A stretch of 64,000 nt of DNA from Sphingobacteriaceae bacterium (GTDB lineage: Bacteria; Bacteroidota; Bacteroidia; Sphingobacteriales; Sphingobacteriaceae): assembly GCA_029266635.1 (NCBI GenBank), contig JAQSWM010000005.1:186001-250000 (forward strand). Reading direction: 5' to 3'. The translations under genes were made by a program, and so were the position numbers. Each line of letters starts with the position of its first letter. Positions within the stretch are counted from its first letter, which is position 1. Shown here piece after piece: positions 1-64,000 of this stretch. The notes beneath the pieces are model-generated. The model had not been told where the DNA came from. It worked only from the letters and a program-made list of their open reading frames with translations, and ran no database searches.

Positions 1-206
1 ATGATGTAAATACAGACGAGAGCAACGTGTATCAGCCAAAAGCTGAAGTGAAAGTAAGCTCAGATAAAGTTTTGAAACCGGTGCTTGATATTTCAGGCGG
101 CGGTCAGAGCGATGCTCCGGCCTGCGGAAACTGCGGGCACATTATGGTGCGCTCAGGTACTTGCTATAAATGTCTGAACTGCGGAACGCAGGGAGGATGT
201 AGCTAA
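1..206 (+). CDS. nrdJ: Adenosylcobalamin-dependent (class II) ribonucleotide reductase, C-terminal end only
   Basis: The reading frame is open from the window edge (codons start at base 3) to the TAA at 204-206, giving the last 67 residues. The end carries a cysteine-rich zinc-ribbon-like tail, ACGNCGHIMVRSGTCYKC followed by LNCGTQGGCS. This tail is characteristic of vitamin-B12-dependent ribonucleoside-diphosphate reductases, which make deoxyribonucleotides independently of oxygen. In that family the C-terminal cysteines shuttle reducing equivalents to the active site; this is family knowledge. The catalytic domain lies outside the window and cannot be checked. A strong terminator follows 13 bases after the stop codon, so this is the end of a transcription unit. 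Confidence 0.85.
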   Translation, partial: DVNTDESNVYQPKAEVKVSSDKVLKPVLDISGGGQSDAPACGNCGHIMVRSGTCYKCLNCGTQGGCS

Positions 207-218
207 AAAGAAGAAAAA

Positions 219-246
219 GAGCCGAGCAAATGCTCGGCTCTTTTAA
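219..246 (+). terminator. Rho-independent terminator after nrdJ
   Basis: A perfect 10-bp stem (GAGCCGAGCA, 219-228, with TGCTCGGCTC, 231-240) with a 2-base AA loop is followed directly by TTTT. It sits just behind the nrdJ stop codon on the same strand. Confidence 0.9.
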
Positions 247-256
247 TAAAAAGAAA

Positions 257-285
257 ACCCAATTAAGCTCTGAACTTAATTGGGT
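257..285. repeat. Perfect 11-bp inverted repeat (hairpin)
   Basis: ACCCAATTAAG at 257-267 pairs exactly with CTTAATTGGGT at 275-285 across a 7-base loop. No T-run follows on the plus strand. On the minus strand the hairpin runs into TTTTCTTTTT, so it could terminate transcription arriving from the right, or be a structured 5' element of the short unit that follows. A smaller stem, TGCCG/CGGCA, follows at 288-306. Confidence 0.6.
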
Positions 286-341
286 CTTGCCGAGTCAACC
301 ACGGCATGGTGTTGGTTTAATCGTTGATCTAATTTCATAAT

Positions 342-452
342 ATGAAAGAAGAAATGATCGAGATTTTTTGCCCTTACATTACAAGGAATGGCAAAAGGAT
401 CTATCCCAAAAATGGAAAATATTTTCATTTTTGGGTGGAGAAAAGAAAGTAA
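342..452 (+). CDS. Putative 36-residue basic small protein
   Basis: ATG at 342 opens a 36-codon frame ending at TAA 450-452. The product is basic and aromatic, with the core IFCPYITRNGKRIYP and a C-terminal YFHFWVEKRK. It has no signal peptide and no membrane segment. The frame lies between the hairpins at 257-306 and a strong terminator at 506-536, and no other frame in this interval explains that terminator. The sequence looks protein-like and I have the impression that similar short ORFs occur in other Bacteroidota, but I cannot name a family. There is no Shine-Dalgarno, as usual in this phylum. Function unknown; it could be fortuitous. Confidence 0.45.
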   Translation: MKEEMIEIFCPYITRNGKRIYPKNGKYFHFWVEKRK

Positions 453-505
453 AGATATTAGGATTTGTTGATAACTTATGTTGTTAACTTTCCGATACCT
501 TCTTC

Positions 506-536
506 AGCCCTACCAGAACCGGTAGGGCTTTTTATT
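506..536 (+). terminator. Rho-independent terminator of the short 342-452 unit
   Basis: A perfect 9-bp stem, AGCCCTACC (506-514) with GGTAGGGCT (521-529), and a 6-base loop are followed by a T-rich tract (TTTTTATTTATT). It works in the plus direction, where the only upstream candidate is the 36-codon ORF. Confidence 0.85.
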
Positions 537-548
537 TATTCCCCTTAG

Positions 549-606
549 CTGGCGCACACATGCCGCGTGAGCCGTCCTAATTCCAACTTGAAGTCGCAAT
601 TTGCGA
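549..606. repeat. REP-like palindromic stretch
   Basis: A G+C-rich imperfect inverted repeat, GGCGCACACA (551-560) against GCGTGAGCC (565-573), is followed by a near-palindrome TCGCAATTTGCGA (594-606). The composition contrasts with the A+T-rich spacer around it. It lies directly downstream of the minus-strand ferritin-like gene. It may be a dispersed extragenic palindrome; no second copy was noticed in this window. Confidence 0.3.
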
Positions 607-629
607 TATCAAACAGCAATCAAACCTAC

Positions 630-944
630 TCACTCCACCGCCTCTTCCCCTTTTTCTCCCAGCTTCACAATATCTCCATCCTGAAAAAGTATAGCTTTTA
701 AAGTAGTTCTCCATTCAGGCTTTTTCCGTAGCAGAAACTCCAGATCCATTCCGAAATGTTTGAATTCTTCTTTTTGAGCGTTGGCCATGATGGCTTTTGC
801 CGCCTCGTCTTTTTCAACGCTGATGCGCTGTTCGTACCAGTTTATTGCTTCAGCTTCTTCAATTAGAGAAACAATCATACGTGCAAAAGTGCGGGTCTCA
901 TCCGAAAGTTCTTCCGGTGGTTCGTGGTATTGGTCAAAGCCCAT
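630..944 (-). CDS. Encapsulated-ferritin-like (EncFtn) protein, 104 aa
   Basis: The N-terminus YHEPPEELS, followed by a helical hairpin, is the hallmark of encapsulated ferritins, which oxidise and mineralise iron inside encapsulin shells. The metal and entry residues of that family are present: E29, E30, E32, W36-Y37, then E60 and H63 in EEFKH. These match the E32, W38/Y39, E62 and H65 known from Rhodospirillum rubrum EncFtn with an offset of two. Length fits the family. In known loci the encapsulin gene lies next to the cargo gene; none is present here, and the downstream side is a repeat and a terminator. The tail after residue 85 (FQDGDIVKLG) is not a targeting peptide I can recognise. 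It is probably co-transcribed with the PAS gene upstream (63-base gap). Confidence 0.8.
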   Translation of the reverse strand: MGFDQYHEPPEELSDETRTFARMIVSLIEEAEAINWYEQRISVEKDEAAKAIMANAQKEEFKHFGMDLEFLLRKKPEWRTTLKAILFQDGDIVKLGEKGEEAVE

Positions 945-1007
945 AATGTTAGTTTAGGGCATCAACAGCAAAAAAGGACCTTTAGTTTCGCTCGGTAGGC
1001 CGCCGAC

Positions 1008-1412
1008 CTAATTCTTCTCCAACTGGCTCCTTAGATCGTTGAGCAAATCCTGTTTGTTCGGCATGAGGTGCGAAGAGAAAAAGTAGCAATCTTCAAGCGT
1101 GTACCCAACAATGCTTAGCCTTTGTCCGGTTAATGGCGAGTGGGTAACGAGCGTAACCATCTTATTCTCCTCGATTTTCTGTTTCATCCGCATGTAATCG
1201 GGGTCTGCCGCGAGTGCAGGGAAAGTAGCCCACATGTTTTCTCCAATGAGTTGTTGGTCGCGGGTCTTTAGGTTATCTATAACAAAATCATTTAGGAAAA
1301 GGTAATTCCAGTTGAAGTCCAGAATGTAAATGGAATACCGCATCCGCTGAAAATGCTCAAACGGCAAATCAGAAAAACGTCTGTAAAGTGTTATTTCGAA
1401 TGGCGTACTCAC
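1008..1412 (-). CDS. Stand-alone PAS-fold protein, 134 aa
   Basis: The core has the PAS pattern: a hydrophobic strand (IYILDFNWNYLFLND), then a helix with N and L spacing, then LIGENMWATFP, the usual I/L-G-x-x-x-W/F-x-x-F/P turn of PAS domains, and later strands (TLVTHSPLTG, LSIVGYTLED). No output domain (kinase, HTH, GGDEF) is attached, and there is no signal peptide, so it is presumably a small cytoplasmic sensor or ligand-binding module. It lies 35 bases downstream of the broken phosphoesterase gene and 63 bases upstream of the ferritin-like gene on the same strand. What it senses cannot be told from sequence. Confidence 0.65.
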   Translation of the reverse strand: MSTPFEITLYRRFSDLPFEHFQRMRYSIYILDFNWNYLFLNDFVIDNLKTRDQQLIGENMWATFPALAADPDYMRMKQKIEENKMVTLVTHSPLTGQRLSIVGYTLEDCYFFSSHLMPNKQDLLNDLRSQLEKN

Positions 1413-1447
1413 GATAGGTTTAATCTCGGTTACCTTAAAATTGTTTG

Positions 1448-3242
1448 TTATTTGTATTTTAAAACTATGATTTTGCCGTCCATGGTGGTTGCAATCAACT
1501 CCTTGTTGCTTATAAAGCTGAGGGGATTGACCAAGGCGTTAGACAATTTATGAATCCACGCAAGTGAGCCGTCCTTCCGGTTAAAAGCATAAATATCGCC
1601 CGAGTTTCCAAGCGCAAATACCTTCCCGCCCCGTTCTTCCACTAAAGAAGGCGAAATGTCATACCCCATGTTCGCCGCTCCCCGCCATTTTACCTCCATG
1701 TCATTGGCATGCGAATCCATCCCAAGAACATCACCTTCCATGGTTTTAACATAAATCAAACTGCTGTCGGCAGATAAGCCCATCGATTCACGCACCCTGA
1801 TCTTTGGATCCTGCTTGCGCCAGATTACTTTGCCCGTTGCAGCATCCAGGCAGGTCATGAATCTATCTGGCGCAACTATGAATATACGGTTGTCGGTTGC
1901 CACCGGATAACAAGCCGCCGCAGAGTACATTCTGTTGGCTGCTCCGCTTTTCCACTCCCAAACCAATTTTCCACTCTGCTGATCGAGGCAATAGAATCCG
2001 TTACCCCAACTTCCAAAGTAAATATTGCCATTGTACAGCAAAGGCTTAGTCACGACGAAGCCCTGCACCTGGTCAAAGTCCCACTTCTGCTTTCCGGATA
2101 CAAGGTCATAGGCTCTGAAGTGCCCGTCTGAGCTTCCGCAGAAAACCGTGTTATTGTTTATCACTGGAGAGGCTACGATCGGTTTATCCGCAAGCGCTTT
2201 CCAAAAAACCTTTCCGTTTCTTATATCGAGACAGTACAGATTTCTATCAGTACTTGCTACTACAACGTAGTTGCCTGAAACCGCAGGCGTACTGTAGATC
2301 TTTCCACCTGTTTTTGCCACCCACTCCTCTTTACCATTTCTGGTGCGGTAGGCTTTGATCATACCGTTTGTGTTGGGAATGATAACCAGCTTGCCTGCGA
2401 TTGCGCTTCCGGCTCCTATGTCGCTATCATCCTGAACGGCCCAGCGGGCTTTTACTTCCGGGAAGCGATGGTTAGCAGCGTAGGATGGGCGAGGGTATTT
2501 TTTTTCATCTGCAGAGAAATTGTGATTTATGAGCTTGTCTGTTCCCCAGGTTGGCTTAAGCGCAACGCCCGGAGTGCGTTCATTGTACGAAACGATATCG
2601 CCGTTAACAGTTACAATATTATATCCACCGATGGAGTCTTTCGCCCGCAAATTCGACCTGCCCATAAATGCCGGGATACCTTCGAAATTCAGATGATTGT
2701 TGGCATGCCCATGCCCGCACAAAGCCAGCTGTATGTTGTGAGTTTTAAGCCTGTCAATAACTTCGTACCAGTTATTCAGCGCATTATCTTGCGGGTAGTG
2801 GTTCACAAAAACGATGGGATTTTCTTTGGGAGTTGCTGCCAGCACAGAATCCAGCCACACCAGGTTTTCCCGGGGCACTTGTCCGGGGCTCATGCGCATA
2901 TTGGGACCGCAATTTGTGCCGAGGAATAAAATGCCGTGTGATTTAAATGCAAAGGTTTCTGAGCCAAACACAGTCCTGAAGCTGTTTCCTCCACTCTCAG
3001 ACCAGTTCATATCGTGGTTGCCCGGCACGATATACCAGGGTTTATTCAGTGTATCAAAAATTGATTTTGCGAGCTTCAGTTCCTCGTCGGCGCCAAACTC
3101 TGTAATGTCGCCTGAGATAACAACAAACTCAATTACTGATATGTGTATCGCTCACGTGAGCAAATTTCCACGGCTTAACCTGTGCAGTGGCAGCAAAACT
3201 AATGGAACAGAAAAAAAGCAGAACGAACAAGAGTCTTTTCAT
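1448..3242 (-). pseudogene. Metallophosphoesterase with PQQ-type beta-propeller, disrupted by an internal frameshifting deletion
   Basis: A secreted calcineurin-like phosphoesterase fused to a PQQ/quinoprotein-like propeller. The original start is ATG at 3242: a signal peptide (MKRLLFVLLFFCSISFAATAQ), then FAHVSDTHIS with the first metal motif D32-x-H34, then a TGA at 3129-3131. The protein continues in another frame at about 3133 with VISGDITEFG (second motif), PGNHD, VNHYP and CGHGH, then propeller repeats (STPAVSG, YCLD, WKSG) up to 1448. The residues that normally separate DTHI from the GD strand, roughly 20-25 by family comparison, are absent, so a deletion of some 60-75 bases also shifted the frame. 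Restart at GTG 3028 would give 526 residues lacking the first two metal motifs. No type IX sorting tail is visible. Either a real pseudogene or an assembly error. Confidence 0.75.
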
Positions 3243-3290
3243 GGTGAGGAATAAAGCCGTTAAATTACAATTTTACGGATGCTAAATGCC

Positions 3291-3298
3291 TATATTTG
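3291..3298 (+). promoter_or_regulatory. Bacteroidota -7 box for the glutathione peroxidase gene
   Basis: TATATTTG matches the Bacteroidota -7 consensus TAnnTTTG and lies 35 bases before the ATG at 3334. A clear -33 TTTG is not seen at the usual 19-21 base distance. Confidence 0.45.
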
Positions 3299-3333
3299 TT
3301 CTGATTACAAGTTTGCCATAAATAAACCCCCAT

Positions 3334-3843
3334 ATGAAAACATTGACATTGTTATTAGCCTTCCTTTTTTTGGGAGCACCGGAAATTTACCAGTACAAAA
3401 TAGAATCTATTGAAGGAAAGAAAATAGACCTGAAGAAATATAAAGGCAAAAAGATTTTGATTGTGAACACGGCATCGAAATGCGGCTATACTCCGCAGTA
3501 CGCGGATTTGCAGAAATTAGCTGATAAGTACAAAGACAAATTGGTTGTGATTGGGTTTCCCGCTAATAACTTCGGCGGACAAGAGCCCGGCGCAAACCCG
3601 ATGATCAAAGAGTTCTGCCAGAAGAATTATGGTGTTACTTTCCCGCTTAGCAGCAAAGTGAGCGTAAAAGGTGATGATATTGATCCGCTTTTCAAATATC
3701 TTACTACAGCAGAAAATCCGGACTTTACCGGCGAGATCAAATGGAACTTTGAAAAATTCCTGATTGATGAGAACGGGAAACTGGTTCATCGCTTCCGTTC
3801 CAAAGTGACTCCGCTCTCTGAAGAGATCACGAAATATCTGTAA
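3334..3843 (+). CDS. Glutathione peroxidase family protein (cysteine type, probably thioredoxin-dependent)
   Basis: A thioredoxin-fold peroxidase that reduces hydroperoxides. The catalytic tetrad is intact: C50 in NTASKCGYT, Q83 in NFGGQEPG, and W137-N138 in KWNFEKF. A second cysteine, C95 in EFCQKNYGVTFP, lies where the resolving cysteine sits in thioredoxin-dependent members, so thioredoxin rather than glutathione is the likely reductant (inference). Residues 1-14 are a short hydrophobic leader that may be a signal peptide, placing the enzyme in the periplasm; there is no lipobox. The length of 169 residues is normal. It has its own promoter and terminator and is divergent from the broken phosphoesterase gene. 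Confidence 0.88.
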   Translation: MKTLTLLLAFLFLGAPEIYQYKIESIEGKKIDLKKYKGKKILIVNTASKCGYTPQYADLQKLADKYKDKLVVIGFPANNFGGQEPGANPMIKEFCQKNYGVTFPLSSKVSVKGDDIDPLFKYLTTAENPDFTGEIKWNFEKFLIDENGKLVHRFRSKVTPLSEEITKYL

Positions 3844-3861
3844 GAAATTAAACAAGATTGG

Positions 3862-3894
3862 AAGCCTCTTCGTTGATACGGAGAGGCTTTTTTG
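3862..3894 (+). terminator. Rho-independent terminator after the glutathione peroxidase gene
   Basis: AAGCCTCT (3862-3869) pairs with AGAGGCTT (3882-3889), followed by a T-run (3888-3893). It ends only 10 bases before the ATG of the Vsr-like gene, so that gene either has a promoter overlapping this hairpin or depends on read-through. Confidence 0.8.
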
Positions 3895-3903
3895 TTTGCA
3901 GGA

Positions 3904-4377
3904 ATGGCAAAATACGATCAGGAGAAAATAGTTGTGCCCCGGTTTGACGAGGCAAATGGCTTCTACACTACCGCTGCCCGCAGCAGCCTGATGGCAAAGA
4001 TCAGGGCAACGAACACGAAGCCGGAGGTCGCTTTGCGAAAAGCGCTTTGGGCGTTCAATATCCGCTATCGTATTAACGATAAGACCCTTCCCGGCAAGCC
4101 CGACATCGCAATTAAGAAGCATAAGCTGGTTGTTTTCATAGATGGCGAGTTCTGGCACGGGCATAATTGGGAAGAGAAGAAGAAGAAAATTAAGTCTAAC
4201 ACCGGCTATTGGATTCCAAAAATTGAGCGGAACATGCAACGGGATGTGCAGGCGACGCTTGAACTGGAGGCGATGGGATATACCGTTTTCCGTTTTTGGG
4301 AGAAACAGGTAAAAAAGGATCTTGAAGCGTGTGTTAATGAGATCGTGAACTGTATTGGTAAGCTGAAAGCACCATAA
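3904..4377 (+). CDS. Vsr-like very-short-patch-repair family endonuclease (zinc-site variant)
   Basis: A PD-(D/E)xK-type nuclease of 157 residues. Family features in order: ARSSLMAKIRATNTKPE, then RYRINDKTLPGKPDI containing the catalytic aspartate equivalent to D51 of E. coli Vsr, then VVFIDGEFWHGHNW, then FWIPKIERN-like and FRFWEK segments. Vsr enzymes nick 5' of T:G mismatches left by cytosine-methylase deamination. Relative to E. coli Vsr, the block around the second histidine reads D-G-E-F-W-H instead of H-G-C-F-W-H, and the structural-zinc cysteines (C66, C73, C117) appear replaced. No cytosine methylase lies nearby, so a mismatch-repair role is uncertain. The ATG at 3904 is preferred; an upstream TTG at 3892 falls inside the terminator. 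Confidence 0.75.
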   Translation: MAKYDQEKIVVPRFDEANGFYTTAARSSLMAKIRATNTKPEVALRKALWAFNIRYRINDKTLPGKPDIAIKKHKLVVFIDGEFWHGHNWEEKKKKIKSNTGYWIPKIERNMQRDVQATLELEAMGYTVFRFWEKQVKKDLEACVNEIVNCIGKLKAP

Positions 4378-4410
4378 TCCTTGTAAGTTTTTTGTGGCGA
4401 AGAGATTGAT

Positions 4411-4443
4411 TTTGGCATTAAGAGCATTGTTTTGTTACATTTA
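4411..4443 (+). promoter_or_regulatory. Candidate sigma-ABfr-type promoter of the first sulfatase
   Basis: TTTG at 4411-4414, a 21-base spacer, then TACATTTA at 4436-4443. This is one mismatch from the TTTG-N19-21-TAnnTTTG consensus and lies about 50 bases before the ATG at 4494. Confidence 0.4.
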
Positions 4444-4493
4444 AGAAATAAACAAGCTGCCAAACTTGTCTGTGGGCGGCTCTCAACGCCAAT

Positions 4494-5948
4494 ATGTACA
4501 ACCATCTTTTCAAGGTTCTCCCTCTTCTGATAGGAATATTTGCATGCTCTGGGTCAGCAGTGTTAGCTCAAAAACCAACTCAGAAGCCAAATGTGATTAT
4601 TTTGCTCGCTGATGATATGCGTGCAAAAACCATTCACGCACTCGGCAATAACGAGGTAATTACGCCCAATCTGGACAAGCTGGTAAAAAGTGGAGTTGCT
4701 TTCCCTCACGCCTACAACATGGGCGGCCATACCGGGGCAGTTTGCGTTTCCAGTCGTGCAATGTTGATGACGGGGCAAACCATCCATAAGCTCGGCGATG
4801 ACATTACTGAAATACCAAAAGATTACACGCTCTTAGGTAAGCTTCTTAGTTCATCGGGCTACAAAACGTATGGTGTGGGCAAGTGGCACAACGGTGTTCC
4901 CTCATATGTGCAAAGCTTCCGCGGAGGCGATGAGATCATGTTTGGCGGTATGACCTCGTCTCAATGGAATATTCCATTAAACCATTTTAACAAGGATGGC
5001 ATTTATGACCATGCCTACACCCCGTCCGATCCCGCTAACCGCGATCTTTCCAGGATAGCCGATCACGTTTATGAGGGCAGGCATTCTGCCGAAATCTTCG
5101 CAGACGCAGCCGTAAAATATTTGAAGTCGGAAAAAGGAACTGATCCATTTTTCTTATACGTGGCGTTTACAACTCCGCACGATCCAAGGCAAATGCCTAA
5201 GGAATATCTGGAGATGTACGATACTGCTAAAATATCTCTTCCTGTAAATTTTTTGCCTGAGCATCCTTTCGACAATGGCCACATGCACGGCCGCGATGAG
5301 AAGCTGCTCGGCTTCCCGCGAAAGCCCGATGAGGTGAAAAGAGAAATCAGGGATTATTATGCCATCATCACCCACCTTGATGCGCAGATCGGCAGGATCA
5401 TGGATGCGCTGAAGGCATCCGGGCAGTTGGAAAATACCATTGTTGTTTTTGCCGGTGACAATGGCCTGGCGCTGGGTCAGCACGGCTTGATGGGCAAGCA
5501 AAATTTATACGAACATACGGTCGGCGTGCCGATGGTTTGGAGCGGTCCCGGCATTGCGAAAGGCAAACAAAGCAGCGCTTATAGCTACCTTGTGGATATC
5601 TACCCCACGCTCTGCGATCTGCTGAAGATTAAAAAGCCGGCAACTGTTGATGGTTCAAGTTTTTCTGCAAGCCTGAAAGATCCGTCTAAATCAAATCACA
5701 AAGAGATGTTCTTCGCTTTCCGCGATTTGCAGCGGGCGGTAAGCGATACCCGATATAAGCTCATCGAATACAATGTCAAGAAGGTTAGGACAACGCAGTT
5801 GTTTGATCTGAAAACTGATCCTTACGAAATGAATAACTTAGCCGGTAACCTCGAATACAAAGCTACTCTCGCCCGGCTGAGAAATGATCTTCTTGCACAT
5901 AAATCCACCTCAGGTGATGCTGAAAGCTCGTTTTGGGTGGGATTTTAA
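4494..5948 (+). CDS. Secreted family S1 sulfatase, 484 aa
   Basis: Formylglycine-dependent sulfatase hydrolysing sulfate esters in the periplasm or at the surface. The signal peptide ends near SAVLAQ (21-26). Metal-binding DD lies at residues 40-41 in LADDMR. The modified cysteine is C84 in CVSSRAMLMTG, here with serine at the third position instead of the usual proline. VGKWH (about 130) and a second DN pair in FAGDNGLALGQHG follow, where the N and H bind metal or sulfate. Choline-sulfatase or iduronate-sulfatase-like subfamilies are possible; the substrate cannot be read from sequence. It is the first gene of the SusCD locus, 102 bases upstream of susC, and may be transcribed separately or as the leading gene. 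Confidence 0.88.
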   Translation: MYNHLFKVLPLLIGIFACSGSAVLAQKPTQKPNVIILLADDMRAKTIHALGNNEVITPNLDKLVKSGVAFPHAYNMGGHTGAVCVSSRAMLMTGQTIHKLGDDITEIPKDYTLLGKLLSSSGYKTYGVGKWHNGVPSYVQSFRGGDEIMFGGMTSSQWNIPLNHFNKDGIYDHAYTPSDPANRDLSRIADHVYEGRHSAEIFADAAVKYLKSEKGTDPFFLYVAFTTPHDPRQMPKEYLEMYDTAKISLPVNFLPEHPFDNGHMHGRDEKLLGFPRKPDEVKREIRDYYAIITHLDAQIGRIMDALKASGQLENTIVVFAGDNGLALGQHGLMGKQNLYEHTVGVPMVWSGPGIAKGKQSSAYSYLVDIYPTLCDLLKIKKPATVDGSSFSASLKDPSKSNHKEMFFAFRDLQRAVSDTRYKLIEYNVKKVRTTQLFDLKTDPYEMNNLAGNLEYKATLARLRNDLLAHKSTSGDAESSFWVGF

Positions 5949-6050
5949 CGCATAAAACCACAAAATTTAATACCCTTATTGTAAAGCCTATCGATAAAAA
6001 TTCATTCCCTGTCAACTAACCAAACTAACCAATCTTAATCAATCCTAAAC

Positions 6051-9000
6051 ATGAAAAAGCTCTACTTGCTGTTTCTTCTCGCCTTCGCGTTTTCTAAAGC
6101 TGAGGCACAAATTACAGTCTCAGGTAAGGTGTCAGAAGCCAACGGAGGCACTCTCCCCGGCGTCGGGGTTACCGTAAAAGGTACTTCAAACGGCACTGTC
6201 ACTAACGTAGATGGTGTTTACACCATTACAGTCCCAAATGCCAATTCAACTTTAGTCTTCTCTTTTGTGGGTTTCTTACCAAAAGAAGTCGCTGTTAAGA
6301 ACCAAAGAAATCTCAACGTTTCGCTTGAACCTGATCTGAAAAGCCTTGACGAGGTGGTAGTAGTGGGCTATGGTACCACAACCAAAAAGGATTTGGTATC
6401 GTCGGTAGCGAGTATTAAAGCCGATGCTCTCAAGGCTCAGCCTGTTGGCAACCTTGAACAAGCGCTCCAAGGCAGGGCTGCGGGTCTTGCGGTAACGTCA
6501 AACAGCGGTACGCCGGGTGCCGGAGCAACGATCCGCATCAGGGGCAACAATTCTATTAATGGCAACAACGATCCGTTGTATGTAATCGATGGATTTATTG
6601 CCGGCTCGGGATTCGACATCAACAGCATTAATCCAGAGGACATTGAGTCTATCGATGTTCTCAAAGACGCAACCGCTCTTGCAATCTATGGTACCAGGGG
6701 TGCGTCAGGTGTAATACTCATTACTACTAAAAGCGGAGCAAACTTCGCGAAGGGAAAGCCGAAGATTAATCTGACACACTACACAAGCTTCCAGAACACT
6801 GCAAACAAGATAAACCTAATGACAGGTCAGGAGTACCTTGATTATGTGAACGAATCGGCTCGCTTTGCGCCAGGCCCGGATGGCTTTGGCAAAACGGATT
6901 TGACGCTTCCTTTGGCCTACAACGACGATATACAAACAACAGATTGGCTAGGCCTGATCTCTCAGACAGGGATGGTGAACAACACCGACCTCTCGTTTGG
7001 AGGGAATGCGGATAAGTCAAACTATTATGTTTCTTTCAATTACTTTGATCAGAAAGGAGTTGTACGGGAGTCGGGATTGAAAAAAGGTGGCTTACGTGCG
7101 AATTTGGACGTAAAAGCTACAGATCGCCTGAAGCTCGGGATACGCCTGAATGCATCACAGTACAAGCGTGAAAACACCAAGGTAAATTACTCTCAAATTG
7201 TTAATGCGGTAGTGCCCCTGAGAGCCATATACAATGCAAATGGGGCGTTTACAAGCCAGAATCCTATCAGTTCTACTACACAGCGCAATCCTGAAGCAGA
7301 TTTGCAATTAAGAGTAGACCATGACCTCGTAACCAAGCTCATCAGCAACGCGTATTTGGAGTACGAACTTTTAAAAGATCTGAAGTTTAAAACTACGCTG
7401 GGGGCAGATTTGACTTACAGGAAGCTCAATAATTATCTTCCCGGCGTTTTGCCAGAAGTAACAACCGGTGGTTTTGCAAGTATCAATACCAACTTCGCCA
7501 AGAATATTCTTAATGAGAATACCTTGAATTATGATTGGAAGCTGGGAAAACATAGCATAAAAGCATTGGCGGGATTTACCATGCAGAAAGACAACAATGA
7601 GGGTACAATAGCTTCCATTGATGGTTTTTCAAACGATGCCGTTCTTTTCAACAATTTATCGCTGGGCAATACCGCTACGGCACAAGTTGCTTCCGGATAC
7701 GGGCAGCGTACGCTTATCTCATATCTAAGCAGGATCAACTACAACTATGCAAGCAAATATCTGCTTACGCTTGTTGGCCGCTACGATGGTTCATCGGTTT
7801 TTCAACCAGGCAATAAATACTCCTTCTTCCCCTCTGTAGGATTTGCTTGGAATGCCGGACAAGAGGACTTTATGCAAGATCTAAGCTTCTTAAGCACGTT
7901 AAAATTAAGAGGAAGTATCGGTAAGGTTGGAGAGCAGGGTGTTCCCGCATATAACTCCATAGCCACTTATGCAAATACCGTTACTACTTTTAATGATGCC
8001 ATGGTAAACGGCGTTCTTGTAGGCGCTGTGCCGAGCGATGGCCTTACCTGGGAAACAACAAGGCAGCTGGATTTGGGGCTGGAAGTAGGTATTCTACAAG
8101 ACCGGATTTCATTTGAAGCCGACTATTACAACAAACGTACTTCTGATTTGCTGCTCCGTGTTGCCTTGTCAGGGCAGGTCGGCGCAAACTCAACTACACA
8201 GTTACAAAACTTAGGCTCGGTGAGGAACCGTGGTGTGGAGTTCTCAGTCAATTCGCACAACATCGTTGGAAAGAACTTTTCATGGAATACTGCTTTGACA
8301 ATGTCCGCCAACAGGAGCAGGATACTGGCACTCGATGGCCAGCCATATATCGACCTTCAGTCTACCGGGAATCAGGGCGGTAGTTCTGCACGTTTAATTG
8401 TTGGCCAGCCTTTGCCTGTATTTGTTGGGGCACAATACCTTGGCACCTACAAAACAAAAGAAGAAATCATAGCCGACAAGAGAGTAGGCCAGTCGTTCTT
8501 AGGCGGTCCGCGGTTTGAAGATGTGAATAATGATGGTGTGCTCAATAGCCAGGATGAAAAAATTATAGGCAGCCCGCAACCAGATTTCTACGGAGGCTTA
8601 AGAAATACGTTTAAGTATAAACGCCTTTCGTTGGATGTATTTGTGCACGGGCAGTATGGATCAGAGATTTTCAACATTCGGGCTCAATCCTCATTTTACG
8701 GCAGGCAAGATCAAAACCTTGACCCTGCTCTTGTTAACAGGTGGCGTGAAGGTGTTAACGAAACATCCGACATCCCACGTGCGGGAACATCAGCCAGTAT
8801 CTACAATTTGAACAGTACAGTGAATATTGAAGATGGCTCTTTCTTAAGGCTCAAGAATGTATCATTGAGTTACGACGTACCTCTGAAACAACTTGGATTG
8901 AGTAAGGCTTTCAGCAACTTGAATGTTTATGCAAGCGGCACAAACTTGCTACTGCTCTCTAAGTTCAAACTCGGCGATCCTGAAGTCAATAATTTCGCTG

Positions 9001-9095
9001 CAGGAAGCGGGTTCGATGCTGTTTCACAAGGTTTCGCAGGAGGGCAGTACCCTTATGCTAAGTCTTTCACCTTCGGTTTAAACGTTGAATTTTAA
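6051..9095 (+). CDS. SusC/RagA-family TonB-linked outer-membrane transporter, 1014 aa
   Basis: The order is a signal peptide (to KAEAQ, residue 20), a carboxypeptidase-regulatory-like domain (about 22-95, with GKVSEANGG and VDGVYTITV), the linker DEVVVVGYGTT, the plug (about 115-235, IRIRGNNSINGNNDPLYVIDG and IESIDVLKDATA), then a 22-strand-type barrel ending in the aromatic FGLNVEF. SusC proteins import ligands captured by their SusD lid, using TonB energy. The susD gene follows after 11 bases. There is no N-terminal signalling (STN) extension and no anti-sigma gene nearby, so regulation is not by the usual trans-envelope route. Surrounding sulfatases suggest a sulfated ligand. Confidence 0.95.
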   Translation: MKKLYLLFLLAFAFSKAEAQITVSGKVSEANGGTLPGVGVTVKGTSNGTVTNVDGVYTITVPNANSTLVFSFVGFLPKEVAVKNQRNLNVSLEPDLKSLDEVVVVGYGTTTKKDLVSSVASIKADALKAQPVGNLEQALQGRAAGLAVTSNSGTPGAGATIRIRGNNSINGNNDPLYVIDGFIAGSGFDINSINPEDIESIDVLKDATALAIYGTRGASGVILITTKSGANFAKGKPKINLTHYTSFQNTANKINLMTGQEYLDYVNESARFAPGPDGFGKTDLTLPLAYNDDIQTTDWLGLISQTGMVNNTDLSFGGNADKSNYYVSFNYFDQKGVVRESGLKKGGLRANLDVKATDRLKLGIRLNASQYKRENTKVNYSQIVNAVVPLRAIYNANGAFTSQNPISSTTQRNPEADLQLRVDHDLVTKLISNAYLEYELLKDLKFKTTLGADLTYRKLNNYLPGVLPEVTTGGFASINTNFAKNILNENTLNYDWKLGKHSIKALAGFTMQKDNNEGTIASIDGFSNDAVLFNNLSLGNTATAQVASGYGQRTLISYLSRINYNYASKYLLTLVGRYDGSSVFQPGNKYSFFPSVGFAWNAGQEDFMQDLSFLSTLKLRGSIGKVGEQGVPAYNSIATYANTVTTFNDAMVNGVLVGAVPSDGLTWETTRQLDLGLEVGILQDRISFEADYYNKRTSDLLLRVALSGQVGANSTTQLQNLGSVRNRGVEFSVNSHNIVGKNFSWNTALTMSANRSRILALDGQPYIDLQSTGNQGGSSARLIVGQPLPVFVGAQYLGTYKTKEEIIADKRVGQSFLGGPRFEDVNNDGVLNSQDEKIIGSPQPDFYGGLRNTFKYKRLSLDVFVHGQYGSEIFNIRAQSSFYGRQDQNLDPALVNRWREGVNETSDIPRAGTSASIYNLNSTVNIEDGSFLRLKNVSLSYDVPLKQLGLSKAFSNLNVYASGTNLLLLSKFKLGDPEVNNFAAGSGFDAVSQGFAGGQYPYAKSFTFGLNVEF

Positions 9096-9106
9096 TCTGA
9101 TCAGAT

Positions 9107-10666
9107 ATGAAAAAGACATTGAGATATACAGTGCTGCTGGTGATTGCGTCATTGTTAGTATCCACCAGTTGCAATAAATTCTTGGAAGAAGATTTAAGAG
9201 ATCAGATCACTCCCGAGAATTTCTTTAACAACGACAAGGAAGCTGAACTCGCGGTAAATGGAGTTTACAGGCTTTTGCACGATAATTCTCTTTACGGATT
9301 AAGGGGGCTGGATGATTACTATACCAGCGGAGCAGACGAGCAGGGCCCAAGCCGTGCCGTAAACCCACAAATACATAATTACCTGATAGCGGAAGGGGTG
9401 GCTGACGGGAATGACAGTTGGATAACATTATATAGAATAGTTAATAATACCACTGAGTTCATCGCCAAAATAGAAGGGAACGAAAAAATATCGCAGTCGG
9501 CACGGGATAGTAATGTTGGGCAGCTTCTCTTTCTAAGAGCACTGGCTTACTACCACTTAACCAACCTTTGGGGGGATGTCCCTTATTACAGAAGTCCGAT
9601 GCCGGTAGTAGAAAGATCAGTATTGGGGCGTACCAAAAAAGAGCAGATAAGAAAAGATATGAAGGATGATTTGGCAAAGGCGATTCCGATGATGCAAACA
9701 TCTTACACCGGCGCTGACCTGGGCCGTGCGACAAAGTGGGCAGCTGCTACATTGAAAGCTAAGTATCACCTTTTTGATAAGGAGTGGGCTGATGCGAAAA
9801 CTGAATGTGATTTCATTATCAAAAACTCCCCCCATACCCTTCTTGCCAATTTTGCCGATGTATTTGATCGCACTAGTTCTGCAACCCAGTACAACGCTGA
9901 GGTGATTTTTGCAGTAGATTTTATATCAAACCAGGTAGCAGAATTGCAGGCTGGCAGAACAGACGATTACAATCCACGCATCCGCGATGAACCTTCAAAC
10001 CGGAATGGTAATATTGTAGTGAACGGCAAGACAATGAAAAGAGCAGATTATTTTCAAAGTTTGCTATTAGCTCAGGGCGAAGACATGACTGGTTTCGGGT
10101 GGGCAATCCCTCTTCCTGAACTTGCAAGTAAATCAAACTGGCAAGCCGGAGATTTAAGGTACGATGCCACAGTCATCAGCAGTTACCTGGGCTTTACATT
10201 GACGTTTCCTTATTTCAAAAAGAACTGGAACTTGAATCAGGCTACCTCGGCAAGGGACAATCACCCGGATAATTATATTGTATTTCGTTTGGCAGATGTC
10301 TATTTGATGGCTGCAGAAGCTGAAAACGAGGTAAATGGACCTGCTGCGGCATACGCTTATGTGAACAAGGTTAGAGAACGGGCTTTTAATCCCGATCAGC
10401 CATTTAGCGGTTTAACACAAACAACATTCAGAATAAAAATTCAGGATGAACGTAAGTTTGAGTTAGCTGCAGAAGGGCACAGGCGCATGGACCTGATTCG
10501 TTGGGGAAAACTGCTAGAGGTTGTAAAAGCTACCAAACAAAGAGCCTGGAATAATCCCGCCGCTAATATTAAGCCTTACCATGTTTTGTTGCCAATCCCA
10601 GAGAAGCAAATAATTTTAAATCCGAACCTTTTAACATCAGATCCAACTAATAATGGCTATAGGTAA
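9107..10666 (+). CDS. SusD/RagB-family nutrient-binding lipoprotein, 519 aa
   Basis: A lipoprotein signal with lipobox cysteine (LLVSTSCNKFLEED, C at residue 22) is followed by the SusD opening (ITPENFFNNDKEAELAVNGVYR), TPR-like helices (RALAYYHLTNLWGDVPY; AATLKAKYHL) and the C-terminal signature (IQDERKFELAAEGHRRMDLIRWGK). It caps the SusC channel at the outer leaflet and binds the substrate. Its 3' end overlaps the next sulfatase by 14 bases, which suggests translational coupling. The binding-site residues cannot be assigned by eye. Confidence 0.95.
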   Translation: MKKTLRYTVLLVIASLLVSTSCNKFLEEDLRDQITPENFFNNDKEAELAVNGVYRLLHDNSLYGLRGLDDYYTSGADEQGPSRAVNPQIHNYLIAEGVADGNDSWITLYRIVNNTTEFIAKIEGNEKISQSARDSNVGQLLFLRALAYYHLTNLWGDVPYYRSPMPVVERSVLGRTKKEQIRKDMKDDLAKAIPMMQTSYTGADLGRATKWAAATLKAKYHLFDKEWADAKTECDFIIKNSPHTLLANFADVFDRTSSATQYNAEVIFAVDFISNQVAELQAGRTDDYNPRIRDEPSNRNGNIVVNGKTMKRADYFQSLLLAQGEDMTGFGWAIPLPELASKSNWQAGDLRYDATVISSYLGFTLTFPYFKKNWNLNQATSARDNHPDNYIVFRLADVYLMAAEAENEVNGPAAAYAYVNKVRERAFNPDQPFSGLTQTTFRIKIQDERKFELAAEGHRRMDLIRWGKLLEVVKATKQRAWNNPAANIKPYHVLLPIPEKQIILNPNLLTSDPTNNGYR

Positions 10667-12137
10667 TCTTTTTAAGCCTGTTTTTACAACCTGCTGCCTA
10701 GCAATACTGCTGTGCCACTCGTCCTTCGCTCAAAAAAAGCCAAATATCGTCTTCATTCTTGGAGACGATATGGGCTATTACAGCATAGGGCCATTTGGAC
10801 AGAAATTGATCAAAACTCCTAATCTGGATAAGCTGGCTGCCAATGGGATGAAGTTGACCAACTTCTACTCCAATCACATCTGCTCGCCCAGCCGCGGAAG
10901 CTTTTTCACAGGCCTGCACACCGGCCACGCACTAATACGTGGCAATTATGAGCTTGGTGGCTACCGCGATGATGATGAATACGGCCAAATGCCGCTTGCT
11001 CCAAATATGCAAACGCTCGGTACAGAGTTGCAAAGAGCAGGATATAAAACTGCGGTGATGGGAAAGTGGGGAATGGGGGGTCCTGGCTCAATCGGCGTTC
11101 CAAACAAGCAAGGTGTTGGCCTTTTCTTTGGATATCTCTGCCAAAAACAGGCTCAGAACTATTATCCTACACATCTTTGGGAAAACGAGACTTTCTACCC
11201 GCTCAACAACAAGTATTTTTATGTGCATCAGAAGATGCCTGCCGGAAAGGATATCCACGACCCGGCATCGTACCTGCCTTATAAAGGAGAGGAGTATTCC
11301 GAAGAAACAATTCAAAGGCATGCTTTAGACTTCATCAGCAAACAGAAAGCTGATGAGCCATTCTTTTTGGAGCTCGCATACACTTTGCCGCACATGGCTC
11401 TGCAGGTACCCGACAGAGTTTTGGAACAATACAAGGGCAAGTTTGATGATAAGCCTTACTTAGGCCAGAAGGATTACGTCCCAAGCCAATACCCAAGAGC
11501 AACGTATGCGGCGATGATTACTTTGCTGGACGAGTATGTTGGACAGGTAATGGCGGCGCTAAAGCAGAAAGGTCTCGATAAAAACACGTTAATTGTTTTT
11601 ACTGCCGACAACGGTGCCGCCAAAGTAGGAGGCTGTGATCCGGATTATTTCAATTGCAGTGGCGAGCAGCGTGGCCGCAAAGGCAGCATTTATGAGGGTG
11701 GGATAAAAGAGCCTTTTGTAGCGTATTGGCCAGGCGTGATAAAGCCGGGCTCGTCGTCTGAGCACATTGCCGCAATCTGGGATATGATGCCAACGTTCCT
11801 GGACGTTGCCGGAACAAAAGCCACCAAGCCAATTGATGGAATATCTTTTCTTCCAACGTTAAAACAACAAAAACAAGCTCCACATGAATACCTGTATTGG
11901 GAGCGTCATGCAAATGACGAGCATCAGGAAGTAGTGAGATTTGGCGATTGGAAAGCCATAAAAGATGTGATGGCGAACAAAATTGAGCTCTACAATCTGG
12001 CGAAAGATCCATCAGAAAAGACCGACGTGGCTGCTCAAAATCCGGCACAGATTAAAAAGGCTATAGAATATTATAAAACCCGAAGAACAGCTGCTGTGGT
12101 CGACTGGAACTACGGGAAACCCGACGAAGACAGATAG
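10653..12137 (+). CDS. Secreted family S1 sulfatase, 494 aa
   Basis: Signal peptide to SSFAQ (27), DD at 38-39 in LGDDMGYY, and the formylglycine cysteine C77 in CSPSRGSFFTG, a fully canonical CxPxR motif. VMGKWGMGG and FTADNGAAKVGG carry the sulfate-pocket residues, and RGRKGSIYEGG/KEPFVAYWPG is the typical C-terminal stretch. It starts 14 bases inside susD, so its translation is probably coupled to it. The next sulfatase starts 2 bases after its stop codon. Arylsulfatase A-like; substrate unknown. Maturation needs a formylglycine-generating enzyme or anSME encoded elsewhere. Confidence 0.9.
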   Translation: MAIGNLFKPVFTTCCLAILLCHSSFAQKKPNIVFILGDDMGYYSIGPFGQKLIKTPNLDKLAANGMKLTNFYSNHICSPSRGSFFTGLHTGHALIRGNYELGGYRDDDEYGQMPLAPNMQTLGTELQRAGYKTAVMGKWGMGGPGSIGVPNKQGVGLFFGYLCQKQAQNYYPTHLWENETFYPLNNKYFYVHQKMPAGKDIHDPASYLPYKGEEYSEETIQRHALDFISKQKADEPFFLELAYTLPHMALQVPDRVLEQYKGKFDDKPYLGQKDYVPSQYPRATYAAMITLLDEYVGQVMAALKQKGLDKNTLIVFTADNGAAKVGGCDPDYFNCSGEQRGRKGSIYEGGIKEPFVAYWPGVIKPGSSSEHIAAIWDMMPTFLDVAGTKATKPIDGISFLPTLKQQKQAPHEYLYWERHANDEHQEVVRFGDWKAIKDVMANKIELYNLAKDPSEKTDVAAQNPAQIKKAIEYYKTRRTAAVVDWNYGKPDEDR

Positions 12138-12139
12138 AA

Positions 12140-14437
12140 ATGAGGAAAGTCGCAGCTTTTATTCTTGGATCATTATTGTTTAATTGTGCTTATGCCCAGC
12201 ACGATCCAATTCAGCCTTTCAAAGGAAAGATCGGCAAAACACTTGCTGATACGAAGCAGGCCTGGCCTGAACCGGTTAAAGCTCCGGCAGGCGCACCAAA
12301 CGTAATCTGGATTTTGATTGACGATGCTGGCTTTGGCAGCTCCAGCGCTTTTGGGGGGCTGATAGAAACGCCAAACTTCGACAAGTTGGCCAACAACGGC
12401 CTCCGCTACACCAACTTCCACAATGCCGCTATTTGTGGTCCTACGCGTGCCGCCCTGCTAACCGGCAGGAATCACCACATGGTTGCCATGGGACACCACC
12501 CGGATTGGGCAATTGGCGCCCCCGGGTACAATGGCAACATTCCCTTTGAAGCGGCAACCATCGCGGAAGTGATGCGGGACAATGGCTACAATACTTTTGC
12601 TCTCGGAAAGTGGCATTCAACCGTTCCGGCGCAGGCATCGCCGGTTGGCCCTTTTAACCGCTGGCCTACAGGCAGAGGCTTCGATCATTTCTATGGCTTC
12701 ATCAGCGGAGCCACAGACCAATGGCATCCTACACTCGTGGAAGAAACCAATCAGGTAAGCATAGAGCCTAACACTACGCACCTCAATCAACTGATCACAG
12801 ATAAAGCCATAAACTACATCGCTAATCAAAAATCAGCCGATCCTGATAAGCCGTTTTTCATGTACTATGCTCCCGGTGCAACCCACGCACCGGCGCAGGT
12901 TTCCAAGGAGTGGATTAACAAGTACAAAGGCAAGTTTGACAAAGGTTGGGATAGCTATCGTGAAGAAGTGTTCAAGCGACAACAGGCTTTGGGCATCATC
13001 CCAGCAGGCACGAAATTGCCACCACGGCAGACAGGTTTAAAGGCTTGGGACAGCCTGAATGCAGATCAGAAAAAAGTATTCGCCCACTTTATGGAGGTTT
13101 ATGCCGGATACATGGCTTACACCGATCATGAGATTGGGCGAATTGTAGATTACCTTGCAGAGATCGGGCAACTTGATAATACCGCCATTTTCCTGATGAT
13201 TGGGGATAACGGCGCTACCAAAGAAGGCAGCTATTTCGGCAGGGCAGGCACGCGGAACGGTTTTAGTGCAGGCAATGATGAGGGAGAAGGGATTGATTAT
13301 CTCTTGAAATGGAACGATAAACTCGGCTCTGAATCTACCTATCCAACCATCCCGCTAGGCTGGGCGCAGGCAATGAACGTGCCTTTCAAGTACTGGAAGA
13401 GCGATGCTAATGGGGAGGGCGGAAGCCACGCTCCCCTGATCCTCTACTATCCGAAAGGCATCAAAGAAAAAGCAGGCATTCGTACGCAGTACAGCCACGT
13501 TATCGACATGCTGCCCACTACAATAGAACTTACTCGAACTAAGATGCCCGATGTAGTTAACGGCTATAAACAAATGCCTGTTCAGGGTGTGAGCTTTGCC
13601 GGTTCAATCAACAATGCAGCCATGCCAACCAAGCACACCATGCAGTATTATGAAATCCACGGTGGCAGAGCGATGTACAAAGATGGCTGGAAAGCGGAGG
13701 CTTACCATCCGAAGGTTTATCGTCAAAAAGACAGCTCGGGAGTCGATACAAGAGATATTAACTTTAGAGCCCCGCTTGATTTTAATGAAGATAGATGGGA
13801 GTTGTATAACCTCAACACAGACTGGACAGAAACTACTGACCTTGCAGCAAAATATCCTGAAAAGCTAAAAGAGCTCAAGGCTTTGTTCGAGCAGGAAGCT
13901 GTAAAAAACCAGGTATATCCGCTCAAAGATTTTCATGCCGGTGTTCCGGATGATGTGATCAAGCCGAGAACAATTCTGTATGGCCAAAGCACCGCCAGGT
14001 TTGCAGTGCCGATGGGTAAGGTGCCGATCACCTTTACATCAGAAATTGAGGTCAACGATGCAAAAGCTGAAGGCATAATCTTTACGCATGGCGATCTCTT
14101 TGGCGGAGCAGTGCTATACATGAAGAATGGCGAAGTCTTCTACACCGTGAACAAGGCGATGAAGATCACCACATTGAAATCCTCAGCTCCGCTTACGCCG
14201 GGCAAGCATTCCATCAAAGTAGCTTATTCGACGGATGGGATCAGCCTGAGCATTGACGGTGTGGAAGCGGCAAGCAAAGCAGTCGGAAATCCAAAAACCT
14301 TTTTAGGCGGCACGGCAGATGGTGATGGGATCAGCGTTGGCAGAAGTATGAATTCACCTGTTTCTGATGCATACAAAGGAACGTTCGACTTTACAGGAAA
14401 GGTTAGCAGAGTAATTATAGATCAAAAAGGAAATTAA
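12140..14437 (+). CDS. Secreted family S1 arylsulfatase with a C-terminal beta-rich module, 765 aa
   Basis: Signal peptide to CAYAQ (20); the mature N-terminus carries KGKIGKTLADTKQAWP, seen in large arylsulfatases of the AtsA-like group. DD lies at 61-62, the formylglycine cysteine is C99 in CGPTRAALLTGRN, followed by LGKWH and IGDNGATKEGSYFGR. The sulfatase domain ends near residue 585. The last 170-180 residues (TILYGQSTARFA, IEVNDAKAEGIIFTHGD, HSIKVAYSTDGISLSIDG) look like a concanavalin/jelly-roll sandwich. This length and architecture match a known arylsulfatase subgroup; whether the tail binds glycan is inference. It sits in the compact sulfatase run with 2- and 4-base gaps to its neighbours. 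Confidence 0.9.
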   Translation: MRKVAAFILGSLLFNCAYAQHDPIQPFKGKIGKTLADTKQAWPEPVKAPAGAPNVIWILIDDAGFGSSSAFGGLIETPNFDKLANNGLRYTNFHNAAICGPTRAALLTGRNHHMVAMGHHPDWAIGAPGYNGNIPFEAATIAEVMRDNGYNTFALGKWHSTVPAQASPVGPFNRWPTGRGFDHFYGFISGATDQWHPTLVEETNQVSIEPNTTHLNQLITDKAINYIANQKSADPDKPFFMYYAPGATHAPAQVSKEWINKYKGKFDKGWDSYREEVFKRQQALGIIPAGTKLPPRQTGLKAWDSLNADQKKVFAHFMEVYAGYMAYTDHEIGRIVDYLAEIGQLDNTAIFLMIGDNGATKEGSYFGRAGTRNGFSAGNDEGEGIDYLLKWNDKLGSESTYPTIPLGWAQAMNVPFKYWKSDANGEGGSHAPLILYYPKGIKEKAGIRTQYSHVIDMLPTTIELTRTKMPDVVNGYKQMPVQGVSFAGSINNAAMPTKHTMQYYEIHGGRAMYKDGWKAEAYHPKVYRQKDSSGVDTRDINFRAPLDFNEDRWELYNLNTDWTETTDLAAKYPEKLKELKALFEQEAVKNQVYPLKDFHAGVPDDVIKPRTILYGQSTARFAVPMGKVPITFTSEIEVNDAKAEGIIFTHGDLFGGAVLYMKNGEVFYTVNKAMKITTLKSSAPLTPGKHSIKVAYSTDGISLSIDGVEAASKAVGNPKTFLGGTADGDGISVGRSMNSPVSDAYKGTFDFTGKVSRVIIDQKGN

Positions 14438-14441
14438 AAGA

Positions 14442-15974
14442 ATGAAGGTCATTTTCAAATATTCGTGTGCTGTGTTGCTATTGATTAGCATCAAGGTAAG
14501 CGCTCAGCAACAGAAACCCAATATTGTTATTTTCCTGGTTGACGATATGGGCTGGATGGATACTTCTGTGCCTTTCGGCGAGCAGGTTGGCGAGCTGAAC
14601 AAGCGCTATCACACGCCCAATATGGAGCGGATGGCTCGCGAGGGCATGAAATTTACCAATGCCTACGCTGCTCCTGTTTGCACACCAACCCGCGTCAGCC
14701 TCATGACGGGCGTGAACGCCGCTCACCACAAAGTCACAAACTGGACATCTGTAGAAAAAGATACTCCTTCTGATTTCGACAGCAAGGAAAATCCCTTTAA
14801 AACACCTGAATGGAATTACAACGGATTCAGTCCGGTAAAAGGAATTCCGCACACGTTCTACGGAACTCCGCTGCCCAAGCTTTTACAGGATGACGGCTAT
14901 TACACTGTCCACGTTGGTAAGGCGCACTTCGCCTCCTGGGGCACGCCCGCAGCCAGTCCGTATAACATGGGCTTTCTGGTGAACATTGCCGGAAACGTAG
15001 CCGGCGAACCGCAAAGCTATCTCAGCGAAGAAAACTACGGCAATCAGACTGGGAAAACGAACTACAAAGCTGTACAAAATATGGCTGAGTATTATGGCAC
15101 AGGCACCTTCCTCACCGAGGCGCTCACCCGCGAAGCTCTTAAAACGCTCCGGTATCCGGTGAAAACCAAACAGCCATTCTTCCTTTACATGGCACACTAT
15201 GCCGTCCATCTTCCGCTCGATGAAGATGTGCGCTTTTCTAAAAAGTATAAGGATGCTGGTTTGAATGCCGGACAAATCAAGTATGCCTCGATGATAGAAG
15301 GAATGGACAAGAGCCTCGGCGACATTATGGATTACCTGAAGGCGAATAATATTGAAAAGAACACCGTCATTATTTTCATGTCGGATAACGGCGGGCACAG
15401 CATTTCTGCCGGTAAAGGCGATCCAATGCATACCAATAATCTCCCGCTTCGGGAAGGCAAAGGTTCGGTTTACGAAGGCGGCATCCGCGAGCCGATGATG
15501 GTGAAGTGGCCAGCCGTGGTAAAGCCCGGTACAAAGACGAATACTCCGGTAATTATTGAAGACTTTTTCCCAACGCTCTTAGAAATGGCTGGTGCGAAAG
15601 TTGCAAAAACGGAACAGGTTTTGGATGGCAAAAGCTTCGTTCCACTGCTAAAGGGCATCAATAACGCCGATCCGAACCGCACGTTTACCTGGCATTATCC
15701 AAACAAATGGAAAGAAGCGGAGCTTCCGCAGATCGATTACATGAGTGCTATCCGCCAAGGCGACTGGAAGCTGGTTTACGATATGAAAAAGGCGAAGCTG
15801 GAGTTGTACAACCTGAAAAATGATATCGGCGAGCACAACGACGTATCCGCCCAGAATCCTGAAAAGGTAAAACAACTGGCGAAGCTTCTTTCTGATAAAT
15901 TTCGTGGCTGGGGTACGTTGATGCCAACGTTTAAGGCAAGCGGAAAGGCCGTTCCGTGGGCTGATCAATTGTAG
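14442..15974 (+). CDS. Secreted family S1 sulfatase, 510 aa
   Basis: Signal peptide to KVSAQ (22), DD at 34-35 in LVDDMGWMD, and the formylglycine cysteine C80 in CTPTRVSLMTG. Then come VHVGKAHFASWG (a lysine-alanine-histidine variant of the usual GKWH), FMSDNGGHS and YEGGIREPMMVKWP. N-acetylgalactosamine-6-sulfatase or heparan-type sulfatases share this layout, but substrate cannot be assigned. It is the last sulfatase of the locus; tag starts 12 bases downstream without a visible terminator. Confidence 0.9.
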   Translation: MKVIFKYSCAVLLLISIKVSAQQQKPNIVIFLVDDMGWMDTSVPFGEQVGELNKRYHTPNMERMAREGMKFTNAYAAPVCTPTRVSLMTGVNAAHHKVTNWTSVEKDTPSDFDSKENPFKTPEWNYNGFSPVKGIPHTFYGTPLPKLLQDDGYYTVHVGKAHFASWGTPAASPYNMGFLVNIAGNVAGEPQSYLSEENYGNQTGKTNYKAVQNMAEYYGTGTFLTEALTREALKTLRYPVKTKQPFFLYMAHYAVHLPLDEDVRFSKKYKDAGLNAGQIKYASMIEGMDKSLGDIMDYLKANNIEKNTVIIFMSDNGGHSISAGKGDPMHTNNLPLREGKGSVYEGGIREPMMVKWPAVVKPGTKTNTPVIIEDFFPTLLEMAGAKVAKTEQVLDGKSFVPLLKGINNADPNRTFTWHYPNKWKEAELPQIDYMSAIRQGDWKLVYDMKKAKLELYNLKNDIGEHNDVSAQNPEKVKQLAKLLSDKFRGWGTLMPTFKASGKAVPWADQL

Positions 15975-15986
15975 TATCTTAGCAAC

Positions 15987-16547
15987 ATGGCTGCAGAATT
16001 AATCCGTTGTCACTGGTGCGGAACCGATCCGCTTTACGTCAAATATCACGACGAAGAATGGGGCAAGGAAACGCACGATGATAAGGTTCTTTTCGAGTTT
16101 ATCGTCCTCGAGTCTGCCCAAGCCGGGCTTAGCTGGATAACCATTTTAAAACGGCGTGAAGGTTATCGAAAAGCTTTCGCGGATTTCGACGCGGAGAAGG
16201 TTTCAAAGTTCACCGAAGATGATGTGGAGCGGCTGATGCAGGATACGGGCATTATCCGGAACCGCTTGAAAATCCTTGCTGCCATAAACAATGCTAAGCT
16301 CTTTTTGGCAATCCAGAAGGAGTTTGGCTCATTCGATGCTTACATGTACTCCTTCATGCCCGGCAATAAACCCATAATCAATCATTGGGAAAGAGGCGAA
16401 ATTCCTGCAAGTACAAAGGAATCGGATGCCATCGCCAAAGACATGAAGAAGCGTGGCTTTAAGTTTTTCGGCACCACCATCTGTTATGCGCACATGCAGG
16501 CAACCGGAATGGTGAACGATCATGTGAAAGGCTGTGCCTTCGCCTGA
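15987..16547 (+). CDS. tag: DNA-3-methyladenine glycosylase I
   Basis: Removes 3-methyladenine from alkylated DNA, the first step of base-excision repair. The 186-residue length is normal. Zinc ligands are visible at both ends: RCHWCG at the N-terminus with YHDEEWG, and DHVKGC at the C-terminus. The base-recognition block LFEFIVLESAQAGLSWITIL contains the conserved glutamate and tryptophan. It is only 12 bases behind the last sulfatase and no promoter or terminator is evident between them, so it is probably carried on the sulfatase mRNA. This is an odd pairing for a repair gene. Confidence 0.93.
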   Translation: MAAELIRCHWCGTDPLYVKYHDEEWGKETHDDKVLFEFIVLESAQAGLSWITILKRREGYRKAFADFDAEKVSKFTEDDVERLMQDTGIIRNRLKILAAINNAKLFLAIQKEFGSFDAYMYSFMPGNKPIINHWERGEIPASTKESDAIAKDMKKRGFKFFGTTICYAHMQATGMVNDHVKGCAFA

Positions 16548-16601
16548 GCCAGCAGCCGGACCCTTTCTGGAAAAACCATCGTATAAGCTGAAACTTGTTG
16601 T

Positions 16602-16609
16602 TAAATTTG
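16602..16609 (+). promoter_or_regulatory. Candidate -7 box for polA
   Basis: TAAATTTG fits TAnnTTTG and lies 44 bases before the polA ATG in the 105-base tag-polA spacer. No convincing -33 element was found. Confidence 0.35.
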
Positions 16610-16652
16610 GAACGTGCCGTTGCGATATAGCATCAGTCGGTGCAAGCTTTAG

Positions 16653-19451
16653 ATGAAAAAACTCTTTCTTTTAGATGGGATGGCCTTGATTTACAGGGCT
16701 CATTTCGCGTTAAGCAAAAACCCGAGATTTACCTCTTCGGGAATGAACACTTCTGCCGTAATGGGCTTCACCAATACCTTGCTGGAAGTGTTGAAGAAAG
16801 AGAAGCCAACCCACATGGCGGTGGTCTTTGATACCGATGCGCCCACCGAACGCCACACAGACTTTGCAGCTTACAAAGCTCACCGGCAGGCAATGCCCGA
16901 AGACCTTTCGATGGCTCTCCCTTACGTAGTGCGGCTGATACAAGGCTTTAATATTCCGGTTATCACTTCCGATGGATTTGAGGCGGATGATATCATCGGA
17001 ACGCTGGCTAAAAAAGCTGAACAGGAAGGATTCACCGTTTTCTGCATGACTCCCGATAAGGATTTTGCGCAGCTGGTTTCCGAAAATATTTTCATTTACA
17101 AACCTTCCCGCATGGGCAGCGACATAGAAATTATGGGCGTGCCCGAGGTGCTGGCGAAGTGGGAAATTGAGCGGGTGGATCAGGTGATAGATATTCTTGG
17201 ACTTTGGGGCGATGCGGTGGACAATATTCCCGGCATACCGGGAGTTGGAGAGAAAACTGCCAAAACACTGATCAGGCAGTATGGCTCTGTTGAAAATATA
17301 ATTGCAAACAGCCACGAGCTGAAGGGCAAGCTGAAGGAGAATGTGGAAAGCTATGCCGAGCAGGGAATTATTTCGAAAAAACTCGCCACTATTCTTTTGA
17401 ATGCGCCTGTAGAGTTTGATGAAGAATCCCTAAAAATAGAAGACCCGAGCCGCGAAAAGCTGGAGCCGCTATTTGCAGAGCTGGAGTTCCGCACCATTGG
17501 GCGGCGTGTGTTTGGTGAAGAGTTTACTGTTACCGAGGTCAAGCTTACGCAGACTTCCGGTCAGATGGACTTATTTGGCAATAGCATCGAGGTGACAACG
17601 ATTGAAAAGGAAACAATCGTAGAACCTGCCCGCCCAGCCAAAAACATCACCAATACGCCCCATACGTACTTCCTGGCAGATACTCCGGAAAAGCGGAAAG
17701 AACTCATCGAATTACTTAATAAGCAAACTGTATTTTGCTTGGACACGGAAACGACAGGAACTGATGCCAACAACTCCGAACTGGTTGGCCTTTCTTTTTC
17801 TGTAAAGCCGGGCGAGGGCTATTACGTACCGGTTCCGGCAGATCAGGGACAGTGCAGTGACATTGTGAAAGAGTTTAAGGCTGTGCTGGAGAATGATCGA
17901 ATCAGGAAGATTGGTCAGAATTTGAAATACGATATTCTAATGCTCAACTGGTGCGGCGTGAATGTAAAGGGAGAGCTTTTCGATACCATGCTTGCCCACT
18001 ACCTCCTTGATCCCGATACACGCCACAACATGAACATCCTGGCGGAGAATTACCTCGGCTACACGCCCGTTTCGATCACTTCTCTGATCGGTGCTAAAGG
18101 AAAAAGCCAGGGCAGCATGCGGGATGTAGAGCTGGAAGCCATCAAGGAATATGCTGCTGAAGATGCGGATATCACCCTGCAATTGCACAACACTTTTGAG
18201 CCACTGCTTAAAAAGGCGAACGCCGAGAAGCTGGCAAATGAAATAGAAAATCCGCTGATATACGTGCTTGCTGATATGGAGCGGGAAGGCGTGAACATCG
18301 ATAGGCAAACCCTGCAGGATTTGTCGACTGAACTTCAAAAAGACATTATCCAGCTTGAGAAAACCATCTATGAGAAAGCCGGAGTGCGCTTCAATATTGC
18401 ATCACCAAAGCAGTTGGGAGAGGTTTTGTTCGATAAACTCCAACTTGATCCAAAAGCTAAGAAAACTAAAACCGGGCAATACCAAACCGGCGAAGATGTG
18501 TTAACGTGGTTGGCAAGCAAGAGCGACATTGCGAAAGACATTCTGGATTTCCGGCAATTGCAAAAGCTAAAATCTACTTACGTGGACGCCTTACCTCAAC
18601 TGATCAATCCGAAAACTGGGAGGGTTCACACTTCATATAACCAGGCTGTTGCGGCTACGGGGAGGCTGAGTTCTAATAATCCGAACCTCCAAAATATCCC
18701 AATCCGGACTGAGCGGGGGAGAGAAGTGCGGAAGGCATTTATTCCGCGAGATTCCGGGCATGTGCTGCTTTCAGCGGATTATTCGCAGATAGAACTTCGC
18801 CTGATTGCTGAAATCAGCAAAGATGAAAACATGCTTGATGCGTTTTCAAAAGGGCTCGACATCCACACAGCCACCGCAGCAAAAGTGTACGGAATCTCAC
18901 TTGAAGAGGTGGATTCAGATATGCGCCGCAATGCAAAGGCAGTGAATTTCGGGATTATTTACGGGCAGTCGGCGTTTGGGCTTTCGCAGAGCCTCGGCAT
19001 CCCCCGCAAGGAGGCAGCGGAAATTATCGAACAGTATTTCAACCAGTATTCCGGTATCAAGCGCTACATGAGTGATACTATGAACTTCGCACGGGAAAAT
19101 GGCTACGTTCAAACCATCATGGGCCGGCGCCGGTACTTACGTGATATAAATTCTGCCAACGCCACAGTCCGGGGCTTTGCAGAACGAAATGCCATCAACG
19201 CTCCAATCCAGGGTTCGGCTGCGGATATGATCAAGATTGCCATGATCAATATTCACCGCGAATTTTGCGACCTAAAACTCGATGGCCGCATGACCATGCA
19301 GGTTCATGACGAACTTGTTTTTGATGTGCCCTTCGCTGAAGTGGATAAAGCCAAAGAAATCATCATTGAGCGCATGAGGACTGCCATCAAGACCGAGGTT
19401 CCGATTGAGGTTGAGGTTGGGCAGGGATCGAACTGGTTAGAGGCGCATTAA
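16653..19451 (+). CDS. polA: DNA polymerase I
   Basis: Three domains are present in 932 residues. The 5' nuclease (1-290; LLDGMALIYRAHFA, VFDTDAPTERH, DGFEADDIIG, GIPGVGEKTA) is followed by a 3'-5' proofreading exonuclease (about 345-520) whose DxE metal motif is intact in CLDTETTGTD, and then the polymerase. Motif A is LLSADYSQIELR (about 703), motif B is RRNAKAVNFGIIYG, and motif C is MQVHDELVFDV (about 882). The retained proofreading site distinguishes it from Taq-like enzymes. It fills gaps after repair and removes Okazaki primers. It converges on the next gene with an 11-base gap. Confidence 0.97.
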   Translation: MKKLFLLDGMALIYRAHFALSKNPRFTSSGMNTSAVMGFTNTLLEVLKKEKPTHMAVVFDTDAPTERHTDFAAYKAHRQAMPEDLSMALPYVVRLIQGFNIPVITSDGFEADDIIGTLAKKAEQEGFTVFCMTPDKDFAQLVSENIFIYKPSRMGSDIEIMGVPEVLAKWEIERVDQVIDILGLWGDAVDNIPGIPGVGEKTAKTLIRQYGSVENIIANSHELKGKLKENVESYAEQGIISKKLATILLNAPVEFDEESLKIEDPSREKLEPLFAELEFRTIGRRVFGEEFTVTEVKLTQTSGQMDLFGNSIEVTTIEKETIVEPARPAKNITNTPHTYFLADTPEKRKELIELLNKQTVFCLDTETTGTDANNSELVGLSFSVKPGEGYYVPVPADQGQCSDIVKEFKAVLENDRIRKIGQNLKYDILMLNWCGVNVKGELFDTMLAHYLLDPDTRHNMNILAENYLGYTPVSITSLIGAKGKSQGSMRDVELEAIKEYAAEDADITLQLHNTFEPLLKKANAEKLANEIENPLIYVLADMEREGVNIDRQTLQDLSTELQKDIIQLEKTIYEKAGVRFNIASPKQLGEVLFDKLQLDPKAKKTKTGQYQTGEDVLTWLASKSDIAKDILDFRQLQKLKSTYVDALPQLINPKTGRVHTSYNQAVAATGRLSSNNPNLQNIPIRTERGREVRKAFIPRDSGHVLLSADYSQIELRLIAEISKDENMLDAFSKGLDIHTATAAKVYGISLEEVDSDMRRNAKAVNFGIIYGQSAFGLSQSLGIPRKEAAEIIEQYFNQYSGIKRYMSDTMNFARENGYVQTIMGRRRYLRDINSANATVRGFAERNAINAPIQGSAADMIKIAMINIHREFCDLKLDGRMTMQVHDELVFDVPFAEVDKAKEIIIERMRTAIKTEVPIEVEVGQGSNWLEAH

Positions 19452-19462
19452 CTGTAATTTTT

Positions 19463-22174
19463 TTAATTCACATCGTAGTTATAAACGTACCTGGCCAGAT
19501 TGCCATTTGCATCGATGCCTTCAATCGTTACCCGATACGGACCTTTTCCATCCGCGTTGTAAAACTCAAAGGACGCCCTCCCGTTTTTAACCGCAACATT
19601 TGGGCGCCAGTAAACTGTTGTTCTGAAATCTGTGAGTGTTGTATTTTTTTTCGGGGCATCATAGTTCGGCGAGTAAAATTCACGTGATTTGTTATAAGCT
19701 TTAGTCGAGTAGGTGACAACGCCCGGGGCGTCAGGAAGAATGTAGGTGCCGCCTTTCCCTGACTTCGTGGTAACAACGATTACTCCGCCGCCGCCTAATA
19801 CACCATATACAGATGCGGTTGCTCCCCTTAGTATTTCTATAGCCTGAACATCTTGTGGATTTATATCGCCTAGTGCTGTTGGCTCCATCATCCTCACGCC
19901 GTCCAGGATTATCGCTAGCGGAGTGCGTGATGATAAAGAAGTAGCCATGGTACGCATAAGAAACGGCATGCTATCTTGAATGATCAAGCCTGCAACTTTG
20001 CCCTGCAGGCAGTCTAACAAATCGATGCAGTTTTCCAATTGATCGGCAGTTATAACCACATCGGCCCTTCGGGCTAAGTTTGCTGATCCTTCCACTGTTT
20101 TTTCTCCTCTGCCTTGAGCCCGCCCCTCAACTTGTACCTCGGATAGAACTATAGTTTTTCCGAGCATCCCATTTCTGAGAAGTTCTTCATTCTGACTTCG
20201 GCTATTCTGGAGATAAGTGCTCAACTTTGAATTTACATTGATCTCAACATCCCCGGCATTCTTATTCTTCGAAATCAATGGTGAACTAACACGGTCCAGC
20301 TCAATATCTACAAGCTTGTTTTCTTTGGCAGTCCTCGCCTGGATTGTAAAACGTGTGCTGTCTGGAAATACCAGGTTGTTGAAAGCAAAACGCCCGTTAG
20401 CATCTGTAAGCGTGTCCAAGGCAAAAAGGCCACCTTTTGAGGAGAGTAATGTAACCTTACCTGCAGCAACCGGCTTCTTGTTCTGGGTAACTCTGCCGCT
20501 GATCGTTATTCCGTCTTCAACTTTGTAGGTAAGTTGTGGTAAATTATCCGTCAGGATGTTTTTCCACGTAAACCGACGCCAGCCCTGTGTCAACATTAAA
20601 TTATCCAGGCTGCGGATCTTCTGTTCATCAATAGCATTGAAATAGTAATTGGGTTGTTCTACATAACCCTTAATGTCTGAGGTGAGGAGGAGGTTTGATA
20701 GGATGGTAGTTTCGTTATTCACATCAACCGGAACTTTGGAAGCATCTGTAACTGATACTGACAAACTCCCGAGCACCGGCTTCCCATCCGGAGCCTTCAC
20801 ATCCAAATCCATTTTCACTTTTTTGCGTGTCTCGGATGTTTGCGGCCCGGTTACAGCAACTTTCAAGAAGTCGTTATGATTGATGAAAACGAGCCGTTCG
20901 GCTACAGGCTGGCTTTGCTGATTGAAAAGCGTGAGCTGTAGTATGCCTGTAGGAAAACGATCCTTCGGGATATTTGCACTAAATGCCGCGTTATCCAGCT
21001 TGTTCTTTGATACAAATTTTACTACGGAGTTGTTCTGAGCTACAAGGGTAACCTCTCCTCCGGCTGCAAGCATTGCAGGACTGGCACCTATTCTTATCAA
21101 TAGGTTGGTGCTATCTGAGTTGCCGGCGGATAAAACAAAACCTTCGGCTTGCGCTTTGGGCAGTGGATAATGTTTTTCGGAGCCATCTTCAAATTTGATT
21201 GTTGCGGTATAGCTTTGACCGGCAAGTGGCTGCATTGTGAAGAAGCCCATACCGGCATGTTCAGATTTGAAGTTCACAACTTTTTCTCCTGCAGCATTGC
21301 TGACGTATCCGGTTACGTTTTTTCCTAAACCATCAGCTCCCAAAGCTTTGAACGCCACTTTGGAACGGATTCCCATAACCTGGTTTCCCCCTTCCGGAAA
21401 GAACTGAATATCTACCGCATTGGATGTAGATTTAACAGGAAAGCTTTTGTGAAAACTGTGCTGGTCGTCTATTCGCAAACTGGTGTTAACCTTTCCGGAT
21501 TTAAGCGCAAGTGGCTGGTTGTTTAAGAAGCTTATTTGTATGTTCCCGTTCGCATCTGTGATCGCTTTGCCCTTCGCTGCCGTTTTTGAATCAAGCTGGA
21601 CGTTGTATGTAACCTCTTTGCCACTCAAAACCCGTCCTTGAGTGTCGGAATAGTTGATGACGGCGTTTACTTTCTGTGCTGAGGCAGTCGGTTCGTACTT
21701 ATAGCTTACTGTGCTCACAATCGAAAGAGCATCTCCTACCGCTATGGTTTTATCGAAAAAATATTCATCTCCGAAATTCCGCATGTAGTTAGTGTAGGCT
21801 CGTATCCGGTAGTTTCCTTCCTGCAGAGTATCAGCCAACTGGATATTTCCCCAGGCCAGTCCCGCTGCAACAGGCAATCGTAAGCTCTGACTAATAGAAT
21901 CCTTATCATTAATCAAATCCACATACAGCACTTTGCTCATGCCAGATAGCTGATGCATTTCGGCATCAACTACGTAAGCTTTGAACCAGATGGTGTCGCC
22001 AACCGCATAAGAAGGCTTGTCGAAGTGCAGGTGTACCTTTTCTTGCGGGTAGCCCGCTCTGAACTTTTCTAACTTAGACAGAATGGCTTTAAGAGGATCA
22101 TCGTCGGCTGAGAACGCAGTTAAAATAGCAGCAGACAAAAGAATGCAGGCAAAAGCTGCGAAACGTGATTTCAT
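19463..22174 (-). CDS. Secreted MG2-like protein with a C-terminal TonB-receptor plug domain but no barrel, 903 aa
   Basis: A signal peptide (to about residue 22) is followed by a macroglobulin MG2-like domain (VHLHFDKPSYAVGDTIWFKAYV, about 45-135) and further beta-sandwich repeats. Near 555-640 is a carboxypeptidase-regulatory-like domain (GITISGRVTQNKKPVAAGKV), and near 705-805 a TonB-receptor plug (LDCLQGKVAGLIIQD, AIILDGVRM, INPQDVQAIEILRGATA). About 80 further residues follow and no 22-strand barrel. Proteins of this build are annotated in Bacteroidota as plug-domain or MG2-domain proteins; their function is not established. A periplasmic or outer-membrane-associated role is inferred. 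It is transcribed alone, convergent with polA. Confidence 0.75.
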   Translation of the reverse strand: MKSRFAAFACILLSAAILTAFSADDDPLKAILSKLEKFRAGYPQEKVHLHFDKPSYAVGDTIWFKAYVVDAEMHQLSGMSKVLYVDLINDKDSISQSLRLPVAAGLAWGNIQLADTLQEGNYRIRAYTNYMRNFGDEYFFDKTIAVGDALSIVSTVSYKYEPTASAQKVNAVINYSDTQGRVLSGKEVTYNVQLDSKTAAKGKAITDANGNIQISFLNNQPLALKSGKVNTSLRIDDQHSFHKSFPVKSTSNAVDIQFFPEGGNQVMGIRSKVAFKALGADGLGKNVTGYVSNAAGEKVVNFKSEHAGMGFFTMQPLAGQSYTATIKFEDGSEKHYPLPKAQAEGFVLSAGNSDSTNLLIRIGASPAMLAAGGEVTLVAQNNSVVKFVSKNKLDNAAFSANIPKDRFPTGILQLTLFNQQSQPVAERLVFINHNDFLKVAVTGPQTSETRKKVKMDLDVKAPDGKPVLGSLSVSVTDASKVPVDVNNETTILSNLLLTSDIKGYVEQPNYYFNAIDEQKIRSLDNLMLTQGWRRFTWKNILTDNLPQLTYKVEDGITISGRVTQNKKPVAAGKVTLLSSKGGLFALDTLTDANGRFAFNNLVFPDSTRFTIQARTAKENKLVDIELDRVSSPLISKNKNAGDVEINVNSKLSTYLQNSRSQNEELLRNGMLGKTIVLSEVQVEGRAQGRGEKTVEGSANLARRADVVITADQLENCIDLLDCLQGKVAGLIIQDSMPFLMRTMATSLSSRTPLAIILDGVRMMEPTALGDINPQDVQAIEILRGATASVYGVLGGGGVIVVTTKSGKGGTYILPDAPGVVTYSTKAYNKSREFYSPNYDAPKKNTTLTDFRTTVYWRPNVAVKNGRASFEFYNADGKGPYRVTIEGIDANGNLARYVYNYDVN

Positions 22175-22293
22175 TGATTTAGGTTGATAAGGTTATATAA
22201 AGATGTGAAATCGCATCTATATTCCTCATAAACTTTTTGAATATTTCAGGTGAACCGATAAACTATTTGCTAAAAATATTAGTATTTTTGTAT

Positions 22294-23364
22294 ATGCCAT
22301 TTGAAGAAAATCAGGAATATTTTAAGGGAAGAGGCGCTCAGGTTAACACGCATAACAGGTTCAACAAACACAAGTATGTAACTGAGCATATAGAGGGCCT
22401 GGATGAAGAGATGCTTGAAAATGCAGCCACTCAACTGATCGAAGAACATCCGAAAAAAATCGTCAGCATTTCTGATAGCCCGGATCTGCCATTCATGTAT
22501 TCTATAAATCCTTATCAGGGATGCGAGCATGGCTGCCTTTACTGCTATGCCCGAAACGCTCACGAGTATTGGGGCTTTAGTGCAGGGCTTGACTTTGAAC
22601 GCAAGATTGTTGTGAAGCGAAATGCTGCGGCATTACTGGAGGAGTTTTTTAATAAGAAGGGCTACAAGCCTCAGCCTATCATGTTGTCGGGCAACACGGA
22701 TTGTTATCAACCTATTGAGCGGAAGCTGAAGATCACCCGCTCATTGCTGGAGGTGTTTCTGAAGTATAAACATCCGGTTAGTATCATCAGTAAAAATAAC
22801 CTGATAGCTCGCGATATCGACATTCTTCAAGAACTTTCCCGACTCAATCTGGTGCATGTCACTGTTACGATAAACTCACTGAATGAAAGCTTGCGGCAAA
22901 AAATGGAACCCCGCACAGTAACAGCTCGCAGTCGGCTGATGCTCATCAATAAACTAGCTTCCGCTGAAATACCTGTCCGGCTAATGCTTGCACCCATTGT
23001 GCCAGGACTTAACAGCGATGAAATTCCAAACCTTATCAAAGCTGCTGCGGATGAAGGTATCCTCGCTGCCATTTTCACTATTGTACGATTAAACGGGGCA
23101 ATTTCTGAGATATTTACTGACTGGATCCAAAAAGCATATCCCGATAGAGCTGAGAAAGTGTTGCACATGATTGCCGATTGCCACGGTGGGAAATTGAATG
23201 ATACCAGATGGGGAAAAAGGATGCGGGGAGATGGAAATGTGGCTGAAAGCATCCACCAATTGTTCAGGATTTCGGTGAACCGATTTCTAAAAGGCAGACA
23301 ATTACCAAATTTGAATTTAGACCATTTTACGCCTTCAGGTGGCAGACAGCTAGGTTTATTTTGA
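22294..23364 (+). CDS. PA0069-family radical SAM protein (SplB-like), 356 aa
   Basis: The radical SAM cluster motif is CEHGCLYC in YQGCEHGCLYCYARNAHEY. The N-terminal KGRGAQVNTHNRF is diagnostic of the PA0069 group, and later blocks SGNTDCYQP and PIVPGLNSDEIP agree. It carries one [4Fe-4S] cluster; the substrate of this group is unknown. There is no SPASM domain, which argues against it being the sulfatase-maturing enzyme the sulfatases need. The ATG at 22294 is preferred because the longer frame from 22237 adds 19 residues outside family homology. A TATTTTTG box lies 4 bases before it, which would imply a leaderless or near-leaderless mRNA if used. Confidence 0.82.
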   Translation: MPFEENQEYFKGRGAQVNTHNRFNKHKYVTEHIEGLDEEMLENAATQLIEEHPKKIVSISDSPDLPFMYSINPYQGCEHGCLYCYARNAHEYWGFSAGLDFERKIVVKRNAAALLEEFFNKKGYKPQPIMLSGNTDCYQPIERKLKITRSLLEVFLKYKHPVSIISKNNLIARDIDILQELSRLNLVHVTVTINSLNESLRQKMEPRTVTARSRLMLINKLASAEIPVRLMLAPIVPGLNSDEIPNLIKAAADEGILAAIFTIVRLNGAISEIFTDWIQKAYPDRAEKVLHMIADCHGGKLNDTRWGKRMRGDGNVAESIHQLFRISVNRFLKGRQLPNLNLDHFTPSGGRQLGLF

Positions 23365-23391
23365 GCGTTCCAAGAATTAGCTATATCTTTA
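23360..23391 (+). promoter_or_regulatory. Candidate promoter of the FabH-like gene
   Basis: TTTG (23360-23363), a 20-base spacer, TATCTTTA (23384-23391): one mismatch to the Bacteroidota TTTG-N19-21-TAnnTTTG consensus. The -33 element overlaps the stop codon of the radical SAM gene, and the -7 box is 37 bases before the ATG at 23429. Confidence 0.45.
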
Positions 23392-23428
23392 ATGGCTAAC
23401 AAGAACTATCAAACCTCAACGCCATATA

Positions 23429-24502
23429 ATGGATTCTCACATCCGCTCTAAAATTGTAGCTACAGGGAGATGCATCCCCAATAAGTTGGTTAAGAACAGT
23501 GATTTTTTGCAGCACCAGTTTTATGAAAAAAACGGATCGCTAATTGAGCGGGAGAATGCGGAGATCATTGAGAAGTTCAAAGACATAACTGAGATTGAAG
23601 AGCGCCGCTACGCGGAGGATGGGCAGGTTGCATCTGATTTAGCCATTATTGCGGGCAGGGATGCGCTGGAATCCTCAGGCATCGACAAGGAAACCCTTGA
23701 TTATGTAATTGTCGCACACAACTTCGGCGACATAAAGTCCGGCACCACACATACTGACATGGTGCCAACCCTCGCCGGGCGCACGAAGGCTGCGTTGGGC
23801 ATCCAAAACCCAGATTGTGTTGCTTACGATCTTCCTTTCGGCTGCCCGGGCTGGCTACAGGCTATGATTCAGGCTGATTACTTCATCCGCTCTGGTGATG
23901 CAAAACGGGTACTTGTGATTGGCTCTGAAACTTTATCGCGTGTTACTGACCCCCATGATCGCGATAGCATGATTTATGCCGATGGCGCAGGTGCTACTAT
24001 CCTGGAAGCATCGGAAGATGGTTCAGGAATAATCTGCCATAAAACCCAATCGCATACAGCAAATGAAATCGGTTATCTTTTTTCCGGAGGCTCAAGCAAT
24101 GCTGATTTTACTGGTGCCGGACTGTTTATCAAAATGGAAGGCCGGAAGATTTATGAGTATGCCTTAACTTACGTGCCGCTTGCCATTAAGAAAACATTGG
24201 ATAAAGCCGGAATTGAGTTAAGCGAGGTAAAAAAAGTTCTGATCCATCAGGCAAACGGAAAAATGGATGAGGCTATCCTTAAACGCCTGTTCAAACTTTA
24301 TGGCATTTCTGAAATACCAAAAGATATTATGCCGATGACCATTGCTAAGCTCGGCAACAGTTCGGTTGCCACCATCCCAACTTTGTTGGACTTGATCCAA
24401 AAAGACGAAATGCCAAATCATTCATTTAGTCAGGGAGATATTGTGGTTTTTGCCTCTGTGGGAGCGGGAATGAATATTAACGCAATGATTTACAGGTTTT
24501 GA
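23429..24502 (+). CDS. 3-oxoacyl-ACP synthase III (FabH-like) ketosynthase, 357 aa
   Basis: Thiolase-fold condensing enzyme with the Cys-His-Asn triad: the cysteine in LPFGCPGWLQ, histidine in VLIHQANGKMD and asparagine in KLGNSSVATIPTL. The C-terminal GDIVVFASVGAGMN closes the fold. At 357 residues it is longer than housekeeping FabH (about 317), with extra N-terminal sequence (FLQHQFYEKNGSLIEREN), so it belongs to a FabH-related subgroup. Priming of fatty-acid synthesis is possible, but a specialised acyl condensation is equally plausible. No other fatty-acid or polyketide gene lies next to it. A shared bidirectional terminator follows. Confidence 0.85.
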   Translation: MDSHIRSKIVATGRCIPNKLVKNSDFLQHQFYEKNGSLIERENAEIIEKFKDITEIEERRYAEDGQVASDLAIIAGRDALESSGIDKETLDYVIVAHNFGDIKSGTTHTDMVPTLAGRTKAALGIQNPDCVAYDLPFGCPGWLQAMIQADYFIRSGDAKRVLVIGSETLSRVTDPHDRDSMIYADGAGATILEASEDGSGIICHKTQSHTANEIGYLFSGGSSNADFTGAGLFIKMEGRKIYEYALTYVPLAIKKTLDKAGIELSEVKKVLIHQANGKMDEAILKRLFKLYGISEIPKDIMPMTIAKLGNSSVATIPTLLDLIQKDEMPNHSFSQGDIVVFASVGAGMNINAMIYRF

Positions 24503-24521
24503 TCGCAAACGTATAGAAACA

Positions 24522-24549
24522 AAAAAAAGCGGCTGATGCCGCTTTTTTT
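24522..24549. terminator. Bidirectional terminator between the FabH-like and zinc-ribbon genes
   Basis: AAAAAAAGCGGC (24522-24533) pairs with GCCGCTTTTTTT (24538-24549) across a 4-base loop. The A- and T-tracts let it terminate both convergent units. Confidence 0.9.
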
Positions 24550-24567
24550 GTTATCAAATTTCGTGGA

Positions 24568-25317
24568 TTAACCTTCTTGCGGAACCTGATCGTGAGCTAA
24601 AGCTTCGTCAACCAAAATACGTCCGCAATGCTCGCAAACTATTACTTTCTTGTGCTGGCGAATATCCATCTGGCGTTGAGGCGGAATTTGGTTAAAGCAA
24701 CCTGCGCAAGAATCACGCTGGATAGTAACAACCGCCAAACCGTTTTTAGAGTTGCCCCTTAAACGCTTGTAAGCTATTAGTAAGCGCTCGTCAATATGTT
24801 TCTCTGCTTCGTTAGCACGAACACTTAATTCATCCTCTTCTTTCTGAGTTTCTGAAGTGATGTTCTCTAATTCTGCTTTTTTTATTTCAAGCGCCTTTTT
24901 GTGTTCTTCCAGATCAGCAAGTGCTTTTTCGTAGACCTCGGTTTTGCTAGCGATCTCAAATCCGTGTTCTTTGATCTTTTTTTCAGCAACCTGGATGTCT
25001 AAACCTTGAATTTCGATTTCTTTCTGAATAGCATCGTACTCCCGGTTGTTCTTTACCTCGTTGAGTTGAGTTTCGTATTTTTTAGCTGCAACTTGAGCGT
25101 CTTTGATTGCGTTTTTGCGTGTAACAACTAAATCTTCAAGATCGTCAAGCTCATTTTTTATTTTCTGGATACGAGTTTCCAAGCCCGCAACCTCATCTTC
25201 TAAATCCGTTACTTCCATTGGAAGTTCGCCACGCACCTGGCGGATTTTGTCAATTTGAGTATGTATGGTTTGGAGTTCGTATAAAGCCTTCAGCTTCTGT
25301 TCTACAGTTTGTTCCAT
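24568..25317 (-). CDS. Coiled-coil protein with C-terminal C4 zinc ribbon, 249 aa
   Basis: Residues about 10-190 are a long, charged alpha-helical coiled coil (heptad-rich, E/K/L repeats). The C-terminus carries two CxxC pairs, CAGC and CEHC, spaced as in the zinc-ribbon family COG1579. The cellular role is uncertain; a nucleic-acid or envelope-associated function has been proposed for homologues. It is the last gene of the minus-strand cluster; its ATG overlaps the Nif3-like stop as TAATG, so translation is coupled. The pairing of these two genes is common in Bacteroidota. Confidence 0.82.
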   Translation of the reverse strand: MEQTVEQKLKALYELQTIHTQIDKIRQVRGELPMEVTDLEDEVAGLETRIQKIKNELDDLEDLVVTRKNAIKDAQVAAKKYETQLNEVKNNREYDAIQKEIEIQGLDIQVAEKKIKEHGFEIASKTEVYEKALADLEEHKKALEIKKAELENITSETQKEEDELSVRANEAEKHIDERLLIAYKRLRGNSKNGLAVVTIQRDSCAGCFNQIPPQRQMDIRQHKKVIVCEHCGRILVDEALAHDQVPQEG

Positions 25318-26414
25318 TAAATAAAATAATTTATGGGGTTTGTATTTTGCTCTGTTAAATGGAGTGCAAAGTTAGGAAATTTTTTCTGAATATGTTCCAA
25401 CAACAGCTGCTGCGTAAATTGCTCACTTTCAAAATGTCCCACGTCTGCGAGGAGGATTTTTCCATCCGCATCAAAAAACTCGTGATACTTATAATCGGCA
25501 GTAATTAAGGCGTCTGCACCAGCTGAAAGTGCGTTGCGCAACAGGAAGCCTCCCGACCCGCCGCACACAGCCACTTTCTTCACCTTTTTGCCGGTGAGAT
25601 TTGTGTGGCGGATGACTTTGGCATCTAACTTCTCCTTTACAGAACGCAAAAAATCTATCTCATCCATTTCAACGTCCAGTTCGCCAATCATCCCAGCCCC
25701 AACCGAAGGATAAGGATTGCTGACCGGATAAAGATCATATGAAACTTCTTCGTAGGGATGCGCTTCAAACAAGGCTGCTGTCACTTTCTTCTCAATGTTT
25801 GCAGGATAAATAGTTTCAATCCTGACTTCCGATTCTGAGTGCCGTTCTCCCTTCTCGCCCACAAACGGATTGGTGTTTTCGCCCGCTTTAAATGTCCCGA
25901 AACCCTTGGTATTGTAGCTGCATTCTGCATAGTTGCCGATCCATCCCGCTCCGGCATCAAACATCGCCTTGCGCACCTTTTCTGCATGCGCATCGGGGCA
26001 AAATGTTACGAGCTTTTTAAGAGCGCCATCCTTCTGTTTCAGGATGACAGGATTGTTGATGTCCAGAACATCGCAGATCTTTTTATTTACTCCGTCGAGA
26101 ACATTGTCAAGGTTTGTGTGGATGGCATACAAAGCAATATCATGTTTGATAGCCTTTATCACCACCCGCTCCACATAGGTTTTGCCATTCAGCTTTTTCA
26201 AACCTTTGAAGACAATCGGATGGTGGGAGATGATGAGCTCACAGCCTTTCCGGATAGCCTCATCCACCACAGCTTCTGTGCAGTCCAACGAAATCATCGC
26301 TTTGCTTATTTCCTGATCGGGATGCCCGCAGATCAATCCCGCATTGTCGTAATCCTCCTGATAAGCCAGGGGCGCAATAGTCTCCAGATATGCCGTAATT
26401 TCCTTTACTTTCAT
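25317..26414 (-). CDS. Nif3-like dinuclear metal-centre protein, 365 aa
   Basis: The two NIF3 halves are visible: the N-terminal VKEITAYLETIAP, CTEAVVDEAI and ISHHPIVFKGLKKL with the metal-binding histidines, and the C-terminal VAVCGGSGGFLL, ADALITADYKYHEF and DVGHFESE. Between them, about 130-235, lies a CutA/PII-like insertion (KLVTFCPDAHAEKVR, AALFEAHPYEEVSYDLYPV) typical of the longer YqfO-type members. These proteins form toroidal hexamers; they are annotated as GTP cyclohydrolase I type 2 homologues but the physiological reaction is not settled. It starts 3 bases after the membrane-protein gene upstream. Confidence 0.9.
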   Translation of the reverse strand: MKVKEITAYLETIAPLAYQEDYDNAGLICGHPDQEISKAMISLDCTEAVVDEAIRKGCELIISHHPIVFKGLKKLNGKTYVERVVIKAIKHDIALYAIHTNLDNVLDGVNKKICDVLDINNPVILKQKDGALKKLVTFCPDAHAEKVRKAMFDAGAGWIGNYAECSYNTKGFGTFKAGENTNPFVGEKGERHSESEVRIETIYPANIEKKVTAALFEAHPYEEVSYDLYPVSNPYPSVGAGMIGELDVEMDEIDFLRSVKEKLDAKVIRHTNLTGKKVKKVAVCGGSGGFLLRNALSAGADALITADYKYHEFFDADGKILLADVGHFESEQFTQQLLLEHIQKKFPNFALHLTEQNTNPINYFI

Positions 26415-26417
26415 CGT

Positions 26418-26846
26418 TTATTCTTCGTTGTGGCTTACATCGTCTCGTAGAATTTTCTTGTACCAATTCATTTTTACCCAGTATTGGATGAATAGCACCA
26501 GGCCCACAATAGCCAAAATTCCGACCAGAAAAGCCGGCATAGGCAAGTTGACTATAATTCCGATACAGGCAAATCCCATTCCCTGAGCATAGCCCGGTCT
26601 TTCAGTAACTTCAAAATTGCGGTCATGCAGCTCGTTTTCTATAGACGATGATAACCTGTAAACCACGTAAAACATCACCCCAAGCGAAAGAAGAGGTATC
26701 AACAGCAGCCATATAATCCACGATGGCAGTTCTCTGTTCTCGGATTTAACCTGATTCAAAGTATTGACGAGCGTGATGCAGAAAAAGCTATTGATGATGA
26801 GACCGATGAGAATCGCTAGCCCTAAGATGATTTCGTTTTGCCCCAT
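26418..26846 (-). CDS. Putative four-helix inner-membrane protein, 142 aa
   Basis: Not recognised as a named family. Hydrophobic stretches at about 6-28, 43-64, 91-110 and 112-128 suggest four transmembrane helices, separated by a polar loop with SSSIENELHDRNFEVTE. The tail is charged (KKILRDDVSHNEE). No catalytic motif is evident. It is translated in the same run as DUF2905, TM2 and Nif3 genes (gaps of 20 and 3 bases). Confidence 0.6.
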   Translation of the reverse strand: MGQNEIILGLAILIGLIINSFFCITLVNTLNQVKSENRELPSWIIWLLLIPLLSLGVMFYVVYRLSSSIENELHDRNFEVTERPGYAQGMGFACIGIIVNLPMPAFLVGILAIVGLVLFIQYWVKMNWYKKILRDDVSHNEE

Positions 26847-26866
26847 GTGTATGCAAAACTAAGATA

Positions 26867-27088
26867 TTAAAGCCATCTGAAAATCCGGATGATCAGATTT
26901 GCTGCCAGGCTCAGCAAAAGCATCGTTGTAATGGGGAAGTAGAAACTGAAATTATCCCGCTTTATGCGGATGTCGCCAGGCAGATTGCCAATCCAGCGCA
27001 GCTTGTCGTGAAAAAAGTAAATGATCAAACCGGTAAGCACTATAAATGCTCCTGCAAAGATGATGAGCTTTCCGGTTTGACTATTCAT
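26867..27088 (-). CDS. DUF2905 small membrane protein, 73 aa
   Basis: Two transmembrane helices flank the family-specific loop LPGDIRIKRDNFSFYFPITT, which is close to the LPGDI-x-h-x-R consensus of DUF2905. No function is established for the family. The gene begins one base from the end of the TM2-domain gene, so it belongs to the same operon. Confidence 0.85.
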   Translation of the reverse strand: MNSQTGKLIIFAGAFIVLTGLIIYFFHDKLRWIGNLPGDIRIKRDNFSFYFPITTMLLLSLAANLIIRIFRWL

Positions 27089-27089
27089 A

Positions 27090-27467
27090 TTATGCTCCTG
27101 GCGTTTGTGACTGATGCATCATTTTTACCAGATGTGCACATTCAACTGCCTTTTTCTGGTTGTATTCCAGTGCCAGTGTCTGATGATTCACCAGGTCAAC
27201 AATTGTGCCTATAAAGCAAAGCCCGGCAGTGAAAAAGTATAGAATTCCCATGCCGATCTGATCTGTTACAAACCGTTGTACGCCCGCTACGCCAACAAAG
27301 CCGAGAAGCGTGAATATCAAGATGTCTTGTGAGCTTCTGCGTTTCCCGGAATAGAACATTACAAATTGCTGAGCCTGCTGCTGGTTCATGCCAGCCATTG
27401 TGTGTTGAAGAAAACCGTATTCTTCGGGAGTTAAGCCTTTTAAATGTGAAAGTAGGTCTGGGTTCAT
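27090..27467 (-). CDS. TM2 domain-containing membrane protein, 125 aa
   Basis: An N-terminal polar helix region (LTPEEYGFLQHTMAGMNQQQAQQF) precedes a TM2 domain: a first helix around FTLLGFVGVAGVQRF, a short turn (VTDQIGMGILYF) and a second helix ending in the conserved acidic residue of TIVDLV. The ATG at 27467 is chosen because its ATGA overlaps the stop of the DUF2752 gene; a longer frame to 27641 would overlap that gene for 180 bases. Role unknown, though TM2 and DUF2752 genes are often paired. Confidence 0.8.
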   Translation of the reverse strand: MNPDLLSHLKGLTPEEYGFLQHTMAGMNQQQAQQFVMFYSGKRRSSQDILIFTLLGFVGVAGVQRFVTDQIGMGILYFFTAGLCFIGTIVDLVNHQTLALEYNQKKAVECAHLVKMMHQSQTPGA

Positions 27468-27766
27468 GGTTTTAGTTTGATGAGGTTTGAAGATTGAAGA
27501 AAAGTTCTGGTTAAGGGTACGGTTCGGTGAATCAGAATAGCGGTAGCAGGAATGCCAAACCAGTGATAATGAAGCGACAAGCGAACATCGCCATGCAAAA
27601 AAGCCGCAATAGAATGCCCGAGCCCACAGCCAGGGCACCATTTTATGCCCAAATTAGCAAGCGGGCATAACGAAAAATGAGAAGCAGTTGGATTTGAAAA
27701 CGCAAGCACAGCCAAAGCGCTTGTCCAGCAAGCCAATTCGACGGGAAAATGCTTGATTGCAGTCAT
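27464..27766 (-). CDS. DUF2752 membrane protein, 100 aa
   Basis: The family motif CPxCG appears as WCPGCGLGHSIAAFLHGD, preceded by LCPLANLGIK and followed by HYHWFGIPA. One or two transmembrane helices are predicted. It overlaps the TM2 gene by 4 bases (ATGA). The two cysteines could bind metal or form a disulfide, but no function is known for the family. Confidence 0.82.
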   Translation of the reverse strand: MTAIKHFPVELACWTSALAVLAFSNPTASHFSLCPLANLGIKWCPGCGLGHSIAAFLHGDVRLSLHYHWFGIPATAILIHRTVPLTRTFLQSSNLIKLKP

Positions 27767-27801
27767 TTAACTTTAGAGCAGCGGTGTGCTCTAAAGTTAC
27801 A

Positions 27802-28218
27802 CTAAAGATTCTTTTGCTTGTTCATCAGCAGAAGGGAAATTCCTAAGTCGAATAATATCCCAATAAGGCCGGCAGCACCAATTCTGCCCATGTAATCAGT
27901 GGTTAACGTAGTGTTTACGTATTGCATATAGATCACTGCAAAAAACGCGGTAATAATGCCACCCACAATAATGATTTTGAAACCTTCCAAAACACCCTCG
28001 AAAAATTCCATCTTGCCATCCGGATCCATGTTATCACGATAATTTTTGATGCCTAAATACAATCCGATAAACGGGATAATTACCGATGCGTACTCAAGCC
28101 ATGATGACTTATCTGATTTTGGGAACTGCTGCTCAAACACCCCCATATAGTGCATTAATAATAACCAAATGCCGCTTATTACACCAATGATTACACCGTA
28201 TTTTATCGCGTTTTTCAT
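27802..28218 (-). CDS. DUF4199-type membrane protein, 138 aa
   Basis: Four hydrophobic helices are visible (about 7-27, 44-60, 80-103, 112-132), with the family-like opening KNAIKYGVIIGVISGIW and the loop GIKNYRDNMDPDGKMEFFEGVLEGF. DUF4199 proteins are widespread in Bacteroidota and uncharacterised. It lies 35 bases upstream of the DUF2752 gene and may lead the minus-strand cluster. Confidence 0.65.
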   Translation of the reverse strand: MKNAIKYGVIIGVISGIWLLLMHYMGVFEQQFPKSDKSSWLEYASVIIPFIGLYLGIKNYRDNMDPDGKMEFFEGVLEGFKIIIVGGIITAFFAVIYMQYVNTTLTTDYMGRIGAAGLIGILFDLGISLLLMNKQKNL

Positions 28219-28336
28219 TTTTAAATAAATCTTAGGTTAAGTAATTTAACAGAGCTGCGGCTCAATTGTTCCTTTCAATCATAAAAAGGACGTAGGGCAT
28301 AACTTTTAAAGGGCTATACTGTTATACCTATTGCTT

Positions 28337-28344
28337 TATATTTG
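28337..28344 (+). promoter_or_regulatory. -7 box of mfd
   Basis: TATATTTG is an exact match to TAnnTTTG. It lies only 18 bases before the TTG start codon, which predicts a leader of roughly a dozen bases. No clear -33 TTG at 19-21 bases. Confidence 0.45.
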
Positions 28345-28361
28345 CAGCCAATTTTACGGGT

Positions 28362-31300
28362 TTGAACGTACGCGATATTATAAATTTATACAAAGCTGAT
28401 GAACGGGTTTTAGCTGTAGCGAAGGCACTCAACTCGGGCAAAAATCCGCGGATACATTTGAAGGGGCTGGTGGGATCGAGCGATGCGATGCTGGCGTTAG
28501 CTTTGTATTTTCTGCAACACAGGTTCTTTGTTTTCGTGCTGCCGGACCGTGAAGAAGCCGCGTATTTTCTAAGTGACCTGGAGAGCCTTTTAGAAAAAGA
28601 AGTGCTGCTGTTCCCTTCCTCTTATCGAAAATCTTTCGACTTCACACAGGTTGACAGCAGCAACGTTTTGCAGCGAGCCGAGGTGCTGAACGAGCTTAAT
28701 CACTCTCCGGAATACGGGAAGTTGGTAGTTACTTATCCTGAAGCTCTGGCAGAAAAGGTGATCAACCGCGAACAGCTCGAAAAGAACACACTGGAAATAA
28801 CTTCGGGCAACAAAATAGATATTGAATTCATCAGTGAGTTTCTGGTTGAATACGATTTTGAAAGGGTGGATTTTGTGTACGAGCCAGGGCAGTTTTCTAT
28901 CCGCGGAGGCATTGTAGATATATTTTCCTTTTCGCACGATCTTCCTTACCGGGTAGAATTTTTCGGAGATTTTATAGAAAGTATCCGAACTTTCGAAATC
29001 GAGGATCAGCTTTCGATTGAAACCGTGAAAAGCATAACGATCGTGCCTAATGTGCAGTCGAAATTCCTTTCAGAGAACAACGTATCGTTCCTTGAGTACA
29101 TCGACAAGAACTCAGTAGTCTGGATGGATGATGTGCAGTTTACGATTGACATTGTGCGGGAAGGCTACAAGAAAGCATCAGAGTTGTGGAATGCATTGTC
29201 GGCGGAAGAGAAGACACAAAATCCACAATGGATTGATCCGAAATATAATTTCAGCAGTGAAAAGTTCCTGGCAGATCAGCTTGGAGACTTTCCTGTTATC
29301 GAGTTTGGAAAGCAGTTCTTCTATACTCCGACAGAGGTCTTCCATTTCGAAATCAAGCCTCAGCCATCATTCAATAAAGATTTCAACCTGCTCATTCACA
29401 ACATCAAGCAAAATGATGCAGCTAAAATCAGCAACTTCATCTTCACTGATTCAGCGAAACAGGTTGAGCGTCTGTACAGCATTTTCGAAGACATCGACAA
29501 AACGGTCCAGTTCACGCCGGTCAATATTTCCTTGCGGGAGGGTTTTATAGACCACGAGCAGAAAATTGCCTGCTACACCGATCACCAGATATTCGATCGA
29601 TATTACAAGTACAAGCTTAAGAAGGGATATGTGCGCTCACAAGCCATCACACTGAAAGAGCTCCGGGAACTTAAGCCCGGCGATTACATTACTCATATCG
29701 ATCACGGAATTGGCAAGTACGCAGGGCTGGAGAAGGTGGAAGTGAATGGGAAAACCCAGGAGATGATCAGGCTCATCTATGCCGACAACGATCTGCTTTA
29801 CGTGAACATCAATTCCCTAAACCGCATTTCAAAGTATTCCGGTAAGGAAGGCACCGTTCCGAAAATGAATAAGCTTGGTACCGATGTCTGGGAAAAGCTG
29901 AAGAAAACCACAAAAAAAAAAGTTAAAGATATCGCCCGCGACCTGATCAAGCTTTACGCTGTCAGGAAGTCGCAAACAGGGAATGCCTTTCATCCGGATA
30001 CGTATTTGCAAACTGAACTGGAAGCTTCATTTATCTATGAAGACACTCCAGATCAGGAAAAAGCTACCGCCGATTTGAAAAAGGACATGGAGGCTCCGCA
30101 TCCTATGGATCGCCTAATTTGCGGCGACGTGGGTTTCGGGAAAACCGAAGTGGCAATTCGGGCAGCGTTCAAGGCCGTCGCCGATAGCAAGCAGGTGGCT
30201 GTTTTAGTTCCAACCACCATCCTCGCCTCACAGCACTATAAAACCTTTACCTCACGTCTAAAAGGTTTCCCTTGCAATATTGATTACATCAACCGTTTCA
30301 AATCGGCAAAGCAAGTTAAGGAAACACTTCAAAAGTTAGCGGAGGGGAAAGTTGACATCATTATTGGTACGCACCGGCTGGTGAGCAAAGACATCAAGTT
30401 CAAAGATCTGGGACTGCTTATAATTGACGAGGAGCAGAAATTTGGAGTTGGCGTAAAAGAGAAACTGAAGCAAATGCGGGCGAATGTAGATACCCTTACG
30501 CTCACCGCAACACCAATTCCAAGAACCCTCCATTTCTCGTTGATGGGCGCCCGGGATTTGAGCATCATCAGCACACCGCCGCCCAACAGGCAGCCGGTTG
30601 TAACCGAGCTGCACGTGTTTAATGACAAGCTTATTAAGGAGGCGGTGGAGTATGAGATTGATCGCGGCGGTCAGATTTTCTTCATACACAACCGGGTGCA
30701 GGATCTGCCAAATCTTGGTGGAATGATACAAAAGCTGGTGCCCAAGGCCCGCATTGGCATTGCGCACGGGCAGTTGGAGGGCGACGCTCTTGAAGATGTG
30801 ATGTTGCAGTTTGTGAATCATGAAAAAGATGTGCTGGTAGCAACCACTATCATCGAAGCTGGGCTTGACATTCCCAACGCGAACACGATCATCATCAACC
30901 ATGCGCACATGTTTGGGCTGAGCGATTTGCACCAGATGCGGGGTCGTGTTGGCCGCTCAAATAAAAAGGCTTTTTGTTACCTGTTGAGCCCACCGCTTTC
31001 TACGCTCACATCCGAAGCACGCAAACGCCTCAGCGCAATAGAAGAATTTTCAGACCTCGGAAGCGGGTTCAATGTGGCTATGCGTGACCTCGACATCCGC
31101 GGAAGCGGGAACTTGCTGGGTGCAGAACAGAGTGGGTTTATTGCCGAAATCGGCTTTGAGATGTATCATAAAATCCTTGATGAAGCCATTCAGGAACTGA
31201 AAGACGATGAGTTCAAGGAGCTGTTTAATGATGACAAGCCACGACCGTACATCTCTTTCGAGAAGATCTCTCTGAAGAAGAACGTTTTGAGAGGCTACTT

Positions 31301-31496
31301 TATCAGCGATCAACAATCTGCTTACTTTGAGACTGAACAATTCAGCAATGTGCTCAGGTTTGTGCAATCGCACCCGCGACAATGCAATTTAAAAGAAGTG
31401 AAAAATACACTTCGACTGAGCATTGAACAAGTGCGGAATATAGAGGAGGCGATAGGGATGTTGCAGGAAGTGAGCCAGCCCGTGCTTAGTCCTTAA
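28362..31496 (+). CDS. mfd: Transcription-repair coupling factor Mfd, lacking most of the C-terminal TRCF segment
   Basis: Displaces stalled RNA polymerase and recruits UvrA. The UvrB-like N-terminal domain is present (FVLPDREEAAYFLSDLE, RGGIVDIFSFSHDLP), as are the polymerase-interacting domain (HIDHGIGKYAGLE, about 445) and the RecG-like translocase: Walker A GDVGFGKTEVA (about 587), the IDEEQKFG box, TATPIPRTL and QMRGRVGRS. The start is a TTG at 28362: no in-frame ATG exists upstream, and the next is about 40 codons in. After DEFKELF the sequence passes in frame through about ten residues (955-965) into ISFEKISLKKNVLRGYF. The stretch with ILIPD-Y and DRFGP-type motifs that normally separates these blocks, some 75-80 residues, is missing. 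This explains 1044 residues against the usual 1110-1150. The 3' end overlaps the convergent TonB gene by 11 bases. Confidence 0.93.
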   Translation: MNVRDIINLYKADERVLAVAKALNSGKNPRIHLKGLVGSSDAMLALALYFLQHRFFVFVLPDREEAAYFLSDLESLLEKEVLLFPSSYRKSFDFTQVDSSNVLQRAEVLNELNHSPEYGKLVVTYPEALAEKVINREQLEKNTLEITSGNKIDIEFISEFLVEYDFERVDFVYEPGQFSIRGGIVDIFSFSHDLPYRVEFFGDFIESIRTFEIEDQLSIETVKSITIVPNVQSKFLSENNVSFLEYIDKNSVVWMDDVQFTIDIVREGYKKASELWNALSAEEKTQNPQWIDPKYNFSSEKFLADQLGDFPVIEFGKQFFYTPTEVFHFEIKPQPSFNKDFNLLIHNIKQNDAAKISNFIFTDSAKQVERLYSIFEDIDKTVQFTPVNISLREGFIDHEQKIACYTDHQIFDRYYKYKLKKGYVRSQAITLKELRELKPGDYITHIDHGIGKYAGLEKVEVNGKTQEMIRLIYADNDLLYVNINSLNRISKYSGKEGTVPKMNKLGTDVWEKLKKTTKKKVKDIARDLIKLYAVRKSQTGNAFHPDTYLQTELEASFIYEDTPDQEKATADLKKDMEAPHPMDRLICGDVGFGKTEVAIRAAFKAVADSKQVAVLVPTTILASQHYKTFTSRLKGFPCNIDYINRFKSAKQVKETLQKLAEGKVDIIIGTHRLVSKDIKFKDLGLLIIDEEQKFGVGVKEKLKQMRANVDTLTLTATPIPRTLHFSLMGARDLSIISTPPPNRQPVVTELHVFNDKLIKEAVEYEIDRGGQIFFIHNRVQDLPNLGGMIQKLVPKARIGIAHGQLEGDALEDVMLQFVNHEKDVLVATTIIEAGLDIPNANTIIINHAHMFGLSDLHQMRGRVGRSNKKAFCYLLSPPLSTLTSEARKRLSAIEEFSDLGSGFNVAMRDLDIRGSGNLLGAEQSGFIAEIGFEMYHKILDEAIQELKDDEFKELFNDDKPRPYISFEKISLKKNVLRGYFISDQQSAYFETEQFSNVLRFVQSHPRQCNLKEVKNTLRLSIEQVRNIEEAIGMLQEVSQPVLSP

Positions 31497-32553
31497 ACAC
31501 GATGTGCATCTGGTAAGATGTTCTCACGGGCTTGCCAGCAATGATCCCGGGTTTCCACTTGGGTGATAGGCGCATCAGCCTAAGCGCCTCATCATCTTGC
31601 GGGCCGCCGATTCCCTTCACGAGTTTCACGTCCTTTAATTCGCCGGTTTTCTCCACCACAAAAGAGAGTTCAACTTTTCCATTATTGGCATTTTGCCTTG
31701 CCCTCAAAGGATAACGTGAGTTTGTAGTCAGGTAATTGATCATCTGTTTTTCTCCTCCCGGGAATTCAGGCCTCGATTCAACAGCGTTTAAATTGTAAAC
31801 CCTATTGTCTTCCGCAGGTGCCGTATTGGTTTGCGGAGGTGGCAACGGTTGGGGTTGAGTAGGGGTTTGCTGAGGAAGATTTGGGGCAGGGTTTGGCAGA
31901 ACAGTGTCTATGCTGTCGGGGAAAGGATTCACCGGGTACGACTCGAAGTTTTTGATTTCAAGTTCCCGAAGAGAAACAATCTTGCCATTCCCATCAGTGA
32001 TAATCTCAAATTTGATGTCTGCAGATTGTTGCTCTTTCCTTGATGGACGGAAAAAGCTTTCTGTCGCCCAATAGGTTGCAACTATGCGGTCATCCTGACG
32101 AGTGAATTCCAGCGAAGAAACAATCCAGTTTCGCTTCAAATTCTCCATGTCTGCCCGCCTCTTCCAGTACAAATCTTTTAACCTCGAATAGTTGAGGTTG
32201 TGGTAATTATAAAAGGTTTCCGTGATGGGAGCGAAGTAGCTTGGCGGATCGAAGTAGCCGCGGCTCTGGTCGTAATAAAATGCCTGGATGAACTTGATCA
32301 GCGATTGGCGTACTTCTTCATCGCTCATTGAGGATGTTTCGTTCAGTAATGCGCCGCTATCTGTGGCTTGGGTGATCTGCTGCTTTTCCTTCCGGAAAAC
32401 CTTCCATGGATCGTCAACGAATAATGTAAGATAGCCCAGAATTACAATGATCCCGCCCAGGATGATGCCCATGTAAGTAAGCGACTTATCTTTCGCAACC
32501 TCGGTAATAGGTACTTCAATTTCCTTATCCGGTTCCTGATCTTCTATTGCCAT
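31486..32553 (-). CDS. TonB-like energy-transducer protein with an inserted middle domain, 355 aa
   Basis: A cytoplasmic acidic N-terminus is followed by one transmembrane helix (about 28-47, MGIILGGIIVILGYLTLF). Next comes a globular region of about 150 residues (70-215) with an NTF2-like alpha/beta feel (IKFIQAFYYDQSRGYFDP, ATYWATESFF, IKFEIITDGNGKI), then a proline/glutamine-rich spanner (220-245) and a TonB C-terminal domain (GGEKQMINYLTTNSRYP, GKVELSFVVEKTGELKDVKL, RLMRLSPKWKPG). TonB proteins hand inner-membrane energy to outer-membrane receptors. No exbB/exbD lies nearby. The extra domain is unusual. It is 1 base from the cdsA stop codon. Confidence 0.8.
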   Translation of the reverse strand: MAIEDQEPDKEIEVPITEVAKDKSLTYMGIILGGIIVILGYLTLFVDDPWKVFRKEKQQITQATDSGALLNETSSMSDEEVRQSLIKFIQAFYYDQSRGYFDPPSYFAPITETFYNYHNLNYSRLKDLYWKRRADMENLKRNWIVSSLEFTRQDDRIVATYWATESFFRPSRKEQQSADIKFEIITDGNGKIVSLRELEIKNFESYPVNPFPDSIDTVLPNPAPNLPQQTPTQPQPLPPPQTNTAPAEDNRVYNLNAVESRPEFPGGEKQMINYLTTNSRYPLRARQNANNGKVELSFVVEKTGELKDVKLVKGIGGPQDDEALRLMRLSPKWKPGIIAGKPVRTSYQMHIVFKD

Positions 32554-32554
32554 T

Positions 32555-33361
32555 CTAAAATCTTAGTACAAAGTACAAATAAACAAACACGAGCGGCGCC
32601 GCCAGTAGCAGCCCGTCAAAACGATCAAGCAAACCGCCATGCCCCGGCAACAAAGAACCAGAATCTTTTGCGTTCAGGCTTCGTTTTAGCATAGACTCTG
32701 TCAAATCGCCGAAGGTGCCAAAAACCACAATTATTAACGATGCTACCGCCCAATGCACTGGCTCTATTTCCGTATAAAATGTACTCAATATAAACGCCAC
32801 CAATAAGCTCGTAAACAATCCTCCGCCAAGCCCTTCCCATGTTTTTTTCGGTGAATGGCGCTCAAACAACTTGGTTTTCCCAAGCTTTACTCCGAAGAGG
32901 TAAGCGCCCGTGTCGCTCGCCCAAAGCAGCAGCATAAAGCCAAGCGGAAGGTGGAAATTGTATTCGCCGCTTATAAAAGCCATCGAGTAAAAAAATTCGA
33001 ATGGCACTACGGCAAACATTATCCCGAGGAGTGTATAACCAATATTATGGAATGGAGTTTTGCTCGTGCGATATAATTCACCTAAAAAGACGAGCGTAAG
33101 AAGAGGGGCGGTGACAAGCAGATACGCCCAATCCGTATTAAATAAAAAGTGAAGGCTTGTGGGAATGAATATCGCAATGCCGAGCAAAATACCTGAAAAA
33201 CGTTGCGGCTTCACCGCGTCAGTTTTTGTGAGCCGATAAAATTCATCCAGGCACAGCAGGCTGAGCAGCAGAAAGAAAACGGTGAAAGTGTACTGCCCCA
33301 GCAACACCGACGCAAGCATTACGAGTACAAAAAAGAATCCTGTTATGGCCCGGGTCTTCAT
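32555..33361 (-). CDS. cdsA: Phosphatidate cytidylyltransferase
   Basis: Makes CDP-diacylglycerol from phosphatidate and CTP, the branch point of phospholipid synthesis. Multiple transmembrane helices span the 268 residues, and the family signature is present: SDTGAYLFGVKLGKTKLF, HSPKKTWEGLGGG, and GDLTESMLKRSLNAKDSG followed by LLPGHGGLLDRFDGLL with the catalytic aspartates. It directly abuts the DUF2007 gene (0-base gap) and the TonB-like gene. Confidence 0.95.
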   Translation of the reverse strand: MKTRAITGFFFVLVMLASVLLGQYTFTVFFLLLSLLCLDEFYRLTKTDAVKPQRFSGILLGIAIFIPTSLHFLFNTDWAYLLVTAPLLTLVFLGELYRTSKTPFHNIGYTLLGIMFAVVPFEFFYSMAFISGEYNFHLPLGFMLLLWASDTGAYLFGVKLGKTKLFERHSPKKTWEGLGGGLFTSLLVAFILSTFYTEIEPVHWAVASLIIVVFGTFGDLTESMLKRSLNAKDSGSLLPGHGGLLDRFDGLLLAAPLVFVYLYFVLRF

Positions 33362-33565
33362 TTACAACTGATTCTTAATGATTATTTCAATGGCTCTGTC
33401 GAAATCCTGATGATGAATATACACTTCAACTTCCCCCAAACGGTATGGGAAGCCTTGTTTGTCCATCAGCACGGCTTCGATTTCTTCTTCAACCAATACC
33501 TGGCGCACCAGTTCTGTTTTGTGAAAATCGGGCGAAGTATATATTTTAATCCAGCCGCTCTCCAT
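33362..33565 (-). CDS. DUF2007 small protein (putative signal-transducing), 67 aa
   Basis: A compact alpha/beta domain matching DUF2007: WIKIYTSPDFHKTELVRQVL, then EEIEAVLMDKQGF, EVEVYIHHQDFDRAIEII. It is sometimes annotated as a signal-transducing protein related to PII-type folds, without firm evidence. Its first 20 bases overlap the CPBP protease gene, and it is followed immediately by cdsA. Confidence 0.82.
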   Translation of the reverse strand: MESGWIKIYTSPDFHKTELVRQVLVEEEIEAVLMDKQGFPYRLGEVEVYIHHQDFDRAIEIIIKNQL

Positions 33566-34496
33566 CTGTTTCGTAGATTTCTTCCTCTTCCTTGATTCGC
33601 CCTTTATGCCATCTATAAAACTGCCATAGCAGAAATCCTGTAATGAACAGGCTGGCTATGTACGCTATTGGATTGGTGGTTTGCGGCTGGTCCAGTTTGT
33701 CGAGTGGCTGACCGTTTTTTTGATAAATATATGCCGCAATAACGCTTGTAGCATTGTTGGTAAAATGAGCTAATATCGGCAGCCAAATGCTTCTGCCCCA
33801 TACAAGTAAGTATCCCAGTAGTGCTCCTAAAAGCATCCTTGGCAGAAACCCCAGAAATTGAACGTGTATGGCGCTGAAGACGAAAGCTGTTATCCAGATG
33901 GCAAGGTGATAGTTTTTCGTCCATCTCCAAACGGTGTTTTGTAAGCATCCGCGAAAAATAAATTCCTCGCCTATTGCAGGCAAAATGGCAATCATCAACA
34001 GGTTTACCGCTAGTCCCGCAGGAGAGTCGGCGCTAAGTAATTGTTTGGTAAGCGCAGCCATCTCATCTTCCTTTTGGCGCATCCACTCTTCCATCCAGTG
34101 TAAGCTTTCCGGCAGTTTCATCTGCTTGTTCAGCGTTACGCTCAGGTCCAGCAAAGGGTAGGCAGCAAAAAGGATAACAATCGCCAGAACTCCGAGCAGT
34201 ATAGGAAAGCTGTTAAGTTTTAAATAGTAAGATGGGCTTCCGCTCTCCAGCCAACCAAAAAAAAGTGCTGGTACAATGAAAGTGCCGATGGTAGAAAATA
34301 TCTGTATTAGTTTGAGGTAGCCGATGCTATTGGGTCCGAGCCCTTGTATCGCATCAAGCATGTTCGTGTCCGGATAGATTGCTTTAGCTGCTACCAGTGC
34401 AAGCACGGTGAATATCACCCCTCCCGCAACGGCTAATCCGACCAGCAAAGCAAGTGACTCTAAAGGATGGCGTTTGGATGACGTGGGCCCGAACAT
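33546..34496 (-). CDS. CPBP-family intramembrane glutamic endopeptidase, 316 aa
   Basis: Eight or so transmembrane helices and the CPBP/Abi catalytic motifs: EExxxR as GEEFIFRGCLQN, then SAIHVQFLGFLPRMLLG, then LPILAHFTNN. The family includes CAAX prenyl-protease relatives and bacteriocin-immunity proteins; the bacterial substrate is unknown. The C-terminal 15-20 residues are acidic (EEEEIYETDGE). It overlaps the DUF2007 gene and is divergent from dusB. Confidence 0.9.
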   Translation of the reverse strand: MFGPTSSKRHPLESLALLVGLAVAGGVIFTVLALVAAKAIYPDTNMLDAIQGLGPNSIGYLKLIQIFSTIGTFIVPALFFGWLESGSPSYYLKLNSFPILLGVLAIVILFAAYPLLDLSVTLNKQMKLPESLHWMEEWMRQKEDEMAALTKQLLSADSPAGLAVNLLMIAILPAIGEEFIFRGCLQNTVWRWTKNYHLAIWITAFVFSAIHVQFLGFLPRMLLGALLGYLLVWGRSIWLPILAHFTNNATSVIAAYIYQKNGQPLDKLDQPQTTNPIAYIASLFITGFLLWQFYRWHKGRIKEEEEIYETDGERLD

Positions 34497-34513
34497 AGGA
34501 GTGTATTATTTTG

Positions 34514-34521
34514 TAAATTTG
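34514..34521 (+). promoter_or_regulatory. -7 box of dusB
   Basis: TAAATTTG matches TAnnTTTG exactly in the 74-base divergent spacer between the CPBP gene and dusB. It lies 49 bases before the dusB ATG. Confidence 0.4.
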
Positions 34522-34570
34522 CGGTTTGCGAATACAAAATCAGGCAAAAATAACATTTTGAATGTAGCTA

Positions 34571-35563
34571 ATGTCGGTTAAGATTGGAAATATAGATTTA
34601 GGAGATTTTCCTTTGTTGCTTGCGCCGATGGAGGATGTGAGCGATCCGCCGTTCCGTTACGTGTGCAAGCAAAGTGGGGTGGATATGATGTACACCGAAT
34701 TTATTTCTTCTGAGGGACTGATTCGCGATGCTACTAAGAGTGTCCAAAAGCTGGATATTTTTGAGTACGAGCGCCCCATTGGAATACAAATCTTTGGCAG
34801 CAACATCGAAAGCATGCGGGAGGCAACTGAAATCGCCACCAAAGCTCACCCTGACCTGGTCGATATCAATTACGGTTGCCCTGTAAAAAATGTTGCCTGC
34901 CGCGGCGCCGGCGCCAGCCTTTTGCAGGATATAGACAAAATGGTTGCTATGACAAAAGCGGTGGTTGAGGCCACGCATTTGCCGGTAACAGTAAAAACCC
35001 GCCTCGGCTGGGACGATAATACAAAAAACGTCTACGAAGTCGCTGAGCGTTTGCAGGATGTAGGAATTAAAGCACTTACTATCCATGGTCGCACCCGGGC
35101 TCAGATGTACAAAGGAGAAGCGGATTGGACTCTGATTCGTGAGATCAAACGCAACCCGAGAATACAAATTCCAATTTTTGGCAACGGCGATGTGGATAGC
35201 ATTGAAAAAGCTGCCGACTGGCGAATGGAGTACGAAGTGGACGGCATTATGATTGGCCGTGCCGCTATTGGCTACCCATGGATATTCCGGGAAATAAAAC
35301 ATTTTTTCAAAACTGGCGAACATCTCGCCGGACCAACCGTACAAGAGCGGGTTGATATCTGCCGCACGCATCTGGAAAAATCAATTGAGTGGAAAGGACC
35401 AAAAACAGGGGTTTTTGAGATGCGGAGGCATTACTCCAACTACTTCAAAGGATTGCCTAATTTCAAAGAATACAGAATGAAACTGGTGTCATTAGAAAGC
35501 ATTGCTGATATCCAGGAAGTACTATTTGATATAAAAGAAAATTTCGAAGCAGAAGTGGCGTGA
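34571..35563 (+). CDS. dusB: tRNA-dihydrouridine synthase, DusB type
   Basis: FMN-dependent reduction of uridine to dihydrouridine in tRNA. The TIM-barrel landmarks are in order: LLAPMEDVSDPPFRYVC at the start, DINYGCPVKNVACRGAGASLL with the catalytic cysteine near residue 110, PVTVKTRLGWDD, LTIHGRTRAQMYKGEADW (tRNA/FMN contacts), GNGDVDSIEKA and DGIMIGRAAIGYPWIF. The 330-residue length fits. The ATG at 34571 is used; a shorter ATG frame at 34561 stops at once. Confidence 0.94.
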   Translation: MSVKIGNIDLGDFPLLLAPMEDVSDPPFRYVCKQSGVDMMYTEFISSEGLIRDATKSVQKLDIFEYERPIGIQIFGSNIESMREATEIATKAHPDLVDINYGCPVKNVACRGAGASLLQDIDKMVAMTKAVVEATHLPVTVKTRLGWDDNTKNVYEVAERLQDVGIKALTIHGRTRAQMYKGEADWTLIREIKRNPRIQIPIFGNGDVDSIEKAADWRMEYEVDGIMIGRAAIGYPWIFREIKHFFKTGEHLAGPTVQERVDICRTHLEKSIEWKGPKTGVFEMRRHYSNYFKGLPNFKEYRMKLVSLESIADIQEVLFDIKENFEAEVA

Positions 35564-35606
35564 TATTTGAAAAGGAATTTCTATCATTACTTCAAATTGG
35601 ATCTGT

Positions 35607-35993
35607 ATGATAACAGAAATTACTGATGGCGTAAAAATTTCGGTTGAAACTATCTATCAGCCAGAATATTCAAATCCGGTTAACGAGCACTTCATGTTCG
35701 CTTATAAAATCCAGATAGAAAACCTTACAAACTACAGCGTGCAGCTTTTGCGCCGCCATTGGTTTATTTTTGATTCAAACGGCTCGCACCGGGAAGTAGA
35801 GGGTGAAGGAGTTGTTGGTTTGCAGCCTGTGATAGAACCCGGCGAAAGCCACGAATACGTTTCCGGATGCAATCTGAAAACAGATTTCGGTACTATGAAA
35901 GGCGCTTATCAGATGAAACGTATGGTAGATGATGAAGAATTTGAAGTTACTATACCTGAGTTTTCCCTTATTGCGCCTTATCGGCTTAACTAA
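35607..35993 (+). CDS. apaG: ApaG family protein
   Basis: A 128-residue fibronectin-III-like ApaG domain: VSVETIYQPEYSNP-like start, FAYKIQIENLTNYSVQLLRRHW, EVEGEGVVGLQPVIEPGESHEY and GTMKGAYQM. ApaG is linked to Co2+/Mg2+ tolerance and Ap4A metabolism in enterobacteria, but its biochemical function is unresolved. It follows dusB after 43 bases and is closed by a strong bidirectional terminator. Confidence 0.93.
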   Translation: MITEITDGVKISVETIYQPEYSNPVNEHFMFAYKIQIENLTNYSVQLLRRHWFIFDSNGSHREVEGEGVVGLQPVIEPGESHEYVSGCNLKTDFGTMKGAYQMKRMVDDEEFEVTIPEFSLIAPYRLN

Positions 35994-36007
35994 GCAATTG
36001 TCATAAT

Positions 36008-36042
36008 AAAAAAAGGCTTCCTGAACTCAGGAAGCCTTTTTT
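36008..36042. terminator. Bidirectional terminator between apaG and the zinc protease gene
   Basis: A 16-bp stem, AAAAAAGGCTTCCTGA (36009-36024) with TCAGGAAGCCTTTTTT (36027-36042), and a 2-base loop. A- and T-tracts serve both convergent genes. Confidence 0.92.
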
Positions 36043-36056
36043 GTTTGGGCTTGTGA

Positions 36057-36749
36057 TTAATTTCTCCTGCTTCCGCTGAATAGGATCATAGCCCAGTAAA
36101 GAAGCTGTGCTAAAGAACCAAGCGCTGCAACCACATAAGTCATTGCTGCCCACCACAAAGCATCTTTTGCCTGCTCATTCTCTACTTGCGCCTGCATAAT
36201 GCCCTTGTTGGTCTGCAACCAGGCAAGCGCACGACGTGAAGCATCAAACTCCACGGGCAGAGTAATAAAACTGAATATCGTGAGAACTGCCAGGCCAATC
36301 ACGCCAATCGCCAGGACGATAGGATTGCCGCTGAACATCAGTAGCATTGCACCAATCATCAATCCCCATTGAACCAGTTGCGAAGCTACGTTCACCACGG
36401 GTACCACAGCAGAACGGAATTGAAGCCATGAATAAGCTTTTGCATGTTGTACCGCGTGCCCGCACTCGTGCGCTGCAACGGCTGCTGCGGCTACGCTCCT
36501 TCCGGCATAAACTTCCGGGCTGAGATTGATCACTTTGGTTGATGGATTGTAATGGTCGCTCAATTGGCCTTCGCCGGAAGTGACCTGCACATCAACGATG
36601 CCGTGGTCATTCAGCATGCGCTGAGCCACTTCAGCACCGGTTAATCCGCTCATGAGCGGAATCTCAGAGTATTGCTTGAATTTACTTTTGAATCGCCATT
36701 GAACCGCAAAACTCATCAGAGCAATTGCGATGAATAATAACATTGCCAT
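36057..36749 (-). CDS. Membrane zinc metallopeptidase, YugP/COG2738 family
   Basis: An N-terminal transmembrane helix (MAMLLFIAIALMSFAVQW) precedes the substrate-facing region (LTGAEVAQRMLNDHGI) and the zincin motif HECGH in AAHECGHAVQHA. Two or three further helices follow (VQWGLMIGAMLLM, LAIGVIGLAVLTIFSF), then a conserved EFDASRRALAWL block with a likely third ligand. Length 230 is typical. Substrates unknown. Transcribed alone. Confidence 0.9.
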   Translation of the reverse strand: MAMLLFIAIALMSFAVQWRFKSKFKQYSEIPLMSGLTGAEVAQRMLNDHGIVDVQVTSGEGQLSDHYNPSTKVINLSPEVYAGRSVAAAAVAAHECGHAVQHAKAYSWLQFRSAVVPVVNVASQLVQWGLMIGAMLLMFSGNPIVLAIGVIGLAVLTIFSFITLPVEFDASRRALAWLQTNKGIMQAQVENEQAKDALWWAAMTYVVAALGSLAQLLYWAMILFSGSRRN

Positions 36750-36839
36750 AGTTTCTAAATATGTAAGCCTTATTCAAAAAGTATTCCGAAGCACATAAAT
36801 CAGAGTTGTACTGACATTTGTGCAGGTGCATCGGGTTTC

Positions 36840-37883
36840 TTAAGCCTTAAAAGCGTTCCAACCCTGCGCCTTCAACTCATGTACGTTTCCGGATTTTGAG
36901 ATCAGGTTTTTGCCCGCGGATTTCTCCGTGATGTGCCCGATAACAGAAATATCCGGTTGGTTGCGGAGTTGTTCAAAATCGCTTTGTTTGATTGTAAAAA
37001 GGAGTTCGTAGTCTTCGCCGCCGCTAAGGGCGCATACAGTCGGGTCAAGGCCGAAGTCGCGGGCGGTGTCGTAGGTCATTTGATCAATCGGGATTTTTTC
37101 CTCGTACAGAGAACAGCCTTTATCAGATTGCTTGCAGAGGTGCAGTATCTCAGATGCCAGCCCGTCCGATACATCGATCATCGAAGTGGGCTTTATGCCT
37201 GAGGCTTTCAGTAGTTCAACAATATCTTTCCGGGCTTCGGGTTTGAGCTGTCGCTCGATGATGTAGTCTTTCCCTTCAAGATCAGGTTGTATGTTCGGGT
37301 TTTCAAGGTAAACCAATTTCTCCCGCTCCAGCAGTTGCAAGCCCACGTAGGCTGCTCCCAAATCGCCCGAAACGCAGAGCAAATCGCCTTCATTTGCGCC
37401 ATCGCGATAGCAAATATCCTGTTCATCAGCATAACCAATACTTGTAACGCTAATCACCAGCCCTTGCTTTGAAGTGGTAGTATCGCCTCCTACCAAGTCA
37501 ATTTTATATTTATCGCAGGCCAGCAACATACCGCTGTATAGTTCTTCGATAGCTTCGAGCGGGAACTTGCTTGACAATCCCAGTGCGACAGTCACCTGCG
37601 TTGCGGTACCGTTCATCGCATATATGTCGCTGAGGTTAACCTGGATCGATTTGTATCCCAAATGCCTCAAAGGAGTATAAGCAAGATCGAAATGTATGCC
37701 TTCTAACAGGAGATCGTTGGAAACAAGTGTCTTCTTGCCCGAAAAGTCGAGGACTGCCGCATCGTCGCCAACGCCTTTGGTAGTGCTATCCGGCTGGTGA
37801 AGTTTGATATGTTGTGTAAGATGATCTATCAAGCCAAATTCACCTAATTGGCTTAGTTCTGTTTTTTCGGTATTCTCAAACAT
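36840..37883 (-). CDS. thiL: Thiamine-monophosphate kinase
   Basis: Last step of thiamine diphosphate synthesis. The PurM-like features are GVGDDAAVLDFSG (ATP/Mg2+ aspartates), VSNDLLLEGIHFD, LGYKSIQVNLSDIYAMNG, VGGDTTTSKQG, CVSGDLGAAYVGLQLL, SMIDVSDGLASEILHL and LSGGEDYELLFTI. At 347 residues it matches Bacteroidota ThiL. No other thi gene is nearby. It is divergent from the histidine kinase gene (155-base spacer). Confidence 0.95.
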   Translation of the reverse strand: MFENTEKTELSQLGEFGLIDHLTQHIKLHQPDSTTKGVGDDAAVLDFSGKKTLVSNDLLLEGIHFDLAYTPLRHLGYKSIQVNLSDIYAMNGTATQVTVALGLSSKFPLEAIEELYSGMLLACDKYKIDLVGGDTTTSKQGLVISVTSIGYADEQDICYRDGANEGDLLCVSGDLGAAYVGLQLLEREKLVYLENPNIQPDLEGKDYIIERQLKPEARKDIVELLKASGIKPTSMIDVSDGLASEILHLCKQSDKGCSLYEEKIPIDQMTYDTARDFGLDPTVCALSGGEDYELLFTIKQSDFEQLRNQPDISVIGHITEKSAGKNLISKSGNVHELKAQGWNAFKA

Positions 37884-38038
37884 TCTCTACGATTTCTAAA
37901 TTGTAAAAGTGCGAAATTTAAGCCGAATGTATTTGTCTGTTTAGGCAGCAGGGTGGTTTTTAATGCCGATGTTTTTTGTGCGGAAGATGGTAACCAAATA
38001 CTTATTTTTCGCTATTTTGTCTTTTTAAGCAGTAGTCA

Positions 38039-40081
38039 ATGTTGAATCAGATAAAGGAAAGCTTAAAGCAAATTGATGATCATGAAAGCTTTAAAAAGCT
38101 TCTGGATCAGTCTATAATTTACACCATGGCCATAGGCACAGATGGAATTATACAGTTTGCCAATAGTGCAGAGTTGGAGTACCTGGGTTATGAGCCTGAG
38201 GAGTTTATTGGAAAAAGATTTCTCGATTTTGTTTTCGACACGGCTGAAGGCCAGCACCTATGGGAGGTATTGCCAACCGGAGAAGAGCTGAACAACGATG
38301 AGTTTATTGTTCAGTGCAAAAACGGCGAGCTAAACAACTGGCTGATTTCGTCGATGACGAGGTCAGACGCAAGCGGGAAGGTCCTTTACTATCTGTTCAG
38401 CAGAAATATAACTGATTTCAAGCGTACACAGGAACTTCTCGGCTATCTGAATAAAGCTGGTGAAGAACTGGCATCCGCTTTGGATACAGACACCGCTCTC
38501 AACAAAATTTCCAGCCTGCTGGTTCCACGATTTGCAAACTGGTTTGCCATAGATATCTTGAAGGGCGACAGAATAGTGGGACTTAAAGTTAAGCACGATG
38601 ATCCGGAACGGGTGAGGTGGGCTGAAGAGTATAGAAACAACAATCCCACAGATATTTCTGATACAACAAGTGCATTGGTTATAGTGCTTACAACCAGGCA
38701 GCCCGTGCTGGTGCCGGAAATTACAGAGGATATGTTCAGAGCTTCTATCAAAGATCCCGAAAGGCTCGAAATGTTTCTGAGTATGAACTTGCGCTCGGTT
38801 ATCATTGCACCTATGATTGTGGGAGAGGAAGTTAAAGGTGCCGTCACCTTCATCTCTACAGAGCCAAACCGCCGTTATAACGATACGGACCTCAAGTTTG
38901 CACAAGATTTTGCCAACCGCGTAGGCCTCACTCTGGAAAACGCACGTTTATACGAAAATGCCAATCAGGAAATCCAGCAGCGAATTGCTGCAGAAAAGAA
39001 GAAGGATGAGTTTATAAGCATCGCAAGCCACGAATTAAAAACGCCTCTAACCAGCATCAAAGCGTATATTCAGTTACTCCAAAAGACGCTCGATCCAACC
39101 GACCGCTCCTATAATTTCATTCTCAAAACCAATGAACACATAGCCCGCCTTGAGCGGTTGATAGCAGATTTGCTTGACGTTTCTAAAATTGAAGCGGGCC
39201 AGATGAGTTATCGCCTTGAGGAGTTCAATTTTGCTGAGCTGCTTCAGGAATCTGTAGAAAGCTCACAGAACATCGCTTCAGGGCATATAATCAAAGTAGA
39301 GCAGTCTGTTGATGCAGTTGTAAAAGCTGACCGCTTAAGAATTGAGCAGGTTCTCAATAATTTCATAAGCAATGCTATAAAGTATTCTCCGGGAGAGAAG
39401 GAAGTTATTATCCGTGCCGAGATTCAGCAGAAAAACCTCGTGATCTCTGTTCAGGACTTCGGTATAGGCATTGAGCGTCGGAATATGGGAAACCTTTTTG
39501 AGCGATTTTATCGTGTAGATAATAGTTCAATGAAGTTTCAGGGGCTAGGTTTAGGATTATATATTTCGGCAGAGATTTTAAAAAGGCACAATGGCAGTTT
39601 CTGGATCGAAAGCAATCCGGGAGAAGGCTCAAAATTCTTTTTCCTGCTCCCGCTAGCGGACGACGACAAGAACAAAGCTGATACGGATGAAGAAAGTTAT
39701 TATAAAGATGATCTGATAACGATCCAGGTCAACAAAGAAAAGGGCTGGATAGAGGCAGACTGGACAGGTTTTCAAAATCTGGAGTCAGTAAAGAACGGCT
39801 GTCTGGAAATTCACAAGCTCCTTAAGCTTAATAGGTGTACAAAGGTGCTGAACGACAATACTCATGTGTTGGGAAATTGGTCTGAAGCGGTAGATTGGGG
39901 GCAGGAGGTTTGGTTTCCAATGATGGAGCAGGCGGGCACCAAGCACTTCGCATGGATATATTCCCCCAGCACCTTCAGTCAGCTTTCTGCAGAAAAAAGC
40001 GTAGAACTGATGCAGGGCGATATTAAGACAAGATTATTCAACAATCGCGATGAAGCAATTGCCTGGCTTGAAACCGTCTAA
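38039..40081 (+). CDS. Orphan PAS-GAF sensor histidine kinase with an extra C-terminal SpoIIAA/STAS-like domain, 680 aa
   Basis: Cytoplasmic: no transmembrane segment. A PAS domain occupies about 20-128 (IIQFANSAELEYLGYEPEEFIG, LFSRNITDFKRTQE) and a GAF domain about 140-305. HisKA carries the phospho-accepting H331 in IASHELKTPLTS, and HATPase_c (about 425-540) has the N box NNFISNAIKYSP, G1 VQDFGIGI and G2 GLGLGLYIS. After an acidic linker, residues 555-680 form a separate domain (IEADWTGFQNLESV, KVLNDNTHVLGNWSEAVDWG, FAWIYSPSTFSQLS). This resembles SpoIIAA-like/STAS-type folds found fused to some Bacteroidota kinases. No response regulator is adjacent, so the partner is unknown. Confidence 0.88.
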   Translation: MLNQIKESLKQIDDHESFKKLLDQSIIYTMAIGTDGIIQFANSAELEYLGYEPEEFIGKRFLDFVFDTAEGQHLWEVLPTGEELNNDEFIVQCKNGELNNWLISSMTRSDASGKVLYYLFSRNITDFKRTQELLGYLNKAGEELASALDTDTALNKISSLLVPRFANWFAIDILKGDRIVGLKVKHDDPERVRWAEEYRNNNPTDISDTTSALVIVLTTRQPVLVPEITEDMFRASIKDPERLEMFLSMNLRSVIIAPMIVGEEVKGAVTFISTEPNRRYNDTDLKFAQDFANRVGLTLENARLYENANQEIQQRIAAEKKKDEFISIASHELKTPLTSIKAYIQLLQKTLDPTDRSYNFILKTNEHIARLERLIADLLDVSKIEAGQMSYRLEEFNFAELLQESVESSQNIASGHIIKVEQSVDAVVKADRLRIEQVLNNFISNAIKYSPGEKEVIIRAEIQQKNLVISVQDFGIGIERRNMGNLFERFYRVDNSSMKFQGLGLGLYISAEILKRHNGSFWIESNPGEGSKFFFLLPLADDDKNKADTDEESYYKDDLITIQVNKEKGWIEADWTGFQNLESVKNGCLEIHKLLKLNRCTKVLNDNTHVLGNWSEAVDWGQEVWFPMMEQAGTKHFAWIYSPSTFSQLSAEKSVELMQGDIKTRLFNNRDEAIAWLETV

Positions 40082-40311
40082 GTAAAAGCAAAAATAGCTG
40101 TTTTCATTTCTATTTCATCTTCGCTTTTTAGTTTGGCCACCAGCTAAACTTTAAGAGTATGAAACAACTATCTAAGCTTAATTATTTCATATTGGTAACA
40201 GGATCTTTTGTGCTGGGGATTACCAGGCCTAAGACTTCATAAATCAATTCACACACGGCTGTGGTTCTGCCGGAAATTGGTCCAACCTCAGCTATTCTTC
40301 TGCTTTATAAA
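40082..40311. other. 230-base spacer between the convergent histidine kinase gene and sprA
   Basis: It contains an imperfect hairpin (TTTAG at 40127-40131 to CTAAA at 40144-40148) without a good T-run. It also holds a 27-codon plus-strand ORF, ATG 40159 to TAA 40240-40242, encoding a hydrophobic peptide (KLNYFILVTGSFVLGI). The ORF has no recognised relative and may be chance. Nothing else is seen. Confidence 0.25.
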
Positions 40312-43300
40312 TTATTGCAGGGTAAACCTCAGGCTGGTGCCGAAGTTGCTGAACGCGGTGTTGAAAGTCTGCGATGTGTACGGTTTGGTGATGTTGCCAT
40401 CGTAAAATAAGCGGATGTTGAAACGCTGGTTAAGCACGTAATCAATAGATGGGCGATATGAGATGTTTTTAGCTCCGGATGAAACTTCTGCATCCACCAC
40501 ATCAGCCCGATAGATTACTGTTTTACGATCGTTAAGTGCAAAATCAAGCTTGAAGTTCAAGTCGTTGTTGAGCTTGGTTCCGCTTAACAAGCCAAAAGGA
40601 AAACGGAAATTCGAACTTCGGTATCCAAATCCAAATACAATTGACTTGTCATTCTGCTGAGCCAACTGGCTATTGCTCAGGCTCAGGCTCAAGGCTCTCG
40701 ACTTACGATATTCAAAACTCGCTGTGAGGCTGTTTTTCAAACGGGTATCAATCCCAATCAATGGAACAAACTGCTCAAACAATGTAACCTGGCCAAACTG
40801 GTATTTAGGCAGGAAGTTGTTGTTTACATCCCGCACATTTACAGCTCCATTGGCTTCAGAGTACCTGATCAGCGAATTGAAACTGTTGATGATGTATGAT
40901 GAACGATAGGTGTGATTAACCACAAACGATTCAAAAAACTTATTGAAAACATCAAACTTTGTTAGCCCGTTGTAGGTGATCCTCCAGTTCGGAACCGGAA
41001 TTTTCGGGAACATGTTCAGGCTAGATTTAGAAGCATCTTTCCCGGTGTAAGCTGCGAGAAACGCACCAACCACAACATCCTGCGAGTTCTTTCCGTAGCC
41101 ATCTGCATAGCCGGCGCTTTGTCCGCCTGAGTTTGGATTTTGTTGCGCAAGTCGCCGCGAAATGATCTCACGATTGGCCTCAAACTGCCTGAACAATTTG
41201 GATGTGCCATTCGCTTCATCTTTCCCAAACGCTGTGCGAAGAGAAAGGAACGAGATGCTGTAGTCGCCGTTCGTAACCGGGCTCAGGCTCGTGAAGCTGT
41301 TGGTGGCATTACTGAACCTGAAATTGGTAGAGAAATTTTTGCTTTGGCTTCTTTGTGCCGTAATATCAATGCGCAGATCGCGGATGGGCTCAATGGTTCC
41401 GCGTAAATTCATTTCTTCCCGCAAGGTGGTTACATAAAGTTGGTTCTGGAGCGTATCGCGGGTTATCCAGCCATTGTCAAGCGCTCGCTGGCGGATGTCG
41501 CTCTGACTGCCGAACAAGAAATCCCAGCCCGGAGCATCGGCGTTAAAATCATAGCCCAGAAGTTTGGTCCTTGGCAAATATCCCGGCAGGAACGTGCCCT
41601 CTTTCTTCAAATAAGTGCCGCTTACGTTTTTGATACTGGTTAGCATCCGCACGAAAGTGCTGCCGAAACCTTTCGCTGCCAAATCATTCGCCCTGCGCAC
41701 AAAGCCAAACTTGTTGTAAAGCCCGGTGAAGTTCAGCGTCGGATTTAGCTGTATTTCCCGTGAGTTTTGGATGTTATTTCCGAAATCGATCGAAGGATCC
41801 TTCAAAGTCAGTAAAGGCTCGCTCTGCCAGAAAAACGTGGTTCCGTAACGAGCGTTCAGGTTTACCCAATCCAACCCCGGAATTTTGTTAATAGGTACGT
41901 TGTAGTTCAGGTTTAAAACGTGGCTGTAATCTGTTGTGCGGCCAAGGCGTTTCAAGTTTTCAAAAATGGTATCGCGGACCAGCCCGTTCACCCTTCCCTC
42001 TGGTTCATCAATTGTGGAATAATTGGTGGCATTAAAATCAAGCGTTAAAGATTTCGTGAGATTCCAGCCAATGCCATAAAGCCTGCTTACCAGGAAGTTT
42101 TTGTTGTAAGTAGTCCTTATCGGGATGAAGTTATTCGGATCATTATCACGTAATGTGTTCTCAGAATAAAGGCGGTTAACATCTATCCTGAAGTTCAAAA
42201 GCGATGGCAGAAGGCTGAAGTTAAAATCGCGAAGCAGAGCCAGCGAGTTCGACTTTATAAGTTTGCTAAATGGAGAATAGCTTTTAGGATTATCAGTAAA
42301 ATTATATCCCAGAGCAGCATTATAAGTTTTTTGCAGAGTTAACTGATTGATAAAATCATGATGGTAAAACTCGTTGAAAGCGTAGGTTCCGCTGAAGTTT
42401 TCAATGTCCCACAAATGGTTTTTTGCTCCGGTGCCTGTTTTGATTTTACGAACGTTGGTGAAGTTTATGCTCCTTCTGGTGGTATAATCTTCCGCGTTGA
42501 AACGGATAGAATCCCTCACCGATCGCGGTACAGAATTAAGGGCACTTTTCAACTCGATGTCTGGAGTACGTGGGTCGTACTGCGGCATGCTTATCTGCGA
42601 AGAGTAATTCACAAATACCGGGATCTTTATACCCGAGCGTTCAGGAAAAAACTTGCCGAGTTCAATGTTCGAAGAAATATCAAAGAGGCGGTCATCGTCA
42701 CGGTTGCGTTCGCTAACTCGTTTGTCGATGGAGCCAAAACCAACTGTGCTTTTGCTGCCGGATATCGTCACATCCGCAAAATCTGCGAGCTTGGCATTCA
42801 TGCGGGCTGTTGAGGCCCATCCGCCCCGCTCATCAAAATCTGTTAACCTTAATTCGTTAAACCACACCTGAGCAGTTTTGTCAAGACCGTCATCTCCGCC
42901 TGGATTCGCAGGGTTCCTCAACGGATTTCTAATCCCCAGCATATATACCCGCACCTTGCTCAAATCAGGTTGGCCCATCACCGTGATTGTGTTGGCTCCG
43001 TCTGAATATTTGAAGGGCACATTAATCGGCCATGGCAACCCATTCAGCTTGGCTGCGTTGCGGGCGGTTTTAGCCTGCTGGAATTTCAGCAGTTCCACAT
43101 CAATTTTATTTGCTGCCGGCCAGATAGATTCCGGATCACGGGAGCCCGGATTTGTAACTTTCAAAGGAACCTCGTATTCGTAATAGTTATCCTGGTTATC
43201 TCCGCCTATCCTTAAAATTCCTGACACTTCGTTATCATTCAGCGGCTGATCGCTTTCGGCATGTATAAACATTTCTATCCGCCTGTATGATCTGAAATCA

Positions 43301-46300
43301 TTATAAGTTGTGCGGAAAGCTGCCCGTGCGAAGCCATCACGTAGATTTTTTACATTCACCAGCAATGATTGCTCATTGATGTAAGTTGATGCCTGGAAAT
43401 TGCTTACATCTTTTTCACGCTCAATACCTGGCGGAACAACGTAAGGAATCGGTGTGCGCTTGCCATTTTCTTCGATATTGATGGTCCCTACATCTAAGGT
43501 GGAATTGTCAAGCCCCGGGCTTGTGCCGAGTGCGGGGTCAACCAGAACCTTTGCCGGGCTATTTTCCGCATTGTACCTGCGCCATTCTCCACGCACAAGC
43601 TGGAGCCGGGCCATACGCATCACAACTGTATCGGTGAAGTTGGTGAGGAACATCCTGATAAAACGAATAGACTTGAAATCCTGGATATTGCCTACCTTCT
43701 GCTGAAACTGCGCAATAGGAATCCGGAACTGGTACCAGTTTACGGTCTGTGTATTTCCATTCGCCAGCTTCACGGTAGAAGCAACCCTATCAGTAATGAA
43801 GTTTTGTCCAACCTGCATATCCTGAGGGCGAACAGAGACTTTGTACTGAAAATACTCGTCAGTAAGCGAAGAGTTGTTATCACGATTGATGTCCTCGCCG
43901 TCCGGTAATGAGGTAGATGCTGTGTTGTCTATGCCGGTTTCAGCCAAAGACTGAGCTGTGGTTTTTGAGTTTCCTTCAAGGCCGTTGTAACGCTCGTAGC
44001 GTTTTAAAATACCTGCATTGATTTGGTCCAGATTGTCGCCGCGATAATATTGGTAATCGTCTGCCGCGGGATCGGCTGCTACTTGAGCGGCAGCAGCGGC
44101 GTTCAGCTGACCTTTCGCCTGATTTACAAAGGTGGAAAATGTTTGATTTTCCTCAGCATTGCCCAAACCGTCAAGGCCCACATCCTGAAACTGTCTTGCG
44201 GCAGGGTCATTATCGAATGCCTGGATAACGGGCTGTAGTTTCGGTACTTTTCCCCAAGTCGTGGCATCGGTTCTGGCTGGGTCGCCATCTGAAGGTAAGC
44301 CGTTTTCCAGCTCCTTTCGGCCATCCTTCAAAATATCTTCAGACACGCTGCCCAAATTGAAATAAAGATCTCCACCTGGCGATGTGGGCTTATAGATGAA
44401 AGGATCCATCACCCACATTTCAATGTAGTCGATGTTCAGCGCTTCAAAATCTGTGGTTTCAAGTTTCCTGAAAATTCCGCCCCAGCGGCTGCGTGGGTTT
44501 GAGAGGCTTCCATCGGGGTTAAGTCCGGAGCTTGAGAAATTATATTGGCCCCGCTGTGTTGGATAATAAGCCAGATCAAAGGTTGGCAAAGTTAGGGGTT
44601 GACCGGTTGCCGACTGCTTGAACGGAAACACCTCCTGCTCGAAAACCTGCCGCACATAATGGTTCGACTGCTCGTTCCGATTGCCTTTAATGTTCGCTGG
44701 AGTTAGTGAGTTGCTGGTGTTAAAGAAGATCGGGTCGATAGTGTAAAACGCCAGGCGGGCACGATTAAAGCCATAAGCTAAGTTGCCCGTGAGTTGCGAT
44801 TCAGGGAACAATTGAGGTGTACCTGAAATCTGCCAGCTGATAGGGCTTTTGATATCTACAACCGAGCGGCTGCCTTCAAAGTCATCAAGGTAACTGGCGC
44901 CGTTGCGGCTTCCGGCGAAGTTAAGTGCGGCTGGATGACCGGGAATGAGCTTGGCAAATTCTCCTGCAAAAGTTACTGAAGACGGCTCTTTTGTATTGAT
45001 GAACGGGATTTTGTCGACCAACCTTGTTAGCAGCCTTGATGGCGAGCTGTAGTTGGCGTCAAGGCCCATAATGGTATTCGAAATGGCTTCTTCACCGATG
45101 TTTATCTTTTGCGTGAGCGGCTTCTCGGTAAGATTCATGATCGTGCCGCCGAGGTTCAACTTGTTGCTTACGCGATAGTCAAACCTGCTGCCAAACAGCG
45201 ACCGTTGCTGCAATCCAAAAAGCTCATTGTTTTCCAGCTTAATTTTTATGGGTTGCCCGGAGTTGAGCAAAGCCGAGTTCAAGATTTTCACTCGCCCGAT
45301 GTTGTAATCCACCGTGAAATCTGCGCCTTCTTGCAGAGGCAAGGTTCCCGATGTAACCTGAACCGATCCCTGAGGGATGTTAATTGCGTTTAACTGGAAT
45401 TCTGAACCAACTTCCGACTGGTACGTTCCGCGGATGATGTAGCGGTTTAATCTTGTGAATAGTTGTTGAGCAACCACTTTGGTAGAATCGTAGAGGGGTT
45501 GATAAACGTACTTCTGGATAAGTGTTTGTTCTGCAACCGGTATGAATTGATTGGCAAGATCAGATCCGAACGGCTCCAGCACAGGGAACATTATTCTTCC
45601 GTTCAAAGGATCAATTGTAATACCCCGTGTAAAGTTCAGCCCCACAGAAACGCCCTGGCTGTTACCCAAATTGCCGCCCGAAAGAGGATTATTGTTGAAA
45701 TTGTTATTTACGTTAATCGCTTGGTTTGAAGAACCGTCTCCGTCCAGAAAATCGAAATAGCCGTCAGGCTTTTTATCGTTTTGCTGATTAAGTCTGTCAA
45801 GCCCTGTGAGCTGCAGCCAAAGCTTGCCATTTGTATTTTGCCCTTCGCTGATAAGTGGGCGCTCCACACCTGAATTTTCATCTAACCTGAAAATATCCAG
45901 CTTAAAACCCGCACGGCTTACTTGGTAAGCACCCAGCGAATAGATGTTTTTCATCATCAAATCCCAGGTAGGAAGGTTGGTCTTGAGCGTTTCGTTTTTC
46001 AAGAGCTTTACAAACAACACCTGCGGGTTAGCAGGCTCCACGTTAATATCTGTAGAAAACTCGCCAACCTGATACTCCACCCCGCCAACTGTGTAGCGAT
46101 AAGCCACAGCCAAAACCTCATCCGCATTAAGCGCACTGTTCAATGAAATGTAGCCAAGTTGCGGGTTGATTGTAAACTCACGTTCGGTCAGTTTACGTGC
46201 GTAAGTGAGCTTCACATAATTGTCTGTACCGCCGGTTCCCTGAAAATAGGTGTTAATGTCGTTAGAATTTGTGAACCTGGCTCCGGCTGGTAGGTTTTGA

Positions 46301-47487
46301 AGCAGGTTGTTGGATTGCTGAGTAAACCCGGGACCTTGAAAAGCAGCCGGAAACTGAGAAAAGCCTGCGCCACCCTGTATCTGAGCGGTGTTGTAGGGAT
46401 TGTTTTCACCGAGATCAAGGAAAGCCAGTACATCCCGCGAGTCAACTGTGCTGTTGTTCCGGTTGGTAACCCAAACTTCCATTCTGGTAATGTTGATGTT
46501 GGATGTGATGATCGGTGCATTTGCCAGGGCCCGGTTGTAGTTATTTCTAAAGTATTGCGATAGAAAGTAATGCTTATTGGCTTCGTAATTATCCGCCGAA
46601 AGGCTAAATTCATTCTGCTGGGAGCCGTTGGCGATGGTGATCTCTTTGGTTTGCGATTTCTGCTGGGAAAAGATTGTGGTCACATTCATCCTGCCGAATT
46701 GCAGCTGCGTTTTTAAGCCAAAGAGCGCCTGGCTTCCGGAGATAAGCGTGGAGCTTAATGGCAGGCTCACATTTCCGGCTTCTATTTTCTGGATGATTTC
46801 GTCAGGACGGCCGGTATAATCCAGCTTCATCTGATTTTCAAAGTCAAACTGCGCTTCGGTATTGTAGTTTGTCGTGATCCGCAGTTTTTCTCCGATCTGG
46901 CCTACCAGATTCATCTGGATTCTTTGGTCAAAATCAAAATTCCCTTGCTTCCGCTGACGCTCGTTGAATAACGGGTTTTCGTTTTTGTTCACTCGTCCTG
47001 ACAAGGTAAGCTCGGCAGCGCCCTGCGGCCGGATGTCTATCGTTGAACCGCCAAATATTTTCTCAAACGCTCTGTTATCAATTACAATAGGAGGTATAAA
47101 GCCGGGTGCACGGGCTTGCGACACCGGTACATCCGAAAGCTCACGCCAATAATCATTCTTCAGGCGCTCAGCCTGAAAACGTTGATATTGATCAATGGTG
47201 AGATACTGAGGAGGGCGGAAAGACTGGCTGCCCACACGCTCGCGAATAATGTATTGTTTTGTGAGAGGATCAAACTCAACTGAACGTTGAATGTTAGCCG
47301 GATTAGGGAGATAAAAGCCCGGCGGTTTCTTCAGTTGAAGCGATGGCGAATCCTTAAAGGGGTAAAGAAGCTTTGAAGAATCGGCCTTGGACTTGCCCAG
47401 GTTTTGCGCATTTGCATCAAAGCATAGCAGCAGGGCAATACCACAGCAGAGTACTTTTGGAAAGTTAAAAGTAAAGAAGTTTCTCAA
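40312..47487 (-). CDS. sprA: Type IX secretion system outer-membrane translocon SprA (Sov), 2391 aa
   Basis: The giant outer-membrane barrel through which type IX substrates exit; also required for gliding where that exists. A signal peptide ends at DANAQ (28). Family landmarks run through the protein: RPPQYLTIDQYQRFQ, FEKIFGGSTIDIRPQG, LTLSGRVNKNENPLFN, FDQRIQMNLVGQIGEKL near the N-terminus, the LDDFEGSRSVVDIKSP segment mid-protein, and aromatic beta-strand sequence to the terminal LRFTLQ. The length is close to the roughly 2400 residues of Flavobacterium SprA. Small insertions (for example AAAAAQVAADPAADD around 1140) are loop-like. It lies 19 bases downstream of ruvA in a maeB-ruvA-sprA unit. 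Confidence 0.95.
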   Translation of the reverse strand: MRNFFTFNFPKVLCCGIALLLCFDANAQNLGKSKADSSKLLYPFKDSPSLQLKKPPGFYLPNPANIQRSVEFDPLTKQYIIRERVGSQSFRPPQYLTIDQYQRFQAERLKNDYWRELSDVPVSQARAPGFIPPIVIDNRAFEKIFGGSTIDIRPQGAAELTLSGRVNKNENPLFNERQRKQGNFDFDQRIQMNLVGQIGEKLRITTNYNTEAQFDFENQMKLDYTGRPDEIIQKIEAGNVSLPLSSTLISGSQALFGLKTQLQFGRMNVTTIFSQQKSQTKEITIANGSQQNEFSLSADNYEANKHYFLSQYFRNNYNRALANAPIITSNINITRMEVWVTNRNNSTVDSRDVLAFLDLGENNPYNTAQIQGGAGFSQFPAAFQGPGFTQQSNNLLQNLPAGARFTNSNDINTYFQGTGGTDNYVKLTYARKLTEREFTINPQLGYISLNSALNADEVLAVAYRYTVGGVEYQVGEFSTDINVEPANPQVLFVKLLKNETLKTNLPTWDLMMKNIYSLGAYQVSRAGFKLDIFRLDENSGVERPLISEGQNTNGKLWLQLTGLDRLNQQNDKKPDGYFDFLDGDGSSNQAINVNNNFNNNPLSGGNLGNSQGVSVGLNFTRGITIDPLNGRIMFPVLEPFGSDLANQFIPVAEQTLIQKYVYQPLYDSTKVVAQQLFTRLNRYIIRGTYQSEVGSEFQLNAINIPQGSVQVTSGTLPLQEGADFTVDYNIGRVKILNSALLNSGQPIKIKLENNELFGLQQRSLFGSRFDYRVSNKLNLGGTIMNLTEKPLTQKINIGEEAISNTIMGLDANYSSPSRLLTRLVDKIPFINTKEPSSVTFAGEFAKLIPGHPAALNFAGSRNGASYLDDFEGSRSVVDIKSPISWQISGTPQLFPESQLTGNLAYGFNRARLAFYTIDPIFFNTSNSLTPANIKGNRNEQSNHYVRQVFEQEVFPFKQSATGQPLTLPTFDLAYYPTQRGQYNFSSSGLNPDGSLSNPRSRWGGIFRKLETTDFEALNIDYIEMWVMDPFIYKPTSPGGDLYFNLGSVSEDILKDGRKELENGLPSDGDPARTDATTWGKVPKLQPVIQAFDNDPAARQFQDVGLDGLGNAEENQTFSTFVNQAKGQLNAAAAAQVAADPAADDYQYYRGDNLDQINAGILKRYERYNGLEGNSKTTAQSLAETGIDNTASTSLPDGEDINRDNNSSLTDEYFQYKVSVRPQDMQVGQNFITDRVASTVKLANGNTQTVNWYQFRIPIAQFQQKVGNIQDFKSIRFIRMFLTNFTDTVVMRMARLQLVRGEWRRYNAENSPAKVLVDPALGTSPGLDNSTLDVGTINIEENGKRTPIPYVVPPGIEREKDVSNFQASTYINEQSLLVNVKNLRDGFARAAFRTTYNDFRSYRRIEMFIHAESDQPLNDNEVSGILRIGGDNQDNYYEYEVPLKVTNPGSRDPESIWPAANKIDVELLKFQQAKTARNAAKLNGLPWPINVPFKYSDGANTITVMGQPDLSKVRVYMLGIRNPLRNPANPGGDDGLDKTAQVWFNELRLTDFDERGGWASTARMNAKLADFADVTISGSKSTVGFGSIDKRVSERNRDDDRLFDISSNIELGKFFPERSGIKIPVFVNYSSQISMPQYDPRTPDIELKSALNSVPRSVRDSIRFNAEDYTTRRSINFTNVRKIKTGTGAKNHLWDIENFSGTYAFNEFYHHDFINQLTLQKTYNAALGYNFTDNPKSYSPFSKLIKSNSLALLRDFNFSLLPSLLNFRIDVNRLYSENTLRDNDPNNFIPIRTTYNKNFLVSRLYGIGWNLTKSLTLDFNATNYSTIDEPEGRVNGLVRDTIFENLKRLGRTTDYSHVLNLNYNVPINKIPGLDWVNLNARYGTTFFWQSEPLLTLKDPSIDFGNNIQNSREIQLNPTLNFTGLYNKFGFVRRANDLAAKGFGSTFVRMLTSIKNVSGTYLKKEGTFLPGYLPRTKLLGYDFNADAPGWDFLFGSQSDIRQRALDNGWITRDTLQNQLYVTTLREEMNLRGTIEPIRDLRIDITAQRSQSKNFSTNFRFSNATNSFTSLSPVTNGDYSISFLSLRTAFGKDEANGTSKLFRQFEANREIISRRLAQQNPNSGGQSAGYADGYGKNSQDVVVGAFLAAYTGKDASKSSLNMFPKIPVPNWRITYNGLTKFDVFNKFFESFVVNHTYRSSYIINSFNSLIRYSEANGAVNVRDVNNNFLPKYQFGQVTLFEQFVPLIGIDTRLKNSLTASFEYRKSRALSLSLSNSQLAQQNDKSIVFGFGYRSSNFRFPFGLLSGTKLNNDLNFKLDFALNDRKTVIYRADVVDAEVSSGAKNISYRPSIDYVLNQRFNIRLFYDGNITKPYTSQTFNTAFSNFGTSLRFTLQ

Positions 47488-47506
47488 GCCCCGGATTATT
47501 TGATAA

Positions 47507-48091
47507 TTATAAGCTTTTCAGTGCAATCTTGATCAGTTGTTCAACTGATAGATTTTCTCCCCCATTTCCCATCGCCTGAACTAAAGCTTTTTCCGCAAGG
47601 TTGCGTGCAAAGCCCAGCATAATCAATGCTGTTAACGCTTCATCCTTAGCCGTATTATGCAGCGGCATAGAAATTAAAGTGTCTGGTCCTTCTTTCTTCA
47701 GTTTATCCTGAAGCTCTAAAATTATTCGTTGTGCAGATTTTGGCCCGATGCCTTTTATTCGCTGAATAAGCGGAACATCGCCTTTAACAATTGCGGTTTG
47801 TATTTCTGTCGGAGTAATGGAGGATAGGATCATCCTTCCGGTGTTTGCGCCAATGCCCGATACCGAGATCAGGTGCAGGAACAAGCGGCGCTCGCCTTCT
47901 TCGGCAAAGCCGTAAAGCGTATGTGCATCCTCTTTAACATGCAGCCATGTAAATAGCTTGCAACGCTCTTTATCAGCAATGCTGGAAAAAGTATTCAAGG
48001 AAATGTTGATGTGATAGCCCACCCCGCCCGCGTCAATCACGACGTACGTTGGGCATTTGAAGGCTAGCTTCCCATCAATGTAGTCATACAT
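47507..48091 (-). CDS. ruvA: Holliday junction branch-migration protein RuvA
   Basis: DNA-binding subunit of RuvAB. Domain I is the OB fold (MYDYIDGKLAFKCPTYVVID, 1-62). Domain II holds two helix-hairpin-helix motifs (LISVSGIGANTGRMIL and IQRIKGIGPKSAQRII), and domain III (about 148-194, KDEALTALIMLGFARNLAEKAL) contacts RuvB. Length 194 is standard. It begins directly after the maeB stop (0-base gap); ruvB and ruvC are not in the window. Confidence 0.96.
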   Translation of the reverse strand: MYDYIDGKLAFKCPTYVVIDAGGVGYHINISLNTFSSIADKERCKLFTWLHVKEDAHTLYGFAEEGERRLFLHLISVSGIGANTGRMILSSITPTEIQTAIVKGDVPLIQRIKGIGPKSAQRIILELQDKLKKEGPDTLISMPLHNTAKDEALTALIMLGFARNLAEKALVQAMGNGGENLSVEQLIKIALKSL

Positions 48092-50425
48092 CTATTTTGC
48101 TGCTTTAGGTTTGCGGCTAAAGATACTTTTTCGCCGCACATGATTTTCATTTTCTGCCCGGCCCTCTTTGGCCTGCACGTCTACCACGGCTATTGTTACC
48201 ATGTTCACAATTTCTCTTACCGAACTGCCTAATTGCAAAACATGCACCGGCTTGTTCAGCCCGAGCAAGATCGGCCCAACGGCCTCAGCACCGCCAAGTT
48301 CCTGCAAAATTTTGTATGAAATATTTCCAGACTCCAGATTCGGGAAGACAAGCGTATTTGCCGCCGCTCCGGTTAGCGAGCTGAATGGAAAGTTATCTTT
48401 AAGCAACTGCGGATTGGTAGCGAAGTTAGCCTGCATCTCGCCATCAACAATAATGTCGGGGCGTTTTTCGTGGAGAATGCGGGTAGCCATGCGGGTTTTA
48501 ACCGGCACATCGCCTTCATGCGAGCCAAAATTCGAGAACGACAGGATTGCAATACGTGGTGTGATATTGAACTTTTTAACGGTATCATTTATCAGGATGG
48601 TGATATCTACCAATTCATCAACCGTAGGATTTTCGTTGATAGTTGTATCGCCGAAAAACACAGGTCCTTTTTTGGTGAGCATCATATACATCCCTGCAAC
48701 CCGGTTGATGCCAGGAGCGGTGCCGATTATCTGCAATGCGGGGCGTACTGTTGCTCCATAATCTTTTGTCAGGCCAGAAATCATGGCATCCGCTTCGCCG
48801 AACTGAACCATGGAGGCACCGAAATAATTCCGGTCACGCATCATTTTTTGCGCCTGGAAAAAGTTCACCCCCCGTCTCTGCCGCTTTTTGTACAAGAAAT
48901 CGGAGTACTCGTTCATTTTAGCAGTCTCCTCTGCCGGATCTATGATCTGCACGCCTTCAAGTTCAAGTGCGCTTTCCGCGATGATCTTTTTGATCTTGTT
49001 TTTATCGCCTAAAAGGATAGGGATTGCGATGCCGTCTTCTTTTACAATCTGAGCAGCTTTTAGTATTTTATAGTTATCTGCTTCCGCGAAGATGATGCGT
49101 TTCGGCGATGATTTCGCTTTATTGATAACTGAGCGCATGATGGCATCATCCAACCCGAGGCGGCGTTTCAACTCATCGTTATAGGCTTCCCAATCAGTGA
49201 TAGTTTTCCTTGCCACGCCCGAAGCGATAGCAGCTTTGGCAACAGCCGGAGAAACCTCGGTGATAAGTCGCAAATCCATTGGCTTAGGGATGATGTAATC
49301 TTTCCCGAACTTCAAATTCGTAGTGTTGTAGGCCATGTTCACAGATTCAGGAACGGGTTGTTTCGCCAGTTCGGCGATTGCCCTTACCGCTGCAATCTTC
49401 ATTTCTTCATTAATCGCGGTAGCCCTTACATCGAGTGCGCCCCGGAAAATGTAAGGAAAGCCAAGTACATTATTTACCTGGTTCGGATAATCAGAACGGC
49501 CTGTTGCCATGATGATGTCTTTGCGGGTTTGTACTGCAAGTTCATAGGCAATCTCGGGATCCGGATTTGCCATGGCAAACACAATTGGGTTCTTAGCCAT
49601 GGTTTTCAGAGCAGCAGCACTCAAAACGTTGGCTGACGACAAGCCGATGAAAACATCCGCATCTTGAACGGCTTCATCAAGCGTGCTGATGGTGCGTGTA
49701 GTAGCAAATTCGGCTTTTATGGCATCCAGTTTTTCCCGATCGCTGCGGATGACGCCCGATCGATCGAGCATCACAATATTTTCTTTGCGTGCGCCGAGGC
49801 TTACATACAATCTGGTACAAGAAATGGCTGCTGCGCCTGCGCCATTCACCACGATTTTAATCTTGTCCATGCGCTTTTTCTGCACTTCGCATGCGTTTAG
49901 CAGTGCGGCGGCAGAGATGATGGCCGTGCCGTGCTGGTCATCATGCATCACAGGAATGTTCATCTCAGCCTTTAGCCTTCGCTCAATTTCGAAGCATTCC
50001 GGCGCCTTAATATCCTCCAGGTTTACGCCACCAAAAGTTGGCTCTAAAGCTTTGACTATCGTGATAAATTCTTCTACGTTTTTAGTGTCGAGTTCCAGGT
50101 CGAACACGTCTATATCTGCAAAGATTTTAAACAGCAGCCCCTTTCCTTCCATTACCGGCTTGCCTGCAGCGGGACCGATATCGCCGAGTCCCAAAACCGC
50201 TGTACCATTGCTTATTACCGCTACTAAATTCCCCTTAGCAGTGTATTTATAAACATCGTCTGGCGTTTCTGCAATGCGTAAGCATGGCTCTGCGACGCCT
50301 GGAGAATATGCTAAAGAAAGATCGCGTTGAGAGTTTGTAGGCTTAGTAGGCAGTACTTGAATCTTGCCCGGGCGCCCCTGTGAATGATAGTCTAGTGCGT
50401 CCTGCTTCCGGTTTGTTTTGCCCAT
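48092..50425 (-). CDS. maeB: NADP-dependent malic enzyme with C-terminal phosphotransacetylase-like domain, 777 aa
   Basis: Oxidative decarboxylation of malate to pyruvate. The malic enzyme half (1 to about 430) has [13 protein letters not shown], the metal/substrate block [15 protein letters not shown], and the Rossmann loop [10 protein letters not shown]. The phosphotransacetylase-like half (about 440-765) has [35 protein letters not shown] and [11 protein letters not shown]. In MaeB enzymes the second domain is regulatory, binding acetyl-CoA, rather than a proven acetyltransferase. The C-terminal 20 residues are basic and variable. It heads the maeB-ruvA-sprA operon. Confidence 0.95.
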
Positions 50426-50451
50426 TTAAATAGGTGTGTTGGTAAGTGGGG

Positions 50452-50459
50452 CAAAATTA
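50452..50459 (-). promoter_or_regulatory. -7 box of the maeB-ruvA-sprA unit
   Basis: On the minus strand TAATTTTG matches TAnnTTTG and lies 26 bases before the maeB ATG (50425). No clear -33 element. Confidence 0.4.
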
Positions 50460-50518
50460 CAATTCTTTTTTTGTTTGAGCCGGTTGTAAAGTTAGAGCAG
50501 GCTGCAGTTAGTGGTTGT

Positions 50519-51208
50519 TTATATCAAATCAAAGGCCCTCGCATATTCCGCTACTTCATACGAGGAATTTACATTCAGCTTCTGCCTGATATTGCGGCGG
50601 TGGGTATCTGCTGTGGCTGCAGAGATGTGGAGTTTTTCTGCAATTTCGATCGAGCTTAGTCCGAGTGCCATAAACTTCAACACTTCCTGTTCCCGTTTGC
50701 CGAGCTTCGAGAACTGGTTGTAGTGCTTCCGAAGAAAATCATTTTCGTCGAGCAGCCGTGACACTTTGCTGGTGATATGCTGTAGTGGATCTACAGGGAA
50801 AGCCATGGTAACGGTGAGAACCGGTATGCCTTCTTCATTTCGTAGCAAGACTTTCATGGTGCTAAGATGCCATATCCAATTGCCATCGGTAGCCGTGCGC
50901 ACCTGTTGAAAGAAGCTAATCGCTTCATCGGTGTTTTTGCTAAGCATCTCTTTTATTTTCGGGAGGTATCTGGCGGCGTCGTGAGGGTTGAAGAAGCGGC
51001 TGTGATACTCTTCAGAGCTTAGTTCCTTCACCTCTTCCAGGCTGATGCCAAGTGGCTTTAAGCCCGCTTCCGACATGTATTGCACTTTGAAGTCATGCAC
51101 GGTATGTACAATAACCACGCCCGGCAACTCCCCCGACACGCCGGCAACTTTATTGATCTTTTCCTGCATGAGCAGTTCCAGATCGCGAGGGGGGGCTAAG
51201 CTTTCCAT
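50519..51208 (-). CDS. LuxR-type transcriptional regulator with N-terminal PAS-like sensor, 229 aa
   Basis: Residues about 25-150 have a PAS-like pattern (GVVIVHTVHDFKVQYMSEAG, LGISLEEVKELSSEEYHS, ISFFQQVRTATDGNWIWH, VLTVTMAFPVDP). The C-terminal 60 residues are a LuxR helix-turn-helix: LGKREQEVLKFMALGLSS, EIAEKLHISAATADTHRR, IRQKLNVNSSYE. There is no receiver aspartate pocket, so it is not a classical response regulator. It starts 2 bases after murF and is probably co-transcribed with it. Target genes unknown. Confidence 0.87.
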   Translation of the reverse strand: MESLAPPRDLELLMQEKINKVAGVSGELPGVVIVHTVHDFKVQYMSEAGLKPLGISLEEVKELSSEEYHSRFFNPHDAARYLPKIKEMLSKNTDEAISFFQQVRTATDGNWIWHLSTMKVLLRNEEGIPVLTVTMAFPVDPLQHITSKVSRLLDENDFLRKHYNQFSKLGKREQEVLKFMALGLSSIEIAEKLHISAATADTHRRNIRQKLNVNSSYEVAEYARAFDLI

Positions 51209-51210
51209 GG

Positions 51211-52524
51211 TTATAAAAGTTCAGTTAGCGTTTCCAGCTTCATACCTCTTGATCCTTTCACCAGAACCACTGCATCTTTGATTGGGTTCTTTCCAAGCGC
51301 TTCTGCTGCCAGCTGAGTGTCGGAGTAAAATTCAGCGTCAATAATGCTCGAAGATTTAGAAAATTCTTTTCCGATAAATATTCGTCTGTAAGCACCCACT
51401 TCCATCGCTTTCTCAAGCACGGCTTTATGCTCTTCTGCCGACTCTTCGCCCAATTCAAACATATCCCCTAAGATGAATGCTTTGTTATCTCCCTGCATTG
51501 AATGGAGATTGTCCAGTGCTACTGCCATGCTGCTGGGATTTGCGTTGTAATAATCGCACACCAGCGTATTATTGCTGGTTTTTACTATTTGCGAACGGTT
51601 ATTTGTAGGATGATAAGCATCTATGCCAGCATTTACCTCCAGAGTTGTAAGCCCGAAGAAAATGCCTATCGCAATAGCTGCGAGCAAGTTTTCCAGGTTA
51701 TAAGTTCCGGTAAGATGAGAGTTGGCAATTTGTGGGTTGTTATCAAATTCTGTTAATTCCCTTTTCCACGATACGGTGAGGAAAGGATCTGAAGAAACAA
51801 GCCTGCCGTTCACGTAGCAATCGGCACCCTGACCATAGCACACCATTTTTTCCACTCCAGCCTTCCGGCTCATGCTCATCAGATCATGATTGTCGCGGTT
51901 TATGAAAGCTGTTCCGGTGTTTTGCGCCAAATATTGGTACAGCTCGCCCTTGCCGATCTTCACTCCCTCAAATCCGCCGAAGCCTTCCAGGTGCGCCTTG
52001 CCGACGTTGGTAATGAGCCCGTGTGTCGGTTGCGAGATGCTGCATAAAAACTCAATTTCTTTTTGATGATTGGCTCCCATCTCCACAATTGCCATCTCAA
52101 TATCGCTGCTTATCGACAGGATTGTAAGCGGCACACCGATGTGATTGTTGAGATTGCCTTCCGTAGCGAACGTTTTGAACCTTTGGCTTAAAACAGAGTT
52201 AATCAACTCCTTGCTTGTTGTTTTTCCGTTGCTTCCTGTTATCCCGATGAAGGGAATTTGCTGTTGTCTGCGATGATGGCGGGCGAGGTCCTGAAGTGCG
52301 ACAAGAACATCGTCTACCAAAATGTAGCGATCATCGTCCCGATAGCCGGCAGCATCGATCACCGCATACGCAGCGCCTAACTCCAATGCCTTTGCAGCAA
52401 AGGTATTTGCATCAAAGTTTTCCCCCTTTAAAGCAAAGAAAATGCACCCAGCCGAAATTTTCCTGGTATCGGTGCAAATAGTGGGATGGTCGAGGTAGAT
52501 CTCGTAAAGCTGTTCGGTATTCAT
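51211..52524 (-). CDS. murF: UDP-N-acetylmuramoyl-tripeptide--D-alanyl-D-alanine ligase
   Basis: Adds D-Ala-D-Ala to the muramoyl tripeptide, the last cytoplasmic amino-acid step of peptidoglycan precursor synthesis. The Mur ligase features are GCIFFALKGENFDANTF, the P-loop GITGSNGKTTSKEL, MAIVEMGANHQKEI, TNVGKAHLEGFGG, YNLENLLAAIAIG, and VCDYYNANPSSM with the carbamylated-lysine and dipeptide region. 437 residues is normal. It lies outside the dcw cluster, as is common in Bacteroidota, and is followed by the LuxR regulator. Confidence 0.95.
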   Translation of the reverse strand: MNTEQLYEIYLDHPTICTDTRKISAGCIFFALKGENFDANTFAAKALELGAAYAVIDAAGYRDDDRYILVDDVLVALQDLARHHRRQQQIPFIGITGSNGKTTSKELINSVLSQRFKTFATEGNLNNHIGVPLTILSISSDIEMAIVEMGANHQKEIEFLCSISQPTHGLITNVGKAHLEGFGGFEGVKIGKGELYQYLAQNTGTAFINRDNHDLMSMSRKAGVEKMVCYGQGADCYVNGRLVSSDPFLTVSWKRELTEFDNNPQIANSHLTGTYNLENLLAAIAIGIFFGLTTLEVNAGIDAYHPTNNRSQIVKTSNNTLVCDYYNANPSSMAVALDNLHSMQGDNKAFILGDMFELGEESAEEHKAVLEKAMEVGAYRRIFIGKEFSKSSSIIDAEFYSDTQLAAEALGKNPIKDAVVLVKGSRGMKLETLTELL

Positions 52525-52607
52525 AGGTTTGTTGTCGCAATTTAATATTTGAAATACAAACTTGCATTTTGTACCAGTGTTTTAGTGCTTATACCTATTT
52601 TAGGATC

Positions 52608-55118
52608 ATGAAATATTTTGCCAGGAGAACGGCTTTAACATTTTTTCTTGCCTTATCGGCGATGAACATTGCACTCGCTCAGTCGGTTAAATCGCCTTCG
52701 GAATTTCTCGGGTACAAGCTGGGAGATCAGTTTACACCAGAATATCGTGTGGTAGAATATTTCAGCTATGTGGCTTCTGTCTCTAAGAATGTGCGCATTC
52801 AGCCGTATGGCAAGACCACTGAGGGGCGTGAGCTGCTGGTGGCGTATGTGGCATCGGATGAAAATATAGCACGGCTTGATGCGTTACGAAATAATAATCT
52901 GAAACTCGCGGGCATACAAGATGGGGTCCCTGATCAAAATCAGCCCGCAATTGTTTGGCTAAGCTACAACGTGCATGGAAGTGAAGCGGTATCTACGGAA
53001 GCTGCTATGCAAACCTTATTTGCCCTGGTTGATCCGGCGAATGCCAAAACAAAAGCGTGGCTTAAAAACACTGTTGTTGTAATTGACCCCTGCCTCAATC
53101 CTGATGGGCGGGACCGGTACGTAAATTTTTATAATCCAATTAAGAATGCGGTTCCCGACATCAACCCTTACGCACGCGAACACATGGAGCCCTGGCCCGG
53201 CGGCCGCTCAAATCACTACTATTTTGACCTGAACCGCGACTGGGCATGGCAAACGCAGGTGGAAACGCAGCAGAGGATGGCACTTTATAACCAGTGGCTT
53301 CCGCAAATTCATGTTGATTTCCACGAGCAGGGCTATAACGATCCGTATTATTTTGCTCCCGCAGCCGAGCCCATCCACCAGGATATCAGCAAATGGCAGC
53401 GTGATTTCCAGGTGGAAATCGGCAGGAACAACGCCAAATATTTCGATCAGAATGCCTGGATGTACTATACACGTGAACGGTACGATTTGGTGTATCCGTC
53501 GTATGGCGATACCTATCCGCTTTACAACGGCTCCATTGGCATGACTTACGAGCAGGGCGGGGGCGGCAGAGCCGGATTAGCCATTTTAAATTCCACCGGC
53601 GATACGCTCTCGTTAAGAGATCGGATCGATCACCACTACACTACCGGTTTGTCGACGATAGAAATGGCATCGAATAACGCTTCTAAGCTGATAAGCGAGT
53701 TCAGATCCTATTTTGCTGCGGGCAAGGCATCGCCCCCTGGCGAATACAAATCTTATGTAATCAAAGGAGGCAACTATGAAAAACTGAAATCTCTGGCTGA
53801 TCTCCTGAAAAGAAACGGAATTCAGTTTGGATATGGCGCATCGAAGGGAGCTACGGGCTTTAACTACGCAACTTTAAAAACAGAAGCATTTCAGATCGGC
53901 AAAGGCGATATCGTGATCAGCGCCTATCAACCTAAGTCTGTACTTTTGAAAGTATTGTTTGAACCTAAAACTTACGTTTCTGATTCTATCACCTACGATA
54001 TCACTGCCTGGGCTCTTCCGTATGCGTATGGGCTTGACGCTTATGCAAGCCGCGAAGCTTTGAAGCCTCTATCTTCAATTTTTGAAGTGCCTGCGGTTTC
54101 AGATCCGCAAATCAGCAATCCCGTAGCTTTTATCGCCAATTGGAACTCTCTTGCCGATGTGAAATTTTTGTCGGCATTGCTGAAAAACGGAATTAAAGTT
54201 CGGTACACCGAACGTGCAATTGAAGAGGGAGGGAATAAATTTAACGCAGGTTCGCTAATCATTGCACGCACCAGCAACGAGCAGGTGTCCCGGTTTTCTG
54301 AAACGGTGAGCCGCATCGCGAAAGAGTCGGGCGTGAACGTGCAGGCTGTGGCTACCGGCTTTGTGGATAAGGGTACCGACCTTGGCTCTAATAAAATCCG
54401 GTACATCGAAAAGCCTTCGGTTGCAGTTGTTGGGGGCGATGAAAGTTCGTCATTAGCCTTGGGCGAGATCTGGCATTTTTTTGAGCAACAGATTAACTAT
54501 CCGGTTACCATCATCCGCTACCGCGATCTGGCAAGAGCCAACCTCAATAGTTTTGATGTGCTGGTTGTTCCCGATGGCTCTTATCCTGATCTGGCAAGCG
54601 ATAAGTTGATGGCATGGATCCGCAGCGGGGGGAGGCTTGTGGCGATGGGCGGGGCTCTTGAAGCTCTTGCAGGAAAGAAAGGTTTCGGCTTAAAAACAAA
54701 AGATGCGCCGAAGCCGGATGAAGCAAAGGAGCCTTACGATCTCATCAAGCCTTATGGAAACCGGGAGCGGGAAAGTGCCAGGGACGAGATACCTGGGGCG
54801 ATTTACCGGGTTGACCTTGACAATACCCACCCACTCGCATTTGGATTCCCAAACTACTATTTCACGGTTAAACAGGATAATTCAATTTATAAGTTCCTGG
54901 AAAGCGGCTGGAATATTGGTGTTTTTAAAAAGAACAATCTGGTGAGCGGGCAGGTTGGGGCAGAGGTAAAAAAGAGACTCGCAGACGGTTTGCTTTTGGG
55001 AACTGAGGATATTGATAATGGCTCAGTAGTTTATCTCACAGAAGATCTGCTGTTCCGCGGATTTTGGGAGAATGGCAAGCTGATGTTTAGCAACGCAGTG
55101 TTTATGGTTGGACAATAA
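52608..55118 (+). CDS. Secreted M14-family zinc carboxypeptidase, 836 aa
   Basis: Signal peptide to NIALAQ (about 25). The M14 zinc site is visible: HGSE (about 122-125) in YNVHGSEAVSTEAA, the arginine/asparagine block PDGRDRYVN, and the third ligand in IHVDFHEQGYNDPYYF (about 235). A likely catalytic glutamate lies in GMTYEQGGGGRAG (about 311). Beyond residue 600 is a glutamine-amidotransferase-like Rossmann module (VLVVPDGSYPDLASDKLMAWIRSGG). The ATG at 52608 is chosen because it opens a signal peptide; a TTG frame at 52569 adds 13 unsupported residues. It abuts the convergent receptor gene with no spacer. Probably periplasmic or secreted peptide degradation. Confidence 0.88.
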   Translation: MKYFARRTALTFFLALSAMNIALAQSVKSPSEFLGYKLGDQFTPEYRVVEYFSYVASVSKNVRIQPYGKTTEGRELLVAYVASDENIARLDALRNNNLKLAGIQDGVPDQNQPAIVWLSYNVHGSEAVSTEAAMQTLFALVDPANAKTKAWLKNTVVVIDPCLNPDGRDRYVNFYNPIKNAVPDINPYAREHMEPWPGGRSNHYYFDLNRDWAWQTQVETQQRMALYNQWLPQIHVDFHEQGYNDPYYFAPAAEPIHQDISKWQRDFQVEIGRNNAKYFDQNAWMYYTRERYDLVYPSYGDTYPLYNGSIGMTYEQGGGGRAGLAILNSTGDTLSLRDRIDHHYTTGLSTIEMASNNASKLISEFRSYFAAGKASPPGEYKSYVIKGGNYEKLKSLADLLKRNGIQFGYGASKGATGFNYATLKTEAFQIGKGDIVISAYQPKSVLLKVLFEPKTYVSDSITYDITAWALPYAYGLDAYASREALKPLSSIFEVPAVSDPQISNPVAFIANWNSLADVKFLSALLKNGIKVRYTERAIEEGGNKFNAGSLIIARTSNEQVSRFSETVSRIAKESGVNVQAVATGFVDKGTDLGSNKIRYIEKPSVAVVGGDESSSLALGEIWHFFEQQINYPVTIIRYRDLARANLNSFDVLVVPDGSYPDLASDKLMAWIRSGGRLVAMGGALEALAGKKGFGLKTKDAPKPDEAKEPYDLIKPYGNRERESARDEIPGAIYRVDLDNTHPLAFGFPNYYFTVKQDNSIYKFLESGWNIGVFKKNNLVSGQVGAEVKKRLADGLLLGTEDIDNGSVVYLTEDLLFRGFWENGKLMFSNAVFMVGQ

Positions 55119-57566
55119 TCAAAGATTGCCCACGCGGTTTTGTTCAGCTTCCGAAGATGCGCTTTGCTTGTGGAACGAGCCCACAGTTGACTTTCCGAAC
55201 GCCCAATTGAAGCTCAGTATTGCCATTCGCGACTCCAATTTGTCATCTCCATGGATGTCCAGGTTCTGATAGTTGGAGTAGGAAGCGGTGTGATCGGTAT
55301 TCAATACATCAATTGCACTCAGCTTAACCGAACCATGTTTGTTGAACAGCGATTTACTGATTCCAAAGTCTACATTGTAAACCTGCCTGTAGTTCATGAT
55401 CCCATAAAAAGATGGCGACTGATATTTTGCGCTTACCTCAGCACTTAAACCATTATGGAAGTTGAGCGATTGCAAAGCTTTAATCGTAATATCCGGCTTG
55501 CCATTGTCAAGCGTTCCGCCATTTGAAGACGATTTGTAATGGATATTCATGGCGGAAATATTCATGTTGGATGTCCACCACGAAGTAACTGTGAAAGGGG
55601 CATTGAACGCCATTCCCCAGGCATACATCTCATCAAGGTTTTGCCGCAATTGGATGATCATCCTGCTCATATCGTTTTGCCGATAAACACTTGAAAACGC
55701 ATCGTGGGTAACACTGTAGCGCAAGGTTGTGCTGAATTGCTTCTTGAAAGTGTGCGTTGCCTCAAGGTTGTTGCTGTATTGAGGTGATAGTAACGGATTT
55801 CCTGCCGAGTAGCTGTACTGGTCGAGATAGCCGAGAAATGGGTTTAAATCCTGGTAAGCCGGGCGATCAAGGCGGCGGCTGAAGGAAAGAGCAAGCTCGT
55901 GAGATTGGCTGAAGTTTTTTGAGAGGCTGATGTTTGGAAATAAGTCCAGGTACTTTCTTGAAATGATATCTCCCCCCGTGAGCGAATTCCCCTTTGAAAT
56001 AGTGTGCTCTGCCCGCAAGCCGACCTGGAAAGTAATTGTCTTGGTACTGCGGGAGTAGTTCATATACAAACTGTTGATCAATTCATCGAAATGGAACTCG
56101 TTTGTCAGCATGGCGTTGGGCACGTACCCAGCATCAGTCATTCTGCCAAAGTCAAGGTTGCTATTGCTGATTACGTTGCTCGTTTTTACACCTGCAGTAA
56201 TCTTGTCGGCGCTTGATAAAGGCATCAAATAATCAGCTTTCGCGGATTTAATATTGTACCGTGCAGGCGAGCTGTTCAGCAAGTGCGCCTTGGCCGGCAT
56301 CATCATCGTTTTCATCCGTAAGTATTGATAATCCGAATACATATCTTCTGCAGAGGTACGGTGATAGAGCGCCAGGCTCGCATCGGCAGACAGCTCATTC
56401 TTCTTTCGGCCAAGTACAGCTTTATAGTTTAGGTTGAAGCTTATGTTGTGGATATTCCTGCTCTGGTCGGAGTTGGTGAGGATTATAGACTCGGGAGTGC
56501 CGCCGGAGTAGATATCCGACTCGTTCCTTTTTTCGATATTCAGCCGTGTGTCTGCACCGCTCACCATCATACCTAAGGTGTTTCGGGCATTTAACGAATA
56601 ATCCACACCTCCGCGATAGCTGTGATTGAACCGATGCGTACGGGTAAAATAATCTACATCAATACTGCTTATCTGATTGGGAGTGGTGATGTTACGGCTA
56701 AGCACCGATTTTCTTGATTGGGAAACATCAGCATAGGAGTAATTGCCGAAGATATTCAACTTGTTTGTGCGGGTATGTATGGTCAAAGACGGGATGGCAC
56801 GAAAATTTGGCCGATGCGATACCCCCAATTTGCTGATACCTGATGATAGGCTGAACGTTCCGTTTGTGCCAAGGCTTTTGTCTTTTATTAGGCGGATGTT
56901 GATCAGCCCTGCACTGCCCGTTGCGCTGTAGCTCACTCCAGGATTGCTGATCAGTTCTATCGATTCAATTGCCGAACTCTGCGTGGATTGAAGCAGGATG
57001 GTGAGTTCTTCTCCGGTCAAATACGTTTGTCGGCCGTCTATAGAGATTTGCACGCCCTCTCTGCCATTGAGTTTTAGTCCGCCGCTCTCATCCGTTACTA
57101 TTCCCGGTGCTTTTTTTAAAATGTCAAGGGCATTGCTCCCTGCTGAAATGATGCTTTCATTTACGTTCAGTATTACCTTGCCACCTTTGACTTCAATAAA
57201 TGGTTTTTGAGCCGAAACCTGTACTTCTGCGAGGTTCCTGCTGATGGGTAGGAGAGTCAGGATGCCTGCATCTTCGATGTTTCCTTTTAAGTTGTACGGT
57301 CCCTTCGTTAATGACTGATGGGAAATGCTGTTGATCACAATGCAGTAGCTGCCATCGTGTATTTTGCTAAAAGTGAACGATCCTTTTTTATCAGTCAATG
57401 CAGAAGACACAAGGGCAGAATCAGGGAAATGCCTCAATAAAACGGTCGCAGAAGGTACGGGCTTGCTGTCTTTTTCTTGTACCACACCTTCTAAGCCGCC
57501 ATGCTCCTGGGCATTCATTACGCCGGAAAAGAAGAGGATGAAGATAGTGGTGAGCGCTTTCCGCAT
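55119..57566 (-). CDS. TonB-dependent receptor / outer-membrane beta-barrel family protein, 815 aa
   Basis: The signal peptide ends at GVMNAQ (about 20). It is followed by a carboxypeptidase-regulatory-like domain (GLEGVVQEKDSKPVPSATVLL, DKKGSFTFSKI), a plug-like segment (about 115-230: ALDILKKAPGIVTDE, VQISIDGRQTYLTGEE, IESIELISNPGVSYSATGS) and a beta-barrel region (LALSFSRRLDRPAYQDLNPF, GYLDQYSYSAGNPLLSPQYS). It belongs to the group lacking long extracellular SusC features; ligand unknown. It is a clear paralogue of the neighbouring gene upstream. The ATG at 57566 fits the signal peptide; a longer frame to 57611 does not. Confidence 0.85.
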   Translation of the reverse strand: MRKALTTIFILFFSGVMNAQEHGGLEGVVQEKDSKPVPSATVLLRHFPDSALVSSALTDKKGSFTFSKIHDGSYCIVINSISHQSLTKGPYNLKGNIEDAGILTLLPISRNLAEVQVSAQKPFIEVKGGKVILNVNESIISAGSNALDILKKAPGIVTDESGGLKLNGREGVQISIDGRQTYLTGEELTILLQSTQSSAIESIELISNPGVSYSATGSAGLINIRLIKDKSLGTNGTFSLSSGISKLGVSHRPNFRAIPSLTIHTRTNKLNIFGNYSYADVSQSRKSVLSRNITTPNQISSIDVDYFTRTHRFNHSYRGGVDYSLNARNTLGMMVSGADTRLNIEKRNESDIYSGGTPESIILTNSDQSRNIHNISFNLNYKAVLGRKKNELSADASLALYHRTSAEDMYSDYQYLRMKTMMMPAKAHLLNSSPARYNIKSAKADYLMPLSSADKITAGVKTSNVISNSNLDFGRMTDAGYVPNAMLTNEFHFDELINSLYMNYSRSTKTITFQVGLRAEHTISKGNSLTGGDIISRKYLDLFPNISLSKNFSQSHELALSFSRRLDRPAYQDLNPFLGYLDQYSYSAGNPLLSPQYSNNLEATHTFKKQFSTTLRYSVTHDAFSSVYRQNDMSRMIIQLRQNLDEMYAWGMAFNAPFTVTSWWTSNMNISAMNIHYKSSSNGGTLDNGKPDITIKALQSLNFHNGLSAEVSAKYQSPSFYGIMNYRQVYNVDFGISKSLFNKHGSVKLSAIDVLNTDHTASYSNYQNLDIHGDDKLESRMAILSFNWAFGKSTVGSFHKQSASSEAEQNRVGNL

Positions 57567-57640
57567 AGAGAATTCAAGCGGAAAGTTATACCTTTTTTTC
57601 AAACTCGACAATTTAGAAGCACATTTTCGAGAATGTCTAT

Positions 57641-57674
57641 AAAAAGGAAAGGCAACGCTAATGCGCTGCCTTTC
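57641..57674 (-). terminator. Minus-strand terminator of the upstream receptor gene
   Basis: On the minus strand GAAAGGCA (57674-57667) pairs with TGCCTTTC (57654-57647) around a 12-base loop that can pair further, followed by CTTTTTATAG. It lies 22 bases after the stop at 57696, separating the two paralogous receptor genes into different units. Confidence 0.7.
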
Positions 57675-57695
57675 TGTATGTTCAGGAATAGTGAA

Positions 57696-60131
57696 CTAGT
57701 TTTTCATTCTATTCTGCTCATCTTCCAAACCAGTGCTGCGGCGGCGGGCTGGCTTAATTTCGTTCTTTCCGAAGCGATAATTTAGCGTAAGGCGGGCAAC
57801 CTGAGTTTCGCCTTTCTCAGTAAAGTTGAGGTTCATATTCTGATAAGTGGTCGATAGCCTTTGGCGGCGTGTATTAAAGACGTCGCTCATGCTTAAACGC
57901 AGATTCATTTTGTTATTTGCAAATGATTTCCGGAGTCCTGCATTAAACGACAACTGCGATTGAATCTTAAAAATGCCATACTGCAACGGTGACTGATATT
58001 GTGCCGACATATCTGCGCCAAAGCTTTTAGTGATGTTGAACGTGTTATCCATATTATAGCTCACGGCGGTTTGCCCGGCGCTTAAAGAGCCTCCGTTAGA
58101 TGCGGATTTGAACTTCATATTAAATACTTGGAGATTGTTGTTCATGTTCCACCATTTAGCCAGTGTAAAGGGAGCATAGACGTTTAATCCCCAAATCTCC
58201 TGCTCGTCCAGGTTACGCTCGGTGGCAAAGGTCTTTTTTGTTTCATCTTCCTGTTCAGTTACCGTAGTCATCACATCTTTAGTGTGGCTATAGTTCAGCG
58301 AGGTTGTGAATTTTCCCTTGTACGTGTGCGACAGGTCGAGCGAGCTTGTGAACTGAGGGTTCAGGAAAGGGTTGCCTTTTTTATAGGTGTACTCATCTAA
58401 AAAATTCACGAATGGGTTTAGATTGTCATACGAAGGGCGATCAATTCTGCGGCTGTAGGAAAAGCCGAGGTCATTATTTTTATCCAATTTTTGGGAAACC
58501 GATAAGCTAGGGAAAAGCTCAAGATAATGGCGTTTAACAACCTCGCTCTTAGTTATTGAGTTTCCTTTAGAGTTGGTTTGCTCTGCCCTTAGGCCCAGCT
58601 GAATGCCGGTTTTCTTGATCTCTTTGCTATAGTTCAGATAAGCTGCGTTGATGTTTTCATCGTACACAAAGTGATTGGTATAGTTCGGGTCAGCCACCCA
58701 GGTGTTCCCAACTTGTTTGGCCAGAAGCAAATCGTTATCGGTTGTCACGAAGCTACTTTTTAAGCCTGCTTCAAGTTTCGTTGTTTTGTTTATGGGATAG
58801 GTATAATCGATCTTGGCAGATTTAACATTGATTTTTGCAGGCGCATAGTTTTTAACGCCTAAGCTGCCTCTGGGGTCGAGATTGATGCGCTGATATGTGT
58901 TATTGCGGATTTCATCTTGGTTCCCGCTGTACTGGGAATAATCAAGATCCACCGATAGTTCCTTGCCCGTTGTGTCGAGAGTTCCTTTGTAGTTCAGGTT
59001 GAAGGCATTGTTGTTGTATTTTTCGGTATTGTCTCCAAGTACGTTTATCAACTCCGCCTGGTTAAAGTTATTTACCCAATTGGTATTGCTGATGCTGTTT
59101 TCATCATTTCTGTTGCTGTATCCATTGAGGAGGATTCCCAGCGTATGATTTTTGCTGATAAAATAGTCGGCTCCCGCTTTATATGAATTGCTGTAGCGCC
59201 GATTATCCCAACTATTCAGTTGTTTAAAGTTCGTAGTAGTGTCTTTGTATATCACTTCACGGTTTAGATTCAGGCTGTTGATGCGGCCGCTATTTGAGTA
59301 ATTGTAGTTCCCGAAAAAATTCAATTTATTATTCCGGTAGTTTAATGTGGTGCCGCCATTGTATTTGGACGTTTGTCCATATCCTGCGCCCGCAGTAAGC
59401 GTACCGTTTAGCCCAAGGTTCTTGCTCTTTTTGGTTTTAATATTGATTATTCCTGAGGTGCCGGCTGCGTCGTATTTTGCCGATGGGCTCGTTACCAGTT
59501 CAATGCTCTCTATCTGGCTACTTTGCATGTTACGGAGCATATTCGCCACATCTGCGTTGCTGAGGTATGTGGCTTTCCCATCAAGCATGATCAACACACC
59601 TTGCTTTCCTTTCATAGAGATATTGTCGTCCTTGTCAATAGTTACCCCTGGCGCCTTCTCCAGCACTTCCAATGCCGTGCTGCCGGCAGAGATACTGTTT
59701 CCCTCCACGTTCACAACCAACTTGTCCATCTTTCTTTCTATTAAGGGTTTCTGAGCTGTGACTGTTACTTCTTTCAAGGTTTTGCTAGCCATAGAAAGTG
59801 TCATTGGCTCCAGTTTCAAAGTGGTATTGCTTTCGTCTAAACTGAACCTTTTGCTAAAAGCAGTTCTATAACCTACAACTGCAGCGCTCACCAGGTAGTC
59901 ACCGTTGGCAACATTCTCGAAATAGAAATTTCCAGATGCGTCAGAGAGAGCACTTTTTACAAGCGATGAGTCTTTAGCCTTCAACAGGCTGATGGTTGCA
60001 TAATCAAGTGGCTTTTGCCGATCGTCTGCAACGTTGCCGCTTATCTGGTTGCGCCCGGTTTTGTTTTGTGCTGATGTAGCTTGTGTAGCAACTATCATCA
60101 GCAAGAAGAATATAGAGCTTAAGTGTTTCAT
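57696..60131 (-). CDS. TonB-dependent receptor / outer-membrane beta-barrel family protein, 811 aa
   Basis: Signal peptide to QATSAQ (22). A carboxypeptidase-regulatory-like domain follows (QISGNVADDRQKPLDYATISLL, DASGNFYFENV), then a plug-like segment (ALEVLEKAPGVTIDKD, GVLIMLDGKATYLSNAD, IESIELVTSPSAKYDAAGTSG) and the barrel with the family block FSYSRRIDRPSYDNLNPF and YTYKKGNPFLNP. Same architecture and many identical short blocks as the 55119-57566 gene, so the two derive from duplication. Substrate unknown. Preceded by a 239-base spacer holding inverted repeats. Confidence 0.87.
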   Translation of the reverse strand: MKHLSSIFFLLMIVATQATSAQNKTGRNQISGNVADDRQKPLDYATISLLKAKDSSLVKSALSDASGNFYFENVANGDYLVSAAVVGYRTAFSKRFSLDESNTTLKLEPMTLSMASKTLKEVTVTAQKPLIERKMDKLVVNVEGNSISAGSTALEVLEKAPGVTIDKDDNISMKGKQGVLIMLDGKATYLSNADVANMLRNMQSSQIESIELVTSPSAKYDAAGTSGIINIKTKKSKNLGLNGTLTAGAGYGQTSKYNGGTTLNYRNNKLNFFGNYNYSNSGRINSLNLNREVIYKDTTTNFKQLNSWDNRRYSNSYKAGADYFISKNHTLGILLNGYSNRNDENSISNTNWVNNFNQAELINVLGDNTEKYNNNAFNLNYKGTLDTTGKELSVDLDYSQYSGNQDEIRNNTYQRINLDPRGSLGVKNYAPAKINVKSAKIDYTYPINKTTKLEAGLKSSFVTTDNDLLLAKQVGNTWVADPNYTNHFVYDENINAAYLNYSKEIKKTGIQLGLRAEQTNSKGNSITKSEVVKRHYLELFPSLSVSQKLDKNNDLGFSYSRRIDRPSYDNLNPFVNFLDEYTYKKGNPFLNPQFTSSLDLSHTYKGKFTTSLNYSHTKDVMTTVTEQEDETKKTFATERNLDEQEIWGLNVYAPFTLAKWWNMNNNLQVFNMKFKSASNGGSLSAGQTAVSYNMDNTFNITKSFGADMSAQYQSPLQYGIFKIQSQLSFNAGLRKSFANNKMNLRLSMSDVFNTRRQRLSTTYQNMNLNFTEKGETQVARLTLNYRFGKNEIKPARRRSTGLEDEQNRMKN

Positions 60132-60190
60132 TGTTTCAGGTTTTTACGGCACAGCACACACCTATAGGAAGCATGTTTGCGCCTTTACGT

Positions 60191-60203
60191 GTTAAAAATT
60201 AAC
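60191..60203. repeat. Short palindrome upstream of the receptor gene
   Basis: GTTAA-AAA-TTAAC, 60 bases upstream of the receptor ATG at 60131. It could be an operator half-site pair or chance in A+T-rich DNA. Confidence 0.2.
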
Positions 60204-60213
60204 GTTTTGTTTT

Positions 60214-60237
60214 AAAGCACCGCTGTTGCGGCGCTTT
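60214..60237 (-). terminator. Candidate terminator-like hairpin downstream of the padR-pspC unit
   Basis: AAAGCACCGC (60214-60223) pairs with GCGGCGCTTT (60228-60237) with one A-C mismatch and a TGTT loop. Read on the minus strand it is followed by TAAAACAAAAC, a poor T-tract, and it is 134 bases past the pspC stop. It may be a terminator or a structured leader of the receptor gene. Confidence 0.3.
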
Positions 60238-60370
60238 CATGTTTTTGACTCTTTGGCCTCCCGAATGTTACATTGATATGCTGCAAGATTAAGAGGGGCA
60301 GCAGGCGATGTGAAATAAATGTTACCAAAGAGCATAAAAATGTGATGAACATCAATCAACCTTAACTATG

Positions 60371-61942
60371 TCACTCATCTTCCGTGTTTTGCTTGTACAA
60401 TGCCTCGTCCTGGCACTTAAGTCCTGATGGAGTGAGAACCCATGTTGACATAGCTTCTGAAGGCGCACTCTCCGGCAGGCAATCGTTCAGGTTATAGTCT
60501 TCCAGGTATGGATTCAGTTTTCCGTCGATGTGCAGGCGGGTATTCGGTGGCAGCAATAATTTCAGGCGTACAGATTGATCCCGCCAGGCTTCGCCCTTAG
60601 GAAGTTGAACTGACCAGTCGAAGCGCAACACAGAATCAGCCTGAGCAAAGTGATAGCTCACTTTCTTTGCACCTTGTAAAGCATTCTTGAAATTGTTGCC
60701 TCGTGCGCTGTATTGCACAATAAGCGTTGGTTTAGTTACATCTCCCGTTTCAATGGCGAGGCTCACGCTCCGCGGCATGTTGCCTTCATCATGCCGACGG
60801 TTCATTACAACTCTTGTTGATCCGCTGTCAGCGAGGTTATATTCCAGGCTGTCCTGTTTGTCAAAAAGCAAATCTTCGTTTAGTTCGAGACGGTATGCCG
60901 CTGCGGCGCCGAGAGGAGTGCTTTGTTCGTATGTAGCCTCTTCAGAAAACTCTGCGCCAAGTTTGGCTCCGTGGTAAACGCCGACTGCAAGTCCGGTGAG
61001 CCAAACAACAAGCATCACAAATGCCGCTGTTTTGGTGATTGTCCGACGATTGAAAAGAACCCTTATCGCAAAGAAAATCAAAGCGATTATTGGGATTGCA
61101 ATTAAGACAAAGACACTAAAGTATAGGGCTGTTTCATATTCAGGATTGATTATATTGAACGGGAACATATCGAGTTCGCTGCTACTCCAGAAACCTAAAG
61201 TGACAAACAATGCCACGATGGTTCCTATTAGCGCCATAGAACCTGCCAGGATTATCAGGCCTCCAATTATTTTGATGAATAGCCTGAAAATACTTCCAAA
61301 TGTGTTTCCGATGAGTTCAAAAACGTTTCGGAAGAAGTTACTGATCACATCAGTGCTTTTTCCGGCAAAGCGGGTATGCAGTTCCGCCTCATCCTCAAAG
61401 TTTCGTTTGATGCTCTGGAGATTCATCGGCTCTCCCTTCATGGCCATCTTTTCGGCACGTGTGCGAGCGGGAGGCATTACTATGAAGAGGATGATATAAA
61501 TGAGAAAACCAGAGCCACCGGGCAATAACAATAATAATGCAATGATTCGCACAATTCTTGCTTCAATATTGAAATAGTGAGCAATCCCTGAGCATACACC
61601 GCCTATGATCTTATCGTCAGTATCTCGGAACAATTTTCTTTCTGTTAATTGTTCTGCAGTAAACTCAGTATCTTCAGTTTCTGTAAACTGGCTCACGGCA
61701 CCCATCTGCTCGGTCACCAGCTCCACATCTTTAATCACGATAACCTGTTTCTTTTCCGCTGTAAGGCGTTCGTTGAACATTTCGGCTATCCTGTTTTCAA
61801 TATCGCCCACTATTTCGGCGCTATCGGGTGAGTAGGCGAAGTGGCGTTTCACCTCAGTCATATATGCCTTCAAGACTTCGTATGCATCCTCTTCTATGTG
61901 GAAAACGAAGCCATTTATATTTATGATAATTGTTTTGTTCAT
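60371..61942 (-). CDS. PspC-domain membrane protein, 523 aa
   Basis: Residues 1-60 form a small alpha/beta domain (KTIIININGFVFHIEEDAYEVL, IVGDIENRIAEMF) that in related proteins precedes PspC. The PspC domain is at 101-160 (KLFRDTDDKIIGGVCSGIAHYF, VMPPARTRAE), followed by further transmembrane helices and a C-terminal extracytoplasmic beta-rich region (VSYHFAQADSVLRFDWSV, LKLLLPPNTRLHIDGKLN). PspC proteins take part in envelope-stress responses. The ATG at 61942 is used because it begins the conserved domain; the frame could extend to 62035 but would overlap padR. Its start is 5 bases after the padR stop. Confidence 0.85.
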   Translation of the reverse strand: MNKTIIININGFVFHIEEDAYEVLKAYMTEVKRHFAYSPDSAEIVGDIENRIAEMFNERLTAEKKQVIVIKDVELVTEQMGAVSQFTETEDTEFTAEQLTERKLFRDTDDKIIGGVCSGIAHYFNIEARIVRIIALLLLLPGGSGFLIYIILFIVMPPARTRAEKMAMKGEPMNLQSIKRNFEDEAELHTRFAGKSTDVISNFFRNVFELIGNTFGSIFRLFIKIIGGLIILAGSMALIGTIVALFVTLGFWSSSELDMFPFNIINPEYETALYFSVFVLIAIPIIALIFFAIRVLFNRRTITKTAAFVMLVVWLTGLAVGVYHGAKLGAEFSEEATYEQSTPLGAAAAYRLELNEDLLFDKQDSLEYNLADSGSTRVVMNRRHDEGNMPRSVSLAIETGDVTKPTLIVQYSARGNNFKNALQGAKKVSYHFAQADSVLRFDWSVQLPKGEAWRDQSVRLKLLLPPNTRLHIDGKLNPYLEDYNLNDCLPESAPSEAMSTWVLTPSGLKCQDEALYKQNTEDE

Positions 61943-61947
61943 GATGT

Positions 61948-62316
61948 TTATGATTGATGGTTTGAAGTTTGGTCCGTGTTGTCGCTGGATCTGTTGCTGA
62001 GGGATGTATTCACTGCGTACTGAAGTTCTTCCCATGTGGTATCCAAATGCTTAAGCACCTCTTTGCCTGCATCCGAAAGGACATAATACTTTCTTGGCGG
62101 GCCGGAAACAGACTCGACCCACTTGTAGGTAAGCAGTCCGTTATTCTTAAGGCGGGTTAGAAGCGGATATAATGTACCCTCAACTACCAGTAGCTTTGCC
62201 CTCTTCAGTTCGCTAATTATATCTGAGGCATATATCTCCCCCCGGGAGATAATTGAAAGGATGCAATACTCCAGAATCCCTTTCCTCATTTGAGTTTGAG
62301 TGTTCTCTACTATCAT
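61948..62316 (-). CDS. PadR-family transcriptional regulator, 122 aa
   Basis: A winged-helix repressor of the short PadR type: QMRKGILEYCILSIISRGEIYASDII, then VVEGTLYPLLTRLKNNGLL (recognition helix region) and the wing GPPRKYYVLSDAGKEVL, ending in a dimerisation helix. Such regulators typically control the membrane-protein gene they are paired with, here the PspC gene 5 bases downstream. A palindrome over its own promoter suggests autorepression. Ligand unknown. Confidence 0.92.
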   Translation of the reverse strand: MIVENTQTQMRKGILEYCILSIISRGEIYASDIISELKRAKLLVVEGTLYPLLTRLKNNGLLTYKWVESVSGPPRKYYVLSDAGKEVLKHLDTTWEELQYAVNTSLSNRSSDNTDQTSNHQS

Positions 62317-62320
62317 GACA

Positions 62321-62357
62321 CAAAGATATATGCTTTAGAATGTATTATGCAATACAT
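62321..62357 (-). promoter_or_regulatory. padR-pspC promoter with overlapping palindromic operator
   Basis: On the minus strand: TTG (62352-62350), a 21-base spacer, and TATCTTTG (62328-62321), an exact match to the -7 consensus at a legal spacing, 5 bases before the padR ATG. The -33 element lies inside the palindrome ATGTATT-N4-AATACAT (62340-62357). PadR proteins bind ATGT-spacer-ACAT palindromes, so self-repression is likely. Confidence 0.6.
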
Positions 62358-62522
62358 AGTACTAAAAATATTTCATTTTATTGATTTTTGGGTGGGAGAT
62401 TTGGAAAAAAGGTGCTTTTCACCAATTAAATGTTAAAAAAAGTTAAAAGTCATTTTGATTTGTGACTTTAGTTATTGAGTTTTGATAATTATTATTAATC
62501 ATTTTCTAAACAATCTTTAAGT

Positions 62523-64000
62523 ATGAAAAGACTTTTATCTAGTTTATTCGTCTTGCTCTTTGTAGCTGTAGCTGCATTTGGGCAGGAAAGAACGGTTACT
62601 GGAACAGTTACCGCTAGTGATGATGGTTTACCTCTTCCGGGGGTAAGCGTTAAGGTGAAGGGGACCCAGGCTGGTACTCAGACTGGTGTGAACGGTCAGT
62701 TTTCGCTCATTGTGCCCGCGAATTCATCAGTTCTAGTTTTTAGTTATATTGGCTATAGCGAACAGGAAGTTGCGGTGGGCTCTAGGAGCACCATCAATGT
62801 GACGTTAAAAGTAGATGCCAGGCAATTATCTGAAGTAGTTGTAACAGGTGCTTTGGGTATTCAGCGCCAGAAAAAAGAGATTGGTTACGCAACCGCCAAT
62901 GTTTCAAATGAAACTTTGACTGCAGCAAGGCCAGTAAATGTTGCTAACGGTCTTCAGGGAAAGGTTTCCGGCTTGAATATTACATCTATAAACAGTGGTG
63001 TTTTTGAAGATGTTAAAATCAACCTGAGGGGGATTCGCTCTCTGACCGGAAATAACAACCCGATGTTATTGTTAGACGGGATTCAGTCTAGTTTAGGTTA
63101 TTTGTCGTCCATTAACCCAAATGACATAGCTGATGTGACAATCCTAAAAGGAGCCTCAGCCGCTGCAATTTACGGTCCTGATGCAAGGAATGGTGTGATT
63201 GTGGTAACTACTAAAAAGGGTTCAGCTAATCCTGTAATCACTTTTGGCCACTCTACTCAGTTATCCCAAATCTCGTTTTATCCTAAATTGCAGGAAGAAT
63301 TTGGAAGTGGTGGATATGGCGACTATACTCCGTATGAAAACTGGTCTTGGGGACCGGCTTTTGACGGAAGCACTGTCGAAATCGGCCACACTTTGCCTGA
63401 CGGAAGCGTTCAGACAATCCCTTACTCACCTACCAATGCTCGTAAAGAGTTTTTCAATACAGGTACTACTTTTCAAAATGACCTGTCTTTTTCAGTTAAA
63501 GATTTTTATATCAGCGTTCAGGATGCTAACATCAACGGTATAGTACCGGACGATAAAAGCAGAAGGACCGGAATACGCCTGAACACATCGAGAGAATATG
63601 GTATTGTTAAAGTTGGTTTGAATACAAACTTCATCAACCAGGATTATAACATCTTCGATGACAACGCGATGGAAAACTACAATATCGCTAATAATGTTGG
63701 GTTGAACGGCGGGCTTATGAACCTGATCTTCAATACTCCTGCGGATATTCCATTGACTTCCTACAAGGATTTTGAAAACGATCCGTATGCACAGTACAAT
63801 ACATACTTCAATGATTATGGATTGAATCCATATTTCGCTATTGATAACTGGAGGAATAAAGGCAGGAGATCTGATTTGATCACAAGCTTGGATTTAAACT
63901 TAAAAGCTGCAGATTGGGTTAACTTTACTTTCAGAGGTGGCTTAACTTCCCGGAATATTGATGAGAATTATACGTCAAAAGGGGAGGTTCCTACTGCTTA
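62523..64000 (+). CDS. SusC/RagA-family TonB-linked outer-membrane protein, N-terminal part (cut by window end)
   Basis: ATG at 62523 opens a frame that stays open to base 64000 (492 codons). Signal peptide to AAFGQ (about 20), carboxypeptidase-regulatory-like domain (RTVTGTVTASDDGLPLPGVSV, VNGQFSLIVPAN), linker LSEVVVTGALGIQRQKKEIGY, then the plug (LQGKVSGLNITSINSG, INLRGIRSLTGNNNPMLLLDG, VTILKGASAAAIYGPDARNG) and the first barrel strands. The Q-R-Q-K-K-E-I-G-Y block is typical of one SusC subgroup. The A+T-rich 206-base spacer to padR separates the two divergent genes; no promoter for this gene could be picked out with confidence. A susD gene is expected just outside the window. Confidence 0.92.
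   Translation, partial: MKRLLSSLFVLLFVAVAAFGQERTVTGTVTASDDGLPLPGVSVKVKGTQAGTQTGVNGQFSLIVPANSSVLVFSYIGYSEQEVAVGSRSTINVTLKVDARQLSEVVVTGALGIQRQKKEIGYATANVSNETLTAARPVNVANGLQGKVSGLNITSINSGVFEDVKINLRGIRSLTGNNNPMLLLDGIQSSLGYLSSINPNDIADVTILKGASAAAIYGPDARNGVIVVTTKKGSANPVITFGHSTQLSQISFYPKLQEEFGSGGYGDYTPYENWSWGPAFDGSTVEIGHTLPDGSVQTIPYSPTNARKEFFNTGTTFQNDLSFSVKDFYISVQDANINGIVPDDKSRRTGIRLNTSREYGIVKVGLNTNFINQDYNIFDDNAMENYNIANNVGLNGGLMNLIFNTPADIPLTSYKDFENDPYAQYNTYFNDYGLNPYFAIDNWRNKGRRSDLITSLDLNLKAADWVNFTFRGGLTSRNIDENYTSKGEVPTA

What the first reader, a model, noticed from the sequence alone, without database searches (positions are those of the whole stretch)
31200..31262. Mfd lacks most of its C-terminal autoinhibitory (D7/TRCF) segment
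The frame goes from DEFKELF almost directly (residues 955-965) into ISFEKISLKKN. The 75-80 residues with the ILIPD-Y and DRFGP-type motifs of the TRCF domain are absent, although the last strand-helix part of D7 remains. In E. coli, D7 masks the UvrA-binding surface of D2, so an in-frame loss could give a constitutively open Mfd. The rest of the protein, including the translocase motifs, is intact.
Basis: partly seen in the sequence, partly recalled or inferred. Interest (0 to 1): 0.6.

Follow-up and report, generated by a model that had tools for sequence, protein, structure and literature searches.

The report
Mfd missing half its brake domain
A DNA-repair motor protein (Mfd) in this environmental bacterium has lost a clean 74-amino-acid piece of its self-inhibiting tail domain, which its compared relatives keep, so it is probably a naturally unlocked version of a well-known enzyme.

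Summary
The mfd gene (28362-31496, +, 1044 aa) has a 222-bp in-frame gap at F966 (31257-31259). All 95 distinct relatives aligned have exactly 74 residues there. Pfam TRCF (PF03461) is absent from the protein and from its genome assembly, but present in 394 of 399 genomes sampled from the family and 364 of 395 from the class. No second clean internal loss was found: the seven other Mfds with missing or weak TRCF that I inspected end at contig ends, and one (G217) is very divergent. The lost part is the helical lobe of D7 with the D2-contacting DRF residues. The C-terminal lobe, motor, RNAP-binding domain and UvrA-contact residues remain; UvrA, UvrB and UvrC are present. Engineered E. coli Mfd lacking D7 is derepressed, interacts with UvrA and still does transcription-coupled repair (PMC3025350), so the best reading is a natural, derepressed but repair-competent Mfd. 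Without reads or a second genome, a strain-level allele or assembly artefact stays possible. Interest is modest: a rare natural counterpart of a known mutant.

The parts
28362..31496 (+). mfd gene, 1044 aa as called, TTG start
   Evidence: ORF; TIGR00580 936.6 bits over the cut-off of 800; start position in line with relatives (TTG 66, GTG 33, ATG 1 of 100 loci, duplicates and the window included)
28791..29051 (+). D2 / UvrB interaction domain (residues 144-230), with R181, R197, F201 (E. coli R165, R181, F185) kept
   Evidence: PF17757; alignment to E. coli Mfd; R181 and R197 in 96 of 96, F201 in 95 of 96 sequences
29670..29840 (+). RNA polymerase interaction domain (residues 437-493)
   Evidence: PF02559
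30045..30959 (+). translocase motor (residues 562-866)
   Evidence: PF00270 and PF00271
31257..31259 (+). deletion junction, codon F966 (TTC): 74 codons (222 bp) of D7 missing here; the boundary is ambiguous by this F codon
   Evidence: 74 residues in 95 of 95 distinct relatives and in 102 of 102 loci whose junction could be parsed, of 139 scanned; TTT or TTC at both ends in 92 of those 102
31260..31475 (+). remaining C-terminal lobe of D7 (residues 967-1038), predicted beta-beta-alpha-beta-beta-alpha
   Evidence: weak models overall; this region is among the better-supported; divergence

Best explanation
A single 222-bp in-frame deletion, perhaps between short TTC/TTTC repeats, removed the helical first lobe (TRCF lobe) of Mfd domain 7 in this lineage. 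The lobe carried the DRF residues that clamp D7 onto D2. The protein should still bind RNA polymerase and translocate, with its UvrA-contact face no longer masked and its ATPase no longer held off. It therefore works like the engineered E. coli Mfd lacking D7: derepressed, able to bind UvrA without first binding RNAP, and still able to do transcription-coupled repair. Shown: the gap, its being the only clean case in the genomes sampled, the loss of the clamp residues, conservation of the UvrA-contact residues, and presence of the Uvr genes. Inferred: folding, derepression and repair competence in this organism.
For: No PF03461 in the protein or the genome assembly. 95 of 95 aligned relatives have 74 residues and DRFG at the gap. 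The window protein has no other gap run in well-filled columns. E. coli D1048, R1049, F1050 and the E1045 position map inside the lost segment; they are D2 contacts. The equivalents of R165, R181 and F185 are kept. UvrA (two copies), UvrB and UvrC match their profiles nearly end to end. E. coli Mfd lacking D7 does TCR in vitro and in vivo, restores mutation frequency decline and inhibits UvrA GTPase. The remnant is not clearly relaxed: dN remnant/body 2.66 over 13 window pairs against 2.70 (SD 0.50) over 78 pairs of relatives.
Against: The E. coli construct lacks all of D7, whereas here a lobe of about 72 residues stays and could misfold or still obstruct D2. On a fixed tree the remnant's terminal branch for the window is 0.386 against 0.219 expected (ratio rank 49 of the 61 sequences with a body branch over 0.02), which would fit mild relaxation. 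No reads were available and no second genome of the genus appeared in the samples. Structure models were poor overall (mean pLDDT 45.5 and 51.5), so how D2 and the remnant sit was not modelled.
Confidence: 0.6

Rival explanations
1. The deletion is real but recent and neutral or slightly harmful: a passing strain-level allele with no adaptive role, perhaps making a partly misfolded Mfd.
For: Seen in one genome only; no other genome of genus g1 appeared in the samples. By mean distance (ratio rank 6 of 96 from the low end) and by dN the remnant is about as conserved as in relatives, as expected if too little time has passed for decay.
Against: The gap is in frame and removes one lobe cleanly, which a random deletion does in at most about one case in three. 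The rest of the gene is intact. The longer terminal branch of the remnant would rather suggest some age.
Confidence: 0.25
2. Assembly or strain-mixture artefact: the real gene is full length and the contig has lost 222 bp.
For: The genome is a draft of 18 contigs at 95.76% completeness, and reads could not be examined.
Against: The frame is kept exactly, there is no leftover TRCF fragment in the assembly, no other gap in the gene, and UvrA, UvrB and UvrC are whole. A repeat of 3-4 bases is far shorter than what normally collapses in assembly (general knowledge).
Confidence: 0.12
3. D7's lost lobe is supplied in trans by another gene.
For: None found.
Against: No PF03461 match anywhere in the assembly at E up to 0.001, although about 4% of the genome may be missing.
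Confidence: 0.02

Closest known systems
Engineered E. coli Mfd lacking D7 (Manelyte et al. 2010, PMC3025350, passages and one section seen; Smith et al. 2007 is cited there and was not seen)
   Same: Loss of the D7 surface that clamps D2, with D2, RID and motor intact.
   Different: The engineered protein lacks D7 as a whole; here only the first lobe is gone and the C-terminal lobe remains. This one is natural.
E. coli Mfd E1045A D1048A R1049A (PMC3025350, passages seen)
   Same: Loss of the D7 residues that contact D2; that mutant is derepressed and can catalyse strand-specific repair in the in vitro assay.
   Different: Point changes in a full-length D7, against deletion of the lobe that carries them.
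Full-length Mfd of relatives (records titled Mucilaginibacter, Pedobacter, Daejeonella and others)
   Same: 78-83% identity for the 37 relatives, same domain order and start position.
   Different: All 95 distinct relatives aligned carry the 74-residue segment.

Membership tests
Mfd / transcription-repair coupling factor | Equivalog model TIGR00580 over its curated cut-off | tested here: met
   936.6 bits against cut-off 800, profile 1-825 of 907
Mfd / transcription-repair coupling factor | UvrB-homology D2 with UvrA-contact residues | tested here: met
   PF17757; R181, R197, F201
Mfd / transcription-repair coupling factor | RNAP interaction domain (CarD_TRCF_RID) | tested here: met
   PF02559 residues 437-493
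Mfd / transcription-repair coupling factor | SF2 translocase domains | tested here: met
   PF00270 and PF00271
Mfd / transcription-repair coupling factor | TRCF domain (PF03461, first part of D7) | tested here: not met
   No match. It is therefore filed as a variant of Mfd that lacks this domain, not as a standard member.
Derepressed (D7-less) Mfd | Loss of the D7 residues that clamp D2 | tested here: met
   By alignment, E. coli D1048, R1049, F1050 and the E1045 position lie in the lost segment
Derepressed (D7-less) Mfd | Raised ATPase and RNAP-independent UvrA binding | not testable with these tools
   Biochemistry needed

The most novel reading that the evidence does not exclude
A whole lineage lives with a permanently unlocked Mfd: loss of the D7 clamp is fixed, and transcription-coupled repair, RNAP removal or Mfd-driven mutagenesis is constitutively altered, perhaps as an adaptation, giving a natural test of why almost all bacteria keep the brake.
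Probability: 0.2. Interest if true: 0.6.

Novelty: new variant of a known kind. Interest (0 to 1): 0.35.

Why it matters
The D7 clamp of Mfd is kept in almost all genomes sampled here, yet in E. coli D7 is dispensable for transcription-coupled repair. A natural Mfd without the clamp lobe would allow a test of what the clamp is for in the wild (saving ATP, sparing UvrA, limiting RNAP removal). The effect is limited because the engineered version is already characterised and because fixation in the species is unproven.

Tried and rejected
Rejected: D7 lobe encoded elsewhere. Rejected: short form as a trait of the family or class. Rejected: other apparent TRCF-less or TRCF-weak Mfds as independent cases. 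The Mfds of G691, G728, G245, G360, G291 and G427 end at contig ends and that of G181 is split over two contigs. G031, G460, G507, G077 and G078 gave only one match each, at 34-39% identity with open frames of 701-797 aa, which I read as RecG; G085 gave a broken match with stops. In the class sample 31 of 395 genomes lacked PF03461: the window, G217, G245, G360, and 27 whose best TIGR00580 match at the 1e-100 threshold was no better than 3.6e-117, or absent, which I read as RecG only. Of those 27 only G077, G078 and G085 were looked at further; G233 has two such matches, so a fragment of Mfd is possible there. Eleven of the 31 are not printed; I inferred them as the handles missing from the list. 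G217 is a very divergent Mfd-like protein (33% identity) whose D7 looks degraded by eye; it was not followed further.

Rows dropped before counts: of 110 loci scanned for a full Mfd frame (L001, L006-L034, L065-L144), 106 gave one. Five (L011, L031, L068, L076, L093) were dropped for want of the N-terminal motif, leaving 101, merged to 96 distinct including the window. L035-L064 were used only in the motif and junction checks. Of 38 relatives picked for the structure alignments I gave 37 and left out L116.

Led nowhere: synonymous distances were not obtained (one search returned -1 for dS), so there is no dN/dS. Structure models were too weak for fold comparison, so no fold search was run. Smith 2007 and Deaconescu 2012 are not held. 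Literature searches for a natural truncated or D7-less Mfd listed nothing relevant.

Full report
What is there. The gene at 28362-31496 (+) encodes a 1044-residue Mfd. It scores 936.6 bits with NCBIfam TIGR00580 (cut-off 800), but the match ends at profile position 825 of 907. Pfam finds the UvrB interaction domain, the RNAP interaction domain and both helicase domains, but lists no TRCF domain (PF03461) at E up to 10. The own genome (3.61 Mb, 18 contigs, 95.76% complete) holds one Mfd and no PF03461 match at E up to 0.001.

The gap. In an alignment of 96 distinct Mfd sequences the window protein shows one gap run of 74 columns (among columns filled in more than 90% of sequences) and no columns of its own. 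All 95 relatives have exactly 74 residues there, and all 95 carry DRFG inside it. The junction is codon F966 (TTC, 31257-31259). In 102 of 102 loci whose junction could be parsed (of 139 scanned, duplicates included) the segment is 74 residues; 92 of these 102 read TTT or TTC at both ends, 59 with the same codon (rows). A deletion between 3-4 base repeats is thus possible but not proved. In a motif check 124 of the 124 loci with a readable anchor kept a DRFG-like motif, and 15 of 139 lacked the anchor; those loci overlap in part.

How rare it is. PF03461 is found in 95 of 100 genomes of the nearest-relative sample, 394 of 399 of the family sample and 364 of 395 of the class sample; the samples overlap and the window genome is one of the misses in each. 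In the family sample the other misses are G031, G460, G507 and G691. The Mfds of G691, and of G728 with a weak match, end at contig ends; G031, G460 and G507 gave only RecG-like matches. In the class sample 31 genomes miss. For 27 of them the best TIGR00580 match is no better than 3.6e-117 or absent, which I read as RecG only, most of them without further look. Of the remaining four, one is the window, G245 and G360 end at contig ends, and G217 is a very divergent Mfd-like protein (33% identity) with a D7 that looks degraded. Three more with weak matches (G181, G291, G427) also end at contig ends. No second clean internal deletion was found. No other genome of genus g1 appeared in the samples, and the one scan of genome contigs (80 of 212 matches kept) gave no relative closer than 72% identity over the C-terminal query; the tool notes that records of the window's own or a very near genome may be left out.

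What was lost and kept. Aligning the full-length relative L006 with E. coli Mfd places D1048, R1049, F1050 and the position of E1045 (Q in L006) in the lost segment. E1045, D1048 and R1049 are the D7 cluster that contacts D2 (PMC3025350, passages), and D1048 and F1050 are named as interface residues in PMC7385628 (passages). The D2 residues R165, R181 and F185, whose joint replacement disrupts the Mfd-UvrA interaction, correspond to R181, R197 and F201 here and are kept. Structure models of the window protein and of the full-length relative L066 are weak overall (mean pLDDT 45.5 and 51.5), but agree in the D7 region. The relative has a helical stretch (helices 985-996, 1001-1015, 1020-1038) followed by a beta-beta-alpha-beta-beta-alpha stretch; the window protein has only the latter, starting at residue 968. 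The deletion thus removes about one lobe of D7.

Selection on the remnant. By mean distance the remnant is not faster than expected (ratio 2.01 against a median of 2.38, rank 6 of 96 from the low end). The dN ratio is 2.66 (13 window pairs) against 2.70, SD 0.50 (78 pairs among relatives). On a fixed tree the window's terminal branch in the remnant is 0.386 against 0.219 expected, rank 49 of 61 by ratio. The first two speak against decay and the third allows mild relaxation, so the age of the deletion is open. The sister sequences are L006 and L009 (support 0.977).

Mechanism. E. coli Mfd without D7 has a raised ATPase, inhibits UvrA GTPase, gives strand-specific repair in vitro and in vivo, and restores mutation frequency decline; repair in vivo ran over a longer time, which the authors link to possible sequestration of UvrA. 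The triple D7 point mutant is derepressed, inhibits UvrA GTPase and gives strand-specific repair in vitro (PMC3025350, passages and section 8). Later papers also describe D7 as the auto-inhibitory domain that covers the UvrA-binding module (PMC9177983 and PMC12424862, passages). Two copies of UvrA, and UvrB and UvrC, are whole in this genome. The most likely reading is therefore a natural, derepressed and repair-competent Mfd. This is inference: no activity was measured, and a D7 with only its second lobe was not among the E. coli constructs that I saw described.

Artefact question. The kept frame, the absence of a stray TRCF piece in the assembly and the otherwise gap-free gene speak for a real deletion. 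Reads were not available. As a loose control, ten other large ORFs of the window were scanned; most Pfam matches span nearly the whole profile, one (Peptidase_M14) is partial, and one protein had no match at E up to 1e-10. This control says little about 222-bp losses.

Novelty. Searches of the held library for a natural truncated or D7-less Mfd listed nothing relevant; the library lacks most subscription papers. The thing is a natural variant of a known kind, close to a known engineered mutant.

Noticed in passing
window 28362 and other Mfd loci: The conserved Mfd start position is TTG in 66, GTG in 33 and ATG in 1 of 100 loci (duplicates included; 6 of 106 frames did not fit the pattern; start assumed from conservation), a near-constant non-ATG start that may keep Mfd levels low.
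   Followed up: partly
L174 (genome G217): A very divergent Mfd-like protein (33% identity over query 435-1025) with a D7 that looks degraded and falls below PF03461 detection; a run of unknown residues lies in it.
   Followed up: partly
window 31486-31496: mfd and the convergent gene 31486-32553 (-) overlap by 11 bp at their 3' ends.
   Followed up: no
own genome G000 C11:71137-79858: Two full-length UvrA matches lie on the same strand about 3.3 kb apart.
   Followed up: no
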